Shown here one piece after another: positions 1 through 42,513 of a stretch of DNA of 42,513 nucleotides. A program made the position numbers and the translations under genes. Positions within the stretch are counted from its first letter, which is position 1. Every line of letters begins with the position of its first letter. The notes beneath the pieces are model-generated. The model was not told the DNA's origin. It made no database searches and was given only the letters and a program-made list of their open reading frames with translations. Source of the DNA: Pirellulales bacterium (GTDB taxonomy: Bacteria; Planctomycetota; Planctomycetia; Pirellulales; Thermoguttaceae); the NCBI GenBank assembly GCA_016935315.1, contig JAFGRD010000040.1:1-42513 (forward strand), given 5' to 3'.

Positions 1-2
1 AA

Positions 3-74
3 CTTGCTCGCCTGTACCACTGGAAACGCCATAACCGGTTACCACCATTGAACATAAACAAGAGACAAATCTGA
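3..74 (+). CDS. C-terminal fragment, probable group II intron maturase/reverse transcriptase (partial)
   Basis: An open frame enters from the left edge and stops at TGA 72-74, giving 23 residues (LARLYHWKRHNRLPPLNINK...). The stop lies about 36 nt before an intron domain V, which is where intron-encoded reverse transcriptases normally end inside domain IV. No catalytic motif is inside the window, so the assignment rests on position and not on recognised protein sequence. The remainder of the protein would lie to the left of the window. Confidence 0.35.
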   Translation, partial: LARLYHWKRHNRLPPLNINKRQI

Positions 75-107
75 AACAGCCCAATTAACAAGGTGAATCA
101 CCAACCG

Positions 108-187
108 GAGAGCCGGATGCGGGAGATCCGCACGTCCGGTTCGGAGGGAGGGGAGACCGGAACCAACCGGCCTTCCCTACGCCTATC
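108..187 (+). ncRNA. Group II intron 3' end: domains V and VI
   Basis: Positions 110-142 have the layout of a bacterial group II intron domain V: a lower helix (GAGCCGGA pairing with TCCGGTTC), the AGC triad at its base, a two-base CG bulge, an upper helix (TGCGG/CCGCA) and a purine-rich GAGA-type loop. Positions 143-187 can form a domain VI hairpin (CCGG-AACCAA-CCGG extended by a GGGAGG/CCTTCCC stem). The end, CTACGCCTATC, resembles common group II 3' ends. The exact 3' splice boundary, about 187, is inferred. Most of the intron lies left of the window. The sequence just after it (188-259) reads as a short open stretch ending in TGA, possibly a 3' exon remnant, but I do not recognise it. Confidence 0.75.
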
Positions 188-372
188 CGCGATATCCGCA
201 TGGACCTCGTAAGAGAGTCCCTGATAGGTGCTCGGGCTATCGCTCGGATTTTGCCTTGACAAGGGACTTCCTATAGGTGTCACCCAGCCGAAAGCCGTTT
301 CCAGCCGGTTGTTGGCTGGTCGAGTGCGCAAGGCACCCTCTTGGGACTTCATCCCACCGGTTCAAGAACCTG

Positions 373-636
373 CTACCCGCTATGGAATATGTATCCATAT
401 AAGATCAGTGCCACGCAAAACACGATGAAGAACAGCGCCGCATTCATTGACCGCCTGCACCGTTCGCAGTATGGAGCATTCGCCTCACGCACTAGAATCG
501 ATGACTTCAGCAGGAACAAGGGAATACACACAACTCTTAACCATGCGGCAAGCCTCTTGAGGTCTTCTTCAGGGAACTCATTCTTGCATCTGCCGCACTT
601 TCGATAATGGCCAGGGACAGTGCTATGGTCATTCAT
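373..636 (-). CDS. Small zinc-ribbon membrane protein
   Basis: This 87-residue protein has two CxxC pairs, Cys14/Cys17 (CGRC) and Cys57/Cys60 (CERC), the arrangement expected for a treble-clef or zinc-ribbon metal site. A hydrophobic segment at about residues 64-83 could be one membrane span, and residues 33-44 are also hydrophobic. The basic CRRS sequence before the C-terminal span suggests the zinc ribbon stays in the cytoplasm. ATG 636 begins the frame, with no clear ribosome binding site. No neighbouring gene suggests a role, and the family is not recognised. Two cysteine pairs next to a membrane anchor are unlikely to arise by chance, which is the main reason for calling it real. Confidence 0.55.
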   Translation of the reverse strand: MNDHSTVPGHYRKCGRCKNEFPEEDLKRLAAWLRVVCIPLFLLKSSILVREANAPYCERCRRSMNAALFFIVFCVALILYGYIFHSG

Positions 637-1601
637 GCGTAAGTGTCTGGTAATGGTGAGTGGGGGCTGATAATACGTTCATACTCCCGTCTCTAAGTCA
701 ACGCGAGATGTACGAACTTACCGGATCATGCGTTGGCCACGATGCATGGCCTCGCAGCAACAGGAGGCCGTTGGGGACCGTTCGCTCGGCCCACCAACGC
801 TATGGGGCGATCCATTGGTTCGGCCACATCGGCCTGCACTAACCAGCGGGCCCTCGCCTTCATGACTGACCGCTACTGAACCTATCCGGTCTCCACCCGA
901 TTGTCAAATATGTATAGCCCAGCGTTGCTACATCGGGCGGACGGTCGGCACTGGTCCGTCGAGAAGCCAGAGGCGGCCAAGGCGGCCCGGCGCAGCTGGC
1001 CCAGAAATGAAGCGTTGCCTGCGGGGCACAGATAGTGTACGGTAGTATACGATCTGGTCTCAGCCGAACGGTCTTTGATGACTCGAAATCACGGCCTGCG
1101 GCGACCAAGAATCGGGCCGCACAAGTCGCGAAAATGGCCTGATAGGGCCCCTTTGGGCCCTAGTATGTATGAGGGGGTGTGTGGCGTAACATGCTGAAAT
1201 GAAATGACTTGCAGCGCGAAACGGGGCTCCCGAGATGACTTTTCAGCACCCCAAGTGGGGCACAAGCCCACGAAGTTAAGTCGTTGCCGAGAAAGCACTT
1301 ATGACGGATCGGCGCGACCGACGTATGTGGAAGCCGCAAGTTCTTGATGTAAAAGAAGTTGCGTCAAATCCACGCCGTCCAGAGAACTCGTATGATTGAG
1401 GGGTGGCGTGATCGTAACAACCTTGCTTCAAAAGACTTGCGACAAAAAACTCCCCAAGTTTCGGCCCCGACGAATTAGGGGACGGCCGCGCCGGCAAGGC
1501 CGCGCAGTCGCGTCGTATCCGGTTGGCACCAAACGGCTTACAAAACCGTTCGCCGCGGGCGGCCGCCGAAAAGACGTCGACAAAAACTGCCCCAACGCCG
1601 C
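637..1601. other. Non-coding or decayed interval
   Basis: No open frame in these 965 bases resembles a protein family. Several short frames exist (660-842 plus, 860-1108 minus, 1089-1298 minus), but none has a credible start or composition. The only clear structure is an 8-bp perfect inverted repeat at 1143-1162. The interval follows the intron end and may be decayed accessory DNA. Confidence 0.5.
1143..1162. other. Perfect 8-bp inverted repeat hairpin
   Basis: TAGGGCCC (1143-1150) and GGGCCCTA (1155-1162) flank a CTTT loop. The stem is GC-rich and perfect, but no T-run follows on either strand, so it is not a standard terminator. It stands alone in an interval with no gene. Function unknown. 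Confidence 0.45.
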
Positions 1602-3071
<1,470 letters not shown>

Positions 3072-3343
3072 GGTCGGGCTCCCCGGGAGATGACGAGGCA
3101 CGAACGCCGCCGGGCGGACTCGGCTTCGGCTTGCACCGTGGCACCGGCCGCCTCTTCAGCGTAGCAGCGCCGCGGTGGCGGGTCCACCCTCGGTGTCGTG
3201 CCACGCTGGTCGTTGGCCGTGCGTGTTTCTCCGTTTCGGTAAGTAGTGGTGCGCGTTTGGCTTACGGCTTAGTCCGCCGTGCCGTTTCGCCCCGGGGAGC
3301 CGATCTGGTGTTGACCGCCGGTTGCGGCTAGAATTTGCTGCCC

Positions 3344-3372
3344 TATTGACGTTTGCCGTGCAAACATCAATG
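3344..3372. repeat. Solo 29-bp copy of the terminal arms of the 103-bp palindromic repeat
   Basis: TATTGACGTTTGC (3344-3356) and GCAAACATCAATG (3360-3372) are separated only by CGT. The left arm is identical to the left end of the full 103-bp element at 22264; the right arm differs from that element's right end at two positions. It looks like an element that lost its interior, or a minimal form. It sits in the leader of the AsmA-like gene, ending 21 bases before the chosen start. Confidence 0.75.
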
Positions 3373-3393
3373 AAACCCCGAGGGAGACAAGCG

Positions 3394-6300
3394 ATGGCCT
3401 CTCTAGCCACGAAACAGGGCGGGCGGTCCGGAGGCGGCGAGTCGGAAACGGCCGAAACCCCGGCCAAACACCCACCGGCCAAGCGGAAGCGCCGGCGGTG
3501 GCTCGCGGCGGCGGTCTCCGCGGTGGCCGTTGCGGCGGTGTTGCTGCTGTTGGCCCCGTGGATCGTCGCCCACACTGCCTTGCTCGGCTGGATCCTTGCG
3601 GCCGCGACGGCGGATCTCGACGGCACGGTCACGGTCCAATCCGCTTCGCTGGGTTGGTTCTCGCCGATCGTGGCCGAGGGGATTGAGATCCGCGATGCCC
3701 AACAACGGCCGGTCTTTCAGGCCACAACGCTTACGGGCGAGCGTTCGCTGGCCGCGATCCTCTGGAACACCTCGCGGCTGGGGGCCTTTCGACTGGAACG
3801 GCCGAAGCTGGACGTCGTGATGCGAGGCAACGGCAGCAACATCGAAGACGTGTTGGCCGCCTACCTGGCGCCCTCCGAGGAGCCTACCCCGGCGATCGGT
3901 CTGACGCTTGGCGTCGTCGACGGCCACGTCTCGTTGATCGATCAGGGCGGCGGGCGAACGTGGGAGATCGAGAAGCTGCAAGTCGCCCTGACCACGTCGG
4001 CCGACGTCGCCGGGGCGATCGATCTGGAAACCTCCGGAACGGTTGCCGATCCGCAGCGTCCGGGCCGATTCATGCTGCGGCTGTCGATGCGGCCGGCCGC
4101 CGAAGAGGATGCATCGTACCAACCGTCAACCGGCACGGGCGAGGTTGCCTTCGAGACCGACGCGGTTCCGCTGGAGGCGTGCCACGCGTTGCTTGCACGG
4201 TTTTCGCCGCAAACACGACTGGCAGGCCGACTCTCCTCGAACGTCGAGACCCGATGGGGTGGCGCCGAGACGGCCGGTCCCCTAACGATTCAGGCCGACG
4301 TGACCGCCGACGGCCTCCGGCTGGCCGCGGCGCCGCTGGGGACCGACGAATTGGCGCTACGGCGTCTGGTGGCGAACTGCCGCCTGGCCTGGCACGACGA
4401 CCGCATCGAGATTGCGGAGTCGTCGCTGGACTGCGACCTGGGCAACGCCTCGGTCCAGGGCACGCTGGAGTTGGGCGACGGCGAGTCGCTCTCGATGCTG
4501 ACTTCGGTGCTGGGACAAACGTACCAGACCAACGGCCGCCTCGACCTGGTGCGGCTTGCCGAAATGCTGCCCGGCACGCTTCGCATTCGCGAAGGGGCCG
4601 AGATCACCTCCGGGCAGGTGCAATGGTCGCTGGGCAGCCGGCCCGAGCCGCAGGGAATGGTCTGGCAGGGACAGATCGAGGCCAAAGGGCTAGAGGCCGT
4701 CTACGGGGGGCGGCCGCTGGCCTGGGAGAAGCCGATCGTGCTGACGATGGCCTTGCGCGAGTCGCCGCAAGGGCCGGTTGTGGAGAACCTCCGTTGCGAG
4801 TCCGACTTCTTGAACGTCCACGCGGCCGGCACGCCCGACCAGTTGGGCGCCTCGATCAACTTCGACCTGCGGCAACTGGCCGACCAGTTGGGCCAGTTCG
4901 TCGATCTCGGCCGGATGCAGCTCGGTGGCGACGGCTGGGCTCATCTCAACTGGAAGCGATCGCCCCAGCAGGAGTTTGCGGCCGACGCCGAGCTGCAGCT
5001 TCGCGACTTCCGATTCACGTTGCCCGGCGGGGAGCCCTGGATCGAGGAGACGCTGGTGGTCAGCCTGTTGGCCAATGGCCGGACCGACCTGGGCGACGAC
5101 ATGCGGCTGGATCACGCCGCGGTGAATATGCAGACCGCCACCGACCGCCTCGACGCCCAACTCCTCCGGCCGGTCGCCGATTTTCGCGCGGCAAGCTGGC
5201 CGCTGGAAGTGACGATGAGCGGCCAATTGCAGCGGTGGTTGCCGCGGCTGGCCGTTTGGACGGACGTCAGCGGCCTGGCCGTCGCCGGCACGTATCAGCT
5301 TGCGGCGCAGGTCACTGGATCGGCGCAACAAGTCGCCATCCAGCAGGCGAAACTGGACGTAGGGCAGCTGCAATGGCGCTCGCCTTGGCTGAACCTCGAC
5401 GAGCCGAACGTGAAACTGGAGTGTTCAGGCCAATGGGACGGGAAGCTGCGGCGGGTCGAGCTGAAGCCGGTCACCATCACCAGCAGCGGCCTGGCGCTGG
5501 AGGCCAGCCAACTGCTGGTCGCCATGTCCGAGAAGGACTCGCTGCAAATGACCGGAAGGCTGAAGTACCGGGCAGACCTGGCACGCCTGCAACAGTGGAT
5601 GGCCGAGCCGGGCACGCGACCGAGCTGGCAGATGGCCGGAGAGCTTGCCGGCACGGCCGAACTGGCACAGGCCGCCGGCCCCGCGGACCTGAAGCTGGAG
5701 GCCGACCTGAACAGCCTGGTTGTAGCCTTTGCCTCGGGCGAGCGTTTCGAGCAATCGCGGGTCCAACTGGCCGCCGTGGGCCAATATGAGCACGCCTCGG
5801 GCGTGCTGCGACTGGATAGAGCCCGGCTTGCCTCCGACGCCCTGGCCGGCAACGTGGCGGGCAACATCCACGCGGCCGGCGATCTCACCAGCGCGGACCT
5901 GCGCGGCGAGATCGAGTATGACTTGGAGAAGCTGGCCGTGCTGCTGCGGCCGTATCTCGGCCCGAGCGTGTCGATTGCCGGCAGCGGCAAACGTCCGGCC
6001 TGGTATCGCGGTTCGCTTTCGCCGTCGGTGGCCGAGGCCGAGGCCGCGATGGCCTGGCAACGGTTGGACGTCTACGGATTCCCCGTGGGGCCGGGCGAGT
6101 TGAAGCTCCATTTGGCAGACGGCGTGGCCGCAGCAGAGCCGATGAAGCTGGCCCTCAGCCAAGGTGAGCTGCTGTTGACTCCCCGGCTGCGGCTGGCGCC
6201 CGTCCCGGCGGAGTTGACCTTACCGGCCGGTCCGCTGATCCGGCAAGTGCAGATCACGCCGTCGATGTGCGATTCGGCGCTGAAGTACATCGCCCCGGTG

Positions 6301-6837
6301 CTGGCCGACGTAACTACGGCCGAGGGCCGGTTCTCGATCGATCTGGAGGGCTGCCGCGTTCCACTGGCCGATCCGGCCCAGGGCGAGCTGGCCGGCAAGC
6401 TGACGGTCCATTCGGTGCAGGTTGGTCCGGGGCCGTTGATCAGGGAGTTGGCCGTGCTGTTGCGTCGCGAGTCGCCTGCCCGGCTCCGCCGCGAGTCGAC
6501 GGTTGACTTCCGCATGGTCGACGGCCGGGTCTACCACCAGGGGCTGGAACTGACGTTTCCCGATTTGACGATCCGCACCTTCGGCTCGGTCGGGCTCGAT
6601 CAGAGCCTGGCGTTGGTGGCCGAGATGCCGATCCCGCCCAAGTGGATCGGCAACAACGTGCTGGGCTCGGCGTTGAAGGACCAGACGATTCGGCTGCCGA
6701 TCGGCGGGACCCTCGACCGGCCCCAGATCGACCACCGCACGCTGGAACAGCTCAACCGGCAGTTCATCCAGAAGGCCACTCAGAACCTGCTCGAAAACGA
6801 AGTGGGCCGTCAGTTGGAGCGGCTGTTCGGGCAGTAA
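3394..6837 (+). CDS. AsmA/TamB-like large envelope protein
   Basis: 1147 residues. ATG 3394 (MASLATK) is preferred because GAGGGAG lies about 10 bases upstream; the in-frame ATG 3370 falls inside the palindromic repeat. A basic stretch (KRKRRR, residues 31-35) precedes one membrane span at about 36-58, so the long remainder faces the periplasm. The body consists of beta-rich repeating segments with recurring phrases such as LxLxGxLxL, plus ADVTTAEGRFSIDLEG and GSVGLDQSLALVAEMPI near the end, a pattern of AsmA-type proteins. The C-terminal ENEVGRQLERLFGQ helix is also typical. Known AsmA/TamB proteins help carry phospholipid or assemble the outer membrane; applying that here is inference. The DUF2088-like gene follows after 104 bases. 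Confidence 0.75.
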   Translation: MASLATKQGGRSGGGESETAETPAKHPPAKRKRRRWLAAAVSAVAVAAVLLLLAPWIVAHTALLGWILAAATADLDGTVTVQSASLGWFSPIVAEGIEIRDAQQRPVFQATTLTGERSLAAILWNTSRLGAFRLERPKLDVVMRGNGSNIEDVLAAYLAPSEEPTPAIGLTLGVVDGHVSLIDQGGGRTWEIEKLQVALTTSADVAGAIDLETSGTVADPQRPGRFMLRLSMRPAAEEDASYQPSTGTGEVAFETDAVPLEACHALLARFSPQTRLAGRLSSNVETRWGGAETAGPLTIQADVTADGLRLAAAPLGTDELALRRLVANCRLAWHDDRIEIAESSLDCDLGNASVQGTLELGDGESLSMLTSVLGQTYQTNGRLDLVRLAEMLPGTLRIREGAEITSGQVQWSLGSRPEPQGMVWQGQIEAKGLEAVYGGRPLAWEKPIVLTMALRESPQGPVVENLRCESDFLNVHAAGTPDQLGASINFDLRQLADQLGQFVDLGRMQLGGDGWAHLNWKRSPQQEFAADAELQLRDFRFTLPGGEPWIEETLVVSLLANGRTDLGDDMRLDHAAVNMQTATDRLDAQLLRPVADFRAASWPLEVTMSGQLQRWLPRLAVWTDVSGLAVAGTYQLAAQVTGSAQQVAIQQAKLDVGQLQWRSPWLNLDEPNVKLECSGQWDGKLRRVELKPVTITSSGLALEASQLLVAMSEKDSLQMTGRLKYRADLARLQQWMAEPGTRPSWQMAGELAGTAELAQAAGPADLKLEADLNSLVVAFASGERFEQSRVQLAAVGQYEHASGVLRLDRARLASDALAGNVAGNIHAAGDLTSADLRGEIEYDLEKLAVLLRPYLGPSVSIAGSGKRPAWYRGSLSPSVAEAEAAMAWQRLDVYGFPVGPGELKLHLADGVAAAEPMKLALSQGELLLTPRLRLAPVPAELTLPAGPLIRQVQITPSMCDSALKYIAPVLADVTTAEGRFSIDLEGCRVPLADPAQGELAGKLTVHSVQVGPGPLIRELAVLLRRESPARLRRESTVDFRMVDGRVYHQGLELTFPDLTIRTFGSVGLDQSLALVAEMPIPPKWIGNNVLGSALKDQTIRLPIGGTLDRPQIDHRTLEQLNRQFIQKATQNLLENEVGRQLERLFGQ

Positions 6838-6865
6838 GGACCTACCGCCGGTGGTCGGGCAGGCG

Positions 6866-6871
6866 TATAAT
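6866..6871 (+). promoter_or_regulatory. Candidate -10 element
   Basis: A perfect TATAAT lies 70 bases before the DUF2088/LarA-like start, in the 104-base gap after the AsmA-like gene. No convincing -35 lies 16-18 bases upstream, so this is only a candidate. Confidence 0.3.
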
Positions 6872-6941
6872 CAGCAGGATTGGCATTCCTGGTGAGCGCC
6901 ATGCGCACCAAGCCGCAGCCGCCATACGCAAGCCCCGCGAC

Positions 6942-8252
6942 ATGACCACCCTTCCCAAGATTTTCCGCGTTCGACAGACCTTCGAGGCACCGCGGGTCGC
7001 CGATGTCGCCGCTGAAGTCCACGCACAGCTCGAGCGTTTGCAGCTCGGCAAAGCGGTCCGGCCGGGCCAGAGCGTGGCGGTCACCGCCGGAAGCCGGGGT
7101 ATCGCCAGCATCCACCTGATCCTGCGCGCGATCGTCGAGCACCTGAAGGGGCTGGACGCCCGGCCACTGGTCGTGCCGGCCATGGGCAGCCACGGCGGCG
7201 GAACGGCCGAGGGACAGCGGCAGGTCATCGAATCGTACGGCGTGACCGAAGAGTTCCTCGGCTGTCCGATCCGCTCCGGCATGGAAACGGTCTGCGTCTG
7301 CGAGACGGCCGAAGGGTTTCCCGTCCACTTCGACAAGCACGCCTTCGAAGCCGATCACGTGCTGGTCTGCGGGCGCGTCAAGCCGCACACGCTGTTCGTC
7401 GGCGACATCGAGAGCGGGCTGATGAAGATGATGCTGATCGGGCTGGGCAAGTGCGCCGGGGCGACCGTCTACCACCGGGCGATCCAAGATCACAGCTTCG
7501 CCCGGATCATCCGCAGCGTGGCCCGGGAAGTGATCGCCCGCTGCCACATCCTGGCCGGCGTGGCCCTGGTCGAGAACGCCTACGATGAGACGGCCCTGAT
7601 CGAGGCCATCAGGCCCGAGCAATTCGAGGCCCGCGAAAAGGAGTTGCTCGTGCTGGCCAAGCAATGGCTGGCCCGGCTGCCGTTCTCGCACGTCGACGTG
7701 CTGCTGATCGACCGGATCGGCAAGAACATCAGCGGCGTGGGGTTCGACGCGAACGTTGTGGGGCGCAAGCACAACGACCACAAGGCCGTGGAAGACGAGT
7801 TTCCCAAGGTCAAGCGGATCGCCGTGCGGGGAATGACCGAACAGACGCATGGCAACTCGATCGGCATGGGCCTGGCCGAGTTCTGCCGCTCGCGGCTGCT
7901 GCGTGAAACCGACTTCCATGCGGTCCGGCTCAATGCGTTGGTCTCGGGCCACGTTTCGGCCGGCATGCCGCCACTGGACTATGAAACGGACCGCGAGATC
8001 CTCGAAGCGGCCTTGGGCACGATCGGCCTGACCGAACCACCTCGCGCGAAGCTGCTCTGGATCGCCAACACGCTCGATCTGGCCGAGGTGGAATGCTCGG
8101 CCGAATACCTCGAAGAAGCCCGACGCCGCGACGACCTGGAGATCCGCACCGATCTGCGCGACCTGCCGCTGGACGCCGCGGGCAACCTGCCGGATGACAT
8201 CTCACGACTTGCCGGGCAGAGCGGCCGCTGCCACGGGCAGGACGAGTCCTAA
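6942..8252 (+). CDS. DUF2088 / LarA-like domain protein
   Basis: 436 residues from ATG 6942 (MTTLPKIFRVRQ). The N-terminal half carries the family phrases VPAMGSHGGGT (78-88), GRVKPHT (144-150) and ESGLMKMMLIGLGK, which place it with the DUF2088 proteins related to the N-terminal domain of nickel-pincer lactate racemase LarA. The C-terminal half (IDRIGKNISGVGFDANVVGR) is a conserved extension. Whether it binds the pincer cofactor or racemises any hydroxy acid is unknown; no LarB, LarC or LarE homologue is in the window. No membrane segment or signal peptide is seen, so it should be cytoplasmic. Its stop overlaps the stop of the opposing M50 gene by four bases. A racemase function is not established. 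Confidence 0.8.
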   Translation: MTTLPKIFRVRQTFEAPRVADVAAEVHAQLERLQLGKAVRPGQSVAVTAGSRGIASIHLILRAIVEHLKGLDARPLVVPAMGSHGGGTAEGQRQVIESYGVTEEFLGCPIRSGMETVCVCETAEGFPVHFDKHAFEADHVLVCGRVKPHTLFVGDIESGLMKMMLIGLGKCAGATVYHRAIQDHSFARIIRSVAREVIARCHILAGVALVENAYDETALIEAIRPEQFEAREKELLVLAKQWLARLPFSHVDVLLIDRIGKNISGVGFDANVVGRKHNDHKAVEDEFPKVKRIAVRGMTEQTHGNSIGMGLAEFCRSRLLRETDFHAVRLNALVSGHVSAGMPPLDYETDREILEAALGTIGLTEPPRAKLLWIANTLDLAEVECSAEYLEEARRRDDLEIRTDLRDLPLDAAGNLPDDISRLAGQSGRCHGQDES

Positions 8253-10927
8253 AGCTTGAAGTTGAACGTGTGGCTGACGAACCGCCAGAGGCGCTTGCCC
8301 AGCGGCTGCCATTGGGTATGGATCTTGGCCCGGCCGCGCAACCCAATCTGCAACAGCTGGTTGGCGTCGTCCAGACGGCGGATCTCCACGATTTTGTACG
8401 CGGGCCCCGCCGAGGAAAGATTGGCGTCGAGCGGGGCCGAGTCATGCGGGGCATGCGAAGCCAGCTCACCGTCGACCGCCACGTAGTCGCCCGGCTCGTA
8501 TCCCTTTAGATCCGACGGATCGAGCAGGAGCCGCCCGCCGTATTCGTCGGAGATTCCAGCGTCGGAGATGTAGCGCAGCGACCACAGCCCGTCGGGTCCA
8601 CGAGAGTCTTCCACCTCGGCAGTCTGCGGCTCGGTAGCTTCCGGCTCGGTGGCCTGCGGCTGAGCGGATAGCACACCGGCGACCGGTTCGCCGAGGGATT
8701 CTGCCTCTCCGCTTTCCTGGGGCGGATACGGTGTGAATTCGAGTTGGCCGCGCAGCCAGTGATACTCGGAATCGTGGCCATAGAGCCCCAAGGGGGCATG
8801 GGCCGGATAGAACGTGCCTTGGGTCTTCTCCTGGCCGGTTTTTGGGTCGGTCATGCTCGGCAAGTCACCCCCCGACTTGGCCGCCAGACGTCGCGGGCAG
8901 GCGGCCAGCGGGTCTTCGGCAATCGAGACGATCTCGCTGTGAAGGATCTCGTGGGGCAGGTTGTCCAGCTTGATCTCGACCTTGGGACGAACGGCCTCGT
9001 GCAACAGGCGGTTGACGAACTCGAGGTCCGTCTGGTCGATCGCGACCATGGCCTCCAACTGCTGGGGATCGCCGATTTGGCAGAAGAGCACGGCTTCGGG
9101 CAGATGGCAGCCGAGGTTTTCGGGATCGAAGGGCGTGCCCGACCAGGTGCGTAGCTGGCCTTCCGCTTCCGGCTGGCTGGGGATCGCGTCGGGGGGCAAC
9201 ACGATGCCGCCGACCGGAGCCACCAGCCGCAGTCGGGTCCGATCGGCCTCCCGTTCGTCGATCTGTTGCCGGATCGTCTCCAACGATTCTCGCAGCGCCG
9301 GCAACTCGGAACTTCGTAGCCGGATGTTGTGAGCGACGCGGGTCGCGTTGGCGATCTCCACTACGAGTTGCTGCTCCTTACCCCTGAGTCGGACCAGTTC
9401 CCGATCGATCTCGAGGTTCTCGAGTTGCGCAAGCGGTTGGCCGGCAACGACACGATCGCCGGGCCGCACGTAGACTTCGTCCAGGCGGCCGCCTTGTGCC
9501 ACGTCGACGTAGACGGGCACGGCGTCGCGAGGCTGGACTTCCAGAACGCCCAACACGCTGTGCGGCAAGGGAACGAAGATGAACGCCAAGACCACCGCCG
9601 TCAGCACACCCAAGCTCGTGTACATGCGTGGCTTTTTCACTTTATCGAGCCTCCCGGGCACGTAGAAGAACTTGCCCACCTTGTAGATCGGCATCACGAT
9701 CAATCCATACAGCGACATGGCAACGATTGCCTGGCCGATGATCTCCAGTCGGTACGGTTTGAAGAATTGGAACAGGAAGTACATGATCGACGCCAGGATG
9801 AACCAGCGATACATGACGGCCGCGACGGTATACAGCGCGAAAAAGATCTGGTTGCGTTGGGGCAGGAAGGGGTCTTCCGGCGATTCCAGTCCCAGACAGA
9901 GCTCGCCGAGCTTGCGGCTGAGGATCGTGGTCGACTTCTGACGCAGATTGGGGATCTCGACAAGGTCGGCCAGGATGTAGTAGCCGTCGTAGCGCAGCAG
10001 CGGATTGGCGTTGAAGAAGATCGTCGTCACCGAGGCCACGAACATCACGTTCAGGCAGAGGTTATGGAACAGCCCCGGCTCGCTGAACCACCACAAGAAC
10101 GTGGCGATCGAAGCCAGCGTGACCTCGACGAAAATACCGGCTGCTCCGATGAACGCCCGCTGCCACTTGCTGGGCAGCATCCAGGAATCGGACACGTTGC
10201 AGTACAAGCAGGGAGTGAGCACCAGGATCATGATACCCATCTCGTGACACTCGCCGCCGAAGTGTTTGCACATCAGCCCGTGGCCGAACTCGTGCAAGAT
10301 CTTGGTCAGTCCCAGCGTCACCGCCAACAGCAGGGCATTGTAGACGTTGAAGAACTGATAGAAGCCGGGCAGCTTCGAGTGGAAGACGTCCCATTCGACC
10401 AGCACCAGCGTGGCCGCCACCGTCCACAACATCAAGCACAGCACCAGCACCGTGGGAGTGAAGAGAAAGCGAACTTTGGGATAGAGCCAATTGAGCCACC
10501 GTTCAGGGTCGAAACCCTTGAAACGAACACAGAGAATGTTGCTGCAGGCGGCCAAGAGCTCCTTGCGCCGCCGCTCATCGCGCCGCTTGCGAAGCTCATG
10601 GCCCTGGCCCGCCGCCCCGGCGATGATCAACCCGCTGCGGTGCAACATGCCGAGGAACTGCTGCAACTCCTCGACCGTGATCTTCTGCGGAGGAAACTCC
10701 TCCTCAAAACGCTCCTTGATCTCGTCCAGGCTGGTCTGCCCGTCGAGCATCTGCAGAATCGCGTACTCTTCGTCCTGGAACCGGAAGTAGTTCAGCCCTA
10801 CGGGCTCCTTAACCACCCAGTAGCTGCGCCCCAGGTACTGCTGGCGGCGTGCCGAGAGATCCGGCCGCATCCGGACGGGGAGCTTCCGGGCGGAGCTGGA
10901 AACCAGGCTGTCGGAAAGTGTCGCCAT
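8249..10927 (-). CDS. PqqD-like / M50 site-2 protease-like / HlyD fusion membrane protein
   Basis: 892 residues from ATG 10927. Residues 15-105 resemble the PqqD-type winged helix (FRFQDEEYAILQMLDGQTS). Residues 150-460 hold about eight to ten hydrophobic segments with a zinc-protease motif HEFGH at 212-216 and a downstream NANPLLRYDGYY (307-318) supplying the usual Asp ligand. From about 465 a periplasmic adaptor region begins with a lipoyl-like hairpin (VYVRPGDRVVAGQPLAQLEN), a short coiled coil, and beta-barrel segments to the end. Such fusions recur in Planctomycetes beside HlyD genes. The conserved zinc ligands suggest an active intramembrane protease, but the substrate is unknown. It is last in a three-gene minus-strand operon, 27 bases after the small HlyD gene. 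Confidence 0.85.
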   Translation of the reverse strand: MATLSDSLVSSSARKLPVRMRPDLSARRQQYLGRSYWVVKEPVGLNYFRFQDEEYAILQMLDGQTSLDEIKERFEEEFPPQKITVEELQQFLGMLHRSGLIIAGAAGQGHELRKRRDERRRKELLAACSNILCVRFKGFDPERWLNWLYPKVRFLFTPTVLVLCLMLWTVAATLVLVEWDVFHSKLPGFYQFFNVYNALLLAVTLGLTKILHEFGHGLMCKHFGGECHEMGIMILVLTPCLYCNVSDSWMLPSKWQRAFIGAAGIFVEVTLASIATFLWWFSEPGLFHNLCLNVMFVASVTTIFFNANPLLRYDGYYILADLVEIPNLRQKSTTILSRKLGELCLGLESPEDPFLPQRNQIFFALYTVAAVMYRWFILASIMYFLFQFFKPYRLEIIGQAIVAMSLYGLIVMPIYKVGKFFYVPGRLDKVKKPRMYTSLGVLTAVVLAFIFVPLPHSVLGVLEVQPRDAVPVYVDVAQGGRLDEVYVRPGDRVVAGQPLAQLENLEIDRELVRLRGKEQQLVVEIANATRVAHNIRLRSSELPALRESLETIRQQIDEREADRTRLRLVAPVGGIVLPPDAIPSQPEAEGQLRTWSGTPFDPENLGCHLPEAVLFCQIGDPQQLEAMVAIDQTDLEFVNRLLHEAVRPKVEIKLDNLPHEILHSEIVSIAEDPLAACPRRLAAKSGGDLPSMTDPKTGQEKTQGTFYPAHAPLGLYGHDSEYHWLRGQLEFTPYPPQESGEAESLGEPVAGVLSAQPQATEPEATEPQTAEVEDSRGPDGLWSLRYISDAGISDEYGGRLLLDPSDLKGYEPGDYVAVDGELASHAPHDSAPLDANLSSAGPAYKIVEIRRLDDANQLLQIGLRGRAKIHTQWQPLGKRLWRFVSHTFNFKL

Positions 10928-10954
10928 TTCGTGGGAGTCCGGTTCGCGGGGACC

Positions 10955-11893
10955 CTATTTCGCTGCCCTCAAATCGATCGTCATCTCGGCCAGCAGCCCC
11001 GGGCCCAACAGCCAGTCACCGGACGCCGTGCGCCGATTCTCGACTTCGGCCCAGACCTGGTACTCGCCCTCCCCCTGCACCATTGGGTTGGCGAAGACGA
11101 TCGAGCCGGTGAATTTCTCTTCGCGGCCGCGCTCCAACTGGACGGTCACCGTCACCGGCCGGCCCTTGAGTTCGCCGCGGGCCACCTGGCGCATGTTGAC
11201 GAAGCCCTCGACGCGCAGGCGGTCGAGCCGAACAATGTGCATCACGGGATCACCCGGCTGCACCCATTCGCCCTTGTGGCGATACAGCTCGACGACCACG
11301 CCGTTGATAGGCGTCTTGATCTTGCGCCGCTGGAGGCCCTCGTCGGCCGCCTTCACCTCCGCGACACTGACCTCGGCTTCAAAGCCGGCGATCTCTTTGT
11401 CCATCTTGGCCTGCTTGATTTCAAACTGCGTTTTGTGATACGTCAACAGCAGGCGCCGCATCTCGGCCGGCGTCACCGTTCCCAGGTGACGCTCGTTGGC
11501 ATCCTCACCCTGCCTGTATTCGGCCGCCGCCACCAGGGAAGCGGCCTCCGAGTACTCGATGTTCGTGGTGTTGTTGGCCTTGGCGACCGCCACTTTCTGC
11601 TTGGCCACGGCCACTTCCTGCTGCCGCAGGGCCCGCGTATCGTCGATCTGGGCCAACAACGTCGCCTCCTTCTGCTGGGTGCTGTCCTCGGCGAACACCT
11701 GATCGCCCTCTCTGACGTAGATGTCGCGCAGCACACCGGCCTCCTCCGCCGGCATCTGCACCTCTTCAATCAACGAGACCAGACAGCTTTCGACCGACAC
11801 CGTCCCGGCCGGCGAGGTCGAGTTCTGCGCGCCCACCACCAGCGGGATGCCCGCCGCCAGAAGGACTCCAAACACAATCATCGGCACTTTCAT
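10955..11893 (-). CDS. HlyD-family periplasmic adaptor (membrane fusion protein)
   Basis: 312 residues. ATG 11893 (MKVPMIVFGVLLAAG) is chosen over longer in-frame starts because it begins a signal peptide or anchor of about 22 residues and is preceded by GAGGAAG. After it comes a half lipoyl motif (GVLRDIYVREGDQVFAED), a long alpha-helical hairpin (about residues 75-175, rich in Ala, Lys, Glu and Gln), the second lipoyl half (IKTPINGVVVELYRHKGEWVQPGD) and a beta barrel. This is the standard domain order of a membrane fusion protein that links inner-membrane machinery to an outer-membrane channel. Neighbours are GAF-HlyD upstream (83-base gap) and M50-HlyD downstream. No ABC or RND transporter accompanies it. 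Confidence 0.87.
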   Translation of the reverse strand: MKVPMIVFGVLLAAGIPLVVGAQNSTSPAGTVSVESCLVSLIEEVQMPAEEAGVLRDIYVREGDQVFAEDSTQQKEATLLAQIDDTRALRQQEVAVAKQKVAVAKANNTTNIEYSEAASLVAAAEYRQGEDANERHLGTVTPAEMRRLLLTYHKTQFEIKQAKMDKEIAGFEAEVSVAEVKAADEGLQRRKIKTPINGVVVELYRHKGEWVQPGDPVMHIVRLDRLRVEGFVNMRQVARGELKGRPVTVTVQLERGREEKFTGSIVFANPMVQGEGEYQVWAEVENRRTASGDWLLGPGLLAEMTIDLRAAK

Positions 11894-11976
11894 GAGCGAC
11901 TTCCTCGCATCGCGTAAGAGGTTGGCTGGTGTGTATCCATCGCCCCCCGGATCGTGTGATCCGTACACCCAAAGGC

Positions 11977-14718
11977 TTAGAAGTATCGGAAGAGAATCCG
12001 CGACTGGACAAACGCGATCAGATCGTGGAACCAGACGTAGCCGATGGGCCGGCGGCCGCAGTAGACGTTGGCGGTGACCGTGGCCCCGGGGCGAAGGTCG
12101 GGCAACTGCTCCTTGTCGATGGCCACCTTGATCAAAACGGTGTTGCCTTCGTCGCCCCGGACCTCGGCGTTGAGGTGAATCTCCTCGACCTTGCCCGGCA
12201 GTTTGTTGCTCGGGTCGATCGCCAGGATGTACGTCACCGGCAGCCGGTCGTCCAGGCCGTCGTCCAACGCATCGCGCAGGCCTTGGCGAAGCTCCCCGTC
12301 GGGCAAGCCCACCATCAGCCGTTGCACCCGCGCCCGGGCCTGTTCGTACGAGCACGAGCCGGCGTCGATCGCGTCGACGACGCCCTGCAACGTGAAACGC
12401 AACTCGGCGGTCAGCAGGCTCTTTCCCGAGGTTTCCACCGCCGACTCTTGCGGCGGCGGGTCGACTGTTTCTTCCGGCGATGCGGTTGTCGTTTCTGCCG
12501 TCCCTTCCGCCGCGGGCGTCTCATCCACCGCCGGCAAGGCCGGCTGGTCACGTTCGAGGATCTCGCCGATCGCATTGCGCAAGTCGGGCAGCAGCTCGTC
12601 GGCCAACAGCTCGCGTAGCTTCGGCACCAGTTGGCGGTCCGTCACCTTCTCGACCGCGGCCTCCACGTCCAGCTCCGGTTCGTCCGCCTGCCTCTTGCGG
12701 GTCACCTCGCGGAGCTTGTCGCGCAACTGGTCGTACATTGCCTGCTGGGCCATGCGGATGTGTCCCATGCGGTCATCGGCCATCTGGAGTTCCACCCGCC
12801 AGGGGCCGGAAGGATCGGCTACCCGCAACAGCACTTGGCCACGCTGCACGGGACGACGATTCAGTCGGTCGTAGAGGTCCCACGTAACCACTTGGCCGTT
12901 GATCGGGCTTGTGACCTTGAGGTCCTCCAACTGACGGTCGTACAGTTCAAGCTGCTCCTCATAGTTTGCGAGCTCCACCCTGAGCTTTGCAATGTCTCCG
13001 GAGACCTCAGCCCTCTTGTCTCGCGTCAACGTTCCTCCAGAGCCCAACAATTGCAGGTCTTTGTTGATCTCCTTAGTGGTCGCATCGCGCCGGCCCTCAA
13101 GGTCTTCGATCGCTACCTTCAATTCGGTGGTGGGGCGAAGCTGGACCAGCAGGACGTTCATGTTCTGCCGCACGCTCTCGATCAACTCTCCGGCCGAAAC
13201 GTCGCGCCCGCCGTGCCGGATGCGTATGGCCTCGACGGTTTTCCTCGCAGTCTGCGCGTCGATGCCCGCGGCGAGCATCGTCTGTCGGATCACGTGGAGC
13301 ACGTCGGCGTCGACCAAGACGGCCGGCGAGGTAACGAACTGCTTGCGGAGCACGCCCTCGACCTGGTCCGCCACGTCGGTCGTGTAGACCACGTCGCCGT
13401 GTTCGACGCGTACGTCTTCGACTACGCCTTCGATTCGCGCGAAGACATCATTGCGGATCACCGGCTCCAGGGTGCCCTTGGCCTGGATCTTGAAATCGGC
13501 CGGCCAAACGGCCAAGGCCACCAGTGACGCCAGCACGAGGCCGGTGATGGTGAGCGTCTTGGGTAGGGTGCGGGCGCGCAAGACCCACTTGGCCTTGCCC
13601 AGTGTGCGCCACACGGGCATCAGGAACAGGCTCTGGTGCTCCAGCGCGTTGGCCAACGCCGTCGAGCTGTGGCGGCAGACGACTTCCACTCGCTGCACCA
13701 TGCTCTGGGGCACGCGGCTGTCTTCGATCTGCTCGACGATCAGCGCGCCGATGGGCGGCTCCGGCGAGTCTCGCTTCTTGGGATCGTCTTCCTCGCCTTG
13801 TTCCGGGCGCTTCAGCGGCAAGACGGCCACGTTCTTCGAGTGCGATTCATCGACGTATTCTTGGATAGCGTCTTCGACCTGCGGGGCCATGTCGCGGGTG
13901 TCGCCGGCGTACCAGATCGGATCGCCGGTGGCGACCACGGCCGAGGCCAGCTTGCCCAGCAGCCGGATGGTGTTGGAGCGCTTGTCGAAGAGGTCCTGTC
14001 CGCTGACCGCCTCGATCCGGCACTTGGTTCCCTTGCGAATCGCCACGCTTACGCGGTCACACTCGATCAGCCGCCGGCCTTCGTTGGCGATCGTGTAGGC
14101 CGTTTCGCGGGGATCCAGCGCGGCATGGACCACGTGAGTGAATTCCTCCAGCTGCGTCCAGAGCACCTGGCGGTCGGAGAAGTGCCGCAATTGATGGCTC
14201 TTGAGGAAGTCGGCCGCCAACTCGCACATCTGCATCATGAAGCGCAGATATCCCTTCTGCGTATTGGGACCGGCCTCGCTGCGCTGGAAGATTTCCAGGA
14301 CGCCGACCGTTTCCAAATCGGTCTTCAGCGGTCCAAGCACCAGGAGGAAATCGGTGGGATTGGCGGCCTGACTGTCGTCGCCCGAGCCCGCGTGCGGCGG
14401 TACGAGCATTCCTTCCGGCGTTTGCAGCGCGTTGTACAGCAACCGACTGTGCTGGATCTGTCCCTCTTCGTTGTCGCGAAGTTTGGTCTCTTGGATGTTG
14501 ATCTGGTACTGCAATGCCAGACGGCGGTCCTCATTGACGGTCCAGACCGCGCCGCCGACGGCCGCCAGCGCGGAGACCACGCGGGTGAGGAACTGACCGT
14601 AGAACTCCTCTGGGGTGAGGTCCTCCTTTGACAATTGGGCAATCTCGCTCACCAGTGAGCGGATCTGCTGTTTCGTCTGTTCGATCAGTTGAGGGTCGAG
14701 AGATGATTCGGTGCTCAT
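11977..14718 (-). CDS. GAF-domain / HlyD-type adaptor fusion protein
   Basis: 913 residues from ATG 14718 (MSTESSLDPQ); a TTG four codons earlier is possible but less likely. The N-terminal 360 residues are cytoplasmic and contain one or two GAF-like domains; the clearest (about 195-360) includes ALDPRETAYTIANEGRRLIE and RVSVAIRKGTKCRIEAVSG. A single membrane span lies at about 388-405. The periplasmic part starts with GTLEPVIRNDVFARIEGVVE (lipoyl-like), includes long helices and an unusually long insert rich in Pro, Glu and Thr, and ends in a beta barrel. The layout suggests a small-molecule or redox sensor tied directly to an export adaptor, an inference from domain order. It is first gene of the operon with the HlyD and M50 genes. 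Confidence 0.82.
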   Translation of the reverse strand: MSTESSLDPQLIEQTKQQIRSLVSEIAQLSKEDLTPEEFYGQFLTRVVSALAAVGGAVWTVNEDRRLALQYQINIQETKLRDNEEGQIQHSRLLYNALQTPEGMLVPPHAGSGDDSQAANPTDFLLVLGPLKTDLETVGVLEIFQRSEAGPNTQKGYLRFMMQMCELAADFLKSHQLRHFSDRQVLWTQLEEFTHVVHAALDPRETAYTIANEGRRLIECDRVSVAIRKGTKCRIEAVSGQDLFDKRSNTIRLLGKLASAVVATGDPIWYAGDTRDMAPQVEDAIQEYVDESHSKNVAVLPLKRPEQGEEDDPKKRDSPEPPIGALIVEQIEDSRVPQSMVQRVEVVCRHSSTALANALEHQSLFLMPVWRTLGKAKWVLRARTLPKTLTITGLVLASLVALAVWPADFKIQAKGTLEPVIRNDVFARIEGVVEDVRVEHGDVVYTTDVADQVEGVLRKQFVTSPAVLVDADVLHVIRQTMLAAGIDAQTARKTVEAIRIRHGGRDVSAGELIESVRQNMNVLLVQLRPTTELKVAIEDLEGRRDATTKEINKDLQLLGSGGTLTRDKRAEVSGDIAKLRVELANYEEQLELYDRQLEDLKVTSPINGQVVTWDLYDRLNRRPVQRGQVLLRVADPSGPWRVELQMADDRMGHIRMAQQAMYDQLRDKLREVTRKRQADEPELDVEAAVEKVTDRQLVPKLRELLADELLPDLRNAIGEILERDQPALPAVDETPAAEGTAETTTASPEETVDPPPQESAVETSGKSLLTAELRFTLQGVVDAIDAGSCSYEQARARVQRLMVGLPDGELRQGLRDALDDGLDDRLPVTYILAIDPSNKLPGKVEEIHLNAEVRGDEGNTVLIKVAIDKEQLPDLRPGATVTANVYCGRRPIGYVWFHDLIAFVQSRILFRYF

Positions 14719-15074
14719 ACCGTTGCTCAATTGCCAAGAGAAGCCCTGGTTACGCGCGCAACTGCCCTACCTCCTGTTTACACGCTTACCAACCTATCCT
14801 CAATGCTAGCACACGCCAAATCAGCCTGCAGAGCGCCGGAAGGCTTCCCGTACGCCGCACAATCTGAGTATTCGTCGCAAACCACGGCCGAGCATAGACA
14901 AGTTACCCTCATTATTGGAGAATTGAACGAACCCGAACATACCCTGATTGAGGGATTCACCAAACGGAGCCGTTGGCGTCGTTTCCGGTCGAGCTGACCT
15001 GGCGCTGGTGACTTCTCGAGCGAATTCGGCCCCCATGAGGCGGGGGCATCCTTTGGCGGCTCGCTGCGGTCGCG
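14719..15074. other. Intergenic region between GAF-HlyD and GlpF genes
   Basis: These 356 bases hold no supportable gene. They should contain the promoter of the three-gene GAF-HlyD operon (minus strand, reading away to the left) and the end of the glpF transcript. The only clear structure is the hairpin at 15029-15047. A moderately AT-rich patch lies near 14880-14950. Confidence 0.5.
15029..15047 (-). terminator. Possible terminator hairpin after the GlpF-like gene
   Basis: GCCCCC (15029-15034) and GGGGGC (15042-15047) form a perfect 6-bp stem with a 7-base loop, 27 bases past the glpF stop codon on the minus strand. No T-run follows, so factor-independent termination is doubtful. Confidence 0.3.
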
Positions 15075-15812
15075 CTACGGCGTGGGCAGCGGACTCAGGC
15101 CGGAGAACACCACGTTGTAGACGACCGCCCCGATCACACCACCGACGATCGGCCCGACGACGGGAATCCATGCATAGGGCCAATCGGAGCCGCCTTTGCC
15201 GGCGATCGGCAGCAAGGCATGAGCGATGCGGGGAGCCAGATCGCGGGCCGGATTGATCGCGTAGCCGGTCGGGCCACCCAGTGAGAGACCGATGCTCAGC
15301 ACGAGGATGCCCACGGCATAGGGGCCGATCCCTTCGGCCAGATGGTTGTGGTCGCTGAGGATTCCCAACACGCCGATCAACAACATGGCCGTGCCGATCA
15401 CCTCGCAAAGGAAGTTGGCGGCCGGGCGGCGGATCGCCGGCGCGGTACAGAACACGCCGAGCTTAGCGCCGGCGTCGGGCGTCTGCGACCAGTGGGGTAA
15501 ATAGGCTAGCCACACCAGCACGGCGCCCAGGAGGGCGCCCAGAAACTGGCCGGCCAAGTAGACCGGCACTTCCGCCCAAGGCACCTTCTGCAGGGTGGCC
15601 AGACCGAGGGTGACCGCCGGGTTGATGTGTCCTCCGCTGGCCCAGCCGCTCACATAAACAGCGACCGCCACCGCAAATCCCCAACCGGCTGCAACCACGA
15701 TCCAGCCCGATTCGTACCCCTTCGACTTGACCAGGCTCACGTTGGCCACCACGCCGTCGCCCAACAGGACCAGGACCATCGTGCCGATCAACTCACCGAA
15801 GAAGATGTCCAT
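15075..15812 (-). CDS. glpF: MIP-family channel, aquaglyceroporin (GlpF-like)
   Basis: 245 residues with six membrane spans. ATG 15812 (MDIFFGELIG) has AGGAAAG upstream and matches the usual family start. The two pore motifs are present: NPA at 64-66 (GHINPAVTLG) and NPA at 187-189 followed by Arg190-Asp191 (GYAINPARDLAPR). The Asp after the second NPA-Arg is the classical mark of glycerol facilitators as opposed to strict water channels. It probably lets glycerol or other small polyols cross the inner membrane. It lies 23 bases after the Gfo/Idh gene and is very likely co-transcribed with it. No glycerol kinase or glycerol-3-phosphate dehydrogenase is in the window, so the solute remains open. 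Confidence 0.9.
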   Translation of the reverse strand: MDIFFGELIGTMVLVLLGDGVVANVSLVKSKGYESGWIVVAAGWGFAVAVAVYVSGWASGGHINPAVTLGLATLQKVPWAEVPVYLAGQFLGALLGAVLVWLAYLPHWSQTPDAGAKLGVFCTAPAIRRPAANFLCEVIGTAMLLIGVLGILSDHNHLAEGIGPYAVGILVLSIGLSLGGPTGYAINPARDLAPRIAHALLPIAGKGGSDWPYAWIPVVGPIVGGVIGAVVYNVVFSGLSPLPTP

Positions 15813-15835
15813 GTTCGCTTTCCTGGAGGTTGGAG

Positions 15836-17152
15836 CTACAGCGTCCACGGTCCCCGCATCGGCCGAGATCGCAACTGGTTGGCCTCGTCGTCGTCGAACC
15901 GTTCAGCCCGGGGATCCCACTGGAGCTTCTTACCGACCATCATGGCAATGTTGCCCAAGTGCGCGATACCGGCCGCCCGGTGGCCGTTTTCCGCGGGCGA
16001 GTAACAGGGTCTGCGGGATTTCACGCAGTCGAGGAAGTTGCGGATTTCACCGCCGGGGCATGTGGACAGGTGTATCTCATTCGGCTTCATCTGCGAGTCG
16101 AGCATGGAGGCGGGCTCGCCCTCCAACCGCCCGCACCAGCCCCGGTTGCCCACCCAGCCTTCCGTTCCCTCGAACCTCAGCGACGGGCCCTTCGAGACGA
16201 CGTCCATGGTCACGCCGTTGGCGTAGCGGTATTTGCAGTGGTACTGCGTGGCCGTGTTGTAGAGGCCTTCGGTGGGGAACGTGCCCGTGCCTTCCACTTC
16301 GATCGGCATCGTATCCTCAGTGTTATTGCCCCATTGCGCGATGTCGACCAGGTGATGGGCCCAGTCGGTCAACTGCCCCCCCGAGTAGTCGAGTATCCAG
16401 CGGAAGTTCCAGTGGCACCGGGCCGGGCAGTATGGAGCATACGGCGCCTGGCCCAGCCACATGTCGTAGTCGAAACCCTTCGGCGGATCGGTGAACTCCA
16501 TGCTGGCCTGTTGCACGGAATGGCCCGCGGGCAGGCCGACCTCGATATGTTTCAACTCCCCGATCCGGCCGTTGCGCACCAACTCGCACATCCGGTGGTA
16601 GACGCCGATGGAACGGTTCTCCGAGGCCGTTTGAAACACGGGCCGGTATCTCCGCACCGTCTCGCAGAGCACGCGGCCTTCAGCCAACGTGAGCGTCAGC
16701 GGCTTCTCGCAGAGGACATCCTTGCCGGCCTTGATCGCCATCACCGACGGGATCACGTGCCAATGGTCGGGCGTGGCGTTGCAGACGGCGTCAATATCAT
16801 CGCGGTCGATCACATCGCGAAAGTCGTGGTACGCACGACAACCCTTGTAGGTGCCCTGCTTCATTGCCTCGGCATAGTGCTGCTCCGCGAGGCGCCTGGC
16901 CGCCTCGCGATGCCGGGAATCGACGTCGCAGACGGCCACCGCCTGGGCGTCGGCCTGGGCCAGGAAACCACTCAGGTCACGGCCGATGCCATGGCTGCCG
17001 GTGCCGATGAACCCAACCGTGATCCGGCTGCCGGGCGAGACGGCGGCGTCTTTGCCCAGGGCCGAAGCGGGAATCCACTGCGGTGCCCCCACGGCGGCGG
17101 CCGCGGCGCCCCCGAGAAACCTGCGCCGCGAGACGATCGTCTTTTGCGACAT
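15836..17152 (-). CDS. Gfo/Idh/MocA-family oxidoreductase with Tat signal
   Basis: 438 residues from ATG 17152, preceded by AGGAGTG. The N-terminus has a twin-arginine signal (SRRRFLGGAAAAA, residues 8-20), so the folded protein is probably exported with its cofactor. A Rossmann motif follows (VGFIGTGSHGIG, 46-57), then NATPDHWH (125-132) and the family signature CEKP (148-151), whose Lys is catalytic in characterised members. The C-terminal domain includes DYSGGQLTDWAHHLVDIAQW, a signature of planctomycete secreted members. Family enzymes oxidise or reduce sugars, inositols and related alcohols with NAD(P); the substrate here is unknown. The GlpF-like channel follows 23 bases later, suggesting polyol or sugar metabolism. 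Confidence 0.9.
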   Translation of the reverse strand: MSQKTIVSRRRFLGGAAAAAVGAPQWIPASALGKDAAVSPGSRITVGFIGTGSHGIGRDLSGFLAQADAQAVAVCDVDSRHREAARRLAEQHYAEAMKQGTYKGCRAYHDFRDVIDRDDIDAVCNATPDHWHVIPSVMAIKAGKDVLCEKPLTLTLAEGRVLCETVRRYRPVFQTASENRSIGVYHRMCELVRNGRIGELKHIEVGLPAGHSVQQASMEFTDPPKGFDYDMWLGQAPYAPYCPARCHWNFRWILDYSGGQLTDWAHHLVDIAQWGNNTEDTMPIEVEGTGTFPTEGLYNTATQYHCKYRYANGVTMDVVSKGPSLRFEGTEGWVGNRGWCGRLEGEPASMLDSQMKPNEIHLSTCPGGEIRNFLDCVKSRRPCYSPAENGHRAAGIAHLGNIAMMVGKKLQWDPRAERFDDDEANQLRSRPMRGPWTL

Positions 17153-17505
17153 GGCGTTCACTCCTGCTACGGTTTTCGCAACGGCAACAACGCTCGTACT
17201 CCGGGGAAGCCGACGGCACACTCGGTCGAACGAGGGGCTCCGCGCAAGACCGCTTCCCGACGACCTCAGGCATGAGTTTAGAGGCGGCCGCCGGGCAAGT
17301 CAAGCACCGCGCCGGTCACCGGCCATCACCTCCACCAGACTCAAGGCAGACTCCCGGCGCACCCCGGTAACACGGTCGCGGGGCCGATCGCTTCTCGATA
17401 GGCGACGGGAGAAAAGAGCAGAGATGAGCGCGTGGGAGGAGGCGGAACGATCTGCTCGGGGTAACGAATCGGTCCGACTCTCGCTCCTTGGCAACGCTCT
17501 TCGGC
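17153..17505. other. Intergenic region
   Basis: No supportable gene in 353 bases between the Gfo/Idh start and the SpoIIAA-like stop, both on the minus strand. It should contain the Gfo/Idh promoter. A frame covering 17300-17863 runs across it but has no recognisable features and overlaps the SpoIIAA-like gene. I see no repeat or strong hairpin. Confidence 0.45.
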
Positions 17506-17913
17506 TTACACGTGCACGGGCGTGCCGGGCTCGAATACGCCGTCGGCGACCCAGCAGACGGCGACGTCTTCCCAGTCGCGCTCGGCCGAAGCGTCGATAT
17601 GCCGTGTCCAAGCATCCGTGCTCGTGTCTTTGGCGATCTGCCCAAGTTGCATGGTCATCGCGGCGTCGTTGAGCACCACGGCCGACCGCTGCATCCCTTT
17701 CTGCCTGTAGAGCCGTTGACCCTCGTGCAACAGCGGCAGGACTTCGGGCGGCAGCGACTCCAAGTCGCGCATATCCACGACCAACCCGAACTCCGGAGGA
17801 GCCGAGGCCAGGATTCTCTCCGATCCATCGAGCCACTGCTTCATCTCGCCGACGCCGATGCAACCCGAGAAAGTCAATTTGAATCCGTAGATCGCCGATT
17901 CAATCTTGTACAT
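17506..17913 (-). CDS. SpoIIAA/STAS-like small protein
   Basis: 135 residues. ATG 17913 (MYKIESAIYGFKLTFSG) is chosen because GGGAGAG lies about seven bases upstream and the longer frame lacks features. The pattern, an alternating beta strand and helix with EFGLVVDMRDLESLP and EGQRLYRQKGMQRSAVVLND, resembles the SpoIIAA-like/STAS fold that binds partners in signalling or, in some members, small lipids. It has no signal peptide or membrane span, so it should be cytoplasmic. It follows the two ATP-grasp genes on the same strand after 184 bases, so it may belong to their transcript, but the gap is long enough for its own promoter. Family placement is by general pattern only. Confidence 0.6.
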   Translation of the reverse strand: MYKIESAIYGFKLTFSGCIGVGEMKQWLDGSERILASAPPEFGLVVDMRDLESLPPEVLPLLHEGQRLYRQKGMQRSAVVLNDAAMTMQLGQIAKDTSTDAWTRHIDASAERDWEDVAVCWVADGVFEPGTPVHV

Positions 17914-18097
17914 AAGTTCTCTCCCAAGAGCCCTGCTGGTCGGCAGCCGGAGCACGAGAACCATCGTGCATCGCCTGCCGCCGTCGTTGCGCATCTCCTC
18001 GGGGGCCAATCGCTTTCGCCGCCGGGCAGACCGTCCCACGCGCTCAGTTTAATCATAGCTCACGACTCGGAGCGCGCCGGCCACGACTCGGCGGTGG

Positions 18098-19141
18098 CTA
18101 GAGAGTACACATGTCGACATTGTCGAAATTTCGGCCGTAGGCTTTCATGTAGTGCGACTTTCGTTCGAGTGCTTCAATTACGTACTTGGTGAAGTTGACC
18201 TTGGTGAACTTCTGGGCGCTGCCGAGGCCGCCGGGGCTGAAAACGTTGATCTCCATCAGTCGGTCGCCCACGATGTCGAGACCGACCAGAAACATCCCGT
18301 CCTGAACGAGCTTCGGACGCACCGTCTCGGCGATGGCCAGTGCATGGTGGTCGATTTCAGCGGGGGCGAGCTTTCCGCCGGCGTGAATGTTGCTGCGCAT
18401 GTCGCCGCCGCTGCGAACGCGGCCAAAGGCGGCGTACTTGCCTTTCACGCGCAAGGGCCGTCCGTTCATCAGAAACAAGCGAGTGTCGCCCTCTTGGGCC
18501 GCGGGAAGGTACTGCTGCGCTATCACGAAGCCGTCGCGGCTGACCGCGTCGATCATTTGGTTGATGTTCGGCACGTCTTCCGGACGGACCAGAAACACTC
18601 CCGCTCCGCCGGACCCCTGCAACGGCTTCAGCACGATGGTGCCCTCGCTCTGCGCGAACGCCTTGATCTCCTCCCGGTCGCGGGTGATCACAGTTCGCGG
18701 TCGCACCTCCTCGGGGAATAGCTGGAAGTACATCTTGCTGGACGCCTTGGCCAGCCCGTTTGGATCGTTCACTACGATGACGCCGTGCCGCATGGCAACG
18801 CGTCCGAACTCGGCGGCCGCGTTCGTGGCCCAGGGCCGCTTGATATAGTCGTCGGACGGAACGTTGCGGAGCATCAAGACGTCCAACTCGTCGACGGTGA
18901 TGCGCTGCCTGTCGGCTTTGGGGCCCTGCAAGTCTCGCAAGAACGTCACATGGGACTTGTACGACTTCTTGGAGACGGTGCGGGCACGAGCCCGGATGAA
19001 CTCGTCCGGGTCGTAGGCGACGTCTCCCACACCAAAGACGAACGCCTCGTGTCCGTGGTTGATCGCTTCACAGGCGAGGCGGACCGTCGTGAAGCTCGCC
19101 TCTTCCGTCATCACGTCGTTGACGATAAAACCGATTCTCAT
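18098..19141 (-). CDS. GshB-like ATP-grasp ligase (copy 1)
   Basis: 347 residues from ATG 19141, with AGGAGGAGACC immediately upstream. Residues 1-120 form the N-terminal pre-ATP-grasp domain (MRIGFIVND). ATP-grasp features follow: Lys172 before the glycine-rich loop PLQGSGGAGV, the RSNIHAGG motif (249-256) and the metal ligands Glu297 and Asn299 in GLDIVGDRLMEINVFSPGG. The last motif closely matches glutathione synthetase GshB, a peptide-bond-forming ligase that uses acyl phosphate intermediates. The longer conserved tail (YMKAYGRNFDNV) is shared with copy 2 and is not a GshB feature I recognise. No gshA is present, so glutathione itself is an uncertain product. It is third in the operon after DUF1704 and copy 2. 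Confidence 0.85.
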   Translation of the reverse strand: MRIGFIVNDVMTEEASFTTVRLACEAINHGHEAFVFGVGDVAYDPDEFIRARARTVSKKSYKSHVTFLRDLQGPKADRQRITVDELDVLMLRNVPSDDYIKRPWATNAAAEFGRVAMRHGVIVVNDPNGLAKASSKMYFQLFPEEVRPRTVITRDREEIKAFAQSEGTIVLKPLQGSGGAGVFLVRPEDVPNINQMIDAVSRDGFVIAQQYLPAAQEGDTRLFLMNGRPLRVKGKYAAFGRVRSGGDMRSNIHAGGKLAPAEIDHHALAIAETVRPKLVQDGMFLVGLDIVGDRLMEINVFSPGGLGSAQKFTKVNFTKYVIEALERKSHYMKAYGRNFDNVDMCTL

Positions 19142-19249
19142 GGTCTCCTCCTGAATCTGAGATTGTCCGTTCTGGTTGCCGCCGAGATTCGGGGAGATCG
19201 GACGTCCGGTCGGCGACGGTCTCCAGACTCGACTGCGCGGCGCGCGGAG

Positions 19250-20281
19250 CTACAGCGTCGCCACTTCCACGTTGCTGAAGTTCCTTCGATAGGATTTCAT
19301 GTACTGGACCTTCTGCTGCAGCGCCTCGACGACGGCGCGCGAGAAATTGACTTTTTCGAACCTCTGGGCGCTCCCAAGACCGCCCGGGCTGAAGACGTTG
19401 ATCTCCATCAACCGGTTTTCCGCGATGTCCAGGCCCACCAGAAACATACCATCTTCGACCAACCGGGGCCGGACCATGTCGGCAAGTCGCAGCATGGCGT
19501 CGTCCACGGCGGCCCGGCGCAGTCTGCCGCCCGCGTGGATGTTGCTGCGGATGTCGTCTCCCGTGCGGATGCGTCGAAAGGCGGCGTGTCGGCCCTTGTA
19601 TTGCAGCGGAACGCCGTTCATCAGAAAAAGTCGCGTATCGCCCTCGGCCGCGGTCGGTAGATACTCCTGCGCAATCACGTACCCGTCGCGGCTGACGGCG
19701 CCGATGATCTCATCCAGGTTGTGCGCGTGTTCGGACCGGACAATAAACACGTTGGTCCCTCCGGAGCCCTGGAGCGGTTTGAGGATAAGCGTGCCTTCGC
19801 GCCGCAAGAACTCTTCGATGCGGGCGGGTGCGCGTGTGATTAGGGTCCGCGGTCGCACTTCCTCGGGCAACGTTTGCAGGTAGAGCTTGTTCATGGCCTT
19901 CGCCAAGCCGTTGGGATCGTTCAACACGATCACGCCGTGGCGCATGGCGAGCCGGCCGAAATGGATCCCGGCCGCCTGGGCCCACGGACGCTGCACCGAG
20001 GGATTGCTGCGCAGCAAGAGCACGTCCAGGTCGTCCACGGTAATCCACTGTTCGATTGCTCGGCGGGTCTTCAGAGTGTCGAGGAACCGGCGCGGCGTAT
20101 AGCGGCCACCCGGCACCGTGCGCGCCAAAGCGCCGACGGTGTCGTCGGGATTATAGGAGAAGTTCCCGGTGCTCATGACCCAGACGTCGTGTCCCAGGTT
20201 AACGCTTTCGGCGGCCAGACGATAAGTCGTCGCTCCGACCTCGCCGCTGTCCATCACGTTGACCACGAATCCGATTCGCAT
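19250..20281 (-). CDS. GshB-like ATP-grasp ligase (copy 2)
   Basis: 343 residues from ATG 20281, with GGAAGGAATC upstream. It is a paralogue of the next gene over nearly all its length: MRIGFVVNV start, NDPNGLAKA, Lys168 with PLQGSGG, the RSNIHAGG motif (245-252), Glu293/Asn295 in MEINVFSPGG, and the YMKSYRRNFSNV tail. All ATP and metal ligands expected for GshB-type ATP-grasp enzymes are kept, so both copies should be active. They differ most in residues 10-105, the region that would bind the first substrate, suggesting different substrates or successive steps. It lies 42 bases after the metallopeptidase gene, and 108 bases separate it from copy 1. Secondary alternative: RimK-type glutamate ligase. 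Confidence 0.85.
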   Translation of the reverse strand: MRIGFVVNVMDSGEVGATTYRLAAESVNLGHDVWVMSTGNFSYNPDDTVGALARTVPGGRYTPRRFLDTLKTRRAIEQWITVDDLDVLLLRSNPSVQRPWAQAAGIHFGRLAMRHGVIVLNDPNGLAKAMNKLYLQTLPEEVRPRTLITRAPARIEEFLRREGTLILKPLQGSGGTNVFIVRSEHAHNLDEIIGAVSRDGYVIAQEYLPTAAEGDTRLFLMNGVPLQYKGRHAAFRRIRTGDDIRSNIHAGGRLRRAAVDDAMLRLADMVRPRLVEDGMFLVGLDIAENRLMEINVFSPGGLGSAQRFEKVNFSRAVVEALQQKVQYMKSYRRNFSNVEVATL

Positions 20282-20323
20282 GATTCCTTCCGGCACCGGG
20301 TTGGGACTCGCGAAGCGCGCCGC

Positions 20324-22240
20324 CTACTTCACCAGGTCCAGGATGCCCAACTCTCGCGTCCGCAAAGTGGCCAACCGTTCAGCGGCTGCGATGCTCTCCA
20401 TGTACCGTGGTCGCAGCGGCGGATCGTGCAATACCTTGCGGAAGAGAAGCTCCTTGATGATCGGTACCTGACTTGCCGCAATCTTACCCACCCAGAGCGG
20501 CTTCAGGTCGTCGCCGTGTCCCAGGTACTTAAGGATCTGCCGAAGCCCTCTCAAGTAGATGGCGTCCTTGGTGAATCCTCCACCGCGGTAAATGCGCATG
20601 GTCGTCTTGAATACGCTCTGCTGCGGCAGGCCATACGTGTGGTGCAGCGTACGAAAGGTCTCGACAAACGAGGCACCCTCGGTCAACCGTCGGGCGGCCA
20701 CGACCCGCGCAGCCAACTGGCGCATTCGCGGATGGTCCAGGCCGCCGACCAGATACTCGGCCATCACCGCGAGCCCTTCCTGCAGCGCCTCGTAGCCCGC
20801 CAGGCCCGAGTAGAGCTGTCGAAACGGCTGTGCCCGGCCGTTGTAATACGTCAGCAAGTGCGTGCCGACCTCGTGCTGCAAGAGCGCCTCGACACGCGAC
20901 GGAGGCACGGTCGTGCTGCGATTGATCAGCAGCGCTCCCCGCGAAACCATGATCCCCACGACTCGGCCGGTGACTTCCACTCGCGGAGAGAAATCGGGCC
21001 ACTTGGCTCGGTAGTACTCGAATTCCGCTCTCGCCCGCTCCGCGAACGCCTTGGCGGTGAGCGGCGATTTGGCCGACGGGCGATTCGGTTCTTGCGGCAA
21101 CCGCTTCAGCAGTTCAATCGCAAGCTGGAGCAAGTCGTCCTCGACGCCGCCGTAGAGCTGGAGGCTGCCGTAGAGGAACCGCGGCGTATCGCGCTCGGCA
21201 AGCATCGTGATCTTGCGGTCCAGCTCCCATTGCTTCTCTTGAAAAACGTGCTGCAGTGCCGGGTCTTCCACTCGCTCGATGGGGATCTGATAGAGCTGAC
21301 GTTTGAGCAGAGACGGATCGAAGGGCGTGGGGCGATAGTGGAACTCCGGGACTCGCTCGAACCCGGCCTGCCTAAACCCCTGCCAGGCATCGTCCGCATT
21401 GACGGGTGTCAGTTGCAGCAGGAAATCGAAGGCGTTGCTGACCTCGGCCAACTGCCCGTCGATTTCCCAGACGGCTCTGACCACGGCACGTCGCCCCAAC
21501 TCGTGGTAGTGGGGCGGTCTGTGCGTGGTCTGCGAGAGCGTGAAGCGATAGAATGTCTGTCGGAGCGCCTGCCCCAGACTGCGGCGAAACTGCCGCATCA
21601 GAAGGGGGAACTCGGCGCCCGTCTTCAGATCGCGATAGACGGGCGGCACCACCAACCCAACGGTGAAAAGACCCAGGCCGGCCGCGTCCCGGGGGCTGAC
21701 CAGCGTCGGCATGCCCGGCGGAGCGGGCCGGCGGTCGTCGACAACCTCGACCTCAACGGCCTGCTTGAGCACGCGGATACGTCTGAGCCGGCGCGCCAGC
21801 ACGTCGAGGCTTTTGGCCAGCGTCCCAGTGGGGGGAGCCACGACCTGGAACGCTGGAGGCACGGAGGGAACGGCCGGGTCGGCCGACTGGCTCCCGCTGG
21901 GTCCCGCCCAGATTTCCACGATCAGAAATGCCCCAAATTCCGCCAGCATCGTCTTCCCGAGGCGGACCACCAGGCTGGAAACGGCCCGGCGATGCTTTGA
22001 CGATCCAGGCGCAATCAGGTACGACGCTTCGCCCTTGGCGAGCCGCTCCGTGCCCAAATCGTCCGTGCCGGGCGGACGGCGGTAGACGCACAGGAAAGGC
22101 AATTGCCGATCCATGTGCAGGCGCCCTTTGTCCGGAAGCGTTCGCCGAACCCGCTTGTTCTGCGACAACCGACGACAGACCGTGTCGATCAGTGCGGGAG
22201 AGATCTCACGTCTGGAGTTGGCTGCTCGTTTGCGTGCCAT
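20324..22240 (-). CDS. DUF1704 (QEGLA/MATCAP-type) zinc metallopeptidase
   Basis: 638 residues from ATG 22240, with GAGGTGAGG about 12 bases upstream. The C-terminal half carries the metal site HEVGTH (456-461, HExxxH) and the QEGLA signature (487-491) that supplies the third Glu ligand; this is the DUF1704 family. Its animal member MATCAP removes the last tyrosine of alpha-tubulin, so the fold is that of a C-terminal exopeptidase. Residues 1-240 are the usual N-terminal region (QLPFLCVYRRPPGTDDLGTE). No signal peptide is present. It is first in an operon with two ATP-grasp ligases, which suggests one partner adds and the other removes a C-terminal residue, an inference. A 103-bp palindromic repeat begins 24 bases upstream of the start codon. 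Confidence 0.88.
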   Translation of the reverse strand: MARKRAANSRREISPALIDTVCRRLSQNKRVRRTLPDKGRLHMDRQLPFLCVYRRPPGTDDLGTERLAKGEASYLIAPGSSKHRRAVSSLVVRLGKTMLAEFGAFLIVEIWAGPSGSQSADPAVPSVPPAFQVVAPPTGTLAKSLDVLARRLRRIRVLKQAVEVEVVDDRRPAPPGMPTLVSPRDAAGLGLFTVGLVVPPVYRDLKTGAEFPLLMRQFRRSLGQALRQTFYRFTLSQTTHRPPHYHELGRRAVVRAVWEIDGQLAEVSNAFDFLLQLTPVNADDAWQGFRQAGFERVPEFHYRPTPFDPSLLKRQLYQIPIERVEDPALQHVFQEKQWELDRKITMLAERDTPRFLYGSLQLYGGVEDDLLQLAIELLKRLPQEPNRPSAKSPLTAKAFAERARAEFEYYRAKWPDFSPRVEVTGRVVGIMVSRGALLINRSTTVPPSRVEALLQHEVGTHLLTYYNGRAQPFRQLYSGLAGYEALQEGLAVMAEYLVGGLDHPRMRQLAARVVAARRLTEGASFVETFRTLHHTYGLPQQSVFKTTMRIYRGGGFTKDAIYLRGLRQILKYLGHGDDLKPLWVGKIAASQVPIIKELLFRKVLHDPPLRPRYMESIAAAERLATLRTRELGILDLVK

Positions 22241-22263
22241 CAGAAACGCTTACCTCACCTCAT

Positions 22264-22366
22264 TATTGACGTTTGCACAGTCAATGCGCGAAAGCGAGCA
22301 ACGGGAGCCCGAGTTTCCCGGCCTCCCGTTGGGCGGCCTTGATCATTCGCAATGCAAACGTCAATA
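22264..22366 (+). repeat. 103-bp palindromic repeat, copy A
   Basis: Begins TATTGACGTTTGC (22264-22276) and ends with the perfect complement GCAAACGTCAATA (22354-22366). An inner arm pair CAACGGGAG/CTCCCGTTG surrounds a loop of about 14 bases. The full element can fold into one interrupted hairpin. It lies 24 bases upstream of the DUF1704 start, so it is probably within or just before that gene's leader. Confidence 0.88.
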
Positions 22367-22638
22367 GCGGGCCGGCAGCGAGGCCGTATCGGGGCCGTGG
22401 CTACAATGGTTAGTAGATGACGGGTCATTGGGCAGAGCCCGCGCGTCGGCCCCCCGTCGCACATCGAAGCCGATCGTTGGTGCGATGTGTCCAGGCCGTG
22501 CTCCGTCTTGGGCCCAACCACTTGGGAAACCCTCGCTGCTGGTCTGAAGCTCTTCGCTGGTTCGGGATCAGCCAGCGGCCGACGGGCGTGCCATACGGGG
22601 CTATCCAGCTGGACGAAACCTGTTGTCTCACCGAAGCT

Positions 22639-22741
22639 TATTGACGCTTTCACACTCAAGGCGCGAGGGCGACCAACGGGAGCCCGACCTGTCCGGCCTC
22701 CCGTTGGTTGCCCTGGATCATCCACAATGCAAACATCCATA
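22639..22741 (+). repeat. 103-bp palindromic repeat, copy B
   Basis: Same length and orientation as copy A: it begins TATTGACGCTTTC, ends GCAAACATCCATA, and keeps the inner arms CCAACGGGAG/CTCCCGTTGG intact. The outer arms pair less well than in copy A, indicating an older or relaxed copy. Confidence 0.87.
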
Positions 22742-23047
22742 CGCAAGCAATCGGGGGCCTTGCTCGCCGAAATGCCCGGACAGAATCCACTTGTATCGTG
22801 TTTATTCTAATCGACGTAAATCGAAGTGCCAACGAGACTTTTCGGCTACCGGCCGCGGCGGAGTATCAGAATCTCCAGCCGACTCGTCAGGTAAGGCCAT
22901 TCGGTCTCCGGCCGCCGACGGCGCAGAACAAGACGGCATTCTGCCCAAACGCCGGGCGCGCACCACCGCCCCGCAGACCAGGCATCTTCTGCCAAGATCC
23001 CATCATCCCTGTTTTGCCGTCCCCCTTTTCCTTCCCGGTCGACGACC

Positions 23048-23053
23048 TACAAT
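23048..23053 (+). promoter_or_regulatory. Candidate -10 element, possible leaderless start
   Basis: TACAAT lies with its last base six bases before the A of the glycosyltransferase ATG (23060). If it is used, the transcript would begin on or beside the start codon. No good -35 is seen at normal spacing, so support is weak. Confidence 0.3.
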
Positions 23054-23059
23054 AATGGC

Positions 23060-23797
23060 ATGATCGAGCGAATGCTGACGGCTCTGCCCGTCTACAACGA
23101 GGTTGACCACGTCGCAGAGGTCCTGGACGAGGCCCTGCGCTATAGCCGCGAAGTCCTGGTCGTCGACGACGGCTCGACTGACGGAACCTCTGCGGTGTTG
23201 GCCGCGCGGAACGACATTCAGGTCGTTACCCACCCTGAAAACCGGGGATATGGGGCGGCCGTCCGATCAGCGTTCGAGTATGCCGCGGCCGGCTCGTACG
23301 ACGTGCTGGTGACGATCGATTGCGACGGCCAGCACGAACCGCAGCGGATTCCCCGTTTCATCGAGGCCTGTGCTCAGGCCGACGTGGTCTCGGGCAGCCG
23401 CTATCTGCAGCGGTTTCGCGGCGACAGCCGGCCCCCCGACGACCGCCGTCGGATCAACCGATTGATTACCGAGGAGTTGAACCAGCGGTTAGGGCTGCGT
23501 CTGACCGACGCCTTCTGCGGGTTCAAGGCCTACCGAGTTCCGGCGGTCGCCCAGATCGAGCTGACCGAGACCGGCTACGCCATGCCGTTGGAGTTCTGGG
23601 GTCGGGCGGCCGAGTTGGGGCTGCGAATCGTCGAGTTGCCGGTCCCGTTGATCTATCTGGACGAGCGTCGCTCCTTCGGAGGGTCGCTGGATCAGGCCGA
23701 AGTTCGGCTGGACGTGTACCGACAAGTGTTGCGGAAGGCCCTCGGAACTCGGCCGCATTTCGCGGCGGTCTCGTGTTCGTGCTCAGCGGCCCCGTGA
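23060..23797 (+). CDS. Family 2 glycosyltransferase
   Basis: 245 residues with a GT-A fold: VYNEVDHVAEVLDE near the N-terminus, nucleotide-binding DDGSTDGT (36-43), and the metal-binding DCDGQHEP (87-94) containing the DxD-type Asp pair. DAFCGFKAYR and the GYAMPLEFWGRA region are typical of dolichyl-phosphate mannose synthase-like members of GT2. No membrane span follows, so it is a soluble or peripheral enzyme that transfers a sugar from a nucleotide donor, possibly to a lipid phosphate. The stop TGA (23795-23797) overlaps the next start by one base, indicating translational coupling. No ribosome binding site precedes ATG 23060; see the -10 note. The acceptor is unknown. Confidence 0.88.
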   Translation: MIERMLTALPVYNEVDHVAEVLDEALRYSREVLVVDDGSTDGTSAVLAARNDIQVVTHPENRGYGAAVRSAFEYAAAGSYDVLVTIDCDGQHEPQRIPRFIEACAQADVVSGSRYLQRFRGDSRPPDDRRRINRLITEELNQRLGLRLTDAFCGFKAYRVPAVAQIELTETGYAMPLEFWGRAAELGLRIVELPVPLIYLDERRSFGGSLDQAEVRLDVYRQVLRKALGTRPHFAAVSCSCSAAP

Positions 23798-25446
23798 TGC
23801 ATGAAAGACCTGGCCGCATGGCAGTCTGTCCGAGGCAACTCGCATATCGGCCGTTGCGTGTCCCGCGGGAAGACGGCACGGCGCTGATCGAGCCGCCGTT
23901 TGACGAAATCGCCTCGTTGGTTGAAGAAAACGTTCGACTTCGCGGCACATATGCCTACGATGTTCAGGGGCGTTCGCTGGCCGAGCTCGCGGGGCAGGCC
24001 CGCCGCGAACTGCTCGACGAAGCCCGGCAGTGGACTACGGCCTATCGCGACGTGGAGGCGGCGGACGCCACGGGGTTGATCTTCCTGGCCGGGCACCAGC
24101 CACAACTGTTTCACCCAGGTGTTTGGCTGAAAAACTTCGCTTTGGGTGCTCTTGCCCGGCGCCACGGGGCGGTGGCCGTCAACCTGCTGATCGACAGCGA
24201 CACGATCAAGGAAACGTCGCTGAGCGTGCCTTCCGGGTCGGTCGCACAGCCGCACGTCGAGGCCGTTGCCTTCGACCGCTCGATGCCGAAGGTCCCGTAC
24301 GAACAGCGGAAGGTCGTCGATCGCGAGCTGTTTGCCGAATTCGGCCGCCGCGTGGCGGAGCGCCTGTCGACGTTGGTCCCCGATCCGATGATCGACGTGT
24401 ACTGGCCGCTGGCACGGGAGCAAATGCGGCAAACCGCCAAGTTGGGGGCATGCCTGGCCCAATCCCGACACCGGCTGGAAGGGCAATGGGGGCTGCAAAC
24501 GCTGGAGATCCCTCAGAGTCGGGTGTGCGACGGTGAGCCGTTCGGCTGGTTTGCGGCACACTTGTTGGCCCGGCTCCCGGAGGTTCGGGAGACCTATAAC
24601 CAGACGGTTCGGGAGTATCGCCAGGTGCATCGCATCCGCAGCGCGGCCCATCCGGTGCCCGACTTGTCGGCCGACGGCGAGTGGCTGGAATCCCCATTGT
24701 GGGTGTTCTCGGCCGAAGATCCCCGACGCCGGCCGCTGTTTGCCCGACGCCGAAACGATGGCCTTTTGCTGTCCAACGGGCATGGCTGGAAAAGCGAACT
24801 CGCGCTAAGCGGCAGTCGGGACGCGGCGGCGGCCGTCGAGCAACTTGCCGGGCTCCGCCGCCGGGGCGTGAAGATCCGCTCTCGGGCGCTGATTACAACA
24901 CTGTGGGCTCGGCTCGTGTTGGGCGACCTGTTCGTGCATGGCATCGGCGGGGCGAAGTACGATCACGTCACCGACGCCCTGATCGAACGGCTGTTCGGGC
25001 TGAAGCCGCCGGGTTTCATGATCCTCTCGGGCACGCTGCACCTGCCGATCGAGCGCCCGCGGGCGACGGCTGAACACGCTCAGGTTATCCGCCAGCAGTT
25101 GCGTCAACTCGTTTACCATCCCGAACGGTACGTCGATCTGAGCAGTGCATGCTATGAACGGGTGACAGACGACCCAAATGCGTTGGTAGCCGCCAAACTT
25201 CGGTGGACCCAGACAGGTCAAACTCCCCAGAACGCGCGTGCCCGCTGCCGGGCGATCCGCCAGATCAACCGGGCGTTGCAGCCTTGGGTCGCCCAGCGGC
25301 GGGAACAACTGTTGCGGCGGCAGGCCCAAATGGCACGCGCCTTGCAGGCCGAAAACGTGCTGGGCCGGCGCGACTATGGATTCTGCCTCTATCCGGAGCG
25401 CACTTTTCGGGAATTCCTGCGGCGGTTACTTCCCAACAGCCGCTGA
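23797..25446 (+). CDS. Conserved protein of uncertain function, faintly BshC-like
   Basis: 549 residues if started at ATG 23797, which overlaps the glycosyltransferase stop (TGATG); ATG 23818 (MAVCPRQLAYRPL) is an alternative that removes seven residues. Recognisable points are LAGHQPQLFHPGVWLKNFAL (97-116), DSDTIKE (133-139) and LFVHGIGGAKYDHVTDALIE (about 377-396). The GHQPxLFxPG phrase, the following long-helix region and the IGGxKY block recall the bacillithiol synthase BshC family, which adds cysteine to a glucosamine-malate. I cannot confirm this by eye, and the other Bsh genes are absent. No signal peptide or membrane span is present. Coupling with a glycosyltransferase is consistent with a sugar-linked small molecule. 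The function should be treated as unknown. Confidence 0.7.
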   Translation: MHERPGRMAVCPRQLAYRPLRVPREDGTALIEPPFDEIASLVEENVRLRGTYAYDVQGRSLAELAGQARRELLDEARQWTTAYRDVEAADATGLIFLAGHQPQLFHPGVWLKNFALGALARRHGAVAVNLLIDSDTIKETSLSVPSGSVAQPHVEAVAFDRSMPKVPYEQRKVVDRELFAEFGRRVAERLSTLVPDPMIDVYWPLAREQMRQTAKLGACLAQSRHRLEGQWGLQTLEIPQSRVCDGEPFGWFAAHLLARLPEVRETYNQTVREYRQVHRIRSAAHPVPDLSADGEWLESPLWVFSAEDPRRRPLFARRRNDGLLLSNGHGWKSELALSGSRDAAAAVEQLAGLRRRGVKIRSRALITTLWARLVLGDLFVHGIGGAKYDHVTDALIERLFGLKPPGFMILSGTLHLPIERPRATAEHAQVIRQQLRQLVYHPERYVDLSSACYERVTDDPNALVAAKLRWTQTGQTPQNARARCRAIRQINRALQPWVAQRREQLLRRQAQMARALQAENVLGRRDYGFCLYPERTFREFLRRLLPNSR

Positions 25447-25591
25447 ACGTGGTCTGATACAGGCGAGGGACAGCAGCGATCGCTGCGCGATGTCCGGGCT
25501 GGTGGCACCGGCGCTGTGCAAGCACCTCGGATTTCTGTAGACTCCAAGCCGGTGACGGATCGTTCCGCGCTCAAAGAAGGGATTCGCGCCG

Positions 25592-26917
25592 ATGGACACT
25601 GGAGCTTCTTCGTCAATGCCCGCCGCAAGGGCAGACAGGCAGCGCCGCCGCCGAAGCGGGATGCCGTTGGTTCCGGCCGGCGGCGGCGATCATCCTGCCA
25701 TCTTCTTCTTCCTGACTGGCGTTTTTCAGGGGCCGACGCGGAACGAATTCAGGGCCTCGCTGGAGGACCCCTTCTACGAACCGCACGATCGGCTGCTGAT
25801 CAAGCTCGGCAATCGAATCGCCGGACACGTCCATGTGACCCACCGCGTGATGCAGTTCGGCCCCGTCCAAATTCCCGCTGCCGGGATCGGCCACCTGGCC
25901 GTGCTGCCGGAATGCCGCGGTGCGGGCCACGGCAGCCATTTGCTGGCCGCGGCCGAGAATCACATGGTGCGAAGCGGGGCCTTGATCGGCTTGCTGCGAA
26001 CGTCGATCCCCCATTTCTTCCGCCGCACCGGTTGGGCCATGTGCGGCCGGCACGACTACAGCCGCGCCGACGCCCGCGCCGTGCTGTCCGGATTGCTGGA
26101 TCGGGGGCTGGCCAAGCACCGGCGGCGGCGTCTGCAAATCCGCCCGTGGCGACGCTGGGAACAGGCCGCTCTGGTGCGGATCTACAACCAGAACATCAAA
26201 GCGACGTATGGCCGGCTGGAGCGGACCGAAGCCTACTGGCAATGGCTGGTGCGCCGCCAGGCGTACGACCAGATCTACGTCGCGCTGGACGGCCCCGATC
26301 TGCTGGAGTTGGAGGAAGTCAATACGCGGATCGTCGGCTATGCCGTGACCCGGGGCGAGAAGATCATCGAGGTCCTGGCCGATCCCGACCATCGCCGGGC
26401 CGCGGCCGAGTTGTTGGCGCGCTGCTGCGGCGACGCCATTGAGCACGACCGTCACGGAATCGTGCTGCATGGGCCAAAGAGCGGTTCGCTGCACAAGGTG
26501 TTTCGCGCCGCTGGCGGCCAAAACTACCACCGCGAATCCGACTGCGGTGAGGTCTACATGGCCCGGCTGTTGGAACCGTTGAAGCTTCTGCGCCACCTGG
26601 AAGGCCAGTTCCGACGTCGTGCCGACGAAGCCGGCTTGGCGCGCCCGCTGGAATTGGGCCTGTTGGTCGAGGGCAAGAAGTACTGCGTGCAAGTCAATTC
26701 GCAGAACGTCCGAGTGGTCTCGCGGCGATTGGGCCGCAGCTATCTGCAGATGAATGTGGCCGATTTCACGCGACTGGTGCTCGGGCAACTCGATTGGAAA
26801 TGCGCGTCCGCCGCGGGTCTGGTGAAGGCGTCGACCGCTTTGTCCCTCCAGGCCGCGCGTGTGCTCTTCCCTCGGCTCCCGCTGTGGCGTCCGCCGCTGG
26901 ACGACCTGCAGGCGTAG
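25592..26917 (+). CDS. Eis-like GNAT acetyltransferase
   Basis: 441 residues from ATG 25592, with GAAGGGA about ten bases upstream. Residues 45-130 form a GNAT domain with the acetyl-CoA loop LAVLPECRGAGHGSHLL (102-118). A second, degenerate GNAT-like half follows (150-300), and the last 100 residues (LELGLLVEGKKYCVQVNSQNV) resemble the sterol-carrier-like domain found at the C-terminus of Eis proteins. Eis enzymes acetylate amines, including aminoglycosides in mycobacteria. The first 25 residues are basic and disordered, so a start at Met24 (MPLVPAGGGD) is possible. It follows the BshC-like gene by 145 bases on the same strand and may be part of the same unit. Confidence 0.78.
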   Translation: MDTGASSSMPAARADRQRRRRSGMPLVPAGGGDHPAIFFFLTGVFQGPTRNEFRASLEDPFYEPHDRLLIKLGNRIAGHVHVTHRVMQFGPVQIPAAGIGHLAVLPECRGAGHGSHLLAAAENHMVRSGALIGLLRTSIPHFFRRTGWAMCGRHDYSRADARAVLSGLLDRGLAKHRRRRLQIRPWRRWEQAALVRIYNQNIKATYGRLERTEAYWQWLVRRQAYDQIYVALDGPDLLELEEVNTRIVGYAVTRGEKIIEVLADPDHRRAAAELLARCCGDAIEHDRHGIVLHGPKSGSLHKVFRAAGGQNYHRESDCGEVYMARLLEPLKLLRHLEGQFRRRADEAGLARPLELGLLVEGKKYCVQVNSQNVRVVSRRLGRSYLQMNVADFTRLVLGQLDWKCASAAGLVKASTALSLQAARVLFPRLPLWRPPLDDLQA

Positions 26918-26950
26918 AGCGGGGCTGGTGTATGATCGCGGCCGCTGGTG

Positions 26951-26956
26951 TATAAT
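26951..26956 (+). promoter_or_regulatory. Candidate -10 element
   Basis: TATAAT lies 71 bases before the beta-helix gene start. Twenty bases earlier, TATGAT (26931-26936) occurs in the same context, GCTGGTGTAT, so a short segment appears duplicated. No clear -35 is seen. Confidence 0.35.
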
Positions 26957-27026
26957 GGCCGGCGTTACGCGGACCATCATGCCGTTCAAGCCAATCCAGC
27001 ACACCAAGCCCCACCGGAGACCACCC

Positions 27027-29156
27027 ATGCACCACGGAAAACTCGCTGCTACCCTGCTTCTGTTGGCGGTTGCCACCACCACGGTCTTGTCGCCCGAAGC
27101 CCGGGCCGATGCCGATTTCTTCGTTTCCACCATCGGCAACGACCAGTGGTCTGGAACCCTGGCCGAGCCGAACTCCGAGGGGACGGACGGCCCGCTGGCC
27201 ACCGTCGATGGTGCTCGGCACGCCGTCCGGGCGCTGAAGAAGGGCCAGCCGGACCGCGCCCGGCCAATCGTGGTTTCGATCCGCGGCGGGACCTATTTCC
27301 TCGACCGTCCGATCACGTTTGGCCCCGAAGACTCCGGTACGCAGCAGGCTCCCGTCGTCTATCAGGCATACGCCGGCGAGCGGCCGGTCCTCAGCGGGGG
27401 CGTGGCCATCGGCGACTGGAAGGTGGACGACGACGGCCGCTGGTCCGCCGAACTCGACAGAGTGAAAAGCGGCCGCTGGACCTTCGCCCAGCTTTTCGTC
27501 AACGACCAGCGGCGGTTTCGTCCCCGGCTTCCGCAGACCGGCTACTACCATATCGCCAAGGAGGTCCCGCCTTCGCCGAAGACCGGGGGCAACGGGCACG
27601 ACCGCTTCGGTTTTTCGGGCGACGAGCTCAATGCCGATTGGGCGAACCTGGAAGACATCGAGGTGATGGCCTTCCATCAATGGTCGGCTTCGCGGATGCG
27701 GATTGCCTCGATTGACGCCGAGCAAGGGGTGGTTACCTTCACCGGGCAGACCCGCAGTTCCGGCTGGTGGGGCAAGTACATCCAGGGTCATCGTTTCCTG
27801 GTCGTCAACGTCCGCGAGGCGATTGGCCAGCCCGGCCAGTGGTACTTGGATCGGCCCAGCGGCCGGCTGACCTACGTCCCGATGCCGGGCGAGACGCCAC
27901 GGGACACCGTCGCGATTGCCCCTCGGCTTGAGCAGTTGTTGATCTTCGCCGGCGACGGGCAGCAGCAGCGGTGGGTCGAGCACGTGCAACTCAAGGGCCT
28001 TACCTTGGCCCACACGAACTGGCTGCTGCCGGCTGACGGCCAGGCGTTCCCCCAGGCCGAGATCGGGCTGGCCTCGGCCGTGGCGGCCATGGGCGCCCGG
28101 CACGTGGTGCTTCACGGCTGTTGCGTGCGGCACACGGGCGGCTACGCGATCGCCTTTGGCCCCGGCTGTCGGCATAACCGCCTGGAGGACTGCGAACTGT
28201 TCGACCTGGGCGCCGGCGGCGTGAAAATCGGCCACGCGGCGTCCGGCTCATGGGGCGACGTGCAACAGGTACCTCAAAGCGAGGAGGCGATCGTCTCACA
28301 CCATACGGTCCGCAACTGCCTGATCGCTCATGGGGGGCGTTTGCACCCAGCGGCCGTTGGCGTCTGGATCGGCCATTCACCCTACAACGTCATCGAGCAT
28401 AACGACATCTTCGATCTCTACTACACCGGCTTATCGGTGGGCTGGACCTGGGGCTACGCTCCAAGCCACGCCCACCATAACGACGTCGGCTTCAACCACG
28501 TCCACACCATCGGCCAGGGCGTGCTCAGCGACATGGGCGGCATCTATACGCTGGGCGTCTCGCCCGGCACCGTGGTCCACGACAACCACTTCCACGACGT
28601 GCAGTCGTTCGACTATGGTGGCTGGGGCCTGTACACCGACGAGGGATCCACCGGCATCGTGATGAAAAACAACCTGGTCTACCGCTGCAAGTGCGGCGGC
28701 TTTCATCAGCACTACGGCAAGGAAAACCGCATCGAGAACAACATCCTGGCCTTCGGCACGCTCCACCAAATCCAGCGGACGCGGGCGGAGGAGCACCTCT
28801 CGTTCTTCTTCGAGCGGAACATCGTCTATTGGGACAACGACAGCCCGTTGCTGGGCAGCAATTGGAACGACGACAACTTCCGCATGGACTACAACCTCTA
28901 CTTCCATGCGGGCAAGCCGGTAGCGTTTCCCGGCGGGCTGACGCTCGATCAATGGCAGGAGCGGCGAAAGCAGGACCTGCACTCGAAGGTCGCCGATCCG
29001 CAGTTCAAGGACCCCGGGAAAGACGATTTCCGACTGAAAGATGACTCCCCGGCGCTGGGGTTGGACTTCCAGCCGTTCGATGCCACCAAGGCCGGACGAA
29101 CCACGCCGTGCGTGTTAACCAAGGATCTCCCGGCCGTACCAGCGGCGTTCGAATGA
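27027..29156 (+). CDS. Secreted right-handed beta-helix protein
   Basis: 709 residues. ATG 27027 (MHHGKLAATLLLLAVATTTVLSPEARA) starts a signal peptide of about 27 residues; longer in-frame starts are not signal-like. The mature part opens with ADFFVSTIGNDQWSGTLAEPN...DGPLATVDGAR, the standard N-terminus of secreted parallel beta-helix proteins that act on polysaccharides, some placed near family GH141. Residues 350-590 contain repeated N-x-I/V-x-x-N-D turns (HNRLEDCELFDLGAGGVKIG, YNVIEHNDIFDLYYTGLSVG), the rungs of the helix. The C-terminus has the DPQFKDPGKDDFRLKDDSPAL motif of this group. It is probably a periplasmic or extracellular polysaccharide-active enzyme, though no catalytic residue can be assigned. 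It converges with the thioredoxin-like gene, 36 bases apart. Confidence 0.85.
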   Translation: MHHGKLAATLLLLAVATTTVLSPEARADADFFVSTIGNDQWSGTLAEPNSEGTDGPLATVDGARHAVRALKKGQPDRARPIVVSIRGGTYFLDRPITFGPEDSGTQQAPVVYQAYAGERPVLSGGVAIGDWKVDDDGRWSAELDRVKSGRWTFAQLFVNDQRRFRPRLPQTGYYHIAKEVPPSPKTGGNGHDRFGFSGDELNADWANLEDIEVMAFHQWSASRMRIASIDAEQGVVTFTGQTRSSGWWGKYIQGHRFLVVNVREAIGQPGQWYLDRPSGRLTYVPMPGETPRDTVAIAPRLEQLLIFAGDGQQQRWVEHVQLKGLTLAHTNWLLPADGQAFPQAEIGLASAVAAMGARHVVLHGCCVRHTGGYAIAFGPGCRHNRLEDCELFDLGAGGVKIGHAASGSWGDVQQVPQSEEAIVSHHTVRNCLIAHGGRLHPAAVGVWIGHSPYNVIEHNDIFDLYYTGLSVGWTWGYAPSHAHHNDVGFNHVHTIGQGVLSDMGGIYTLGVSPGTVVHDNHFHDVQSFDYGGWGLYTDEGSTGIVMKNNLVYRCKCGGFHQHYGKENRIENNILAFGTLHQIQRTRAEEHLSFFFERNIVYWDNDSPLLGSNWNDDNFRMDYNLYFHAGKPVAFPGGLTLDQWQERRKQDLHSKVADPQFKDPGKDDFRLKDDSPALGLDFQPFDATKAGRTTPCVLTKDLPAVPAAFE

Positions 29157-29192
29157 TAGGCAGAGCAAGGCGGAGCCCTCGACGGGCAGGAG

Positions 29193-30629
29193 CTAGTGCT
29201 TCCCAAAAATGCCCGTGGCGTACCAGATCCCGTTCGAGCCGCGTTTCATGTCGTAACCGTAGAAGGGTTGCCTTGCGCGGACCGCGTTCCAGTGTCCCGA
29301 CGACTGGCGCCAGCAGAAGACACAGCCGATGGCCGCTTCGACGATGCCTTCGCCCGGCCAGCTCTGGGCACAGACCTCGACGGCCGTCATGTTCGGCGGC
29401 AACTTGGCTTTGATTTGGTGGATCCGCGTTTCCCAGCGGTGATGCCCCTGCAGCCGGATCTGCGCCTGGTAAGCGGAATGGCTGGCGGCCTGTTCCAGCA
29501 GGAAGGTGTCGATCTGGCCCTGTGTGCTGGCCGGCCTGTCCGGATGGGTGCGCACGGCATAGATCATCGTCCGCTGGCTGAGCGTGCCTCGCGGCAGGCC
29601 GAGAATGACCTTCATCTGCGCGGGTGTGTACGAGAGACCCATCACCAGAGGAAACGTGCTGACGACGCGGCCGTACGAATCTGATTCGGGCTCGACGAAG
29701 TCGAGGATCGCCACACCCGGCCGGCCTCGCATTTCCGCAAAGGCCCGATGACGGGGCATGGCGGTCTTCTCGCCTTCGGCCTCGACCGTGGCACCGACGG
29801 GCAGCCGCACGCATATGTAGTCCTTCAGCCGCTCGCGCACCGCCGAATCGGCCAGGGTCACCGTGTCGAGACGTCGGCAACGCAGGTTCAGTCGCGAGCC
29901 GAAGAACCGCACGAAGAGCATCTTGTTCTGTCGCTTTGCCTGCTGCACGGCCACGTCGTAGTCGGTATGCCAGCCCTCGGCCGTCCATGTCGCGGAATCC
30001 TCCTGCGACTGTACGTCCTCGGTCGCTGCCGCGTGCTCCCGACCGGAAGTCTCGCCGACGGCCGTGCGAGAGGCATAGATCTTCATGCGCTCGTCGAGCG
30101 TGCCGGGCGGCAGATCGAGCAAAATCGCCGTCTGGTCGGCCGAAGGGCCGCCGTCGGAAGCCAACGGGACTGCCCCGACCACCCAACCGTAGTACGGCGC
30201 CTCCCGCTGAACGAAGTCGAGGACGGCCATTCCCGGCTTGCCTCGCAGCCGCGCGAAACTGCGATGGGCCAGCAGCGAGATCTCTTTCCCGTTGCAGCGA
30301 ATCCGCGTGTCCAGCGGCAGCCTCACGCACACGTGCCGCTGCAGCCGCTTGAGCACGGCCGGGTCGTGCAGCACCGTCGATTCGAACCGATCCTCGGACG
30401 AGCCGTTGCCGGGCCGGTAGAAGACGACCAGCAGCATCTTGCCCTGCTTCCGGGCGATTTCCAGGGCTTGTCCGTAGTCGGCGTGCCATGTTACTTCCGT
30501 GTCCGCCCTGTCCGACTGGTCGGCCGGCTCCCGCCCGGAAGCAGGTGCCGCCGACAGCAAAGCCGACGCGATGGCCAAGCCAAGCAGCAACATCGGCAAA
30601 ATGGAACGAGCAGGAAACAGATGGTTCAT
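29193..30629 (-). CDS. Secreted protein with two thioredoxin-fold domains lacking CxxC
   Basis: 478 residues from ATG 30629 (MNHLFPARSILPMLLLG), with GAGGAAAG upstream and a signal peptide to about residue 34. Two thioredoxin-like segments are visible: residues 47-180 (DYGQALEIARKQGKMLLVVFY) and 225-360 (DYDVAVQQAKRQNKMLFVRFF). Each has the strand-helix start of the Thioredoxin_7 type and each ends in the same kind of element (LPPGTLDERMKIYASRT; LPRGTLSQRTMIYAVRT), so they are an internal duplication. The position that normally holds CxxC reads YRPGNGSS and FGSRLNLRC, so no redox disulfide is possible there. The C-terminal 110 residues include CAQSWPGEGIVEAAIGC. Probably periplasmic and structural or binding rather than catalytic. 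No partner is indicated. Confidence 0.75.
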   Translation of the reverse strand: MNHLFPARSILPMLLLGLAIASALLSAAPASGREPADQSDRADTEVTWHADYGQALEIARKQGKMLLVVFYRPGNGSSEDRFESTVLHDPAVLKRLQRHVCVRLPLDTRIRCNGKEISLLAHRSFARLRGKPGMAVLDFVQREAPYYGWVVGAVPLASDGGPSADQTAILLDLPPGTLDERMKIYASRTAVGETSGREHAAATEDVQSQEDSATWTAEGWHTDYDVAVQQAKRQNKMLFVRFFGSRLNLRCRRLDTVTLADSAVRERLKDYICVRLPVGATVEAEGEKTAMPRHRAFAEMRGRPGVAILDFVEPESDSYGRVVSTFPLVMGLSYTPAQMKVILGLPRGTLSQRTMIYAVRTHPDRPASTQGQIDTFLLEQAASHSAYQAQIRLQGHHRWETRIHQIKAKLPPNMTAVEVCAQSWPGEGIVEAAIGCVFCWRQSSGHWNAVRARQPFYGYDMKRGSNGIWYATGIFGKH

Positions 30630-31113
30630 AGGGGCTTTCCTCAGTAGGCGCACAGCGTCTGCATGTCTCCGACCGCCTCATGGCGGCCGTGCCATCCGTG
30701 GTGGGAATCCTCCGAAGTTCCTGCCTTCGGAGCACGAATTCAGTGGGGTGGGTCCGCCTCGTTCGACGGTTCGCCTTCGCCGGCGCTCGCCGGAGGCACA
30801 GTCGCTACGGGCAGAATTGAGCTATCCTTGCTGAAAGGCGAGCGGCCAACGAGATCGCCCGCCGCGGCACCTCAGACGGCCTCTTGCCAACGCCATCCGG
30901 ATCCGCGGATAGTTCCGATTGTTAGCAATAGTCTAACTTGGTAGGCTAGTTAAAATCAAACGGCTTTTCCGATCTCACCGGGTTGACGAGTCGAAGACGG
31001 CTTGCTCACGGTGGGATCCCCGTTTGACAGCAATCGGATCCCGTGCTCTGTCTTTGTCGGCGACCGCCCGGCAGGCGACCGCCCGGCAGATGCACCCAAG
31101 AAGGAGCCACCAG
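30630..31113. other. Divergent intergenic region
   Basis: 484 bases between the minus-strand thioredoxin-like gene and the plus-strand hypothetical protein. No supportable gene is present. An AT-rich patch at 30917-30960 contains the short inverted repeat GTTAG/CTAAC and TAAAAT at 30951, the most promoter-like part. A 15-bp tandem duplication (GCGACCGCCCGGCAG) occupies 31060-31089. Confidence 0.45.
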
Positions 31114-32988
31114 ATGCATTGCGACACGGCTAGCTTCGGACGGGGCCTCCCTTGCGCGTTAAGTGTCTTATTGGCAGTTATTTACGCCAACGCCGAACCG
31201 GCCGGACCTCCCCAGCCCTCGATCGATCAGCTCCCGGCCGCGTGCCTGGCCGCCAAGGACGGTTTTCGACCCGTCACGGCGGCCGACCTGCAGGAGGCCG
31301 GGGCCGGGTTGCGGGTGGCCCTCGGTCGCCTGGAGCGATGGCTCAGCGCAGACGGGACGAAGGGAAACCGGTGGAAGTCCTACCTTCATTGGGACCGAAT
31401 TCAGTCCGAGCTGGGCAGTAGCGGCCCACCCGATCTGACCGTTTTGGACAAGACCTTCGAGCGACTCGATGGCGAGGACCCCGGGCTGCGGCTGGTACGG
31501 TTCTGCGACGCCCGGCAAGCGCTACGAAAGTACCTTTCGGTCGCCCGCGCCGCCGACAACCCTGAACTGGCGACGGGCTACGGACAGCTCCTCGACGGCC
31601 TGGCCGCTCGCCTGGAGAGCTACATCGCCAACCCCACGGCCGAAGACGCGTTGGCAATCGGCCAGGCGATCGCGTGGCTGGACGCGGTCAGCCAGGCGCC
31701 TGATCTGGTGCTGGCCATTCGGCATCACCTGGCAAGGCCGAACCTGATGGTGCAGGTTTCTGAAGCGGTGGTCGCCGCCGGGATCGCCGGCCCGGTCGAC
31801 GACACGGCTCCGATTCGTGACGTAATCCTCGGAACCACGATCTGCGGGACCGGGCACACGATCGGCGAGACTCGCGTGGAACTGGTGGCCGACGCCGAGC
31901 GCGCCGCCATGGACGTGATTTTTCTGGGCACCACCGAATCGGACAATGTCGGGTACAACGGCCCGGCGCGAATCTACAGCCACGGCACCACCGTGTTCGA
32001 CGCGCGCAAGCGGCTCTGGATCGACACCGAAGGTCTGCGTTCGCTGCCGGCCGAGTCGCATGCCACGACACGGACGAAGATCGACCGTATCCGCGCGAAA
32101 CGCTCCAGCCGGTTGGTCGAGCAGATTGCCTGGCAACGCGCCTGCAAGCAGAAGACCACGGCCGAGCAAATTGCCTCGCGGCACGCCGAGCAGAGGGTCA
32201 ATCGGCGCGTAAACGCCCAAGGGGCCGAGATGATGAATCGGGTGAATCGGGCTATGGCCGAGAAGTTTCGCAGGCCGCTTCGGCAACGACGGCTGTTCCC
32301 CGAGCGATTGGACTTCAGCACCACCGGGGATTTCCTTCACGTGGTGGCACTTCAGGCCGGCCCCACCGAGTTGGCTGCCCCCACTGCCCCGCCATCGCTG
32401 ACCGGGGAGCCGGACCTGTCGGTTCGCCTGCACGAGTCGCTGATCAACAATCTGGCGTCCGATGCGCTCTCGGGCATGACGCTCCGCGAGGAGGCGTTTC
32501 AGGCGGCCGTTGTCGAGATCCTGGGCGAGCTGCCCGAACGGTTGGCGGCCGACGAGGACCAAGAGCCTTGGGGCATCACGTTCGCCCGCCATCGGCCCAT
32601 CTCGGTGACCTTCGACGACGGCCGCTTCAGCATCACCCTCCGCGGCCAGCGATACTACAAAGCTGGGAAGCCTCACCCAGGCATGGAGGTGACGGCCGTC
32701 TACCAGATCGCGCGGGGCCCGCAGGGCCTCAAGGCTGTGCGTCAGGGCGAACTGCAGATTCTCCCACCGGGCTTCACGGCAGGCAAAAGCAGGCTCTCAC
32801 CCGGGCAAATCGTCATCCAAACGCTTCTCGAACGGCGATTCGGCCGGATATTCCAGGAGGAGCTAATCGGCGAAGGGTTGGTCCTTCCCGGTAAGTGGAG
32901 GAAGATGGGAGAGATGGAGCCTGTAGAATTGCTCTGCAAAGACGGTTGGCTGGCCGTCGCCTGGAAGCGGGTGGCCGACCCGCAATAG
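31114..32988 (+). CDS. Secreted protein of unknown function
   Basis: 624 residues from ATG 31114 (MHCDTASFGRGLPCALSVLLAVIYANAEP), with AGAAGGAG about 8-14 bases upstream; the N-terminus is a plausible signal peptide cleaved near residue 27. The body has an all-helical first part (about 40-230), a middle region with FLGTTESDNVGYNGPARIYSHG and TTVFDARKRLWIDTEGLRS, a helical stretch rich in Arg, Glu and Gln (residues 330-410), and a C-terminal beta-rich part (FSITLRGQRYYKAGKPHPGMEVTAVYQ). I recognise no enzyme motif. The shape suggests a planctomycete-specific exported protein, perhaps envelope-associated. It lies alone on the plus strand, 373 bases before the TolC-like gene, so co-transcription with it is unlikely. 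Function unknown. Confidence 0.8.
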   Translation: MHCDTASFGRGLPCALSVLLAVIYANAEPAGPPQPSIDQLPAACLAAKDGFRPVTAADLQEAGAGLRVALGRLERWLSADGTKGNRWKSYLHWDRIQSELGSSGPPDLTVLDKTFERLDGEDPGLRLVRFCDARQALRKYLSVARAADNPELATGYGQLLDGLAARLESYIANPTAEDALAIGQAIAWLDAVSQAPDLVLAIRHHLARPNLMVQVSEAVVAAGIAGPVDDTAPIRDVILGTTICGTGHTIGETRVELVADAERAAMDVIFLGTTESDNVGYNGPARIYSHGTTVFDARKRLWIDTEGLRSLPAESHATTRTKIDRIRAKRSSRLVEQIAWQRACKQKTTAEQIASRHAEQRVNRRVNAQGAEMMNRVNRAMAEKFRRPLRQRRLFPERLDFSTTGDFLHVVALQAGPTELAAPTAPPSLTGEPDLSVRLHESLINNLASDALSGMTLREEAFQAAVVEILGELPERLAADEDQEPWGITFARHRPISVTFDDGRFSITLRGQRYYKAGKPHPGMEVTAVYQIARGPQGLKAVRQGELQILPPGFTAGKSRLSPGQIVIQTLLERRFGRIFQEELIGEGLVLPGKWRKMGEMEPVELLCKDGWLAVAWKRVADPQ

Positions 32989-33361
32989 GCGTTTCTCACG
33001 GACCGCTGGCAGAGCCGGGGCCGATCGCGTTGGCAGCCCAACGAAAAGGGTAGCCACGAGCCGTACGCGTATCCTATCGCTACCTAACGGATACCTGGGA
33101 AGCTTCGGAATTCTAGGCAATTGCAGTTGCCCTTATCGGTCGCAAAGAAGCGTCAAAGTTTATCGATTGGGCTGCCGATATCAACTTTGCCGATTACTCC
33201 GTCGGTCGGGCCGCGCGGGTTGCGCCCCATTCCGGCGGGGGAATTGGGTGCGTTGCACATATCGGCTAACCCCCCAGACGTGGAGGTACGCCGGCCGAGG
33301 CTCCGTCGAGCCTTCGCCGACGCACGACCGCGGCAGCCAATCGTAACAGGAACGCAATTCC
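32989..33361. other. Long leader region upstream of the TolC-like gene
   Basis: 373 bases without a convincing open frame, all upstream of the TolC lipoprotein start. The most notable part is the hairpin at 33154-33189. No T-run follows the hypothetical-protein stop codon, so no clear terminator separates the two genes. Confidence 0.5.
33154..33189 (+). promoter_or_regulatory. Hairpin in the leader of the TolC-like gene
   Basis: CAAAGTT (33154-33160) pairs with AACTTTG (33183-33189) and, inside it, TATCG (33161-33165) pairs with CGATA (33176-33180), leaving two unpaired bases on one side and a ten-base loop. The stem is long for its surroundings and stands 172 bases before the start codon. 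It could be an operator for a dimeric regulator or an RNA control element. Confidence 0.4.
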
Positions 33362-35752
33362 ATGAGCCGGCGACTTCCTCACCTTGCCACGGCGATATCC
33401 TGGGCACTGCTCGTCCTGAGCGGACTTGTCGGATGCCATCCCCAGCAGCCCGTCTATCTCTTCGACGACGGAGACCTCTCCCACTACCTGGACGTGGCCA
33501 CCGAGATCGAGTACCCGGACGTCGAGCAGGAAAGCCTCGGCGACGTGGACGGGGCGGTGCGGCCGTTCTCCCTGGGCAACTCGGAGCCGAGCGAGATCTG
33601 GGATCTCTCCTTGGAGGAGGCCGTGCAGATCGCGCTGGCTAACAGCAAGGTGATGCGATCCTTGGGGGGACTCGTCTCGTCCGGCGGTCAGACCCTGAGT
33701 ATGCCGGATACGCTGGTCCGAGGTTCTCCGGTCCGTACCGTCTTCGACCCGGCGATTGCCGAGACCAATCCCCGCTTCGGCGTCGAGGCGGCGCTGTCGG
33801 CGTTCGATGCCCAATTCTCCGGCGGCGTGGTCCCGGTGGGAGGGAGCGGAACCCACGGCTGGTCCAAGGTCGACCAACCCCGCAACAACACGGCCGACAT
33901 CGAGGCCATCTTCTCGCGGGTCAGCCAGGAGGACAACGGAGGTTTCGAGGCCCGCGTGTCGAAGAGGGCCGCCACCGGCGGCGTCTTCAGTTTCACGCAT
34001 GACTTGCTCTACACCGACAGCAACAGCCCCATTCGTCGTTACCCGAGCGACTGGACGACGCAGCTCCGCGGCGAGTTCACCCAGCCGTTGTTGCAGGGGG
34101 CGGGCGTCCAGTACAACCGCATCTCCGGCCCGGGGGCCATCCCCGGCTACAACAACGGCGTGATGATCGCGCGGATCAACACCGACATCTCGCTGGCCGA
34201 CTTCGAGGCCGGCGTGCGGGATCTGGTCAACGAGGTCGAGGTGGCCTATTGGAACCTCTATCTGGCCTACCGCAGTCTCGACGCGGTGGTGGCCGGGCGT
34301 GACAGCGGACTGCAAACCTGGCGGCAGATCTACACCAAGTTCGTCATCGGCACCGGCGACGCGGCCGAAGAGGCCCAGGCCCGAAACCAGTACTTCCTGT
34401 TCCGCCGGGCCGTGGAAGAGGCGCTGAACAACCTCTACAAGGCGGAGAGCAATCTGCGATACATCATCGGCCTGGCCGCCACCGACGGGCGGTTGATTCG
34501 CCCGGCCGACGAGCCGACCGCCGCCAAAGTCGTCTTCGACTGGTATGACAGCCACGCCGAGGCGCTCTCCCGTTCCGTGGAACTCCGCGAGCAGCGATGG
34601 CTGGTGAAGCGGCGCGAGCTGGAGCTGATCGCCGCGAAGAACTACCTCCTGCCGCGTTTGGATTTCTCGGCGATGTACCAGTGGCAGGGGCTGGGCAACA
34701 AGCTGATTGAGTCGAGCGGAGGGACGGGCGATCCGTTCGTGACCGGGTCGAACTCCTACCAGTCGATGTTCCACGGCGATTATCAGAACTGGGGCATGGG
34801 CCTGGAATTCAGTCTGCCGATCGGCTTCCGCAAGGAGTTGGCCGGTGTCCGCCACGCCCAACTCAACCTCGCCCGGGAGAAGGCCCTGCTTCAAGAGATG
34901 GAGCTGGAGGTCTCGCACCAACTGGCCTGGTCCGTCCGCAACGCGGAAGCCAATGTGGTGCTCAGCCAGACGAACTTCAACCGCCGGATCGCCGCGCAGG
35001 ACGAAGTGAAAACGGCGGAAGCGAAGTACGAGGCCGGCGTGGTCGAGGGCACGCTGGATCGAGTGCTCGACGCCCAACGCCGGCTGGCCGAGGCCGAAAG
35101 CGACTACTACAACACGCTGGTCGAATACAACAAGTCGATCGCCCAGGTCCACTTCCGCAAGGGCTCACTCCTGGAGTACAACGGAGTCTACTTGGCCGAA
35201 GGCCCCTGGCCCGGCAAGGCGTACTTCGATGCACGCCGGCGCGCCCGCGCCCGCGATGCCGGCTTCTACCTGGACTACGGCTTCACACGGCCGAAAGTGG
35301 TTAGCCGCGGCGCCTACCAGCAGCATGCCTCCGCCGGCGAGGTGATCTACGACGGCGAGTACGAAACGGAAGAGGGAATGCCGGAGAGGATCCCCACGCC
35401 GGCCCCCGAGCCGCTCGGCGAACGACCGGACTCGCTCAAGCCGGCGCCGGCCCCGCCGAAACCGCTCCAGTCGGAGCCGATGGCCTCGGCGACGGTCGAG
35501 GAGTCGCAGCCCGCCGAGCCGCAGCCCGACAAGGGGCCCGAGTTGGCCGACCGCTGGTCGCCGATCGAAAGTGCCGTTTTCCGGCGGGCGGCCGAGAAGG
35601 CCGAGGCGCCGGGAGCCGTCTCTTCGAAGAAAACCGCCGAGAACAAGTGGGCGAAATCCGAAAGCTCGGGCACCTGGAATGAATCTGTCGCGATTGCACC
35701 GGCTGCTGGAAGTGATCGGCCTGCTTCAGGCTGGAACGGGGTACAACGCTGA
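33362..35752 (+). CDS. TolC-family outer membrane efflux lipoprotein
   Basis: 796 residues from ATG 33362, with AGGAA ten bases upstream. A signal peptide ends in the lipobox LVGC with Cys25, so the protein is lipid-anchored. OEP-type segments follow: LSLEEAVQIALANS (about 82-95), long helices with VEVAYWNLYLAYRSLDAV, and a second half with LPRLDFSAMYQWQ and LVEYNKSIAQVHFRKGSLL, the usual TolC ending. TolC-type trimers form the outer-membrane exit duct for export adaptors. After residue 625 comes an unusual 170-residue tail rich in Pro, Glu, Lys and Ser. The HlyD cluster at 8249-14718 could be its partner, an inference only. Its last 74 bases are also read in another frame by the WYL regulator. 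Confidence 0.87.
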   Translation: MSRRLPHLATAISWALLVLSGLVGCHPQQPVYLFDDGDLSHYLDVATEIEYPDVEQESLGDVDGAVRPFSLGNSEPSEIWDLSLEEAVQIALANSKVMRSLGGLVSSGGQTLSMPDTLVRGSPVRTVFDPAIAETNPRFGVEAALSAFDAQFSGGVVPVGGSGTHGWSKVDQPRNNTADIEAIFSRVSQEDNGGFEARVSKRAATGGVFSFTHDLLYTDSNSPIRRYPSDWTTQLRGEFTQPLLQGAGVQYNRISGPGAIPGYNNGVMIARINTDISLADFEAGVRDLVNEVEVAYWNLYLAYRSLDAVVAGRDSGLQTWRQIYTKFVIGTGDAAEEAQARNQYFLFRRAVEEALNNLYKAESNLRYIIGLAATDGRLIRPADEPTAAKVVFDWYDSHAEALSRSVELREQRWLVKRRELELIAAKNYLLPRLDFSAMYQWQGLGNKLIESSGGTGDPFVTGSNSYQSMFHGDYQNWGMGLEFSLPIGFRKELAGVRHAQLNLAREKALLQEMELEVSHQLAWSVRNAEANVVLSQTNFNRRIAAQDEVKTAEAKYEAGVVEGTLDRVLDAQRRLAEAESDYYNTLVEYNKSIAQVHFRKGSLLEYNGVYLAEGPWPGKAYFDARRRARARDAGFYLDYGFTRPKVVSRGAYQQHASAGEVIYDGEYETEEGMPERIPTPAPEPLGERPDSLKPAPAPPKPLQSEPMASATVEESQPAEPQPDKGPELADRWSPIESAVFRRAAEKAEAPGAVSSKKTAENKWAKSESSGTWNESVAIAPAAGSDRPASGWNGVQR

Positions 35753-36659
35753 GGCGCTGGCGCGGGCCTGCAACGTCAGCCGGCGGACCATCTTTCGCGA
35801 CTTGGACACCTTGCGGCAGTCGGGCGTGCCGCTGTCCTATGACGAACGGCGCGAGCGGTACCAGATATCCAGTGCTTTCTATCTGCCGCCGACCACCTTC
35901 ACGCCCGAGGAAGCCCTCTCGCTGATCATTCTGTGTCACGAGCTGGGCGACCGGTCGGGGCTGCCCTTTTTCGGCCCCGCCCGCACGGCGGCCGTCAAGC
36001 TCGAAAACGCCTTGCCGGCCAAGCTCCGCCAGGAGGTGCGCAACCTGGCCGACGCGGTGCAGATCCAACCGCCGCCGAGCAATCCGCTGGCCGAGCACCG
36101 GCCGATCTACGAGCAACTGCTCGAAGCGATTGGCCGGCGCCGGAGCGTGCGGATTCGCTACCAGAGCCTGACCGAATGGAGGAAGATCCGCACGCGGCTG
36201 AACCCGTACCGGCTCTTCTTCAGCCGGCGGAGCTGGTACGTGGTGGGCCGTTCGTCGCTGCACCGCAGCACGCGGACGTTCAACGTCGGCCGCATCCTCG
36301 AGCTGGAGCCGCTGGAAGACGGCTTCCAGATCCCTCGGGGGTTCTCGATCGAGCGCTATCTGCGCAATGCCTGGCACATGATCCCCGAGCGGGGGCGCGA
36401 TTACGAGGTCGTGATTCGCTTCGACAAGATGGTCGCCCAGAACGTGGCCGAGGTGGCCTGGCACAAGACACAGCGGTTGGAACGCCAGCCGGACGGCACG
36501 CTGGTGTTTCGCGTGACCGTGTCGGGCCTGAACGAGATCTCCTGGTGGATTCTTGGCTACGGCGACCAGGCCGAAGCGCTCAAGCCGGCGAAGCTGCGCA
36601 AGATCGTCGCCGAGCGCGCGGCGCGGATGGCCGAACGCTATGGGGCGACCAAACAATAG
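35679..36659 (+). CDS. WYL-domain transcriptional regulator with N-terminal winged helix
   Basis: 326 residues from ATG 35679 (MNLSRLHRLLEVIGLLQAG). Residues 1-60 are a DeoR/HTH_11-type winged helix with recognition region ACNVSRRTIFRDLDTLRQSG. Residues 130-225 fit the WYL domain (RRSVRIRYQSLTEWRKIRTRLNPYRLFFSRRSWYVVGRSS), a ligand-sensing module with an SH3-like fold, followed by a WCX-like C-terminal extension. A later start would remove helix 1 of the DNA-binding domain, so the 74-base overlap with the TolC-like gene (ending 35752) is probably genuine. This suggests one transcript and autogenous control of the TolC unit, an inference. The ligand is unknown. Confidence 0.88.
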   Translation: MNLSRLHRLLEVIGLLQAGTGYNAEALARACNVSRRTIFRDLDTLRQSGVPLSYDERRERYQISSAFYLPPTTFTPEEALSLIILCHELGDRSGLPFFGPARTAAVKLENALPAKLRQEVRNLADAVQIQPPPSNPLAEHRPIYEQLLEAIGRRRSVRIRYQSLTEWRKIRTRLNPYRLFFSRRSWYVVGRSSLHRSTRTFNVGRILELEPLEDGFQIPRGFSIERYLRNAWHMIPERGRDYEVVIRFDKMVAQNVAEVAWHKTQRLERQPDGTLVFRVTVSGLNEISWWILGYGDQAEALKPAKLRKIVAERAARMAERYGATKQ

Positions 36660-36697
36660 CCACCCGGCGTGAGCTTGCTGAAGAAGGCTCCTCTATT

Positions 36698-36729
36698 CAT
36701 GCATACCCGACTTGTTCTCTTGCCAGTCC
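36698..36729. repeat. Single-arm relic of the 226-bp inverted-repeat element
   Basis: The 32 bases beginning CATGCATACCCGACTT resemble the right arm of the element at 39459-39684 (CATGTATGCCCAACTT...), matching at 24 of 32 positions on hand alignment. The other arm was not found. It lies directly against the stop codon of the alpha/beta hydrolase gene. Confidence 0.45.
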
Positions 36730-38556
36730 TCAAGGCGTAAGCACCAGTCGGTTGCCGGACTTCGTAACCTGGACGTCTTCCAGTGTGATCAGCCCGTGGC
36801 GGTCCGCGGTCGCCTGGCCGGTTTGCGTTGCCCGGCTCTCGCCCGGCGGTACGCTGGCCCACTGGACCTGCTGGTCGGGGCGAAGCTTCAGTCGCTGCAG
36901 CCGGCGGGGCGTCACATGGACCATGCACGCCTCGGCCGGAGCCTGCTCGATCAGCCGGACCGTCATCTCCCAGCGGTCGGCCCGATCCACGATGTCGTCG
37001 GTCCGCCAGGCCAGATAGAGGTTCCGCTGGCCTTCGGAGTCGCCGTCACCCGGGTCGCCGTTGCCGGGCTCGTCGTCGAGGCTGCAACCGGTGAACGCCG
37101 GCAGGCTCTGGTCCGTGCGCAGATCCATGGGCATCAGGCGATCGCTCAGCGAGACCGGCAGCCTCGCCCGCTGTCCGTGGCCGCTCTGGCCCCAGACAAA
37201 GACGTGCGGCCGCCTGGTTTCCTGCAGCGCCCGAGCGAACTCGGCCGCTTGGGGCCAGCCGATACCGCTATCGTTCTTCCCGTTGGAGAAGCAGATCAGC
37301 CCGATTTCCTTCTCGGGGTGCTCCCTCAGATACCAGGCGTCGTTGAAGTGGTTCCACACGGGCGTGCCGTCCTCGAACCGAAGGTCCCAGGACCGCTTGC
37401 CGTAGACGCCTTCGTAGGAGCCTCGGAAGCCGGGCGATTGGGACGGGTTGTGGACCCCCACCCAGGAAACACCCCAGGCGATCCGTTCCGGAAAGCGGAT
37501 CGCCAGCATCGGCGAGCCGGAACCGCCCATCGAGTTGCCGGCCACGTGGGTGCGGCTGAGGTCGACGTCCCAGCGGGTGGCCACCCAGTCGAGGAACGAG
37601 AGCATCCGCGTCTGGGAATAGGGTCGCACGACGCCCTGCCTCCAGGTCTTTTCGTCCAGCGGCCCCTCGAAGTATCGCTCGTGATACCCGGTCCACCAGT
37701 CGTAAGGGATCTGGTTCGAAGCGACGAGCAGGTGACCTTGCTCGGCCTGATACCACCAGCCGTAACCGCCATTGAGGCTTCCACCCCAACAGTGCAGGTG
37801 GATGCCAACCGGCGCCGGCCTGGCCGGCTTCGGCGGAACCGCGACCAGGTAGTCGTACGGTCTGCCCTGCACGGCGCAGTTGGGCGACGACTCCCAGCGA
37901 ACGTAATAGTGAAGCGTGGGGTCGTCCACGTAACTGAAACGCTCCGGCTTCTCGATCCGCTGCAACACGGGCACACCCCGGCCGACCGTCTCGCGAACCG
38001 CCTCGGCCGGCGCATTGGACGGCCCCAGCGACGTGTTCTCCTGCCCGTCGATCACTACGGTCACCGCGTAGCAACCCTCGCCGGCCTGCTCGGGGTTGTG
38101 GGCGACGATGCCGGTTCCCGGCGCCACCGGCGGGCGACCGTCCTCGACCGTGTAGCGCAGCGCCGGCTGCTCGGGTCTCGGGTCGGCGCCGTAATAGTCG
38201 GTGTTCCAGCAGGTCAACGGCGGCACCTCGGCGATCGGCCGCAGCCCTGCCAGCGACGTGATCGGCTGCGGCGAACGGTAGATCCGATAACGGACCTTCT
38301 TCTCCTGGTCAAGATCGCGGCGCAGTTGCCTCAGGGCCCCGGCGGCAATCGAATCGCCGGCCACCGGCGGATCGACTTCGCGAAACGTCAGCAGGGTCTG
38401 TCCGTCGCGATGACGGGCCTTCAGATCGCCGGCCTGCTTCTGGGCGGCGACCGCCGGGGAATCAGCAACGGCCGCTGCCGAGAACGTCGCCGGCAACACG
38501 AAGAGCAAACGCAACAGAAATAGTCCAAAACGAGTCGTGCCGCGATCGCCGTTCAT
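36730..38556 (-). CDS. Secreted alpha/beta hydrolase (esterase-like)
   Basis: 608 residues from ATG 38556 (MNGDRGTTRFGLFLLRLLFVLPATFSAAAVA), with AGAAGGACC upstream and a signal peptide to about residue 31. Residues 45-200 form a beta-rich N-terminal part resembling fibronectin type III (VRYRIYRSPQPITSLAG, CYAVTVVIDGQENTSLG). Residues 235-500 are an alpha/beta hydrolase: oxyanion region HLHCWGGSLNGG, nucleophile elbow GNSMGGSG with Ser342, and a likely catalytic His in VWGQSGHGQRARLP. The pattern fits secreted esterases or PHB-depolymerase-like proteins that remove ester groups from polymers. The substrate is unknown. It converges with the WYL regulator and diverges from tmk. Confidence 0.83.
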   Translation of the reverse strand: MNGDRGTTRFGLFLLRLLFVLPATFSAAAVADSPAVAAQKQAGDLKARHRDGQTLLTFREVDPPVAGDSIAAGALRQLRRDLDQEKKVRYRIYRSPQPITSLAGLRPIAEVPPLTCWNTDYYGADPRPEQPALRYTVEDGRPPVAPGTGIVAHNPEQAGEGCYAVTVVIDGQENTSLGPSNAPAEAVRETVGRGVPVLQRIEKPERFSYVDDPTLHYYVRWESSPNCAVQGRPYDYLVAVPPKPARPAPVGIHLHCWGGSLNGGYGWWYQAEQGHLLVASNQIPYDWWTGYHERYFEGPLDEKTWRQGVVRPYSQTRMLSFLDWVATRWDVDLSRTHVAGNSMGGSGSPMLAIRFPERIAWGVSWVGVHNPSQSPGFRGSYEGVYGKRSWDLRFEDGTPVWNHFNDAWYLREHPEKEIGLICFSNGKNDSGIGWPQAAEFARALQETRRPHVFVWGQSGHGQRARLPVSLSDRLMPMDLRTDQSLPAFTGCSLDDEPGNGDPGDGDSEGQRNLYLAWRTDDIVDRADRWEMTVRLIEQAPAEACMVHVTPRRLQRLKLRPDQQVQWASVPPGESRATQTGQATADRHGLITLEDVQVTKSGNRLVLTP

Positions 38557-38727
38557 GATTGGTCCTTCTGGCTCTTTGGCGAGCCCTTTCGTGTCAGTTG
38601 GCTTGGCCACCGTGGCAGCAAGTGGGCTGCGGATCACAGTGGGCGGAGCAGCCCCCCGTCATGTCGAACGCTAGATGCTACGGGGCACGGTGTCAAGCTA
38701 CGCAGTCCGCAGTGGCTTCGTGGGCCC

Positions 38728-38756
38728 TTCGCCCGCGTGGCCGGATGTTCTACAAT
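38728..38756 (+). promoter_or_regulatory. Candidate promoter for tmk
   Basis: TTCGCC (38728-38733) and TACAAT (38751-38756) are separated by 17 bases, the usual spacing. The -35 half matches TTGACA poorly. The start of tmk lies 61 bases after the -10. Confidence 0.35.
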
Positions 38757-38816
38757 AACGCCTCGGGCTCCCCGGCCGCAGAGGCCGACGACCGACATTC
38801 CCCAGGGCACCGAGGC

Positions 38817-39431
38817 ATGTTTTTCTCCATCGACGGCGGCGACGGCACCGGAAAATCGACGCAAGGGCAGCTTCTCTGCCAGTGGCTGCGCGAACTGGGC
38901 CGCGACGTGCTGGCCTGTCGCGACCCGGGAAGCACCCCCCTGGGGGAGGCTGTGCGGGAGTTGCTGCTTCAGCGCCACGACCTGAACATCGACCGGCGGA
39001 GCGAGATGTTGTTGTACATGGCCGCCCGGGCGCAAATGGTCGAGGAGGTCATCCGGCCGGCGCTGCGGCAGGGCAAGACGGTCGTCTCGGACCGCTATCT
39101 GCTGGCCAACGTGGTCTATCAGGGCTACGGGGGCGGGCTGGAGGTGGAGACGCTCTGGGAGGTAGGGCGCGTGGCAACCGGTGGACTAATGCCCGACCTG
39201 ACCGTCGTGCTCGATCTGCCGGCCGACGCCGCGGCCCGGCGCATCACCGGCCAGCTCGACCGCATGGAGCAGCAGGGCGACGCCTTCCACGGCCGGGTTC
39301 GCGAAGGGTTTCTTATCGAGGCCGCCCGGCGTCCAGGCGAAATCGCGGTGGTTGAGGCGGCCGGTTCAATCGAAGCAGTTCAAGCGGCCATTCGCCAGGC
39401 CGTGCGACCGGTCCTTGGTGGAGTCGCATGA
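38817..39431 (+). CDS. tmk: Thymidylate kinase
   Basis: 204 residues from ATG 38817 (MFFSIDGGDGTGKSTQG). The P-loop GGDGTGKS occupies 7-14; CRDPGSTPLGE is the family's usual REPGGTPxGE block with small changes; DRYLLANVVYQGYGGGL carries the conserved DRY and the dTMP-binding region; and LDLPADAAARRI precedes the lid. Thymidylate kinase phosphorylates dTMP to dTDP in the cytoplasm for dTTP synthesis. Length is normal for the family. The longer upstream in-frame region is not conserved in style, so this start is preferred. It is followed on the same strand by holB, a common bacterial neighbour, though a 265-base gap with an inverted-repeat element separates them. Confidence 0.95.
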   Translation: MFFSIDGGDGTGKSTQGQLLCQWLRELGRDVLACRDPGSTPLGEAVRELLLQRHDLNIDRRSEMLLYMAARAQMVEEVIRPALRQGKTVVSDRYLLANVVYQGYGGGLEVETLWEVGRVATGGLMPDLTVVLDLPADAAARRITGQLDRMEQQGDAFHGRVREGFLIEAARRPGEIAVVEAAGSIEAVQAAIRQAVRPVLGGVA

Positions 39432-39458
39432 CGGCGCTGCCTGGCAACAGCAATGCTT

Positions 39459-39684
39459 GGGACTCGCAAGAGAATGAGTTGGGCATTCTTGTGGCTGCCA
39501 AGGCGGCGCAGACGCCTTTGCGGCCACAACGCTCGCCCTGTATGGGGCGTCAATTTGGGTGACTTCCGATCGGGAAAGAGCCAGGAAACGCAAAGGTATC
39601 CTCCGTCGGCGCGTGATGAAAGAGCAAGGCCGCTGCGCGTCCTTGCACTTTCATGTATGCCCAACTTATTCTTTTACGAGTCTG
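39459..39684. repeat. 226-bp inverted-repeat element between tmk and holB
   Basis: The left arm near 39460-39485 (GACTCGCAAGAGAATGAGTT...) and the right arm near 39657-39682 (ATGCCCAACTTATTCTTTTA...) are complementary at about 23 of 26 positions. Inside the arms a second complementary pair can be traced (TGCCAAGGCGGCGCAG against TGCAAGGACGCGCAG), so much of the element can fold into a long hairpin. The right arm ends 12 bases before the holB start. A related single arm occurs at 36698. No transposase frame is inside. Confidence 0.7.
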
Positions 39685-39696
39685 CGGGAACATGAC

Positions 39697-40740
39697 ATGA
39701 CCTGGCGCGGTATTGAAGGACACGATGAGGTCGTCGAGCAGTTTCGCCGGGCGATTGGGCGTCGGCGGCTGGCCAGCAGCTTTCTGTTCGTCGGGCCGGC
39801 GGGGATCGGCAAGCGCACCTTCGCGTTGAAGCTGGCCCAGGCGCTGCTGTGCTCTCGGCGGCCGGACGAAGCGTTGGACCCTTGCGGCCAGTGTCCGGCC
39901 TGTGCACAGGTGGCCGCCGCGACCCATCCCGACGTGGAACTAGTTGCCAAGCCCGACGACAAGGCCTCGATACCGATCGAGCTGCTCATCGGCGACAAGG
40001 AGCACCGCGGCCGCGAGGGGCTTTGTCACCGCATCTCCCGCAAGCCGCAGCCGGGCGGGCGGAAGATTGCGATCATCGACGACGCCGACCACCTGAACCC
40101 GGAGGGCGCCAACTGCCTTCTGAAGACGCTGGAGGAGCCGCCGCCGCGGTCGCTGTTGATCCTGATCGGCACCAGCCCCGCCAAGCAGTTGCCCACCATC
40201 CGCTCGCGGTGCCAGTTGGTGCGATTTTTTCCCCTCCCGGTGGACATCGTCGCCGGACTGCTGCTCGCGCGCGGCCTGGTGTCCGATGCAGCCGACGCCC
40301 GACGGCTGGCCGATTTCAGCGGCGGCAGCTTGCAGGGGGCCTTGGAGCTGGGGGATGAACCGTTCTGGGACTTCCGCAACCAGTTCTACGGCAAGCTGGC
40401 CGAGCCGGTGCTCGACAGCGTGAGGTTTTCGCAGACGGTTTCGGCGTTTGTCGACGAGGCGGGCAAGCAGGCCGCGGCCCGCCGGACAAGACTGCGACAA
40501 GTGATCAACCTGGCCGTGGAGTTCTACCGGCGGTTGCTGCACATCCAGAGTGGGGCCGCCGCGATCGACGACACCGAGTTGCAGCGGTTCGTGGAGCGGG
40601 CTCTCGAACATGCTCCCGGCGATTCACGGACGACGGCCGCCCGGCTCGACCGCTGTCTGGAAGCCGCCGGCCAGATCGACCGCAACGCCAACCAGACCAC
40701 GCTGATCGAGACTTGGCTGGACGACTTGGCTCGAGCATGA
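39697..40740 (+). CDS. holB: DNA polymerase III delta-prime subunit
   Basis: 347 residues from ATG 39697 (MTWRGIEGHDEVVEQFRRAI); the longer in-frame start would translate the inverted-repeat element. The Walker A-like loop is GPAGIGKRT (33-41). Four zinc ligands fit Cys52, Cys63, Cys66 and Cys69 (CSRRPDEALDPCGQCPAC). Later features are IAIIDDADHLNPEGANCLLKTLEEPP and the sensor region TIRSRCQLVRF with the SRC motif. The protein is part of the clamp loader that opens and closes the sliding clamp during replication. The C-terminal collar domain is weakly conserved as usual. It lies downstream of tmk. A 103-bp palindromic repeat begins seven bases past its stop. Confidence 0.93.
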   Translation: MTWRGIEGHDEVVEQFRRAIGRRRLASSFLFVGPAGIGKRTFALKLAQALLCSRRPDEALDPCGQCPACAQVAAATHPDVELVAKPDDKASIPIELLIGDKEHRGREGLCHRISRKPQPGGRKIAIIDDADHLNPEGANCLLKTLEEPPPRSLLILIGTSPAKQLPTIRSRCQLVRFFPLPVDIVAGLLLARGLVSDAADARRLADFSGGSLQGALELGDEPFWDFRNQFYGKLAEPVLDSVRFSQTVSAFVDEAGKQAAARRTRLRQVINLAVEFYRRLLHIQSGAAAIDDTELQRFVERALEHAPGDSRTTAARLDRCLEAAGQIDRNANQTTLIETWLDDLARA

Positions 40741-40747
40741 GAGCCAT

Positions 40748-40850
40748 TATTGATGCTTGCATTGTGAATGATCAAGGCCGACCGGCGGGAGGCCGGAGAC
40801 GTCGGGCTCCCGTTGGTCGCCCTTGCGCATTGAGTGTGCAAGCGTCAATG
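40748..40850 (-). repeat. 103-bp palindromic repeat, copy C (reverse orientation)
   Basis: Begins TATTGATGCTTGC and ends GCAAGCGTCAATG; its complement aligns base for base with copies A and B. It lies between the convergent stop codons of holB and the second sulfatase. Compared with copy A, position 9 and its partner position 95 change together (T-A to C-G), consistent with a kept stem. It may end transcripts from one or both sides, though no T-run directly follows. Confidence 0.87.
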
Positions 40851-40910
40851 GAATGCCCACCGTGCTTTTTTTGAGTTCCCCGGGACACTCTCGGCGGAAC
40901 TGCGGTCCGG

Positions 40911-42368
40911 TCACGGTTCCACCTGGCGGTCCCACGGCTGTGGTGGCGTCGGGTCGTATTTCGGCCAGGCGTCTTTCCTGGGGCACGACCGGACGACCGT
41001 TTCGAGCCTGTTCCGGGCGGCGACAATCTTCGGATCGGTGCTCTGAAGCAGGTTGATTGCTTCCGCCGGGTCGGCTTGCAGATCGTAGAGCCTGGCCGGG
41101 CGCCCGTCGAGCACCCAGAGTTTGTACCGCTTGTCGCGGACCACGCGGTCGGTGAATTCCTGCTTCGGGGCAACTCCCTTCGCGGTCAGCCGGGCCGGCC
41201 CGTGCCCCAGAGCCATGATCCACTCGCGCGGCCCGCGGGTCTGCTTACCGAGGATCACGGGGGCGATGGATTTGCCGTCGATCACCAGGCCCTCGGGAAG
41301 CTCTGCCCCGCCCAACTCGGCAAAGGTGGGCAGCAGATCCGTGAAGTCGGTCAGCACGTCGGTCACTCTGCCGGCAGGTACCAGCCCGGGACAGTTGACG
41401 ATCAGCGGCTCGCAGACGCCGTTCTCGCCTAGCTTCGCCTTGCCGCCGCGGACCAGCCGGCCGTTAATCCGCGCGCTGAGACCCCCGGCCGAGCCGTTGT
41501 CGGTCGTGAAGATCACGATCGTTCGCCGGCGGATCTGTAACTCGTCCAGCGCCGCCACCAGCCGGCCGACCACGTGATCGGCATAGCGGACCATGGCCTT
41601 GTGCCGTTCGATCTTGCCCTCGGCGTCCGGATCCAGCGGCGTGGTGGTCAGCGGGCTATGGGTCAGCGCCATGGGGAAGTAAAGCAACATCGGCCGGTCC
41701 TTCTCCCGCCGCATGAAGTCGATCAAGAACTCGACGAACACGTCGGTGCCGAAGCGGCCCTGGCAGGTTCCGCTGCCGTCGTTGGTGTGGACGTAGGCGT
41801 CCCAGTATCGCTTCTCGCTGCGCGGGTTGCCCGTTTCGTAGCCGGTCCACATGCACCACCGGTCGAAGCCGTGTTGCCGCATCACTTCGGGCTGGACGCG
41901 GAAGTCGTTGATCTGCCACTTCCCGGCCGCCGCGGTGGCGTAGCCGGCCGATTGCATCACTCGGGCGAAGGTCACGTTGTACTGGGGATCGAAGTGACAA
42001 CCGGCTCCCCAACGCGGCACGTCCCAGTGGTTGCACCAGCCGTTGCGCCACGGATACGTGCCTGCCAGCAGCGTCGCGCGGGTCGGCGTGCACTGGGGCA
42101 TGGAGTAGGCGTTTTCGAAGCGTATCCCGCCGGCGGCCAGCCGATCGATGTTCGGTGTTCTCATCTCCTGGCCGCCGTAGCAACTGATCCACTCCTTGCC
42201 CAGATCGTCGACCATGATGAAGAGGATGTTGGGTCGGACCACCGCCTCGGCCGCGGCGGCAACGCGCGGCAGGAAGGCGATCGAGAACAGCACGGTCAGC
42301 CACAGCGCGGCAACCGACGCGCGGCGGGTCGCGCGGCTGGGGGCCAAGAGAATGGAATCGCTTTTCAT
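40911..42368 (-). CDS. Secreted sulfatase (arylsulfatase family)
   Basis: 485 residues from ATG 42368, with a signal peptide to about residue 40 (WLTVLFSIAFLPRVAAAA). The mature part opens PNILFIMVDDLGKEW with the Asp54-Asp55 calcium pair. The formylglycine signature is Cys93-Thr-Pro-Thr-Arg97, in SMPQCTPTRATLLAGTYP. Further motifs are AAAGKWQIND, ALTHSPLTTTP and FTTDNGSAGG. The family hydrolyses sulfate esters outside the cytoplasm. No good ribosome binding site precedes the start; an upstream start beyond the window cannot be excluded. It is a different subfamily from the sulfatase at 1602-3071, with a distinct motif context, so the substrates probably differ. It converges with holB. Confidence 0.92.
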   Translation of the reverse strand: MKSDSILLAPSRATRRASVAALWLTVLFSIAFLPRVAAAAEAVVRPNILFIMVDDLGKEWISCYGGQEMRTPNIDRLAAGGIRFENAYSMPQCTPTRATLLAGTYPWRNGWCNHWDVPRWGAGCHFDPQYNVTFARVMQSAGYATAAAGKWQINDFRVQPEVMRQHGFDRWCMWTGYETGNPRSEKRYWDAYVHTNDGSGTCQGRFGTDVFVEFLIDFMRREKDRPMLLYFPMALTHSPLTTTPLDPDAEGKIERHKAMVRYADHVVGRLVAALDELQIRRRTIVIFTTDNGSAGGLSARINGRLVRGGKAKLGENGVCEPLIVNCPGLVPAGRVTDVLTDFTDLLPTFAELGGAELPEGLVIDGKSIAPVILGKQTRGPREWIMALGHGPARLTAKGVAPKQEFTDRVVRDKRYKLWVLDGRPARLYDLQADPAEAINLLQSTDPKIVAARNRLETVVRSCPRKDAWPKYDPTPPQPWDRQVEP

Positions 42369-42440
42369 GTTGCGTCTTGTGCTTCGAGCAAAGGGTTCGT
42401 GATGGACGGTTGCGAGTCTCCCTTATCCTAGCCCAACTTC

Positions 42441-42476
42441 GCCAACAGTTGGCGTGTTATCCCGGTTTTTTCGGGG
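42441..42476. promoter_or_regulatory. Two adjacent short palindromes upstream of the second sulfatase
   Basis: CGCCAA-CAG-TTGGCG (42441-42455) is a perfect 15-base palindrome, and CCCG/CGGG (42462-42465 and 42473-42476) flanks a GTTTTTT loop. They lie about 75-110 bases before the sulfatase start on the minus strand. They could be operator sites or the end of a transcript from outside the window. Confidence 0.25.
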
Positions 42477-42513
42477 TGGGCGGTCAGAAGTCTTCACTAC
42501 ATTTGCTTTCAAC

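Follow-up and report, generated by a model that had tools for sequence, protein, structure and literature searches.

Within the 42,513-nucleotide stretch of DNA analyzed here (the window) lies a variant form of an operon that is widespread in bacteria and is composed of an FGase gene, a QEGLA peptidase gene and one or more GshB-like ligase genes. Three families named for other functions (flavohemoglobin expression, glutathione and formylglutamate) come together repeatedly in this operon across many phyla, which predicts a common peptide metabolite or tag, and the operon gives the MATCAP family a bacterial setting. The reading that we favor, with a probability of roughly 0.4, is that these proteins form a cytosolic module for making and trimming a small peptide that is probably glutamyl, with a possible link to cation or osmotic balance. 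New in this analysis are two old ligase subfamilies, a probable pseudo-FGase N-terminal domain, signs of a non-glutathione product and the adjacency of Mg2+ transporters; hypotheses are offered on that product, that domain, separate specificities for the two ligases and a connection with Mg2+ transport. No paper devoted to the FGase-QEGLA-GshB-like operon was found in the open-access papers searched, which did not include a 2009 comparative paper on amidoligases.

Gene order in the window and its relatives

The gene for a long-form MATCAP/QEGLA-type metallopeptidase (20324-22240; 638 aa; identified by PF08014, TIGR02421 and an AlphaFold2 model) lies upstream of two GshB-like ATP-grasp ligase genes, one of subfamily A (19250-20281; 343 aa) and one of subfamily B (18098-19141; 347 aa), both assigned by NF009110 and the ligase trees. 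All three are on the minus strand, with gaps of 42 and 108 bases. Ribosome binding sites, GGAAGG and AGGAGG, precede the starts of ligases A and B, respectively. The ORF of ligase A spans 19250-20296 (GTG at 20296, 348 aa), and its likelier start is the ATG at 20281. An earlier note on this DNA had described a DUF1704 gene followed at these distances by two ATP-grasp genes on one strand, each with a ribosome binding site, and the coordinates, profiles and sites bear out this trio; the note had overlooked the FGase that accompanies the operon in relatives, the peptidase's N-terminal domain and the fact that the ligases differ in subfamily. A 177-aa ORF downstream of ligase B (17506-18039) was left out of the operon because it had no Pfam match and no relative among the ORFs of other loci.

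Among 67 long-form peptidase relatives with enough flanking DNA, a GshB-like gene was located downstream in 61 (an earlier, cruder count gave 59), an FGase gene upstream in 49 and both in 48, and the order FGase-peptidase-ligase was conserved in loci of many phyla. Two or three ligases followed the peptidase in 11 of the 67. Six had no ligase directly downstream; L141 lacked one altogether and the others had one elsewhere in the locus. Nearly half of the measured MATCAP-GshB junctions (29 of 59) were 4-base overlaps. Within 196 genomes of the window's order, the strict ligase family was present in 11 of the 12 genomes with a long-form peptidase vs none of the 184 others (Fisher P 4e-17). This neighborhood is not due to chance. 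In PMC3091676, VV2_1203 (COG3930) appears ahead of VV2_1204, a glutathione synthetase. Neither an FGase nor a GshB-like gene was found in the stretches examined around short-form MATCAP proteins (L024-L029 and L042); thus, the operon link belongs to the long form. No such neighbor was seen for the QEGLA genes of Vibrio sp. HDW18 (663 codons) and Pseudoalteromonas (449 codons) in plasmid gene tables that are incomplete.

All four operon FGases tested exceeded the PF05013 cut-off (Pfam). No protein of the window's genome did so; as this genome is 95% complete, a gene of the FGase or GshA type might have escaped detection. A decayed FGase within the window was considered and rejected, the best E value from tblastn with 39 FGases being only 0.06.

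Domains of the QEGLA peptidase

The peptidase consists of a MATCAP domain, of metallocarboxypeptidase type by predicted activity, behind a degenerate FGase-fold domain. Its catalytic domain (residues 288-624; 20369-21379, minus strand) matched PF08014 with 310.7 bits against a cut-off of 27 (Pfam), and a TIGR02421 match of 341.2 bits against 338.65 was limited to residues 261-625 (NCBIfam). For the AlphaFold2 model (mean pLDDT 91.8), the best PDB match was human MATCAP, a tubulin-trimming enzyme, with Z 24.4 over 290 residues. Both motifs named in the earlier note are present on the minus strand: HEVGTH (residues 456-461; 20858-20875), the predicted metal-binding and catalytic motif, and QEGLA (residues 487-491; 20768-20782), which holds the predicted third metal ligand, E488. 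In 66 aligned relatives H456, E457, H461 and E488 never vary and V458, T460 and L490 are variable; the HExxxH, E488, R..R and KD..YL blocks, invariant in the same relatives, are common to the peptidase and human MATCAP. The MATCAP pair is reported in PMC10499314 to cut off C-terminal Tyr, Glu, Ala and Gly.

For the N-terminal third of the protein, neither Pfam nor NCBIfam gave a match. Modeled on its own (pLDDT 92.7), the N-terminal domain (residues 12-243; 21512-22207, minus strand) is predicted to have an FGase fold, with the N-formylglutamate amidohydrolase 2q7s as its best structural match (Z 13.9, 180 residues, 3.3 A; next Z 11.5); Foldseek gave an FGase-fold match at E 5e-4, and hhalign against the FGases of the same operons gave E 7e-6 with a probability of 84%. 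H37, H151 and H224, the presumed metal ligands, are invariant in 39 operon FGases. The FGase D149-x-H151 aligned to E109-x-W111 of the N-terminal domain, in which no histidine was kept in 90% of 66 sequences. Since the fold persists without the invariant FGase histidines, the domain is probably a pseudo-enzyme related to the FGase partner that is absent from the window's genome, as judged from the model and alignment. The best-kept histidine column, H42, is retained in 86% of the 66 sequences overall vs 36% of 14 relatives from the order, so some function of that site may remain.

Poly-gamma-glutamate hydrolases and desuccinylases are among the FGase-fold relatives of the N-terminal domain, with Z values as middling as those of many others, and two hydrolase-type genes stand beside a ligase in the 48 loci with both partners. 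Such features would fit a route in which FGase and the MATCAP domain dismantle glutamyl peptides that are acylated or gamma-linked, with the ligase recycling or conjugating a product. However, this breakdown or salvage route appears quite unlikely: the window has two ligases in a genome without an FGase above the cut-off, multiple ligases occur in the 11 loci noted above, and none of the 10 recurrent Pfam-named neighbors is a catabolic enzyme.

Ligase subfamilies and their likely product

Both ligases matched PF02955 and PF02951 (Pfam) and passed the NF009110 cut-off of 408, ligase B with 450 bits and ligase A with 425.7 bits (348-aa ORF). On alignment with E. coli GshB, at the positions that we took as its ATP-grasp lysines, acidic metal residues and lid, the residues were kept in both proteins, in line with the intact ATP and metal sites claimed before. 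A supported tree was built from 89 of 99 family rows and two outgroup rows, the rows of ten loci having been dropped as near-duplicates; a FastTree tree used 99 of 100 rows. Subfamily A formed a branch of 12 rows (SH-aLRT 100). Ligase B fell outside it, together with the second ligases of L078, L080 and L098 and further members of a starred set that numbers 17 rows (99). It should be noted that L093_7909 was in the hand-picked A set (FastTree) and lay outside the supported A branch, which therefore has 12 rows rather than 13; residues were compared between 13 A rows and 72 B rows, with 14 divergent rows set apart. Judged by these sequences, the two ligases of the window represent separate, old subfamilies (A and B), and a recent duplication was rejected because of this separation. 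A comparison of A1 with A2 gave nothing new.

The annotation name 'glutathione synthetase' and the likeness of the ligases to E. coli GshB would suit ordinary glutathione synthesis with a GshA encoded elsewhere. We consider it very improbable, as several observations speak against it. The two ligases missed the equivalog cut-offs of NF003573 (212.4 and 194.3 bits; cut-off 272) and TIGR01380 (196.8 and 179.9 bits; cut-off 299.05), and their canonical GshB loops are replaced. A branch of 4.04 changes per column parts the ligase family from L054 and L055, GshB-like proteins of the same order that keep those loops. The two GshA families searched, PF04107 and PF04262, had no match at E 1 in the window's genome, which is 95% complete. 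Among 30 sampled carriers, PF04107 was absent from 15 and PF04262 from all 30, so that both were absent in half. The earlier note had allowed for a neighborhood not conserved in relatives and for a separate GshA making ordinary glutathione; with the operon conserved and no GshA-family match found, neither outcome appeared.

The lid of ligase B, GDMRSNIHAGG, lines up with GDFRSNLHRGG, found in the S6-glutamate ligase chains 5zct and 4iwx, and contains RSN.H.GG, a motif that we take to be a mark of glutamate use. TIGR00768 (RimK-type) gave 67.5 and 56.3 bits for the two ligases, below its cut-off of 143.4. The RimK-type lid, together with ligase and carboxypeptidase genes in one operon, could indicate a reversible modification of protein C-termini, in which the ligases extend the tail by one or more amino acids, in the manner of RimK or TTL, and the MATCAP domain takes them off again; relatives of MATCAP have protein tails as substrates according to PMC10499314. 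Such a cycle is unlikely. Ligase B scores higher against E. coli GshB, a small-molecule enzyme, than against RimK (141.8 vs 32 bits). The GSH-S_N domain is kept in both ligases. FGase, the third gene in most relatives, would go unexplained. In addition, no recurrent candidate target gene lies beside the operon, since no neighbor cluster that might represent a small conserved target protein extended beyond 11 of 79 loci (ORFs of at least 70 aa). In the add-and-remove or peptide-synthesis idea of the earlier note, the general part is favored by the conserved operon, the kept active-site residues and a carboxypeptidase-type peptidase beside amide-forming ligases, whereas a specific link to the C-terminus of a protein, tubulin-like or otherwise, is not. 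The ligases are of the GshB/RimK group, and among their Pfam and NCBIfam profile matches there was no TTL-family model.

Possible cation link, proposed module and known systems

MgtE was found in seven and CorA in nine of the 79 operon loci (the best 79 of at least 543 confirmed relatives), whereas the expectation was about 0.14 for each. Given their density, Mg2+ transporters adjoin the operon of some lineages at a rate far above expectation. The Poisson values ignore shared ancestry, and the density covers MgtE and CorA. Transporter density and GshA were assessed in 30 genomes that had been chosen after the neighbors were known; for transporters they therefore serve for density only. The neighbor profiles were built from clusters of the same loci in which they were counted; matches were partial for CorA in L078 and L100 and for MgtE in L084, and weak for MscS in L100 and L127. 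An MgtE gene also adjoins an FGase-GshB-GshB locus (L159) found by its ligases alone. Four of the nine CorA loci are from Poribacteria, so the cation link could reflect lineage-specific synteny. The 42.5-kb window yielded no ORF of the MgtE, CorA, CNNM, SLC12 or MscS type, and eight neighbor profiles run on 20 sources (the window and 19 stretches of the order) gave only one SLC12-type and one sigma-54 gene as strong matches. In Photobacterium damselae at 1% NaCl, GshB (A0J47_RS17020) and QEGLA (RS17025) were 38-fold and 27-fold up, respectively, according to PMC10308900; this low-salt induction may be particular to Photobacterium and is silent on mechanism.

In the building-and-trimming module, the ligases would convert the C-terminal carboxylate of a small substrate into an acyl phosphate and then couple to it an amino acid, for which glutamate is the best guess from one motif, because the lid resembles that of RimK and not that of glutathione synthetase. 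Ligases A and B might differ in the partners they accept or work one after the other. The MATCAP domain would strip C-terminal residues again, and the pseudo-FGase domain may bind the substrate or, in relatives, provide a docking site for the true FGase. As the product we would expect a short non-glutathione peptide, probably glutamyl, its level set by building and trimming and, in some lineages, possibly connected with Mg2+ or osmotic balance. A bolder proposal, quite unlikely in our estimate, is an undescribed cycle present across many phyla: a MATCAP carboxypeptidase carried on a pseudo-FGase scaffold would work with one or two ATP-grasp ligases to control the amount of a glutamyl peptide that binds cations or is osmotically active and that governs Mg2+ balance. 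The eukaryotic tubulin-tail peptidase would have descended from such a metabolic system.

Compared with known systems, the peptidase exceeds both curated cut-offs of TIGR02421 (flavohemoglobin expression-modulating QEGLA motif protein) and PF08014, and the same name is borne by relatives on Shinella, Aminobacter and Sinorhizobium plasmids; the window protein adds the FGase-fold domain unmatched in Pfam and NCBIfam. FGase (PF05013), a partner gene upstream in most relatives but without a match above cut-off in the window's genome, shares its fold with that domain, which lacks the three invariant histidines as far as alignable. Both ligases rank above the cut-off of the glutathione synthetase subfamily NF009110 (PRK12458), but this is a subfamily name, and its members include A and B types without canonical GshB loops. 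As regards the tubulin tyrosine ligase cycle, no TTL-family model was among the Pfam or NCBIfam matches of the window ligases. With E. coli GshB the ligases share the GSH-S_N and GSH-S_ATP domains and with RimK the RSN.H.GG-type lid, and the ATP-grasp ligase chemistry of both would be expected here too, although the scores lie below the GshB equivalog and RimK-family cut-offs. Finally, human MATCAP (KIAA0895L) has the same catalytic fold and metal motif as the window peptidase, behind a different N-terminal domain.

The operon in the window and in relatives

Ordinary-looking annotation masks a conserved operon of predicted peptide ligases and a peptidase. In the window, the operon lies on the minus strand and starts with the gene of a long-form MATCAP/QEGLA peptidase (20324-22240), followed by two GshB-like ATP-grasp genes, ligase A (19250-20281, from its ATG) and ligase B (18098-19141). 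The intergenic gaps are 42 and 108 bases, as the earlier note had observed, and a clear ribosome binding site precedes each ligase. All three proteins exceeded curated Pfam and NCBIfam cut-offs (MATCAP and TIGR02421 for the peptidase, NF009110 for both ligases), and the whole genome contains one MATCAP match and two GSH-S_ATP matches, both of the latter in this operon. No N-formylglutamate-amidohydrolase-like protein (FGase), the upstream partner of the peptidase in most relatives, was found over the cut-off in this genome (a single stray match had an E-value of 0.44). The window operon is a two-ligase variant without FGase.

A 177-aa ORF on the same strand (17506-18039), starting 58 bases downstream of ligase B, had neither a Pfam match nor relatives within the fetched loci. 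An aquaporin/glycerol-facilitator gene (PF00230; 15075-15848, minus strand) lies ∼2.2 kb downstream of ligase B, and its relatives are also present in two short-form MATCAP stretches (L025 and L026). The window also carries three minus-strand genes in a row (8249-14730; M50 peptidase-like, HlyD-type and GAF plus HlyD-type) and two minus-strand sulfatase genes (1602-3101 and 40911-42368).

Within Pirellulales, MATCAP was identified in 17 of 196 genomes, which by protein length comprise 12 with the long form and five with the short form only. Matches to the strict ligase family NF009110 exceeded its cut-off in 11 of the 196, every one with a long-form peptidase; in the twelfth long-form genome (G026) the ligase gene is fragmented. 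Either form of MATCAP occurred in 54 of 392 genomes of the phylum sample. A scan of named genomes provided 79 loci, the best of 543 confirmed relatives, whose labels include Planctomycetota, Poribacteria, Acidobacteria, Bacteroidetes, Calditrichaeota, Gammaproteobacteria, Magnetococcales, Campylobacterales and others, and individual labels may be wrong since many records are metagenome bins. Among the 88 long-form MATCAP genes or pieces in these best 79 loci, 67 had sufficient flank. Based on profile-matched stretches, GshB-like genes were downstream in 61 of the 67, FGase upstream in 49, and both in 48 (59, 47 and 46 in a first count by ORF ends); one ligase followed in 50 cases, two in 8, three in 3 and none in 6. 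Four-base overlaps were present at 29 of 59 peptidase-ligase and 15 of 47 FGase-peptidase junctions (count by ORF ends), and whole loci contained a GshB-like gene in 75 and FGase in 66 of the 79. Shinella and Aminobacter plasmids carry genes annotated as N-formylglutamate amidohydrolase, QEGLA motif protein and glutathione synthetase, in this order, and a Sinorhizobium meliloti plasmid has FGase and QEGLA genes followed by a gap with no listed gene. Tandem repeats of the peptidase-ligase unit were observed inside single loci (L037, L078, L080, L122 and L146).

Peptidase domains and ligase subfamilies

The AlphaFold2 model of the peptidase was confident (mean pLDDT 91.8). Its C-terminal part matched human MATCAP (Z 24.4, 290 residues, 3.0 Å), and the HExxxH, E, R..R and KD..YL blocks of the human protein align with it in a profile alignment. 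DUF885 proteins and lipoproteins also matched, at Z 14-16.5, as did M32 carboxypeptidases at Z 10-11; such scores may mean little for helical folds. The N-terminal part, modelled separately (pLDDT 92.7), best matched N-formylglutamate amidohydrolase 2q7s (Z 13.9, 180 residues, 3.3 Å; next 11.5), and profile comparison with FGases of the same operons gave an E-value of 7e-6 (probability 84%, 165 columns), in which the invariant D-x-H of the operon FGases pairs with E-x-W. These FGases (n=39) have three invariant histidines, but no histidine of the N-terminal domain was conserved at 90% in 66 relatives; the most conserved, H42, was kept in 86% of them and in 36% of the 14 from Pirellulales. Because the FGase-like fold and profile are present and the FGase-type invariant histidines are not kept, the domain is probably a degenerate FGase, kin to the FGase whose gene precedes that of the peptidase in most relatives, and it may bind this FGase there.

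A tree of 89 family members, with two GshB-like proteins from Pirellulales as outgroup, grouped ligase A with 11 other ligases (SH-aLRT 100; labelled Planctomycetota, Rhodopirellula, Phycisphaerae, Gemmatimonadota, Verrucomicrobia or unclassified) and placed ligase B among the usual copies. Thus, the two represent an old paralogy. In seven of the 12 A-branch loci, a tandem pair or trio opens with the A copy; the A copy is second in L081 and elsewhere single or flanked by two peptidase genes. Both ligases retain the aligned ATP-grasp residues; differences at conserved sites include V14 of A versus D9 of B, in an N-terminal loop that would face the substrate. A truncated 168-aa GshB-like ORF lies between the peptidase and the full ligase in Bythopirellula polymerisocia (L074, 7929-8435) and in a matching stretch (L034, 9099-9605), and is perhaps a ligase A remnant.

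Neighbouring transporter genes

Non-core neighbours in the 79 loci, the best of 543 confirmed relatives, included CorA (9), MgtE (7), CNNM/CorC (7), SLC12-type permeases (8) and MscS-like genes (5), with at least one of them in 25 of the 79; the density in 30 carrier genomes predicted ∼0.14 loci for MgtE and likewise for CorA. An MgtE gene sits between peptidase and ligase in one relative (L112), and another is present in an FGase-GshB-GshB locus of a relative detected via its ligases alone (L159). PMC10308900 reports 38-fold higher levels for the GshB gene and 27-fold higher levels for the QEGLA gene of Photobacterium damselae at 1% NaCl; the tag numbers of the two genes are neighbouring. Speaking against a link, none of these five transporter gene types was found in the window, and strong neighbour-profile scores in 20 sources from Pirellulales (the window and 19 stretches) were restricted to one SLC12-type and one sigma-54 gene. 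Thus, the transporter link is lineage-dependent and correlative. Sigma-54 activator genes, possible regulators, were found in 14 of these best 79 loci.

Probably not glutathione: product and known systems

The product of the window ligases is very probably not glutathione. Neither ligase reached either of two glutathione synthase equivalog cut-offs, and the GshA families PF04107 and PF04262 had no match in the window's genome; among the 30 carrier genomes, whose completeness is not given, none had PF04262 and 15 lacked PF04107. Throughout the window-ligase family, two loops of E. coli GshB and the outgroup proteins are replaced, an N-terminal one with (K)DSS and a C-terminal one of the TSPTCIRE type, and the family shares the lid RSN.H.GG with RimK. 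Two readings are live. We place first the one in which ligases and peptidase act on a small peptide; behind it ranks the proposal of the earlier note, retained here, that they add to and remove from the C-terminus of a peptide or protein. The association of ATP-grasp ligases with neighbouring peptidases has reportedly been predicted before.
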